22,470 nt of DNA from a virus. The position numbers were made by a program, and so were the translations under genes. Below the pieces are notes generated by a model. It was not told the origin of the DNA. It made no database searches and saw only the letters and a list, made by a program, of their open reading frames with translations. The DNA lies in the IMG/VR virus record IMGVR_UViG_3300042565_000432, positions 1 to 22,470 of that record, one strand, 5' to 3'. Each line of letters starts with the position of its first letter. Positions within the stretch are counted from its first letter, which is position 1. Positions 1 to 22,470 of the stretch are shown here, piece after piece.

Positions 1-27
1 CCAAGTTACTTACTACAATACAGTTTA

Positions 28-303
28 TTAATCTGTATCTGTTGCTGTTACTGTTAAACCATCAGATACGTCTACAACGCCAGATGCATTTGATAATACA
101 AATACAATGCTCATTGTAGGAGTTGCTGAATCGTAAACAAAAATGATGTCGCCCACTTTTAAAAGTGAAGAAGCATCATTAAAGTAAGCAGCTGTGTTTA
201 CTGTAGCGATTGCATCAGCACTAGTATATGTCCAAATTTGTGGAGCATTACCAGCTTTTGATTGACCGCCAGCAGAGTTTAAACCAGTTGATGAATAAGC
301 CAT
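28..303 (-). CDS. Small virion-associated protein downstream of capsid
   Basis: This 91-residue protein follows the major capsid gene by 17 nt, and its ATG is preceded by a clear ribosome-binding site (TAAGGAGATT on the minus strand). It is rich in Ala, Thr, Ser, Val and Asp, lacks cysteine, and alternates hydrophobic and small residues (VGDIIFVYDS, about residues 50-59), which suggests a small beta-rich domain. Proteins of this size and composition often follow the capsid gene in podovirus-like phages, and I recall similar uncharacterised sequences there. A head decoration or structural role is an inference from position and composition. No catalytic motif is visible. Confidence 0.75.
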   Translation of the reverse strand: MAYSSTGLNSAGGQSKAGNAPQIWTYTSADAIATVNTAAYFNDASSLLKVGDIIFVYDSATPTMSIVFVLSNASGVVDVSDGLTVTATDTD

Positions 304-320
304 GTTTTAATCTCCTTAAA

Positions 321-1166
321 TTATGCTGATTCGCGGCATGTGAGTTGAACAATACCCTCAGCATCGATAGCAGTTGCAGTCGCAGAGAATACAGCATTCA
401 CAAGGAATGAAGTTTTTTCTGGAATGTAATTGATTTCTGTGCGAGGAGCGATACCTTCTGCGTAACCAACAGCGTCTTTATGGAAAGCAAAAACTTTACG
501 ATCTAAAGAACCATCAATTGGTAAACCACCTTCTGAGCGATCACCCAATAAATGGAATGTAAAGCCTAAGAAAGTATTTAATTCACCAGCTACGAGAGCT
601 TTAACTGTATTAAAGTCAGAAGAAGTTACTGCTGTTTCTGAAAGTAATGAAGCCAAGCTGTTACCATGAAGAACAATGTGACGACCTTCTGGTGGTACGT
701 TGTTTTTGTCTAATAGACGTTTAGCTTCACGTAGTTTTGCTACGCTTAGGTTAGTGTCTGAACCACCGATATCGTTAGACACTGTTAATGATGTTGATGA
801 GTTTACAAGCGCATCAATAATCATTTGATCTTGTCTACGACCGATAGCGTTAGATACTAATTGTACTAACTCTTGTCTTTCGTCAAAGTTTACTTTTTGT
901 TGCATAAAGATGTCAGAATATTCTGCTGCATTCCAGTCTGCTAAAGTAGCAGTTACTTGACTCCAGCCAGCATTCAATGGTGATACATCTGTTTGTGGGA
1001 TTCTTAAAGTAGCAACGCCTCTGCCTACTTTAGGAAATTTTACTACTGAGCCTTCAACACCGCGTCTTTGGCGAACTGCACCAACTAATTTAGCCTTACC
1101 TTGGTAAGCCTGTTTAACTTCGGCATCAAAGAGCGTTACAAAAGCATTAGATAATCCAATAGCCAT
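321..1166 (-). CDS. Major capsid protein
   Basis: A 281-residue protein that I assign as the major capsid protein forming the icosahedral shell. The N-terminus (MAIGLSNAFVTLFDAEVKQA) and the following basic stretch rich in Arg, Gly and Val match my recollection of coat proteins from podovirus-like phages with this portal type. The middle region (VNFDERQELVQLVSNAIGRR, about residues 92-111) looks like the long spine helix followed by a beta-rich domain. Gene order supports the call: portal, scaffold-type protein, terminator, capsid. It has its own leader after a strong terminator, so it can be transcribed separately at high level. Its ATG follows the ribosome-binding site TAGGAG. Confidence 0.88.
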   Translation of the reverse strand: MAIGLSNAFVTLFDAEVKQAYQGKAKLVGAVRQRRGVEGSVVKFPKVGRGVATLRIPQTDVSPLNAGWSQVTATLADWNAAEYSDIFMQQKVNFDERQELVQLVSNAIGRRQDQMIIDALVNSSTSLTVSNDIGGSDTNLSVAKLREAKRLLDKNNVPPEGRHIVLHGNSLASLLSETAVTSSDFNTVKALVAGELNTFLGFTFHLLGDRSEGGLPIDGSLDRKVFAFHKDAVGYAEGIAPRTEINYIPEKTSFLVNAVFSATATAIDAEGIVQLTCRESA

Positions 1167-1353
1167 GTTAATTCTCCTAGAATTGATAAAAATAAAGTTT
1201 ATCGCTTTGGTTAGCCAGACAAAACCTGGGCCAGTGCTTGCTATTTACGATAGCCAAACGACAAGACGACTTGTGTGAAGGGTTGCGAATGCAATTAGCC
1301 TTGTATGGTTTTTAGCATATTTTACAAATTTGTGCAAGTATTTTGCGTTTTAG
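1167..1353 (-). promoter_or_regulatory. Structured 5' leader of the capsid gene
   Basis: Between the terminator and the capsid ATG lie about 190 nt without a gene. Four short perfect inverted repeats sit close together: CCAG at 1215-1218 with CTGG at 1226-1229, GCTAT 1240-1244 with ATAGC 1250-1254, ACAAG 1261-1265 with CTTGT 1270-1274, and TTGC 1283-1286 with GCAA 1291-1294. A weak promoter candidate on the minus strand (TTGCAC at 1337-1332, 17 nt, TAAAAA at 1314-1309) would start a transcript carrying all four. This would give the capsid mRNA a long folded leader. The repeats are directly visible; the promoter and the RNA function are inferred. Confidence 0.45.
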
Positions 1354-1355
1354 GC

Positions 1356-1380
1356 AAAAAAAGACCCACCGAAGTGGGTC
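1356..1380 (-). terminator. Intrinsic terminator after scaffold gene
   Basis: Read on the minus strand this is a perfect 7-bp stem (GACCCAC/GTGGGTC) closed by a TTCG tetraloop and followed by seven T. It is a textbook Rho-independent terminator, 22 nt past the stop codon of the scaffold-type gene. It ends or attenuates the packaging/portal transcript and separates it from the capsid unit. Confidence 0.92.
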
Positions 1381-1402
1381 AAACGCGAACTACGGAGTCT
1401 TA

Positions 1403-2194
1403 CTATGAACCAAAATTAGATTCAAACATTCTTTCTACTTTCTTTCTAAAGCCAGGATCTGTTTGATACTTAGGATCTCCGACCATAGCATAGAGTTCTT
1501 CTTTGGATACAGCACCTTGAACTGGAGCGCTATCTGTAGGTACACGACCTTCATAAGCACCACGAAGTTTCTCTAATGCAGCGATACCTTTTGCAGTACC
1601 ACCCATGTATTTAAACTCCTCAAAGTCATCTTTACCCCAAATACCCTTATTAACTAAACCACTAGCCCACTTAACCATGCCATTAATACGGGCATCTGCA
1701 TTAGGACCAAGTGCTTTCTTTTCTTCTGCTAAATTAACAGAGCTAGTTTGATTAGCTTCAAATCCCATCTCAACAACTTTACCCACTAAAGTATCTAAAG
1801 CTGCTTGACTTACACCATATTCTTTAGCCCAAGATAGTACGTGATTGCGTACGGGATCTTCTGCTGGAATATCTTTAAATGCGGCTACATCATAGTTACC
1901 ATCTGCTGGTGCCTTATGTTTGCCTTGTGAGATTTGTTTTCTTAGATCGCCCCAAGATTTAGCCATAGCCTGTAAGTCTGGCTCTGCTTCATCTTTTTTC
2001 CAGAAATTCTCTGGCCACCAATCGGGTCGTTCTAAAGGACTATCATCATCTTCATCTGATGCTTCAAGATGTGATATTTCTGTTTTTTGCGGATTTGATT
2101 CTACTGCTTCTGTTTCAACTGATGCACTGTCGAGTAGGCCAGTTTCTTGAGATGCTTCCTCATTACCACTAGGCTCGATGTTGTCGTCTATCAT
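1403..2194 (-). CDS. Capsid scaffolding-type protein
   Basis: A 263-residue acidic protein between the portal and capsid genes, the usual place for a scaffold. The N-terminal 60 residues are low-complexity and acidic (Glu, Asp, Ser), followed by a Trp-rich stretch (RPDWWPENFW, about 56-65) and then a mainly helical, charged body with a basic C-terminal end (FRKKVERMF). Such an acidic disordered N-terminus and helical, basic C-terminus is typical of tailed-phage scaffolds, which guide coat assembly and then leave the prohead. The ATG overlaps the TAA of the upstream gene (TAATG), and an AAGGA sequence lies 8 nt upstream. Function is inferred from position and composition. Confidence 0.78.
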   Translation of the reverse strand: MIDDNIEPSGNEEASQETGLLDSASVETEAVESNPQKTEISHLEASDEDDDSPLERPDWWPENFWKKDEAEPDLQAMAKSWGDLRKQISQGKHKAPADGNYDVAAFKDIPAEDPVRNHVLSWAKEYGVSQAALDTLVGKVVEMGFEANQTSSVNLAEEKKALGPNADARINGMVKWASGLVNKGIWGKDDFEEFKYMGGTAKGIAALEKLRGAYEGRVPTDSAPVQGAVSKEELYAMVGDPKYQTDPGFRKKVERMFESNFGS

Positions 2195-2457
2195 TACATT
2201 TTCCTTGCTCTAATTAACTTTGCTTCAATATCTCTCACAATACTATTTTGACCTTCACGATAGTACGCATAACTTGAGTCGCTACCAGGCAAAGCAACTG
2301 GTTGCTCTAAAACTGTTTGACGTAACCATGCTAATAACTTTTGTCCGTCATCACTACCAAAAACTCTTAATGCTAATCTATCTAAATCTTCTCTTGCTTG
2401 TGCTACATCTCTTACATCTAACGGAAGTGCTTGATCTAAATCTTCCCATCCAGCCAT
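2194..2457 (-). CDS. Small Bbp19-like phage protein
   Basis: An 87-residue helical protein squeezed between portal and scaffold with 1-nt stop/start overlaps (TAATG) at both ends. The central segment (LRVFGSDDGQKLLAWLRQTV, about residues 30-49) and the later YYREGQNSIVRDIEAKL resemble the Bbp19-type domain found in many phages near the portal, whose role is unknown. Tight coupling to both neighbours suggests a role in head assembly, or at least expression in a fixed ratio to them. The family assignment is from memory of the motif and is moderately certain. Confidence 0.68.
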   Translation of the reverse strand: MAGWEDLDQALPLDVRDVAQAREDLDRLALRVFGSDDGQKLLAWLRQTVLEQPVALPGSDSSYAYYREGQNSIVRDIEAKLIRARKM

Positions 2458-4037
2458 TACATCATCCCCTTAGTTGCAGCTTCTACCATACCAGGTACTG
2501 CTTCTGGATTTTGTTGAGCTACTTGTTGTGCAGCTTCAGCCATTTGTTGAGTCATCATCATACGTTCTTCTTGAGTGTTACGTATCTTTTGTGGGATACC
2601 TAACTTCTCAGCAATGAAGTCCATCATAGCATCTGTTTTCAATGTCATCTGAGCTTGTGGTCCAGCACCTTGAACGATCTGTGCAAATTGCAATACGTTC
2701 TGTACATCTTCCATGCTTTGAGCCATAGCTAATGGTGCAACTGCTGACACTTTAATTTCAAGACCATTGACTTTAAGAGGTAAATCAATAAGACCACGCT
2801 CATCCATTACTCTTAAAATCTTAGTAACTAATGGTATCATAGTTTCATTAATCAGTCTGCCAAAAGCTGATCCTAGATTTTGTGATAACTCTTTCATTCG
2901 CTCTACCACTTCCGTAGCTGAACGTGCTGACATGTTGTCTGGTGGTAAAGACTCATCTAATAAAATACGCTTAATGCTCATGCGTAAATCATTCATAATG
3001 ATTTGAGATACATTAAAGTCACCAGCTCTTGGCAATGGTTTCAATGATTCACCTTGTGGACCGCCATTCCTTGCAACAGGAATAATAGCGCCAGGTATAA
3101 TCTTCACTGTGTTAGGATTTAATACGCCATCATCTGCTGCGGTATATACACCAGCAATAGCTAATGATGCATTTTTAAGTAATAGTTCTAATGTTTTATT
3201 GAGCGTCTTGATGTCTGGCAATGCAGTAATCAATGGACCACGACCATAAATCTCACCAGCTACTTTTGCATAGCGTGATACAATCCATGGGCTTTCTACC
3301 ATACGTCTATAAACTAACTCTGTTTTAGATTCTTTATGAATTACGTGATAACAAAAATCACCACGCTTTTGATCTAATATAGTAGCTTCAATAAACTCTA
3401 AATCGTCTGTTGGCTTTTGGTCAATCTTCTTTTGTAAGTCATCTGGAATAACTGCATCTGGCCATTGACGCATAATAGACTCGCCTTTAAGACGCATACG
3501 TCTATATACATTGTCTACTTGACCATTAGCACCTTCTTCAAATGATACTAAGAATTGTGGTACAGGAATGAAGTTAAGTGGATTAATGTCATCACCTGGT
3601 TGTACCATCATCACAGCAGTACCTACAGATAGATCAAGCAAGAACTCACCAATAGCAATATCAAAGTTTGATTGCTTTAATGATGCAAATAGTTTATCTG
3701 AGTAAATATCTAATGCTGCTTGTGCTTCTTCTTTGCGATCTTCAGGAATATCTGGTCCTGGTTCAAGTCTGCACCACTTACGTTGTGGTGGGAATATGCC
3801 AGATTGCATGCGATTAGCAAATCGTTGTGTAGAGTTAATGGCTGTAGAATCGAATACACGATTCATTTTCTTTTGACCGCCTACTTTACCTTCGTAGTAT
3901 CCGTCATAAAGATTACGTTGTGGTAACGCAAACTCATAACATTCTTCGTATAGACTTCTAAAGTCCTCTTTCTTAGTAAGAGCTTTATCGTGTCGTTTTA
4001 AAACATCCTCTGCGGATAGTCTCATCATTTCTGCCAT
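2457..4037 (-). CDS. Portal protein (head-to-tail connector)
   Basis: A 526-residue protein that I identify as the portal of the short-tailed-phage head-to-tail connecting family. It would form the dodecameric ring at one capsid vertex through which DNA is packaged and ejected. Supporting segments are the N-terminal helix (RLSAEDVLKRHDKALTKKED), the aromatic ECYEFALPQRN motif near residue 32, the RFANRMQSGIFPPQRKW region near residue 72, and a long helical C-terminus. The C-terminal 30 residues are rich in Gln, Ala and Met, usual for the barrel end of this family. The length fits. The gene is 8 nt after the upstream small gene, and its stop overlaps the next ATG. Confidence 0.92.
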   Translation of the reverse strand: MAEMMRLSAEDVLKRHDKALTKKEDFRSLYEECYEFALPQRNLYDGYYEGKVGGQKKMNRVFDSTAINSTQRFANRMQSGIFPPQRKWCRLEPGPDIPEDRKEEAQAALDIYSDKLFASLKQSNFDIAIGEFLLDLSVGTAVMMVQPGDDINPLNFIPVPQFLVSFEEGANGQVDNVYRRMRLKGESIMRQWPDAVIPDDLQKKIDQKPTDDLEFIEATILDQKRGDFCYHVIHKESKTELVYRRMVESPWIVSRYAKVAGEIYGRGPLITALPDIKTLNKTLELLLKNASLAIAGVYTAADDGVLNPNTVKIIPGAIIPVARNGGPQGESLKPLPRAGDFNVSQIIMNDLRMSIKRILLDESLPPDNMSARSATEVVERMKELSQNLGSAFGRLINETMIPLVTKILRVMDERGLIDLPLKVNGLEIKVSAVAPLAMAQSMEDVQNVLQFAQIVQGAGPQAQMTLKTDAMMDFIAEKLGIPQKIRNTQEERMMMTQQMAEAAQQVAQQNPEAVPGMVEAATKGMM

Positions 4038-4045
4038 ATTGATCC

Positions 4046-4318
4046 CTATGATTTCTTATTTTTATTTGCAAAGTTTCTTGCTGCTTCTTTACTACCAAAT
4101 CCCCAAGCTTTTAAAGCTAACTTCAATCGAGTTGGTCTACCTTTATCATCTACCAACGGACCATCCATTCCACCAAAACGAGCAGCAAAAGACACGCGCC
4201 TAGGGTTTGTACCACTCTTGACTGGAGCTTGTAAGTTACCACCTTCTTTACTTTCAAAGTGTTTTCTGCCAGCTTCATTTAAACCACCCTTAGGATTTTG
4301 ATATTTTTTTAAAGGCAT
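4046..4318 (-). CDS. Small basic DUF6321-like protein
   Basis: A 90-residue basic protein. I place the start at the ATG at 4318, which overlaps the upstream TAA (TAATG), rather than at a GTG four codons earlier. The sequence opens with MPLKKYQNPKGGLNEAGRKH and continues with an Arg/Gly-rich segment (FAARFGGMDGPLVDDKGRPT), both hallmarks of a family of small phage proteins (DUF6321 by memory) next to portal genes. It ends with a Lys-rich helix (NFANKNKKS). High positive charge suggests binding to DNA or to the acidic portal/scaffold proteins, but the function is unknown. Confidence 0.75.
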   Translation of the reverse strand: MPLKKYQNPKGGLNEAGRKHFESKEGGNLQAPVKSGTNPRRVSFAARFGGMDGPLVDDKGRPTRLKLALKAWGFGSKEAARNFANKNKKS

Positions 4319-4902
4319 TATTCGTACCACTCTAACAATAATTCAGCCATGTGGTCAGTGCCATTTACATTGGTTAATCTAAATAAATATGTTGTTAATG
4401 GATTTAATACCATTTCTAAAACGTTAGATCCACCACCGCCAGACTTTTTACCAGTTCCACCAGCAATAATTTGCGCATCAATTTCAGTGCCAGTTACTGT
4501 TACAGTTGGATTAATTAATATTGCTGATTGACTTGTTATTGCACTTGTTCTATTTCTTTTAACTGCTGTAAACGATGTGCCACCAGATACAGTTGCACCT
4601 TCATATATATAAAGTTCAGCATCACCACTGCAACTTGCATCCACTAATAGATGTGCATAAACGCCACTAGCCCATGCAACTGCTATATTACAGCTTGCTC
4701 CAGCTGCTAGTTTTGTTGCTTCTGGATATATTCTATATGCTTTAAAAGCTTTACCTTCATGTAAACGTAAATGATTAATGTCTACAATAGGAAATGGTCT
4801 ATCAGAGCTAGCAATATAACTTGCGCCATCTTTATCTACATAAGCTGGATTAACATGACGTGATTTAGTCGTGTCTGACTCACGCAATATATTAATTGCC
4901 AT
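4318..4902 (-). CDS. Putative virion structural protein
   Basis: A 194-residue protein with a beta-rich pattern: many Thr, Ser, Val and Gly, few charged residues in the centre, a Gly-rich loop (GGTGKKSGGGGS, about residues 148-159) and an aromatic C-terminus (LLLEWYE). The HLRLHEGKAFKAYRI segment near residue 44 resembles small structural proteins that accompany portal and capsid genes in podovirus-like phages. It may be a head-fibre or decoration protein, but I cannot assign it to a named family. Stop/start overlaps on both sides place it in one translation unit with the DUF6321-like and following small genes. Confidence 0.6.
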   Translation of the reverse strand: MAINILRESDTTKSRHVNPAYVDKDGASYIASSDRPFPIVDINHLRLHEGKAFKAYRIYPEATKLAAGASCNIAVAWASGVYAHLLVDASCSGDAELYIYEGATVSGGTSFTAVKRNRTSAITSQSAILINPTVTVTGTEIDAQIIAGGTGKKSGGGGSNVLEMVLNPLTTYLFRLTNVNGTDHMAELLLEWYE

Positions 4903-5057
4903 TATTTCTTCTTAGGTTTCATTGCTGTTTTAGCAGCTTTAATAAATGCAGCATCTGTAGGCGCGCCAGGAGATCCAGGTTTACGCATCTTTTCTTTAGA
5001 GCCAGATTCAATACGTTCACGTTTTTTGTGAATGTTGGCATAAAGTCCAGCTTTCAT
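4902..5057 (-). CDS. Small basic phage protein, 51 aa
   Basis: A short Lys/Arg-rich protein starting MKAGLYANIHKKRERIESGS and ending in a polylysine tail. I choose the ATG at 5057 because it lies 1 nt after the stop of the upstream small gene and has AAAGGA as ribosome-binding site; the longer reading frame would run into that gene. The pattern of an N-terminal IHKKRxRI followed by GSxEKMRKPGxPGAPT recurs in phages beside portal genes, by my recollection. Its role is unknown. The charge suggests nucleic-acid or acidic-protein binding. Confidence 0.72.
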   Translation of the reverse strand: MKAGLYANIHKKRERIESGSKEKMRKPGSPGAPTDAAFIKAAKTAMKPKKK

Positions 5058-5058
5058 A

Positions 5059-5217
5059 TTAATATCCTTTTTTAGTTTTGCCAGCTTCACTCATAGCAAT
5101 AGCTACAGCTTGCTTTTGTGACTTAACTACTGGGCCACCTTTGCCTGAATGCAAACTACCTTCTTTGTATTCACGCATGACTTTACGAACTTTAGCTTGC
5201 ATTTTATCTTTTTTCAT
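5059..5217 (-). CDS. Small DUF6496-like protein, 52 aa
   Basis: This 52-residue gene opens with MKKDKMQAKVRKVMREYKEG and continues LHSGKGGPVVKSQKQAVAIA, ending MSEAGKTKKGY. The combination of a basic helix, a (K/L)HSGKxGPVVKSxKQAxAIA core and SEAGK matches small phage proteins of the DUF6496 type, which are common between terminase and portal genes. Its ATG overlaps the TAA of the polyproline gene (TAATG), and its stop lies 1 nt before the next ATG. The exact role is unknown; position argues for a minor virion or assembly factor. Confidence 0.85.
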   Translation of the reverse strand: MKKDKMQAKVRKVMREYKEGSLHSGKGGPVVKSQKQAVAIAMSEAGKTKKGY

Positions 5218-5417
5218 TATGATGCTCCTAAAGTTGTATCTGTTCCTAATGTCTCTGATGTTGTAGCCGACATAAGTCCAGCTGATCTACCACGTCTAGC
5301 CTTTTTAAATGATGCAGCCTTTTCAGCTTCTGTACGAGCTGGTGCTGGATCTGGTGGTGGTGGTGGTGGTGGTGGTGGTGGTGGTGGTGGTGCTGATGGT
5401 CTTGATTTTCCGCCCAT
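5217..5417 (-). CDS. Small polyproline protein
   Basis: A 66-residue protein with MGGKSRPSA, then thirteen consecutive prolines, then DPAPARTEAEKAASFKKARR and a Ser/Thr-rich tail. Small phage proteins of the type MGGKxxxxPPPP...EAEKAA...KKARRG occur near this locus in related phages. The proline run would form a rigid polyproline II rod and would need host EF-P for efficient translation. Stop/start overlap (TAATG) couples it to the DUF6496-like gene. The function is unknown; a linker or minor virion protein is plausible. Confidence 0.7.
   Translation of the reverse strand: MGGKSRPSAPPPPPPPPPPPPPDPAPARTEAEKAASFKKARRGRSAGLMSATTSETLGTDTTLGAS
5352..5390 (-). repeat. Trinucleotide microsatellite, 13 CCA units
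   Basis: Thirteen perfect tandem CCA triplets (minus strand) encode the proline run. All thirteen codons are identical, the state expected of a slippage-prone repeat rather than of old selected coding sequence. Confidence 0.97.
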
Positions 5418-5419
5418 GA

Positions 5420-5662
5420 TTATATTCCTCCTGGTGAGCCAAGCGTTTCTACGCCTGTTTCTGGGTTTAATCTTTCTTCTGCTAATAATGCTCTAGCTCC
5501 GCCACGTTGGCGAGCTATACGTTTTGCTGCTAAATCTTCTGCAAGTTTAACTTTATCTTGTTCTGCTTGCGCTCTTAATCTGTCTGTTTCAGCTTGCTGC
5601 GCCCTAATTTGAGCTTCGGCTGCTGACGTATCTGGCTTACCACCGCCGAATAATCCGCCCAT
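5420..5662 (-). CDS. Small coiled-coil virion-associated protein
   Basis: An 80-residue protein with a Gly-rich start (MGGLFGGGKPDTSAAEAQ) followed by about 40 residues of Ala/Gln/Glu/Lys-rich helix (QAETDRLRAQAEQDKVKLAE), predicted coiled coil, then RQRGGARALL and the motif ERLNPETGVETLG. This arrangement recurs in many podovirus- and siphovirus-like phages beside terminase or portal genes, by my recollection, without a known role. The ATG lies at the stop codon of the Gp13-like gene. A minor structural or assembly role is inferred. Confidence 0.7.
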   Translation of the reverse strand: MGGLFGGGKPDTSAAEAQIRAQQAETDRLRAQAEQDKVKLAEDLAAKRIARQRGGARALLAEERLNPETGVETLGSPGGI

Positions 5663-6153
5663 TATTGTCTCCTAAGTAATGTATAATCATCTTTATCTGC
5701 GCTATAACGTAGCATATTGCATTCTGGTACAAAATATAACGCCTTAGCCCAGGACATAGCACGAGTATCTGAGGTTTTAACAGTTATTTGGACTCTGTGC
5801 AAGTGAAATAATATCTCAACGATATCAATAAATGTTAATCCCGCTTTTGTCATAGCTATTGGATATCTACGAGATTGCTCTGATAGTAAAGACCAAAACT
5901 CTGCAACACCTTTCCATAGTATTGTAGCCCCAAATACAGCTACTGGCTTACCATAAAGGAATGCTGTAATGGTTGGACCACACTCTGCTTGATGATTTAT
6001 CATGTATTTAAACTCACTAACAGTAATTGCTTTCTGAGTTTTCATTTCTACACAATCTAATTCATCTAAATGATGTTGCATGTATGGTAAATAATAACCA
6101 CCTTTGACTGGTGGCATGTGTTTTAGTATAGTGGAGTAATCAGTCGAAAACAT
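5662..6153 (-). CDS. Gp13-like GNAT-fold phage protein
   Basis: A 163-residue protein that looks like the T7 Gp13 family, which adopts an acetyltransferase (GNAT) fold and is needed for T7 morphogenesis. Supporting segments are the central strand-turn-helix (PTITAFLYGKPVAVFGATIL, about 59-78), the GVAEFWSLLSEQSRRYPIAM region after it, and the C-terminal HRVQITVKTSDTRAMSWAKA with an aromatic strand. It begins inside the terminase gene (14-nt overlap) and no strong ribosome-binding site is visible, so translation probably depends on coupling. Whether it retains acetyl-CoA binding cannot be judged. Confidence 0.72.
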   Translation of the reverse strand: MFSTDYSTILKHMPPVKGGYYLPYMQHHLDELDCVEMKTQKAITVSEFKYMINHQAECGPTITAFLYGKPVAVFGATILWKGVAEFWSLLSEQSRRYPIAMTKAGLTFIDIVEILFHLHRVQITVKTSDTRAMSWAKALYFVPECNMLRYSADKDDYTLLRRQ

Positions 6154-7693
6154 TAAAGTCAGACTTAGCTATCGTTTGAGCAATAATGGTTGATGCAGAT
6201 AATGGACTCTTGGTTAATCGTTTATGTTCGCCACCACCAAGAAGCAAGTATCCAAAAGCATCACCTACATGAGAGTGTTCGTTCTTGTTAGGTGCATCTT
6301 TAAATCGTTCTTGACCAGCACCGACAGCTACACGCTTGAAATGGTAACCACCCGCTAATGATTTGCGTATCATTTTGCATTTAGTTGCAATCATAAGACC
6401 AGGTTTACCAGCAATAAGTCTTTGCATAGGGGCTGCGGCTGCCTCACGTCTTACTTTAAAGTCATTGGATGGTGTAGGTTGTGCGCGTAAACCTAATGTA
6501 CGTAAATAATCAAATGCAGTAACCTCATAAATCGCATCTCGTTGCATACCCGCTGGATCACCCCACATCATAATCTGTGCTTTAGGGTAGCGAGCATTAA
6601 GTTCTGCCAATAACTGCTGACCAAATCGTTCTAGCCCCATGTCAAATGTGACGATCTCATCTAAGATAATCCATCTGCCATTAGGCAATCGTTGTCCTAC
6701 CACTGCGGCTGGTGTCAAACCAAAGTCAAGACCCACTTGCAATGCATGTTCAGGATCATAATCGACTTCACCACTCATAGAACTATCGTCATACTCTGGC
6801 CATACGGGTCTACCTTCTTGAACATAGGTATACTTACCTTCGGCATAACACTTAATCCAGTCTAAGTTTTTACCACCTAACATCTGCATGTAATAACCCG
6901 CTGGTAAATTACTTACGTTTTCAGCTTTAGGATTAATCTTCCACCAACGACCCCCAGAAAATATATGATCGTTAGCTTCTGGATTCTCTGGTAAGTTTCC
7001 TGGATCTACTTCTGTGACACCACCAGGTTGTTTAAAGAAATCCCAAGCATACTTGCCAGTGAGTTTTGTTTTTTCTGCTAGTTTAAACCACCAGTGGTCA
7101 TCATCCATTGGATTAGTATCCATCCACACACCATGCCAGGTAGGTCCACCATCACGTTGTGTCGGATATCGACCCACACGATGAGTAAGTCCGTCAATAA
7201 CTGCTTTAGGAAGTTCACGAGCTTCATTTACCCACGCTCCTGTCAATTCAAGTGAGAGTAATTTACGTACGTCTTTAGGTTGATCCAATGCTAAAAAAAT
7301 TACTTCACAATCAATCCCCGCAGCATCACCCCTTGATGGGAGTCTGATGTGATGAGTAATAGGAGGAGTATATAGCATCGGACCAAAAGTGTTTTCTGGA
7401 AATAAATCTTGCCATGTTTTAATCGTTGTGGTTTTTAATTCAGGATATGAGTTACGTACAATGACAAATCGTGTATAACGAATACCATCAATAGGTGATG
7501 GCTTCTGTCTAACTGCTCGCATCATAATCTCTGCGGCACATGCATAGGATTTACCAGAACCTACAGGTCCCATCAGTCCACGCACGAATGCATCTGACTG
7601 TAAGAAGCTCCATGTAGTTGGTGCTGTAGAAAAGTCTAAGTCAATCCCAGGTCCATGAAGGGACTTCTGAGATACTTCCTTTTTGTTAGCCAT
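6140..7693 (-). CDS. terL: Terminase large subunit
   Basis: A 517-residue ATP-driven DNA-packaging motor and nuclease. The Walker A motif GPVGSGKS is at residues 42-49. The Walker B/coupling region is at GAWVNEARELP, near residue 152, where the acidic residue of the hydrophobic strand is replaced by Asn-Glu as in several podovirus terminases. The RNase H-like nuclease domain begins around LQVGLDFGLTPAAVVGQ, supplying a metal-binding Asp, with a later HSHVGDAFGYLLLG supplying the last one. Length and order (ATPase then nuclease) are normal. It overlaps both neighbours by 8-14 nt and lies three genes downstream of the small-subunit candidate. Confidence 0.95.
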   Translation of the reverse strand: MANKKEVSQKSLHGPGIDLDFSTAPTTWSFLQSDAFVRGLMGPVGSGKSYACAAEIMMRAVRQKPSPIDGIRYTRFVIVRNSYPELKTTTIKTWQDLFPENTFGPMLYTPPITHHIRLPSRGDAAGIDCEVIFLALDQPKDVRKLLSLELTGAWVNEARELPKAVIDGLTHRVGRYPTQRDGGPTWHGVWMDTNPMDDDHWWFKLAEKTKLTGKYAWDFFKQPGGVTEVDPGNLPENPEANDHIFSGGRWWKINPKAENVSNLPAGYYMQMLGGKNLDWIKCYAEGKYTYVQEGRPVWPEYDDSSMSGEVDYDPEHALQVGLDFGLTPAAVVGQRLPNGRWIILDEIVTFDMGLERFGQQLLAELNARYPKAQIMMWGDPAGMQRDAIYEVTAFDYLRTLGLRAQPTPSNDFKVRREAAAAPMQRLIAGKPGLMIATKCKMIRKSLAGGYHFKRVAVGAGQERFKDAPNKNEHSHVGDAFGYLLLGGGEHKRLTKSPLSASTIIAQTIAKSDFNVFD

Positions 7694-7853
7694 CTATATC
7701 TTTAATTTCTAAAGCTAACAATTGATTAAGCACATTGATCTGTGCTTGTAATGCATCAATAATCTGCAATGACTCCGTTTGGTAAATGTTATTCAATGCA
7801 TAAGCATCTCGTAACTTTTGTATACGATCTTCTAAATTATTTGGTGCGCTCAT
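7686..7853 (-). CDS. Small helical protein, 55 aa
   Basis: A 55-residue protein opening MSAPNNLEDRIQKLRDAYAL and continuing with a leucine/glutamine heptad pattern, probably a single coiled-coil helix. The ATG at 7853 is chosen because GAGGAGGA lies 5 nt upstream; an ATG five codons earlier lacks such a site. It overlaps the DUF6378-like gene by 17 nt and terL by 8 nt. Small coiled-coil proteins just before terL occur in many phages, and this one may assist packaging, but no function can be assigned. Confidence 0.7.
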   Translation of the reverse strand: MSAPNNLEDRIQKLRDAYALNNIYQTESLQIIDALQAQINVLNQLLALEIKDIDG

Positions 7854-8139
7854 TAAATTCCTCCTCAAGTTTTAAACGATTGCCAACTAACATAATATAA
7901 CCAGCTATGTCTAACCAGTTATCAGTATGATATGGATCTCCATAAAGAATACGACTAATCTTATGTACCACCATATCTAATGATTCTTGCATATCTGAAT
8001 CTAATCTATACCAATTTCCGTTTCCATCACGCATGGCTTCTTTGGTCGTTTGAATGAAAACACATTTACATAAATAATCCCCATGTGTTGCTTGACGCTC
8101 ATTCAGTATCTTTGTTATCTGGTCCTGTGGTTTCGCCAT
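7837..8139 (-). CDS. DUF6378-like phage protein
   Basis: A 100-residue protein with the pattern ILNERQATHGDY near the start, SDMQESLDMVVHKISRILYG in the middle and DPYHTDNWLDIAGYIMLVGN near the end. This matches a widespread phage family (DUF6378 by memory) of small helical proteins. The HGDY...DNW.DIAGY signature resembles all-alpha nucleotide pyrophosphohydrolases of the MazG type, but the typical ExxE metal motif is not clear, so activity is uncertain. It overlaps the small-terminase candidate by 41 nt. Confidence 0.75.
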   Translation of the reverse strand: MAKPQDQITKILNERQATHGDYLCKCVFIQTTKEAMRDGNGNWYRLDSDMQESLDMVVHKISRILYGDPYHTDNWLDIAGYIMLVGNRLKLEEEFNERTK

Positions 8140-8566
8140 TATCTATAATCTCTGGTGCGCGTATGTTAATACCTAATACGCTTGGTTTATCGGATTCTTC
8201 TGGATTATCTAATAAGCCAGATGCTTTTGCCAATAGCCTTAATACGCCAACTTTATCCCACAACTCAATGTCCAAAGTCGTATAACTATTGCCTTCCTTA
8301 TCAACTTTAGTATTCGACTTAATGGACTTAATGGCCTGTAGAGCATGGTCTGGTATATCCTTACTTGGTTTAACTTTAATATTACCTTGCTCATCCCATT
8401 CCATAATATCAGTAAGCTTTGTATTCGCCAAACATAAGAGAGAATAACTAACAGCTTCACGATTCTGCTGAAGCGTAGTCGAACGCTCAAGTTTCTTTTG
8501 CAAGCTACGGACACCACCATAGCCAGCAAGAGAAGGGATTGGATTTTTCTTTTTGACTTCATCCAT
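8099..8566 (-). CDS. Terminase small subunit candidate
   Basis: A 155-residue protein that I think is the small terminase, which would recognise phage DNA for packaging. It has a basic N-terminal half (SLQKKLERSTTLQQNREAVS) that could hold a helix-turn-helix, an acidic linker with WDEQGNIKVKPSKDIPDHAL, then IELWDKVGVLRLLAKASGLL, which resembles the helical oligomerisation segment of phage small terminases. A short acidic tail ends in DNKDTE. Its position three genes upstream of terL supports this. A regulatory DNA-binding protein is the main alternative. Its start is 1 nt from the end of the upstream gene. Confidence 0.6.
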   Translation of the reverse strand: MDEVKKKNPIPSLAGYGGVRSLQKKLERSTTLQQNREAVSYSLLCLANTKLTDIMEWDEQGNIKVKPSKDIPDHALQAIKSIKSNTKVDKEGNSYTTLDIELWDKVGVLRLLAKASGLLDNPEESDKPSVLGINIRAPEIIDNGETTGPDNKDTE

Positions 8567-8832
8567 TAAAATGGTAAATCGTCAGGAATGTCATCAAAAG
8601 TTGGCTTTGCTGCATTAGCTGGAGCAGCCTTTGGTGCTTTTGGTTTGCCTAAAGATACGGAAATATATTCAATACCAGAGTGGCCACTAAGTTTCTTAGA
8701 AACATTTAGGTAAAATAAATTGCCATCATGGTCTGCAAATTCACCAGTGAAGTCTGCATGCCAATCTTCTTTTTTATTCTCATTAATAAACGCTACACCT
8801 GTTCCTGGTTTGCGTGGTTTTTGTTCTGCCAT
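8566..8832 (-). CDS. Small protein with SSB-like acidic C-terminal tail
   Basis: An 88-residue protein in three parts. Residues 1-50 alternate charged and aromatic residues (NKKEDWHADFTGEFADHDGN) and look like a small beta-sheet domain. A Lys/Pro/Ala linker (GKPKAPKAAPANAAKPT) follows, and the last nine residues are DDIPDDLPF. That end has the form of the conserved tip of bacterial and phage single-stranded DNA-binding proteins, which recruits repair and replication proteins. The N-terminal domain does not show a recognisable OB-fold signature. It sits by RusA, consistent with a role in recombination or replication. Either a divergent SSB or an SSB mimic would fit. Confidence 0.62.
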   Translation of the reverse strand: MAEQKPRKPGTGVAFINENKKEDWHADFTGEFADHDGNLFYLNVSKKLSGHSGIEYISVSLGKPKAPKAAPANAAKPTFDDIPDDLPF

Positions 8833-8843
8833 TATATTCTCCT

Positions 8844-9029
8844 TTATTTAATTGGCGTGGGTTTTACTTTTTTCGTCATACATTCTTCGCATATCCATCT
8901 GCGATTCTTACCATGTGCTGCAATCTTCCATTTACCATTGACACTAAACTTGTATTGGTAGCATGTTGAACAGAATCTATCACCAAGTGGACTAGGTTCT
9001 GCATGTACATACTTATCCTTTAGTTCCAT
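8844..9029 (-). CDS. Small zinc-ribbon protein
   Basis: A 61-residue protein with two CxxC knuckles, Cys20/Cys23 and Cys47/Cys50, separated by a basic aromatic loop (KFSVNGKWKIAAHGKNRRW). This is a classic small zinc ribbon. The C-terminus is basic. It overlaps rusA by 17 nt and lies between it and the SSB-tailed gene, so a DNA-binding or recombination-linked role is likely, but no family name can be given. Confidence 0.72.
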   Translation of the reverse strand: MELKDKYVHAEPSPLGDRFCSTCYQYKFSVNGKWKIAAHGKNRRWICEECMTKKVKPTPIK

Positions 9030-9369
9030 ATTCGCTAATAGTCACTACTGCTGATCCTCCTGGTTTAGGTGTACTGCGTGCAATTGATAACATATCTATC
9101 TGTGAATCGTCATCATACACACCCGCTGACATCAATGCATCTAAAATAGCCTTCAAGCAATTATCGAGATCAAATATACGCCTACTTCTAGGATGAATAT
9201 AAATATTAACAGAAAGGCGAGCATCGCCAAAAGATCCCACTTTGTCTCTAAAGCAGATGGCTTGGACTGCTGTCTTGAATAATACGCCTTCTTTCGATAT
9301 GAATCTTCTTTTGCCATTTGCTCTCCAATATGTATTCACTGATGGTGGATATGGAAGCTCTAATATCAT
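9013..9369 (-). CDS. rusA: RusA-type Holliday junction resolvase
   Basis: A 118-residue structure-specific endonuclease that cuts four-way DNA junctions. The N-terminus (LELPYPPSVNTYWR) is the usual RusA opening. The metal-binding core is FDLDNCLKAILDALMSAGVY, with Asp67, Asp69, Asn70 and Lys73, followed by an acidic DDDSQI at 86-90. These match the essential Asp70, Asp72, Lys76 and Asp91 of E. coli RusA in order and spacing. Length is normal. It probably resolves junctions made by the YqaJ/ERF pair or during replication and packaging. Its ATG overlaps the stop of the ribbon-helix-helix gene (TAATG). Confidence 0.93.
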   Translation of the reverse strand: MILELPYPPSVNTYWRANGKRRFISKEGVLFKTAVQAICFRDKVGSFGDARLSVNIYIHPRSRRIFDLDNCLKAILDALMSAGVYDDDSQIDMLSIARSTPKPGGSAVVTISEYGTKG

Positions 9370-9542
9370 TAAATTATTTTATTCAGTCTTGAATTAATAT
9401 CGCCACCTTTAGAAAGGTAAGCTTTAATTGCATCATTAATAATACTTGCTTTAGGTTTTTCTTGTTCTTTAGATGCTTTATCTAATAGTTCAACACTAGA
9501 GGGTGTCAATCTTACTAGGAATGGTTTTAGTTCGGTACTCAT
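9369..9542 (-). CDS. Ribbon-helix-helix DNA-binding protein, 57 aa
   Basis: This short gene begins MSTELKPFLVRLTPSSVELL and continues DKASKEQEKPKASIINDAIK with the ending AYLSKGGDINSRLNKII. A short strand (FLVRLT), a first helix (SSVELLDKASKEQ) and a second helix beginning at KASIINDAIKAYL form the standard ribbon-helix-helix fold of CopG/Arc-type repressors, which bind DNA as dimers with the N-terminal strand. The ATG overlaps the TGA of the upstream gene (ATGA) and its stop overlaps the rusA ATG. It is a plausible repressor of the promoters near 10000, but the target is inferred. Confidence 0.82.
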   Translation of the reverse strand: MSTELKPFLVRLTPSSVELLDKASKEQEKPKASIINDAIKAYLSKGGDINSRLNKII

Positions 9543-9793
9543 TCTATCTCCTTATACTTGGTTAATTGCTTGACTACTTTCTTCTTAATATCTTTTTGGC
9601 CTGTTTTTTTCTTAGGTCTTAAAAATTCAGGCAAAATACAATCAATCGCTTTATAGGCTTTTAGATTAGGTGGATCTTCTCGCCAGCCTGGTGACTTTAA
9701 TTCCACTTGACCTTTATCATTTTTGTATTTAACTTTATATTCATACTTACCGAAAGCTTTAGCCATGGATTGCATCCACTCTTTAGCTTCCAT
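9539..9793 (-). CDS. Hypothetical basic protein, 84 aa
   Basis: An 84-residue Lys-rich protein (MEAKEWMQSMAKAFGKYEYK at the start, a KKKTGQKDIKKKVVKQLTKY helix at the end). Tyrosine/lysine alternation early on suggests a strand pair, and PPNLKAYKAIDCILPEF is a helix. I do not recognise the family. Stop/start overlaps on both sides make it the second gene of the leftward operon. Positive charge suggests nucleic-acid binding. Confidence 0.65.
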   Translation of the reverse strand: MEAKEWMQSMAKAFGKYEYKVKYKNDKGQVELKSPGWREDPPNLKAYKAIDCILPEFLRPKKKTGQKDIKKKVVKQLTKYKEIE

Positions 9794-9956
9794 CTTTAAA
9801 TACTTTCTCTACATTACCAGTAGAGGGATGGAGTTCGTATTCATATTCTTTAATTGTCTCAACAGAAGATGGTTTCTTCTTGCCAAAGATACGATCGAAG
9901 TTGGCATCAAAGATTTCTTTGTCTGTAAATGGTCTGGGTGTTGATCCTTTGCTCAT
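9783..9956 (-). CDS. First gene of leftward operon, 57 aa
   Basis: A 57-residue protein starting MSKGSTPRPFTDKEIFDANF and including DRIFGKKKPSS, then an acidic EYEYELHPSTG segment. Small proteins with an N-terminal SKGSxPRPF and FDxxFDxIFGKK recur as first genes in phage operons, by my recollection; their role is unknown. I start it at the ATG at 9956; an upstream in-frame ATG at 9986 lies inside the promoter. The ATG begins only 7 nt after the -10 box, so the message may be leaderless. Confidence 0.72.
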   Translation of the reverse strand: MSKGSTPRPFTDKEIFDANFDRIFGKKKPSSVETIKEYEYELHPSTGNVEKVFKDGS

Positions 9957-9962
9957 ATGCTC

Positions 9963-9991
9963 AATATATATCTTATAGATATACAAGTCAA
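9963..9991 (-). promoter_or_regulatory. Sigma70-type promoter of leftward operon
   Basis: On the minus strand TTGACT (9991-9986) is followed after exactly 17 nt by TATATT (9968-9963). Spacing is optimal and the hexamers match consensus at five of six and five of six positions. It points into the 9956 gene and the whole leftward arm. Confidence 0.82.
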
Positions 9992-10003
9992 TAGTATGTT
10001 TGC

Positions 10004-10032
10004 TTGACTTAAAAATAAATATGGCTTATATT
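10004..10032 (+). promoter_or_regulatory. Sigma70-type promoter firing rightward into non-coding DNA
   Basis: TTGACT (10004-10009), 17 nt, TATATT (10027-10032). The hexamers and spacing are identical to the leftward promoter, whose -35 box lies 12 bp away in opposite orientation. The predicted start is A10039. No protein gene follows for over 1 kb on this strand. Confidence 0.78.
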
Positions 10033-10038
10033 ACTCAT

Positions 10039-10264
10039 ACGGGGCCATTACCCAGCCCTCCTAAATGTAGTAGCTGACAGATAGGGATAAACGTGTTTAA
10101 TCGGTGGATTCTTCTTACAAGTTGCTCTCGGATGAGATCAAGTAACAGTATCGGGGATCAGACCACTGGGGATGTGAAGTAGTGCATTACATCCAAACTA
10201 GATAAACGAGAAGCTACAATCCATCTGGATTAGTAAGATAATTTAAACAATACTGTTTATTATC
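10039..10264 (+). ncRNA. Candidate structured non-coding RNA
   Basis: The region after the rightward promoter has no ORF with a ribosome-binding site but can form several stems. There is a 5' hairpin GGGGC 10041-10045 with GCCCT 10055-10059. There is a hairpin at 10121-10146 (GTTGC/GTAAC plus TCTC/GAGA with a GGAT loop and a 4-nt bulge). GGATGT 10170-10175 pairs with ACATCC 10189-10194. A bulged 11-bp hairpin spans 10237-10264 with an ATAC loop. Two further long-range pairings are possible (10070-10075 with 10212-10217, and 10103-10110 with 10218-10225) and would cross as a pseudoknot. No poly-T tract follows, so the 3' end is uncertain. I do not recognise the RNA family. Confidence 0.5.
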
Positions 10265-10644
10265 GGGTTAGGTCTATTATTCGCACGAACTCTATCACAT
10301 GATCCTCTATATTACCTATAAGCTACTAGATACCCTTATGTTTGGTTTGTACTTAATCTATATATTTATAAAGGGCGTCAGTAGGTAAGGTCTGCTTTTG
10401 CTAAGACATACCATGTTGATAAGATATCTGTTGTTATTAATCTCTAATTTATGGGAAAAATTTGTGTGGGATACCCCTCGGTATATGAGACAGGGTGGGG
10501 GGTAAGCATGTGCCTTCCGAATTGTAATAGGTAAGCGTTTCAAATAGCCTAATGCTTGCAATGCCTACAATATGTAGGATGTCAATGAAGCCCTATTGAT
10601 TTTGAAGGATGCTAAAGGAACCATTAGCCCTCTTGTATGATGCT
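10265..10644. other. Non-coding block, possible origin or leader region
   Basis: I see no convincing gene in this 380-nt stretch on either strand. It holds short perfect inverted repeats at 10471-10484 (ATACC/GGTAT), 10564-10578 (CCTACA/TGTAGG, 3-nt loop), 10582-10599 (TCAAT/ATTGA) and 10642-10659 (GCTCTA/TAGAGC, overlapping the stop of the winged-helix gene). There is an AT-rich run near 10350-10372 and a G-rich run GGGTGGGGGG at 10493-10502. This mix beside a DNA-binding protein gene would suit a replication origin, but no convincing DnaA boxes or iterons were found. Confidence 0.4.
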
Positions 10645-11244
10645 CTATGAACCTAGAGCCATGCGGTCTCTGACTTCTTTAGGTGTTAATCCTTGAGATA
10701 ACAGCCTTTCGGCCTCGAGTAAGTCGCTCTCTCTTGTTATAGTATTAAACAAGCTAGCTAACTCATCATCTATCTGATTGCTTGATTGTGAAACTACATG
10801 AGATTGGGAATCATTCTCATTAACTTCATTCAACACTCTATTAGTCTTTAATATCTCGCTAATCTCTGAGTTCTTTAGGTCATACTCTGAGACATCTTCT
10901 CTCTTTATTTTGTCATCATAGATAATGCGTCTTGTGTTCCCTTTTAGCTTAGGAAAGTAGTTATTGAATGATTCAATAGCGCCTTCTTTTTCTAACTTCT
11001 TTAGATGTTTGCTTATGTTTTGAGATGTACAGCCTAAGTCTTTAGCGATTGTGAGACAACTTACAAAAGAAAAGCCGCCCTTATTTGCATAGCTAGCTAA
11101 TACAGCTAGAACTCTTAAATTTTCCCCTGTTAGCTTTTTATTTAAGAATGCTTTAATTGGAACAACACAGAAGCGCCTTAAATCCTCGTTTTTATGTGTC
11201 TTTAGCTTTATTTGCTCGGGGATTTTGTAGGTTGAATTAATCAT
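10645..11244 (-). CDS. Winged-helix DNA-binding protein (initiator or regulator)
   Basis: A 199-residue protein. Residues about 30-95 form a winged helix-turn-helix: an N-terminal helix (LTGENLRVLAVLASYANKGG), an HTH in which the recognition helix is CTSQNISKHLKKLEKEGAI, and a wing rich in Arg (KGNTRRIIYDD). This is the layout of helix-turn-helix domains in phage and plasmid replication proteins and in MarR-type regulators. A disordered Ser/Asn/Glu linker (about 115-155) leads to a C-terminal helical segment (EAERLLSQGLTPKEVRDRMA). No helicase or primase gene is near, so host replication proteins would be recruited. It is divergent from the 11362 gene and faces operator-like repeats. Initiator versus repressor is undecided. 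No strong ribosome-binding site is seen. Confidence 0.75.
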   Translation of the reverse strand: MINSTYKIPEQIKLKTHKNEDLRRFCVVPIKAFLNKKLTGENLRVLAVLASYANKGGFSFVSCLTIAKDLGCTSQNISKHLKKLEKEGAIESFNNYFPKLKGNTRRIIYDDKIKREDVSEYDLKNSEISEILKTNRVLNEVNENDSQSHVVSQSSNQIDDELASLFNTITRESDLLEAERLLSQGLTPKEVRDRMALGS

Positions 11245-11269
11245 TTTTAATCTTTTTTAAATTATTTTG

Positions 11270-11294
11270 CATTTAGGTATTGACATTTAGATAT
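11270..11294. promoter_or_regulatory. Operator-like direct repeat
   Basis: CATTTAGGTAT (11270-11280) and CATTTAGATAT (11284-11294) match at 10 of 11 positions with a 14-bp period. The pair straddles the -35 box of the rightward promoter, between two divergent genes, one of which encodes a DNA-binding protein. Autoregulation is the natural reading but is inferred. Confidence 0.55.
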
Positions 11295-11309
11295 CTCATG
11301 CCCCATACT
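11280..11309 (+). promoter_or_regulatory. Sigma70-type promoter for the 11362 operon
   Basis: A perfect -35 box TTGACA (11280-11285), 18 nt, CATACT (11304-11309; four of six). The predicted start near 11316 falls at the beginning of the following hairpin, so this mRNA would begin with that structure. Confidence 0.65.
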
Positions 11310-11314
11310 CTTTT

Positions 11315-11337
11315 TAACGCTTCAGGGCGTTATTTTT
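11315..11337 (+). terminator. Terminator-like hairpin in leader
   Basis: TAACGC (11315-11320), a TTCAGG loop and GCGTTA (11327-11332), then five T. It is a short intrinsic-terminator-like element pointing rightward. It could stop transcription arriving from the 10004 promoter after it has crossed the winged-helix gene in antisense, or act as a 5' stabilising hairpin for the 11362 mRNA. Confidence 0.5.
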
Positions 11338-11341
11338 AATT

Positions 11342-11355
11342 AACCATAAAAGGTA
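11342..11355 (+). repeat. Leader motif copy 1
   Basis: AACCATAAAAGGTA, 6 nt before the ATG of the 11362 gene. AAAGG serves as ribosome-binding site. It is one of four copies of an AACCAtgAAAGGTT consensus, which is itself a small inverted repeat (AACC/GGTT). Confidence 0.6.
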
Positions 11356-11361
11356 CATAAA

Positions 11362-12228
11362 ATGAAAACTAAATATTCAAGTAATTCCGAACTATCTCAT
11401 ATTTGGGCAAATGATCCTGATTCTAGCATATATAAGAGTGCTAATTCAATGTCTTGTCATTATGGCAAGCTATACAGTTATTCAACTGTTATCGCTCAAA
11501 TTATTGGAGATACTGTTATTTATAATACAGCCTCTTATAGTAATACCACATCGAAACACCAATCATTAGCAAGACAAGCAACTAATCATTTTGAGAAGCG
11601 CATTTATTTAAGCGTTCCCAAAATGAACCTTAATTCACTTGAATTAGGGCAAGCTGATTTTGAACAATTAGTTTTGAATTACAATCAACAAAGAGTTCGC
11701 ACTTTATTAGTTAAGGCTTCAAGGTCTAAAAAGTACGCTACTTTATACAGCGGGCAAGCATTTAGCATTATTAAGAACTTAGAAAAATATGCTTTATTGC
11801 GTGGCCTTTTCTATTCATGCCCCGATATTGATGACCTTCAAGAGTTAGCAATTAAAGCTGACAAAGAAGCTAAAGCGCTTGAAAAGGTACGCAAGGCCGC
11901 AAGAATTAAAGAGCAAGAGGAAGCCCTTGAGAATTGGCGCAAGGGTTTAGATGTGCGTAATTCATTCGAACTAACAGCGCTACGTATTAAAGATGATGAA
12001 ATTCAAACCACGCGAGGCGCGCGCATTCCTGTAGATCATGCCATTAAATTTTGGGGTTTAATTAAATCATGGCATGAAAAAGGCGTTTCATATGTTAAAG
12101 ATCATCATTCAATTCATTTAGGCAATTATTCAGTTAATAGATTTGAAAATGGCATTTTAACTGTTGGCTGTCATTCAATCCCATATTCTGAAATTGAGAA
12201 TATAGCGCATCAATTACGTTTAAATTAA
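11362..12228 (+). CDS. Conserved hypothetical phage/plasmid-type protein
   Basis: A 288-residue protein with no family I can name securely. The N-terminal half has a beta-rich stretch (SCHYGKLYSYSTVIAQIIGD, about residues 31-50) and a Thr/Ser-rich turn; such SxHYGxLYSYxxxIA motifs occur in uncharacterised phage and plasmid proteins. Residues about 150-200 are a charged helix (EAKALEKVRKAARIKEQEEA), probably coiled coil. The C-terminus is again beta-rich and ends HQLRLN. The gene opens the plus-strand arm behind a good promoter and the AAAGG leader motif. A role as an early phage-host takeover or regulatory factor is possible but unproven. Confidence 0.72.
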   Translation: MKTKYSSNSELSHIWANDPDSSIYKSANSMSCHYGKLYSYSTVIAQIIGDTVIYNTASYSNTTSKHQSLARQATNHFEKRIYLSVPKMNLNSLELGQADFEQLVLNYNQQRVRTLLVKASRSKKYATLYSGQAFSIIKNLEKYALLRGLFYSCPDIDDLQELAIKADKEAKALEKVRKAARIKEQEEALENWRKGLDVRNSFELTALRIKDDEIQTTRGARIPVDHAIKFWGLIKSWHEKGVSYVKDHHSIHLGNYSVNRFENGILTVGCHSIPYSEIENIAHQLRLN

Positions 12229-12238
12229 GGGGCTAATC

Positions 12239-12409
12239 ATGACTAAACAATCAACACTTAAATATAATTGGATCATCCATACTTTATACACATCTAAAGA
12301 AAAGGATATTCAAATAGACGCTGAAACCATTAAAGCTGTTTTTAATATACCGCTAAGCGATGCAAGGTTTATTCTAAGTAATTTTAACAAAGGATCTTCA
12401 CATGACTAA
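12239..12409 (+). CDS. Small protein, 56 aa
   Basis: A 56-residue ORF starting MTKQSTLKYNWIIHTLYTSK, continuing EKDIQIDAETIKAVFNIPLS and ending DARFILSNFNKGSSHD. It has AAGGGG 7 nt before the ATG, lies 10 nt after the preceding stop and overlaps the next mini-gene by 8 nt. The IQIDAETIKAVFNIPLSDAR segment looks like a short helix-turn-helix-type fold, but this is weak. Tight packing and a good ribosome-binding site support expression. Confidence 0.62.
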   Translation: MTKQSTLKYNWIIHTLYTSKEKDIQIDAETIKAVFNIPLSDARFILSNFNKGSSHD

Positions 12410-12488
12410 TTTATTAAAGAACTGCTGTTATTTAGTATTAGGCTTTATAAGTGCTTATTGTTGGCTCTTACTATTGCTAGGATTCTAA
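12402..12488 (+). CDS. Membrane mini-protein, 28 aa
   Basis: A 28-residue ORF, MTNLLKNCCYLVLGFISAYC plus WLLLLLGF, almost entirely one transmembrane helix. AAAGGATCT lies 7 nt before the ATG, and the start overlaps the end of the previous gene, suggesting coupled translation. Single-helix mini-proteins are common in phages, where they affect membranes or host enzymes; no specific role can be given. Confidence 0.5.
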   Translation: MTNLLKNCCYLVLGFISAYCWLLLLLGF

Positions 12489-12497
12489 AGTTATCTT

Positions 12498-12522
12498 TAA
12501 GGGCGTTTAAATAGCGCCCTTA
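12498..12522 (+). other. Perfect 8-bp hairpin before the 12561 gene
   Basis: TAAGGGCG (12498-12505) pairs with CGCCCTTA (12515-12522) around a 9-nt loop. It lacks a T-run, so it is more likely an mRNA processing or stability element than a terminator. It precedes leader motif copy 2 by 18 nt, much as the hairpin at 11315 precedes copy 1. Confidence 0.55.
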
Positions 12523-12540
12523 TGGGCTAACTTTGGCCGA

Positions 12541-12554
12541 AACCATGAAAGGTT
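12541..12554 (+). repeat. Leader motif copy 2
   Basis: AACCATGAAAGGTT, the full consensus, 6 nt before the ATG at 12561. The AACC/GGTT arms could partly hide the AAGG ribosome-binding site. Confidence 0.65.
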
Positions 12555-12560
12555 AATAAA

Positions 12561-12815
12561 ATGATAGCAATTAATAGCGTTGAAGTATTAAAGCAGCATT
12601 GCGATGATAGCCCATACAATGAGTTTTTTTTAAGGCTTAATCCGTTTTGTAGGTCTACAAAAACAATTCAATATTATAGCGATGTTGATGTCTGGTACAT
12701 CATTAATCAAATTGATGATAGTGAGATTGAATACGGAAGCACAAAAGAACTTATTGAAAGCGAACCATTGATTATTAAGGCAATGGCTTGCAATGCATTC
12801 TTTAAAAATGATTAA
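12561..12815 (+). CDS. Hypothetical acidic protein, 84 aa
   Basis: An 84-residue protein (MIAINSVEVLKQHCDDSPYN at the start, SEPLIIKAMACNAFFKND at the end) with a Tyr/Asp-rich centre (IQYYSDVDVWYIINQIDDSE). I do not recognise a family. It is preceded by leader motif copy 2 and followed, after 21 nt, by the recombinase with copy 3. Composition suggests a small soluble alpha/beta protein. Shared leader motifs imply shared control with its neighbours. Confidence 0.65.
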   Translation: MIAINSVEVLKQHCDDSPYNEFFLRLNPFCRSTKTIQYYSDVDVWYIINQIDDSEIEYGSTKELIESEPLIIKAMACNAFFKND

Positions 12816-12818
12816 TTA

Positions 12819-12832
12819 AACCACGAAAGGTT
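12819..12832 (+). repeat. Leader motif copy 3
   Basis: AACCACGAAAGGTT, one mismatch to the consensus, 4 nt before the recombinase ATG. It supplies the recombinase ribosome-binding site. Confidence 0.65.
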
Positions 12833-12836
12833 ATAT

Positions 12837-13520
12837 ATGAAATTTATAGCTTATTATCGCGTTTCAACTGATAAGCAAGGCCAAAGCGGGCTAGGTTTGG
12901 AAGCTCAAAGAACTATATGTTACGCCTACGCTCGCAGCATCAACGCTGAAATCATCTCAGAATATACCGACATCGAGAGCGGCTCTCACAATGATCGACC
13001 CGAGCTGCTCAAGGCGTTGGCATTATTGGAAATTGAGAATGGTTCTCGTTTACTTGTGGCCAAACAATGTAGGCTCACGCGATCGGTTGCATTGATGTCA
13101 TCGCTACTGGAAAAGAAGGTGCCGCTTACCATAGCGGAAACGCCCGAAGCAAGTATTTTTGAGTTACATATCAGAGCTGTATTAAATGAGGAAACAAGGC
13201 GCCAAATCTCTATCAATACGCGCAATGCGTTAATGGCCGCCAAAGCAAGAGGCGTTAAACTTGGCGCACCTAGAGAGATGATGAGAGTCATCGCTGTCAA
13301 AGGCGGTCAAGCACAAGCCAAAGTTAAGATAGCCTACGCATTAAAAATCAAACCTATGTTTGACTTGGCCATGGAAAATTGTGGCCGAGCATCATGTCGC
13401 AACATCGCAAAGAAGCTCAATGAACTAGGCGTTAAAACGTACTCAGGAAGCACGTGGACAGCGCCTAACGTATCTTATTATCTAAACAATATCAAAGACA
13501 AGGAAAACATAAAATGGTAG
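12837..13520 (+). CDS. Serine recombinase (resolvase family)
   Basis: A 227-residue site-specific DNA recombinase. The N-terminal catalytic domain has YYRVSTDKQ with Arg8 and the nucleophile Ser10, then SGLGLEAQR and ESGSHNDRPEL. The KxDRLSR motif that holds further active-site arginines reads VAKQCRLTRS at 74-83: Arg79 and Arg82 are kept, but the usual Asp is Cys78. A long linker helix (NTRNALMAAKARGVKLGAPR) leads to a short C-terminal recombinase-like DNA-binding region (RNIAKKLNELGVKTYSGSTW). It is small, like transposon resolvases and invertases rather than large integrases. Codons look richer in C than in neighbouring AT-rich genes, which hints at transfer. Its stop overlaps the YqaJ start. 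Confidence 0.9.
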   Translation: MKFIAYYRVSTDKQGQSGLGLEAQRTICYAYARSINAEIISEYTDIESGSHNDRPELLKALALLEIENGSRLLVAKQCRLTRSVALMSSLLEKKVPLTIAETPEASIFELHIRAVLNEETRRQISINTRNALMAAKARGVKLGAPREMMRVIAVKGGQAQAKVKIAYALKIKPMFDLAMENCGRASCRNIAKKLNELGVKTYSGSTWTAPNVSYYLNNIKDKENIKW

Positions 13521-14464
13521 GAAAAGTCACGCCCGATGACATGATGTCATGCTCAAGGCTTCCAGCATTATTAGGTTTCAGTAAGTTTAGAACGCCTAAT
13601 GATGAATTGAAGTATTCAATTAATGCACTTAACGGAGAGGCTAATGAGTTTACAGAGCAAGAGCCTATGTTATGGGGAAACCTTACAGAGAAGTTAATAT
13701 TATCCGAAAGCTGTAAAAGGCTTGGCGTTGATATTGATGATCTAGCCCATGATAAACCATACTTTCATCCTGACATACCATTGGCTACAAGCCTTGATGG
13801 CACTGCGTCTGGCAATGGCACAACAATCTACACTGACATTGACAAAGGTATTTATGTCATGGGGCATGATTCAATTAAGCTTGATGGTTATGGTATCTTA
13901 GAAGCCAAGCTTACTGCTCAAGAAGTCGAGAATGAGCCAGCGCCATATCGTGGTGTGATCCAGCTTCAAGGTCAAATGGATATTATGAAAGCATCATGGG
14001 GCGCTCTTTGTGTGTTATACAAGGGTACAACATTGCGTATCTTTTTATATCCCATTAATGAAGATCACATCAACATGATTCACAATGCTGTCGAGGACTT
14101 TCAAGAGCGTTTGAATAAGTATAAAACCAATCAAGAGATTGAATGGTATGACTTACAAAACTCTTTTGAAGCCAGTCGTGTGTTTGATCGTGCTGAAAAG
14201 AGTACGATTGAGTTACCCGAAGTTGAGATCCAAGCTGAGAAGATCATCACAATTCGTGAGCAAATCGCGGAGTTAGAAGCACAGATTGATCGCTTGCAAA
14301 TCAACATCATGGAGCATATGAGGGATCACGAAGTATGTAATGCGGGTCGTTACAAAATCTCATGGCCTATGCGTTCTTACAAAGCACAGCCAGCAAAAAC
14401 TGTGCCAGCTAAAGAAGCGTACGTCATTCGTCAATCTAAACTTTCAATCAAGGATCGTATATGA
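13514..14464 (+). CDS. YqaJ-type viral recombinase exonuclease
   Basis: A 316-residue PD-(D/E)xK exonuclease of the lambda Exo/YqaJ type, which resects duplex DNA for strand annealing. The motifs are in order: MSCSRLPALLGFSKFRTP (about 11-28), the LWGNLTE glutamate Glu59, TSLDG with Asp95, LEAKLT with Glu130 and Lys132, and the YRGVIQLQGQMDIM glutamine region near 150. A C-terminal extension (about 230-285) is a coiled coil (IITIREQIAELEAQIDRLQI). Overlap with the recombinase (7 nt) and the next gene (ATGA) shows translational coupling. It should act with the ERF annealase two genes downstream. Confidence 0.92.
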   Translation: MVGKVTPDDMMSCSRLPALLGFSKFRTPNDELKYSINALNGEANEFTEQEPMLWGNLTEKLILSESCKRLGVDIDDLAHDKPYFHPDIPLATSLDGTASGNGTTIYTDIDKGIYVMGHDSIKLDGYGILEAKLTAQEVENEPAPYRGVIQLQGQMDIMKASWGALCVLYKGTTLRIFLYPINEDHINMIHNAVEDFQERLNKYKTNQEIEWYDLQNSFEASRVFDRAEKSTIELPEVEIQAEKIITIREQIAELEAQIDRLQINIMEHMRDHEVCNAGRYKISWPMRSYKAQPAKTVPAKEAYVIRQSKLSIKDRI

Positions 14465-14631
14465 TTAAGAGATTAACTCATTTTCAGATCCGTAAAAAAT
14501 GGCGCATCAAGTTACATGCTCAACGATGCCACGATAAGGATCAGTCAGGTGCTAGGTATAGCAGAGATGCTATGGTACTTAACCGAGCCATGGACATGTA
14601 CAAGATCGATGGTAGGAGAGCAGCATGGTAG
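14461..14631 (+). CDS. Small basic protein between exonuclease and annealase
   Basis: A 56-residue Arg/Lys-rich protein: MIKRLTHFQIRKKWRIKLHA, then QRCHDKDQSGARYSRDAMVL, ending DMYKIDGRRAAW. Start and stop are fused to its neighbours (ATGA at 14461; CATGGTAG at 14624-14631), so it is translated as part of the recombination operon. The charge fits DNA binding or a bridge between the exonuclease and annealase. No known family is recognised. Confidence 0.68.
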   Translation: MIKRLTHFQIRKKWRIKLHAQRCHDKDQSGARYSRDAMVLNRAMDMYKIDGRRAAW

Positions 14632-15362
14632 ATAATGACCAAGATCGTTTTGAAACAGAAGTTATGAATGAATTACAACAACAGGAGAAAAGTATGAAAA
14701 CTATATCAGCAGCATTTATTAAAGCACAAAAGGAGTTTGCTCCAGCAATTAAGACAGCTACCAATCCACACTTTAGAAGTAAGTATGTAAACTTAGAAGG
14801 CTGTATTGAGGCTGTGATTGATGCATTACATAACAATGGCATTGGTCTTATACAAAAGACGCATGATTGTGATGATGGTGTCAAAGTAGAAACTGTATTT
14901 ATCCATGAATCAGGTGAGACTTTAAGTGGTGGCATCTTACACATACCAGCATCTAAGATAGATCCGCATGGCGTTATGGCATCGCTTACTTACTGTCGTA
15001 GAGGTAGTTTAATGGCGGCCTGTGGTATTGCACCAGAGGATGATGATGGTAATCTAGCTACAGAAAGGTCTGGCAGTGTTGTAAAAAAGCCACAAACTAA
15101 GGAATATACCTTCTATATTCCTAATAAAGACCCAATAGAGGTATCGGATGTATTGACATGGCAAGCAAAATTCGATCAAATGTCTGAACAGCTAGTTAAT
15201 TCTAGCTTAAACCCAGAGGATAAGATATCGAAACTTAAAGCATTAGTAGACGCTAATCAGCCAACACTAAATCGCTTACCCATAACAGTTAAGATGCAAT
15301 ACATAGGCAAACAAGCCACACGCATCAACACAGTGAAAGGACAATCAAATGAAACCAGTTAA
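14625..15362 (+). CDS. erf: ERF-family single-strand annealing protein
   Basis: A 245-residue (or 222-residue) single-strand DNA annealing protein. The ERF core is visible: TISAAFIKAQKEFAPAIKTA, NPHFRSKYVNLEGCIEAVID, HNNGIGLIQKTHDC, then VETVFIHESGETLSGG and the conserved DPHGVMASLTYCRRGSLMAA. The C-terminal 90 residues are variable and charged. There are two good starts. The ATG at 14625 has GGTAGGAG 7 nt upstream. The in-frame ATG at 14694 (MKTISAAF) has AGGAGA 5 nt upstream and matches the normal N-terminus of the family. Either or both may be used. Pairs with YqaJ. Confidence 0.92.
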   Translation: MVDNDQDRFETEVMNELQQQEKSMKTISAAFIKAQKEFAPAIKTATNPHFRSKYVNLEGCIEAVIDALHNNGIGLIQKTHDCDDGVKVETVFIHESGETLSGGILHIPASKIDPHGVMASLTYCRRGSLMAACGIAPEDDDGNLATERSGSVVKKPQTKEYTFYIPNKDPIEVSDVLTWQAKFDQMSEQLVNSSLNPEDKISKLKALVDANQPTLNRLPITVKMQYIGKQATRINTVKGQSNETS

Positions 15363-15549
15363 GACAGACTTCAATGCTTTTGAATGGCGTTACCCACGAT
15401 CATTTAAAGAGCTTAATGGCTATGAATACGAGGTGACAATGGAGTCACCCAAAGAGAAAAGGCAACGCATATGGAGAGCAACAAAGATCTCCGTAGGCAT
15501 TGCCTTATCATTGTATGCTTGGCTTATTTATTCATTACGTACATTGTAA
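15349..15549 (+). CDS. Small membrane protein, 66 aa
   Basis: A 66-residue protein with a cytoplasmic charged N-terminus (MKPVKTDFNAFEWRYPRSFK) and one C-terminal transmembrane helix (ISVGIALSLYAWLIYSL, about residues 47-63). It begins inside the ERF gene (14-nt overlap) with AAAGGA 7 nt before the ATG. The function is unknown. A membrane anchor or small holin-like role can be imagined, but nothing in the sequence decides it. Confidence 0.65.
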   Translation: MKPVKTDFNAFEWRYPRSFKELNGYEYEVTMESPKEKRQRIWRATKISVGIALSLYAWLIYSLRTL

Positions 15550-15668
15550 CTTCGAAGCCAAAGCGCATTTCAGTAGCTGCTGGAGTTGTCCACATGGTGT
15601 TAGTCCTTATCTATGACAAGCAAGATTACTTGTTACGCAAATTATGCACTTTTTGCAAGACAAACTAA
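15471..15668 (+). CDS. Possible overlapping membrane protein, 65 aa
   Basis: A 65-residue frame starting inside the previous gene (79-nt overlap). It holds a hydrophobic helix (CLIIVCLAYLFITYIVT, about residues 11-27) and a second weaker one (VVHMVLVLIY), ending KLCTFCKTN. AAAAGG lies 9 nt before the ATG. It fills an otherwise empty gap before the SleB gene and could be a small two-helix membrane protein overlapping a one-helix one, an arrangement typical of lysis or spanin-type gene pairs. It may also be chance. Confidence 0.35.
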   Translation: MESNKDLRRHCLIIVCLAYLFITYIVTSKPKRISVAAGVVHMVLVLIYDKQDYLLRKLCTFCKTN

Positions 15669-15675
15669 TCAGTAA

Positions 15676-15689
15676 AACCATGAAAGCTA
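15676..15689 (+). repeat. Leader motif copy 4
   Basis: AACCATGAAAGCTA, degenerate at the right end and 18 nt before the SleB-type ATG. Here the actual ribosome-binding site is a separate GAAGGAGA, so this copy is not needed for ribosome binding. Confidence 0.45.
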
Positions 15690-15707
15690 CCTAATGAAGG
15701 AGACTTT

Positions 15708-16061
15708 ATGTTAGATATTGCAGCAGTCATGTGTATGAGTTTGACCATGTTCCATGAAGCCAGAGGTGAACCTATCTCTGGCCAAGTGGCAGTGGGGTAT
15801 GTGCTTTATCGGAGAGCAGACTTCGACCAAAAGAATATATGTTCGGAGACTTTCAAACCACACCAGTTTGAATGGACTAAAAAGACAAAGCATGTCCCGC
15901 CTTATGAAACACTCAAACCATTCATAGAATTATCCCAAAAAATTATCCAACAAAAAATCAAAGACAGTAGCAAGGGAGCTAGTTACTTTCATAATGTTAA
16001 GATGGATAATCAATGGGGTATGAAGCCAAGAACTATTATTAACAATCATATATTTTATTAG
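15708..16061 (+). CDS. SleB-type cell-wall hydrolase
   Basis: A 117-residue single-domain protein of the SleB/Hydrolase_2 family, which cuts peptidoglycan glycan strands (lytic transglycosylase-type activity in spore germination and in phages). The motif MSLTMFHEARGEPISGQVAV carries the catalytic Glu17, followed by GYVLYRRADF, KPHQFEWTKKTK, then the C-terminal ASYFHNVKMDNQWG block. It has no signal peptide and stands apart from the holin/lysozyme cassette, so it may act in DNA entry or in another stage than lysis. GAAGGAGA precedes the ATG. Confidence 0.88.
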   Translation: MLDIAAVMCMSLTMFHEARGEPISGQVAVGYVLYRRADFDQKNICSETFKPHQFEWTKKTKHVPPYETLKPFIELSQKIIQQKIKDSSKGASYFHNVKMDNQWGMKPRTIINNHIFY

Positions 16062-16070
16062 GAGAATATT

Positions 16071-16211
16071 ATGGATGACGAGTTAGAACCTAAGAAAGTT
16101 AAGAAGCCACTTAAAGGACTTCAAAAATTATATGAAGATCCAACTGAGGATGATGATGACATCAAAGATTTTAAACACGATCATGGGATAGGTGAACGAT
16201 ACGATGAGTAA
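16071..16211 (+). CDS. Small acidic protein, 46 aa
   Basis: A 46-residue protein: MDDELEPKKVKKPLKGLQKL then YEDPTEDDDDIKDFKHDHGI and GERYDE. It has alternate basic and very acidic segments. TTAGGAGAA precedes the ATG, and its stop overlaps the start of the glycosyltransferase (GATGAGTAA). No family is recognised. The acidic blocks could mimic DNA. Confidence 0.6.
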   Translation: MDDELEPKKVKKPLKGLQKLYEDPTEDDDDIKDFKHDHGIGERYDE

Positions 16212-16917
16212 TATATTTATAGGCATTCCAATGTATGGTGGTGTATGCACAGGAGAGAATGCGATTGGCCACATCAATGCAACAAAACTATTCTTAGATA
16301 GAGGGATAGGTTATAACTGGCAGTTTCTTTATAACGAATCCTTAATTACAAGAGCTAGGAATGGATTGGTTAAGATGTTCTATCAAACAGATTGCACTCA
16401 CTTACTATTCATTGATGCTGACATTAGTTATCATGCAGAAGATATTGTATCTATGATTGATGCAGATAAAGATATTATCTGTGGTGTCTATCCCAAGAAG
16501 CGTATTGCATGGGAAAAGATTGGCGATGCAGTAGCGCGTGGTATTCAAGGGGAAGATCTAAAGTATGCTACTGGTGATCTTGTTATTAATAAGCTTAACT
16601 ATATTGATACGCCATTGCATTCAATGACAGAACCTATAGAAATATTTAATGGTGGCACAGGCTTTATGCTTATCAAGCGCAGTGTATTTGATTTACTTAA
16701 ACCACATTGCCCTACCTATACCAATGACATGCTGCCAGGCCAGCAAGAAATCGTTACAGAATACTTTGCTACATCGATTGAGCCAGATTCTAATAGATTA
16801 TTATCAGAGGACTATCACTTCTGTAGATTAGCAAGACTGAATGGAATTAAAGTATGGGCTGCACCATGGGCAAAGTTAGGTCATATAGGTAGTTATAAGT
16901 TTGAAGGGACATTATGA
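16204..16917 (+). CDS. GT-A family glycosyltransferase
   Basis: A 237-residue glycosyltransferase-like enzyme that would move a sugar from a nucleotide donor to an unknown acceptor. The N-terminal IFIGIPMYGG strand, the RARNGLVKMF helix and the metal-binding FIDADIS (Asp71, Asp73) are GT-A hallmarks. FNGGTGFMLIKRSVFDLL and LLSEDYHFCRLARLNGIKVW supply acceptor and catalytic-base positions. I start at the ATG at 16204, with AGGTGA 8 nt upstream, not at a GTG at 16192. Phage enzymes of this type modify phage DNA, virion or host surface sugars. Which applies here is not visible. Confidence 0.85.
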   Translation: MSNIFIGIPMYGGVCTGENAIGHINATKLFLDRGIGYNWQFLYNESLITRARNGLVKMFYQTDCTHLLFIDADISYHAEDIVSMIDADKDIICGVYPKKRIAWEKIGDAVARGIQGEDLKYATGDLVINKLNYIDTPLHSMTEPIEIFNGGTGFMLIKRSVFDLLKPHCPTYTNDMLPGQQEIVTEYFATSIEPDSNRLLSEDYHFCRLARLNGIKVWAAPWAKLGHIGSYKFEGTL

Positions 16918-17129
16918 TGACAAGCAAAGAAAAGTTATTAACTTTATTGTGTATGGTGTGTATCTTTATGATGCTATTTGTTAGCGTTGAGGTAAACATT
17001 AATCAGATTAAGCCAAGAAGTTTTGCAGACAAGGATCTAAAGTGTATTGATGGCAAACTATTTGAGGAAGTAAAGAAGAATATGTTTGTAACTAACCACC
17101 TTGAATGCTTCGAGCAAAGAAAGTTCTAG
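16914..17129 (+). CDS. Membrane-anchored small protein, 71 aa
   Basis: A 71-residue protein with one N-terminal signal-anchor helix (LTLLCMVCIFMMLFVSVEVN, about residues 9-28) followed by a charged periplasmic-type tail (FADKDLKCIDGKLFEEVKKN) with two Cys. The start overlaps the glycosyltransferase stop (ATGA). Last gene of the plus arm. A membrane subunit acting with the glycosyltransferase or an exclusion factor would fit; no function is shown. Confidence 0.62.
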   Translation: MMTSKEKLLTLLCMVCIFMMLFVSVEVNINQIKPRSFADKDLKCIDGKLFEEVKKNMFVTNHLECFEQRKF

Positions 17130-17215
17130 CTAAGTGATTGATTGCTATACAGAACCCACACAATCGCTCTATAACGCACGATCGTAGTCAAGGTGATACC
17201 TTAGGCTACCTAGTT
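17130..17215. other. Convergent intergenic region with hairpins
   Basis: The 86 nt between the plus and minus arms hold AAGGT 17190-17194 with ACCTT 17198-17202, TAGG 17202-17205 with CCTA 17209-17212 followed by GTTTT, and a long-loop pairing GTGATTG/CAATCGC across 17135-17167. Probably a weak rightward terminator region; no strong T-run is present. Confidence 0.4.
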
Positions 17216-17416
17216 TTAGTGTAAAGCTTGAGGCTTAGGGGAAATGTAGAGCATCTGCATGTATTCAGCATTGATCTCTATGTAATCATCCTCGTTTTCA
17301 TTGAAAAAAATTCTAATGATTGCGAGAGGTTCTTCTTCAATGATCTCAATATCCCAAATCTTACGACCAATAAGTTTGTCTAGGATATCTAGTTGTTCTG
17401 AGGTAGGGTTTTCCAC
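17216..17416 (-). CDS. Small acidic hypothetical protein, 66 aa
   Basis: A 66-residue acidic protein that starts with GTG overlapping the TAG of the phosphoesterase gene by 1 nt. It opens MENPTSEQLDILDKLIGRKI and alternates hydrophobic and acidic residues later (EEEPLAIIRIFFNENEDDYI), indicating a short helix followed by a beta-hairpin. No family recognised. Coupling suggests it partners or regulates the phosphoesterase. Confidence 0.65.
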   Translation of the reverse strand: MENPTSEQLDILDKLIGRKIWDIEIIEEEPLAIIRIFFNENEDDYIEINAEYMQMLYISPKPQALH

Positions 17417-18126
17417 TAAACAATTTTACCATTCCATTTACCATTTGTGTTAAGAACCATTGGCATTAGTTTAGGTTGTCCATTTAATATCATTCCACAT
17501 CCAACAATGAATCGAGTCTTGAAGTTCTTAGCATAGTTAAATGCCATAGACTTCTGATTGATAAGAGATCCGACTTGCATGCCCCATACTAATGCATCAG
17601 GATTGCTATAGTAACCGATACTAAACTTGGTATGGTAGTGACCTTGCACTGTATTCATTCCGTATTGCATAGCTACCTTGAGTACATCAGCAGATAATCC
17701 ATGGGTAAAGAAACAACGTGATCCATCTGATAAGTTAATGGTAATATCTTCTTCCCATTCCCAGCCTTTACCAACACCTAAGAAATCATTGTAATGTTTA
17801 AGGTAACCTTTAGGTACACCATGCTTTAATGCACGTCTGTATAACATGGATGAGTGATTGCTATGCACAATCTTCATCTTAGGGAATATCTTTTCTAGTG
17901 TTTGAATGTATGCAATAGACGCTGCCAACTCATGGCCAGCAGAGAATAGATCTGGATCGCTATCATGCATAGACATCGCATGCATATCAAGCTCGTCACC
18001 AATATTAATAACGAGATCGGGTTTGTATTTTGTCTTGAGCGCTTTAAGAAAGTTGAATGCATCTGGGTGGTGATAAGGTATATGTAGATCGCTGATTACT
18101 AATACGGACTTGTATGCTTGTGCCAT
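17416..18126 (-). CDS. Calcineurin-like metallophosphoesterase
   Basis: A 236-residue two-metal phosphoesterase. SDLHIPY gives Asp13 and His15, GDELD gives Asp44, and VHSNHSSM gives Asn90 and His91, where the usual GNHE/GNHD is SNHSS as in other phage members. FTHG supplies His142 and GHYH His163/His165. Length is normal for a single domain. The substrate cannot be read off. Phage enzymes of this group may act on nucleotides, DNA ends or phosphoproteins. It has TAGGAG 6 nt before the ATG and its own promoter candidate, so it may be expressed separately from the lysis genes upstream. Confidence 0.9.
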   Translation of the reverse strand: MAQAYKSVLVISDLHIPYHHPDAFNFLKALKTKYKPDLVINIGDELDMHAMSMHDSDPDLFSAGHELAASIAYIQTLEKIFPKMKIVHSNHSSMLYRRALKHGVPKGYLKHYNDFLGVGKGWEWEEDITINLSDGSRCFFTHGLSADVLKVAMQYGMNTVQGHYHTKFSIGYYSNPDALVWGMQVGSLINQKSMAFNYAKNFKTRFIVGCGMILNGQPKLMPMVLNTNGKWNGKIV

Positions 18127-18153
18127 TACAGCTCCTATAAATTAGGTATCTGA

Positions 18154-18182
18154 AAGATAGCACAGTTAATTTATTAAATCAA
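18154..18182 (-). promoter_or_regulatory. Promoter candidate for phosphoesterase unit
   Basis: Minus-strand TTGATT (18182-18177), 17 nt, TATCTT (18159-18154), with the start about 20 nt before the ATG. It overlaps the last codon of the lysozyme gene. The -10 box lies in a small inverted repeat TATCT/AGATA. Confidence 0.45.
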
Positions 18183-18631
18183 TAGCCTGACTTAAACATC
18201 TTAGCTTCTGCTTCACGTCTTAGTTGAAGTCCTTTAAGCACACGACCACCAGCACGACAATACTTTAGGAGCGATTCAATAGCCGCTTCTTTATCGCCAC
18301 GAAGCAACGCTTGACGGAGTGTTGATCTTTGAAATGTACCCAAGCCAAGATTGAAGGCAAAAGAAACCAAGCAATCGAATTCACATTGTCTAAGGCGCAC
18401 GTTAGGTAGCATCTTAGATACTCCCAACTCGAAACGATTGAGGTCGGATTTAAGAAGTCCATCTATTTCTTCTTGCGTAAAAGTTCTGTTCCAAGAATCA
18501 GGCAAATGTTTGCCATCGCCGATAAGGTGACCAACACCCACAGTATACAGGTTTGCAGCACAACGATAGGGCCGACTACGCACACCTTCAAAATGTTTAA
18601 TAAGTTCGATACCACGCTTAGATACTTTCAC
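18179..18631 (-). CDS. Endolysin, phage lysozyme (GH24)
   Basis: A 150-residue lysozyme that degrades peptidoglycan at lysis. I start at the GTG at 18631, which gives the usual opening MKVSKRGIELIKHFEGVRSR; a TTG 13 codons earlier lacks a ribosome-binding site and adds no family sequence. The catalytic pattern Glu-8aa-Cys-5aa-Thr is present (Glu15, Cys24, Thr30). This is the Cys variant of the usual Glu/Asp/Thr triad. FDCLVSFAFNLGLGTFQRST and GLQLRREAE are typical C-terminal motifs. No signal or SAR helix is seen, so it relies on the holin just upstream, whose gene it overlaps by 14 nt. Confidence 0.92.
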   Translation of the reverse strand: MKVSKRGIELIKHFEGVRSRPYRCAANLYTVGVGHLIGDGKHLPDSWNRTFTQEEIDGLLKSDLNRFELGVSKMLPNVRLRQCEFDCLVSFAFNLGLGTFQRSTLRQALLRGDKEAAIESLLKYCRAGGRVLKGLQLRREAEAKMFKSGY

Positions 18632-19118
18632 GTTTCTTTTCCCATGTGCGAGAGCCAAAGTAGAATCCAATGATAGAAGCTACAATGCTCATCTCATCGC
18701 TAGAGAATATAGCATCCATAGATTCTGGTGTGAATCCACCAGTAGATTTAACTGCCCATATGAATCCAGCTACATCAACGAATACAAGTAAGCCTACAAA
18801 AGTAAATGCAACGAATGGTCTGACACAAGCATTGAGAGTCTTGACCCATTGTGATGCACCTTCTACAAGTTTGGTGTCATGTGCATATAATGCTTCACGT
18901 TCTTGAGCGTACGTTTCTGCGTACGTTCCTTCTAATTCAATAGCAGCAATCTTCTCTTGAGATACAAAACCTTTCTCTGCCATACGCATAGCTTGTTCGT
19001 TCTGTAATTTAGCCATCTCACGTTCATGTGCTTGGTCACCTTTTTGCTGAAAAAATCCGAGCAGACTTGGTAGCCCACTGGTAGCAAAGCCTAAGATACC
19101 ACTGATAATACTAAACAT
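18618..19118 (-). CDS. Holin of the 3TM type
   Basis: A 166-residue protein that permeabilises the inner membrane to release the lysozyme. It has an N-terminal hydrophobic segment (FSIISGILGFATSGLPSLLG), a long charged helix (about 25-90), then two transmembrane helices (FVAFTFVGLLVFVDVAGFIW and SIVASIIGFYFGSR) ending in the basic WEKKRESI. This is the layout of the phage/GTA 3TM holin family. GAGGAG precedes the ATG, which directly follows the stop of the SprT-like gene. Confidence 0.88.
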   Translation of the reverse strand: MFSIISGILGFATSGLPSLLGFFQQKGDQAHEREMAKLQNEQAMRMAEKGFVSQEKIAAIELEGTYAETYAQEREALYAHDTKLVEGASQWVKTLNACVRPFVAFTFVGLLVFVDVAGFIWAVKSTGGFTPESMDAIFSSDEMSIVASIIGFYFGSRTWEKKRESI

Positions 19119-19460
19119 TTAAAACTCCTCTTTGTTAAATCCGTATAGGTCACAGATGATATTAACATATTTGTTAAACTTCTTTTCGTGTGCATCAAAG
19201 TCATTGTGTCCATGATACCAAAGCATACAATGGATCATCTCATGCATAAGTGTTTCAGATATCTTCAAGTATGTATCATTAGAGATATCTATTTGTATTC
19301 TAGTAGGCTCTGTAAGAAAGTATCCAAGCACCTCACCTTTAGTATTGATGATACTAAAATTAACCTTGTGCGGTGCTGGCATCTTGTAGCCATTGAACGG
19401 AGGTAGCCCAACAAAACAAGCATACATCTTACGCAAGTTTTGTTTGGTTAATAGCTTCAT
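19119..19460 (-). CDS. SprT-like zinc metalloprotease domain protein
   Basis: A 113-residue protein with HEMIH (His73, Glu74, His77), the zinc-metalloprotease signature, followed by CMLWYHGHNDFDAH, where His91 could be the third ligand, and EKKF as in SprT-like domains. The N-terminus (LRKMYACFVGLPPF) and the strand before the motif (TRIQIDISNDTY) also fit. SprT domains are known from DNA-protein crosslink repair and are found in many phages without a defined role. The start overlaps the upstream stop (TAATG). Confidence 0.8.
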   Translation of the reverse strand: MKLLTKQNLRKMYACFVGLPPFNGYKMPAPHKVNFSIINTKGEVLGYFLTEPTRIQIDISNDTYLKISETLMHEMIHCMLWYHGHNDFDAHEKKFNKYVNIICDLYGFNKEEF

Positions 19461-19861
19461 TACTTGGCCAATGGATTGATCGTTGATTTGCGTAATGCTT
19501 TCATCTCCTCACGCACTGCGCTAAGAGATACATCAATCTCTCTTTGTGATCCTTTAATGATGGCTGCTGTTTCTTTAGATGTAGCAAAAGCTTCTGATGC
19601 TTTCTCATACGCTCTGTTGTTAGACATAGCTAATTCAATCATACGATTGTCAGCAGCTTTAACTCTATCTTCTACTAATGTAATGCGTGTTTCAACATTA
19701 CTCATTTTCTTTACTTCTTCAATTGTCGAAGTCAAATCGTTGAATAGGGTTATCCCGTAGTAGACTGCTCCACTGGTAGGAACTAGCACTGATAAGATTA
19801 TCCCCAAGATCATCTGCGAGGATAAGTTTAAGGTATACTTCTTGTTCTCTTGCGTAGTCAT
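19460..19861 (-). CDS. Membrane-anchored coiled-coil protein (spanin-like)
   Basis: A 133-residue protein with one N-terminal transmembrane helix (MILGIILSVLVPTSGAVYYG, about 17-36) followed by about 90 residues of charged heptad-like sequence (ETRITLVEDRVKAADNRMIE), predicted periplasmic coiled coil. This is the layout of an inner-membrane spanin, which would fuse the membranes at lysis, and it lies beside the holin and lysozyme. No lipoprotein partner is seen embedded in it, so this stays an inference. Its first 143 nt lie within the preceding gene in another frame, with GGAG 7 nt before the ATG. Confidence 0.68.
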   Translation of the reverse strand: MTTQENKKYTLNLSSQMILGIILSVLVPTSGAVYYGITLFNDLTSTIEEVKKMSNVETRITLVEDRVKAADNRMIELAMSNNRAYEKASEAFATSKETAAIIKGSQREIDVSLSAVREEMKALRKSTINPLAK

Positions 19862-20747
19862 TCTCTTGCTCCATGTTGATTGCTTCTATGATCTGTTGGT
19901 TCTGTATCGTGTATGCTTGAGTCAATAGTTGCATGCTCATAACAATCCCAAACCCAGGCACGAGTTCCTTTGATTTCGGAAGCTCTTGTTTTGGGTCTAG
20001 CTTCGCTTCTGTATTTGCGGTTGTTCTCGATGCGGGCTGTGATTCTTGTCTGCTTTCTGTCTTGACTTCCGTCTTGGTTTCTTGACGCACCGAAGTAGTC
20101 ACCTCTGGCATCTGAGTCTGCGCAAAATCCATTGGCACAATTACAGGTTCTATTGGTATGACTGGTGCATTGATGGGATTCAATGGACTTGTCACACTGA
20201 GTGGACTTGTCGGACTGATTGGATTCGTTGGATTGTCCATCGACTTGACACAACTGTTGGTAACTTGAATCCAAGAACCAAACGCTGGAGTCGAGTATGG
20301 ATCTGAGCATGTCGAAGTTCTTTGCTCTAGTATTGATCCAGTGTATCCAGCTTCGCATGCTAGTGTCCTTTGTTCTGTAGCTTCGAAACAAGTTGGCGGA
20401 TCTTGTGTGCAATTATCTGACGTAGTTGTCCAAGAAGTCCAAGTACTTGAGCTACAAGCATAGGAACGACTCTGATTAACCACTCCACTATAGTGCGGTA
20501 GAGGGCAACTAAGCGATTGATACTCCACTGTATCGGTGCAGACTGGCTGAATGTATGGAGCGCAGATAGGATCATCTGGCCTATACGGACACCATGCTGT
20601 AGCAAGCGCTGTAGCATCGTCAATGCCATGGCACTGTAAGTTACTAACCCAGCCTTGAGCTGTTGGAACATATGTGCAATACCATGCATAGAGTGGGTTA
20701 CTCCACAGGAGTATTAGGAATAAGAGGGAGCGTATAGGTAGGACCAT
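19719..20747 (-). CDS. Secreted Cys-rich protein with thrombospondin-like repeats
   Basis: A 342-residue exported protein. I start at the MVLPIRSLLF methionine because an upstream start would only add residues inside the previous gene. A signal peptide (about 1-21) ends SNPLYA before WYC. Residues about 22-170 hold many Cys and repeated TSP1-like blocks (TWTSWTTTSDNC; GSWIQVTNSC) with EQRTLACEAGY and QRTSTCSDPY motifs. A Pro/Asn/Ser linker (about 175-215) and a Glu/Thr/Lys-rich region follow, then a C-terminal helical part with no hydrophobic anchor. Similar modules occur in surface and conjugation-linked proteins. It could coat or modify the envelope. Its 3' end overlaps the next gene by 143 nt. 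Confidence 0.7.
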   Translation of the reverse strand: MVLPIRSLLFLILLWSNPLYAWYCTYVPTAQGWVSNLQCHGIDDATALATAWCPYRPDDPICAPYIQPVCTDTVEYQSLSCPLPHYSGVVNQSRSYACSSSTWTSWTTTSDNCTQDPPTCFEATEQRTLACEAGYTGSILEQRTSTCSDPYSTPAFGSWIQVTNSCVKSMDNPTNPISPTSPLSVTSPLNPINAPVIPIEPVIVPMDFAQTQMPEVTTSVRQETKTEVKTESRQESQPASRTTANTEAKLDPKQELPKSKELVPGFGIVMSMQLLTQAYTIQNQQIIEAINMEQENDYAREQEVYLKLILADDLGDNLISASSYQWSSLLRDNPIQRFDFDN

Positions 20748-21264
20748 ATAGTTTCTCAAATCGTTTTGGATCTCTCTCATGCCATGCACGTTTAGCTGTG
20801 TAACCTAGTGAGCCACCAATAGGGCAAGGTGAGCCAGACATTTCCATAGCTTCCCAAACACGATTGTCTTGACACAATACTGATACTGCTGCTACCTTTA
20901 AACCTAAGTCGTTAAGTGTCTTAGCTAGTTTAATACGCTCACAGTTTTCATCTGTGATAGTAGCACCACCACTGATAGAGAACATGCCTGTGTTAGCACC
21001 ACCAGATACACCAGACTTACACATGTCATTAGAGAAACCAGACATGGATGGGGCCATAGCACTAGGCACTGGCATCCCTTTGTTGTTGATCGTTGTTGTA
21101 TCAGCATGAGCATAACTTTGACTAAGCAAGAATACAATAACGAAGCCAGCTGTAGCAAGAAGGATCTGCTCTAAGCGTTTAAGTCTAGCATTGATTTGCT
21201 CATAACGAATAGCACATACTTCCTCGTGTGTGCTTAGCCTTGATTCTACGTCATGTTTAACCAT
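20698..21264 (-). CDS. Inner-membrane protein with periplasmic domain
   Basis: A 188-residue protein. The ATG at 21264, with AGAGGAA upstream and lying at the end of the endonuclease gene (TAACATG), is preferred to an earlier in-frame start. It has a short charged helix (RYEQINARLKRLEQ), a transmembrane segment (ILLATAGFVIVFLLSQSYAH, about 34-53) that may be cleaved after AHA, a Gly/Ser-rich stretch and a conserved-looking domain (GLKVAAVSVLCQDNRVWEAM). Related uncharacterised proteins occur in phages of Burkholderia-group hosts, by my recollection. No function can be given. Confidence 0.65.
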   Translation of the reverse strand: MVKHDVESRLSTHEEVCAIRYEQINARLKRLEQILLATAGFVIVFLLSQSYAHADTTTINNKGMPVPSAMAPSMSGFSNDMCKSGVSGGANTGMFSISGGATITDENCERIKLAKTLNDLGLKVAAVSVLCQDNRVWEAMEMSGSPCPIGGSLGYTAKRAWHERDPKRFEKLYGPTYTLPLIPNTPVE

Positions 21265-21265
21265 G

Positions 21266-21889
21266 TTATTCCTCTGCTGGTTCTGGTGTATTGCCTTCTT
21301 CAAAGGCTCTATCTAAAGACCATTTGTATCTAACAATTCTACTTCTTAGTTTGTCATAATTCATATTTAGTTCCTTTGACCATTGTGCTATTGTTTGTTT
21401 TTTACCTTGCCATTCTACAAAAACATTAGCTCTTGTATTATTAGCTTGTTGTTCTCTTGTAGCCCAACGACAATTAGATTTCTCATAATTGCCATTAACA
21501 TCTATTCTATCTAAACTCATTCCTTCTGTAGCTTCACCCATATCAAGATAAAAGTTTTCAAAACTATCCCATCTTTTATCATAAGTAATTCCACGAGAAG
21601 AATAGTCTTGATTTATCCTATTACATCTATTCCTCATGGCTCCCCACATAGCATAAGTCTTTGTGTTTGTTTTGCCATGAGTAGTATTAGCCTTAGCTAT
21701 TCGTTCTTTATGTTCACATCCACAAGAGTTAATCTTACCTTGCACCATATCAGATGCTTTAATCTCTTTTTGTTTGCCACATTTACACTGGCAAATCCAC
21801 CAAGCACCATTACCTTTTGATCTTCCTAATTTCAGTATGGTTAAACTACCAAACTGAAATCCAGTTAAATCACTTAGAGGTTTGCCCAC
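21266..21889 (-). CDS. HNH-type homing endonuclease-like protein
   Basis: A 207-residue protein with the common N-terminus PLSDLTGFQFGSLTILKLGR, a Cys cluster (CQCKCGKQ, then SCGC), a central TYAMWGAMRNRCNR and the HNH-type core LDRIDVNGNYEKSNCRWATR, followed by a DNA-binding helical tail (TIAQWSKELNMNYDKLRSRI). Free-standing phage endonucleases of this type cut DNA at defined sites and spread between genomes. I start at the GTG at 21889 (AGGAAG 7 nt upstream), which matches the usual family N-terminus; an upstream ATG lies deeper inside the previous gene. It is inserted between tail and lysis-side genes. Confidence 0.8.
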   Translation of the reverse strand: MGKPLSDLTGFQFGSLTILKLGRSKGNGAWWICQCKCGKQKEIKASDMVQGKINSCGCEHKERIAKANTTHGKTNTKTYAMWGAMRNRCNRINQDYSSRGITYDKRWDSFENFYLDMGEATEGMSLDRIDVNGNYEKSNCRWATREQQANNTRANVFVEWQGKKQTIAQWSKELNMNYDKLRSRIVRYKWSLDRAFEEGNTPEPAEE

Positions 21890-22052
21890 TAGGCACTTCC
21901 TCGTCTGGACCATAAACCTTACCACCTTCTTCTTTATACTTTAAGTAGGCTTGGTAGTCTGTGTTAGCTGGGTCAAATGGGATAAAAGCTCCATCTTCTC
22001 TTTGAACCATATAAGGCTTGTTTGATACACTATGAATAATTAATTTATACAT
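21870..22052 (-). CDS. Small tail-associated hypothetical protein, 60 aa
   Basis: A 60-residue protein, MYKLIIHSVSNKPYMVQRED at the start, then GAFIPFDPANTDYQAYLKYK and an acidic end. The PFDPANxDYQAYLxWxxxG pattern is common in small phage proteins next to tail fibres, by my recollection. GGAG lies 10 nt before the ATG, 2 nt after the tail-fibre stop. Possibly a tail-fibre assembly partner, but not shown. Confidence 0.65.
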   Translation of the reverse strand: MYKLIIHSVSNKPYMVQREDGAFIPFDPANTDYQAYLKYKEEGGKVYGPDEEVPSGQTSK

Positions 22053-22054
22053 GA

Positions 22055-22470
22055 TTATAACTCCGCAGAAGCTGAATAGCCAAAAATAATTCCATAGCCA
22101 CCAGTCGATACATTACCACCACTTTTATTAATAACAGTAAAGCCGTATGTTAAAGTATCACCAATAGAACCGCTACTAGCCGCCAAGTCTGTACCAGTCC
22201 ACCCATTACCTGCCATGCTTGTTGTGCTTGTTGAATAACTATAAATAGTTACTGTTGATAATACTCTTTTTTGAACTCTAAAAAAGAATGGACCCATAAT
22301 TTGTTGTGCTGCGTTTACACCGCCACCAATAGTATTTGTGCCTGAAGGTAAAAACGCATAAGAATTTGGTGTATTTGTTGGAATAGCTTGCGGTGAGTTT
22401 CCTTGATTATAAGATGTTTCAAAATACCTCTGACAATTAGCCAATTCCTGATTATAAAGTCTGCGTTCAA
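22055..22470 (-). CDS. Tail fibre C-terminal part (runs off the window)
   Basis: The frame is open to the right edge, giving 138 residues without a natural start here. Upstream codons read ERRLYNQELANCQRYFETSY, the typical hinge before the receptor-binding or beta-rich tip of phage tail-fibre proteins. The rest is Gly/Ser/Thr-rich with strand-forming segments (RVLSTVTIYSYSTS; TYGFTVINKS) and ends GYSASAEL. The true N-terminus lies beyond position 22470. It most likely binds the host surface. Confidence 0.78.
   Translation of the reverse strand, partial: ERRLYNQELANCQRYFETSYNQGNSPQAIPTNTPNSYAFLPSGTNTIGGGVNAAQQIMGPFFFRVQKRVLSTVTIYSYSTSTTSMAGNGWTGTDLAASSGSIGDTLTYGFTVINKSGGNVSTGGYGIIFGYSASAEL

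Follow-up and report, generated by a model that had tools for sequence, protein, structure and literature searches.

Gene B and its setting

The window, that is, the whole stretch of DNA analysed here (22,470 bases, 38.7% G+C), is an entire virus record and looks like a piece of a larger podovirus-like genome; because the record is fragment-like, a search of the virus's own genome cannot be full. Packaging and capsid genes occupy about 9.4 kb down to position 1 in the leftward direction, and a tRNA search of the 22,470-base window found none. The right-hand block opens with the end of a tail-fibre gene (22055-22444; phrog_4492, E 1.7e-8) and carries on its minus strand gene B (19719..20747), the middle member of a set of three: gene A (20698..21264, minus strand) lies ahead of it, its 3' end overlapping the B start, and gene C (19460..19861, minus strand) lies behind it. 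The gene order after C is a SprT-like zinc metallopeptidase-like gene that only some cassettes contain (19119..19460, minus strand, in the window; PF10263, E 2.3e-6), then D, which encodes a holin-like protein (18618..19118, minus strand; PF11351, E 0.0011; phrog_6637, E 5.1e-19; phrog_3427 holin, E 6e-4), then E, which encodes an endolysin of the phage lysozyme type (18179..18670, minus strand; PF00959, E 5.7e-33; phrog_7, E 2.4e-44). A sequence-only reading had placed B in a phage lysis region, and the presence of D and E downstream bears this out. By eye, an HNH-type ORF (21266-21925, minus strand) between the tail-fibre end and A was recognised, probably a homing endonuclease insertion. 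Elsewhere in the window a Resolvase-type serine recombinase (12837-13520, plus strand), also named by eye, adjoins ERF- and YqaJ-like recombination genes.

B encodes a secreted modular protein of 342 aa. The interval 19719-20747 proposed for it stood only as an interval: the coding strand is the minus strand, translation of the plus strand being rich in stops. The frame extends over 19719-20789 and yields 356 aa from a GTG or 342 aa from the ATG at 20747; from this ATG the N-terminus reads MVLPIRSLLFLILLWSNPLYA, followed by WYC. The first 21 residues (20685..20747), ending in NPLYA, form the signal peptide, in which all 33 aligned relatives share Y20 and A21. Behind it lie module 1, an exchangeable tip with four cysteines (residues ~22-68; 20544..20684), and two W..W...C repeats of three strands each, which together hold eight cysteines (residues ~69-168; 20244..20543) and in which W103xxW106...C113 and W159...C166 are preceded by E/R/C motifs. 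A low-complexity Pro/Asn/Ser/Thr stretch that passes into a charged linker (residues ~169-256, ~90 residues; 19980..20243) then leads to a conserved C-terminal segment (VPGFGIVMSMQLL and onwards, then a helix; 19722..19979), all on the minus strand. The signal peptide, the abundant cysteines and the Pro/Asn linker noticed in the sequence-only reading are therefore all features of the protein; the mature form has 12 cysteines (24, 39, 53, 62, 70, 81, 98, 113, 120, 131, 147 and 166), 10 of them invariant among aligned relatives and the remaining two nearly so. An AF2 model of residues 21-171 alone (pLDDT 92.7, pTM 0.48) consists of a beta/alpha module and two similar three-stranded units; the C-terminus is helical in the AF2 model, at low confidence.

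B has 109 relatives encoded in viral contigs; 80 of these relatives were retrieved (42-99% identity), and alignments indicate that the signal peptide, cysteines, linker and C-terminus are all kept in them. Homologues that lack a signal peptide or are virion-internal, which would have spoken against the sequence-only reading, were not encountered, and the aligned homologues retain the signal peptide. Deposited phages contain a single relative, in MW202481 (ctXG6705, Manatee Spring), where it is labelled 'transport protein tonB'; a search of Pfam found no TonB_C at E<=1 in B, and identification as Neisseria TspB or the inovirus adsorption protein was likewise rejected, with no Pfam or NCBIfam match at E<=1. 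Neither the genome collection (prophage hosts) nor a plasmid search yielded relatives of B.

B had been described as carrying thrombospondin-type repeats. The W..W...C repeats are indeed present, as is the Cys/Arg pattern that follows them in Thrombospondin type 1 repeats, and the two resemble each other in being built of small tandem three-stranded units; however, Pfam TSP1 models do not recognise B, and no convincing fold match was obtained. Whole-protein B gave no TSP1 match in Pfam at E<=1, and across 35 B family members the best TSP1-type profile was PF19028 (E 1.5), in 3 of the 35. Foldseek of the B model against the PDB returned nothing under E 0.001, the best VIA-align score was Z 3.5, which is at noise level (pleiotrophin, Z 2.4), and no TSR family was prominent among the fold-search matches listed. 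'Thrombospondin-type' is thus a resemblance only and carries no family assignment. A search of PDB sequences with the B profile found notch EGF only, at E>=1, searches of NCBIfam and PADLOC gave nothing useful, and a search of BFVD gave one clear match, the unnamed protein H6BJ76 (E 3.6e-9, 36% identity).

Two alternative frames of B were evaluated by synonymous-codon shuffling. A nested +1-frame ORF (20360-20689 in the window, and present in many relatives) was not accepted as a gene (p=0.147; 0.008-0.32 in 27 relatives). The +2 frame is open for 184 codons (19858-20412, minus strand) and ends in an ATGA shared with the C start; its opening was reached by 0 of 2000 shuffles in the window and, for most relatives, by none or almost none of 500, and it is absent in L081, L103 and L106. 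This opening could reflect translational coupling or a frameshift product.

The A-B-C module and its relatives

A is a secreted or periplasmic protein of 188 aa whose four cysteines (C82, C108, C131 and C147) are invariant among aligned A relatives. Its only PHROG match is to one family of unknown function (phrog_20531, E 1.9e-13), and its profile found nothing in the PDB. At its start (21150-21264, minus strand) the A of the window has an extra N-terminal coiled-coil/TM segment fused ahead of it, as do some relatives; in MW202640 this segment is a stand-alone 56-aa gene (L088:2989-3159). Scanning with the A profile recovered at least 595 related viral contig stretches, of which 80 were kept and 66, 57 and 49 were used in separate surveys (57 for the module count, 49 for the lysis neighbours), those omitted being mostly truncated where the contig stops or already collected. 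Among 50,697 deposited phage records, 11 carry A at E<=0.001, and its domain occurs at 20 loci of the genome collection, mostly contigs of MAGs. In Hyphomonadaceae contigs (L180:5332-6423, which is CP096134.1, L182 and L184) the A domain is part of a secreted Asn-rich repeat protein with no adjoining B or C, and many marine A proteins (L138-L164) have a TG.C.AG.QYCE start, long Asn/Thr repeats, or both, ahead of the A domain.

C has, by hydropathy and alignment, one N-terminal hydrophobic TM helix and then a coiled coil, with an NPL end (...INPLAK in the window). Its gene and the end of B share 143 nt; among 37 freshwater-type loci the overlap is 143 nt in 16, 137 nt in 7 and between 116 and 173 nt in 32. 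The match of C to the PHROG 'Rz-like spanin' family is weak (E 0.02 for the window; 4e-4 for 1 of 18 marine C proteins), and in the profile databases searched only weak or unrelated models matched B and C. Two roseophage C proteins (L085:5279-5701 and L087:3292-3873), which look like a TM helix and coiled coil with an NPL end, were deposited as 'lysozyme' and 'putative lysozyme', probably misannotations.

Many uncultured bacterial viruses, from freshwater as well as the sea, carry the three genes together. Of the 57 A loci in the module count, 55 have at least 2 kb behind A, and both C and a B-slot ORF are found in 54 of the 55, although many loci are near-identical and the counts are not independent events. 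One locus, L138, has no recognisable C behind A. The C motif lies downstream of A in 33 of 36 loci, upstream in 0 of 36 and on the reverse strand in 0 of 36. In the reverse direction, starting from C and omitting loci already collected or cut, A was ahead of every C that had enough sequence upstream (54 of 54 loci of freshwater type, 56 of 56 of marine type), and control regions gave 0 matches in 43 and 64 loci. The signal-peptide heuristic was passed by 46 of 54 B-slot proteins (the remaining 8 resemble signal peptides by eye), and 48 of 54 have a low-complexity linker. Judged from sequence and gene order, A, B and C form a conserved three-gene module across widely spread virus groups. The place of B in this module had been missed in the sequence-only reading; none of the three proteins has a name in the databases searched, and our literature searches listed no paper recognisable as a description of the module.

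The Pelagibacter phages HTVC023P, HTVC115P, HTVC202P and Baldr and the roseophages CRP-810 and CRP-207 have A, an unrelated B-slot protein and a C ending NPL. Freshwater and marine C proteins are homologous (hhalign prob 98.4, E 5.5e-15), whereas homology of the freshwater and marine B C-termini was rejected (hhalign prob 0.2). The marine B-slot proteins, secreted-looking in most cases, have different heads and acidic linkers, with a weak NIDO (nidogen-like) match (E 0.0019) in L141. Since A and C are homologous and the B-slot proteins differ, A and C form a conserved core and B is an exchangeable adaptor, in a slot that keeps the same overall build (head, linker, C-terminal segment). Near the module the L141 phage contig also has an ORF that matches the TonB C-terminal domain (PF03544, E 1.7e-17, 1 of 120 ORFs), probably at 9647-10243, the ORF being judged by appearance.

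Exchange within B itself is sharpest between L044 and L079, which are 95% identical in the signal peptide, 21% in module 1, 88% in the repeats, 94% in the linker and 97% in the C-terminus; at the DNA level identity falls from ~90% to 32% and returns across ~150-200 bp. Module 1 is also swapped in L040/L079 and L067/L077, and less sharply in L028/L066 and L043/L064. Replacement of the tip as one block of DNA, in loci that are otherwise near-identical, indicates that B probably recognises something variable. Holin gene D is likewise mosaic in some pairs (L040/L044), so mosaicism by itself is no proof of a host-recognition role.

Lysis-gene neighbours and comparison with spanins

Among 120 ORFs of at least 110 aa behind C (45 of the 49 loci given), the region that this count covers, 38 matched muralytic domains (Phage_lysozyme 22, GH19 11, M15 4, GH108 1) and 14 matched GTA_holin_3TM. 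The module and the lysozyme or M15 peptidase gene are far apart in Baldr and HTVC202P, where A-B-C lies directly ahead of the large terminase gene. In T7, gene 18.5, whose annotation is Rz homologue, and gene 18.7 precede gene 19, which encodes the large terminase; the position of A-B-C in these two phages matches that of 18.5/18.7 and supports a spanin-like reading.

A strict lipoprotein scan that recovered both lambda Rz1 and T7 18.7 as positive controls found no candidate in MW202481, Baldr or HTVC202P, all three being complete genomes, and in HTVC023P (40.9 kb scanned) only an antisense candidate. Near A, a small lipoprotein was seen at 5 of 50 loci, that of L117 being doubtful, and at none of the other 45. 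It lies directly behind C in L121 and L128. In addition, both roseophages examined have a small lipoprotein directly ahead of A. The roseophage lipoproteins (L085:3675-3935 and L087:1725-1940) are unannotated, and their C-terminal part is like the A motif around its CQD.

Like the two-component spanins (lambda Rz/Rz1, T7 18.5/18.7), A-B-C combines a protein with an N-terminal membrane helix and coiled coil, C, with a secreted Pro-rich partner whose gene overlaps that of C, in a lysis-cassette or pre-terminase position. C has the N-terminal TM helix and coiled coil of an i-spanin by hydropathy and alignment, its orientation in the membrane being presumed. In contrast to those spanins, A and B have no lipobox (a doubtful LMGC occurs in A of L028 and L099), B is far larger with a disulfide-rich head, there is a third protein, A, and the secreted gene comes first and the membrane gene second. 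The outer-membrane lipoprotein signal of an o-spanin was absent from most of the 50 loci and from the three complete genomes scanned. A unimolecular spanin such as T1 gp11 joins a lipobox and a C-terminal TM helix in one protein; B would likewise work across the periplasm, yet its sequence has neither. Because the lipoprotein feature of both spanin classes is missing, we do not file A-B-C as a spanin, though it may work like one.

Candidate roles of the A-B-C proteins

Among the roles put forward in the sequence-only reading, an outer-membrane lysis factor fits best, given the gene order, the topology of C and the absent lipoprotein spanin. A, B and C are probably a cell-envelope complex; that this complex is a lipoprotein-free, spanin-like trans-envelope device for outer-membrane disruption is our preferred reading, held tentatively. 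From the export signals, membrane helix, gene linkage, A/C homology and module exchange, we infer the following topology, complex, target and action. C would be anchored in the inner membrane, its coiled coil reaching into the periplasm, as in an i-spanin, and the disulfide-bonded head of B would bind an outer-membrane or wall component, its long linker crossing the periplasm. The C-terminal helix of B, together with A, might dock on C, A completing the bridge. Once the endolysin has removed peptidoglycan, the bridge could pull the membranes together and so disrupt the outer membrane. Such a machine would be anchored through a binding head in place of lipid, and host-specific exchange of the tip would match B to differing envelope targets.

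Several observations support this spanin-like reading, namely the module linkage, the lysis-gene neighbours, the B-C overlap and the lack of a strict lipoprotein in the three complete genomes. Others argue against it: a lipid anchor, a defining spanin feature, is missing; the block-swapped tip is more suggestive of a recognition device than of a fusion machine; the module is not always next to the endolysin (Baldr, HTVC202P); and small lipoproteins lie near a few A-B-C loci, while the PHROG 'Rz-like spanin' matches of C are weak. The non-homologous freshwater and marine B C-termini also weaken the case for a shared site on C at which B docks.

Superinfection exclusion or surface adhesion, also among the roles first suggested, fits the exchangeable tip of B. 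In a receptor-blocking role, B would be exposed, late in infection, in or on the outer membrane, where its tip would bind the phage receptor or the tail tip of a rival; A and C would fix it to the envelope, so that debris from the lysate or infected cells stop capturing virions. We consider this less likely than the spanin-like reading but a serious rival to it; its weight comes chiefly from the tip exchange of L044 and L079, helped by the other binding-type heads of marine B-slot proteins such as that of L141, and is offset by the want of a known surface-export route, of a lipid or C-terminal outer-membrane anchor and of any match in PADLOC, a library aimed at anti-phage defence, as well as by the tight linkage to C, holin and endolysin. 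T5 Llp is a small single lipoprotein that is exported and proposed to bind the receptor; A-B-C would share with it an exported phage protein proposed for receptor binding, but comprises three genes and has no lipobox. The idea that A and B are late surface material that clumps cells or debris is less probable still. The long Asn/Thr repeats of marine A, the Asn-rich repeats of the Hyphomonadaceae A relatives and a weak match of the B repeats to SasG/Aap biofilm modules (Z 3.3, 96 residues) agree with it, but the structural matches do not rise above noise, such repeats are missing from freshwater A, and the constant membrane partner C and the holin and endolysin neighbours would be left unexplained. 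Phage-encoded curli have been proposed to clump cells or debris, according to the accessible part of PMC9599517. The curli system (CsgGF) of pelagiphages, as presented in the accessible parts of PMC9004378 and PMC9599517, resembles A-B-C as a case of marine phages with secreted or envelope proteins beyond the standard lysis set, but no CsgG, CsgF or CsgA profile matched A, B or C.

Two further explanations divide the module or move it to the particle. C alone might be an i-spanin with an overlooked lipoprotein partner, A and B having an unrelated role; the topology of C and the lipoproteins behind C in L121 and L128 and ahead of A in two roseophages point this way, but a scan able to catch Rz1 and 18.7 found none at 45 of 50 loci or in the three complete genomes, and we judge this as improbable as aggregation. 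Least likely is that A and B are tail-tip or fibre components that join the virion in or from the envelope: the module does follow tail-fibre genes in several loci (L028; the tail-fibre-like 22055-22444 of the window), yet signal peptides would take A and B out of the cytoplasm, where tailed virions are assembled, and C is a membrane protein.

Phages without a recognisable spanin number 91 of 677 (~13%) in the accessible part of PMC6139136, which asks by what means such phages get through the outer membrane and whether an anchor of another kind could serve. For spanin-less phages, the spanin-like reading of A-B-C would supply a named three-gene candidate for that breach. It is a more doubtful step to suppose that A-B-C represents a third class of outer-membrane disruption, a lipoprotein-free three-protein bridge with an interchangeable head, in many phages of Pelagibacter, Roseobacter and freshwater bacteria that seem to lack a spanin. 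Cultured phages of SAR11, an abundant group of bacteria, carry A, and whichever function holds, previously unannotated genes join one envelope system.
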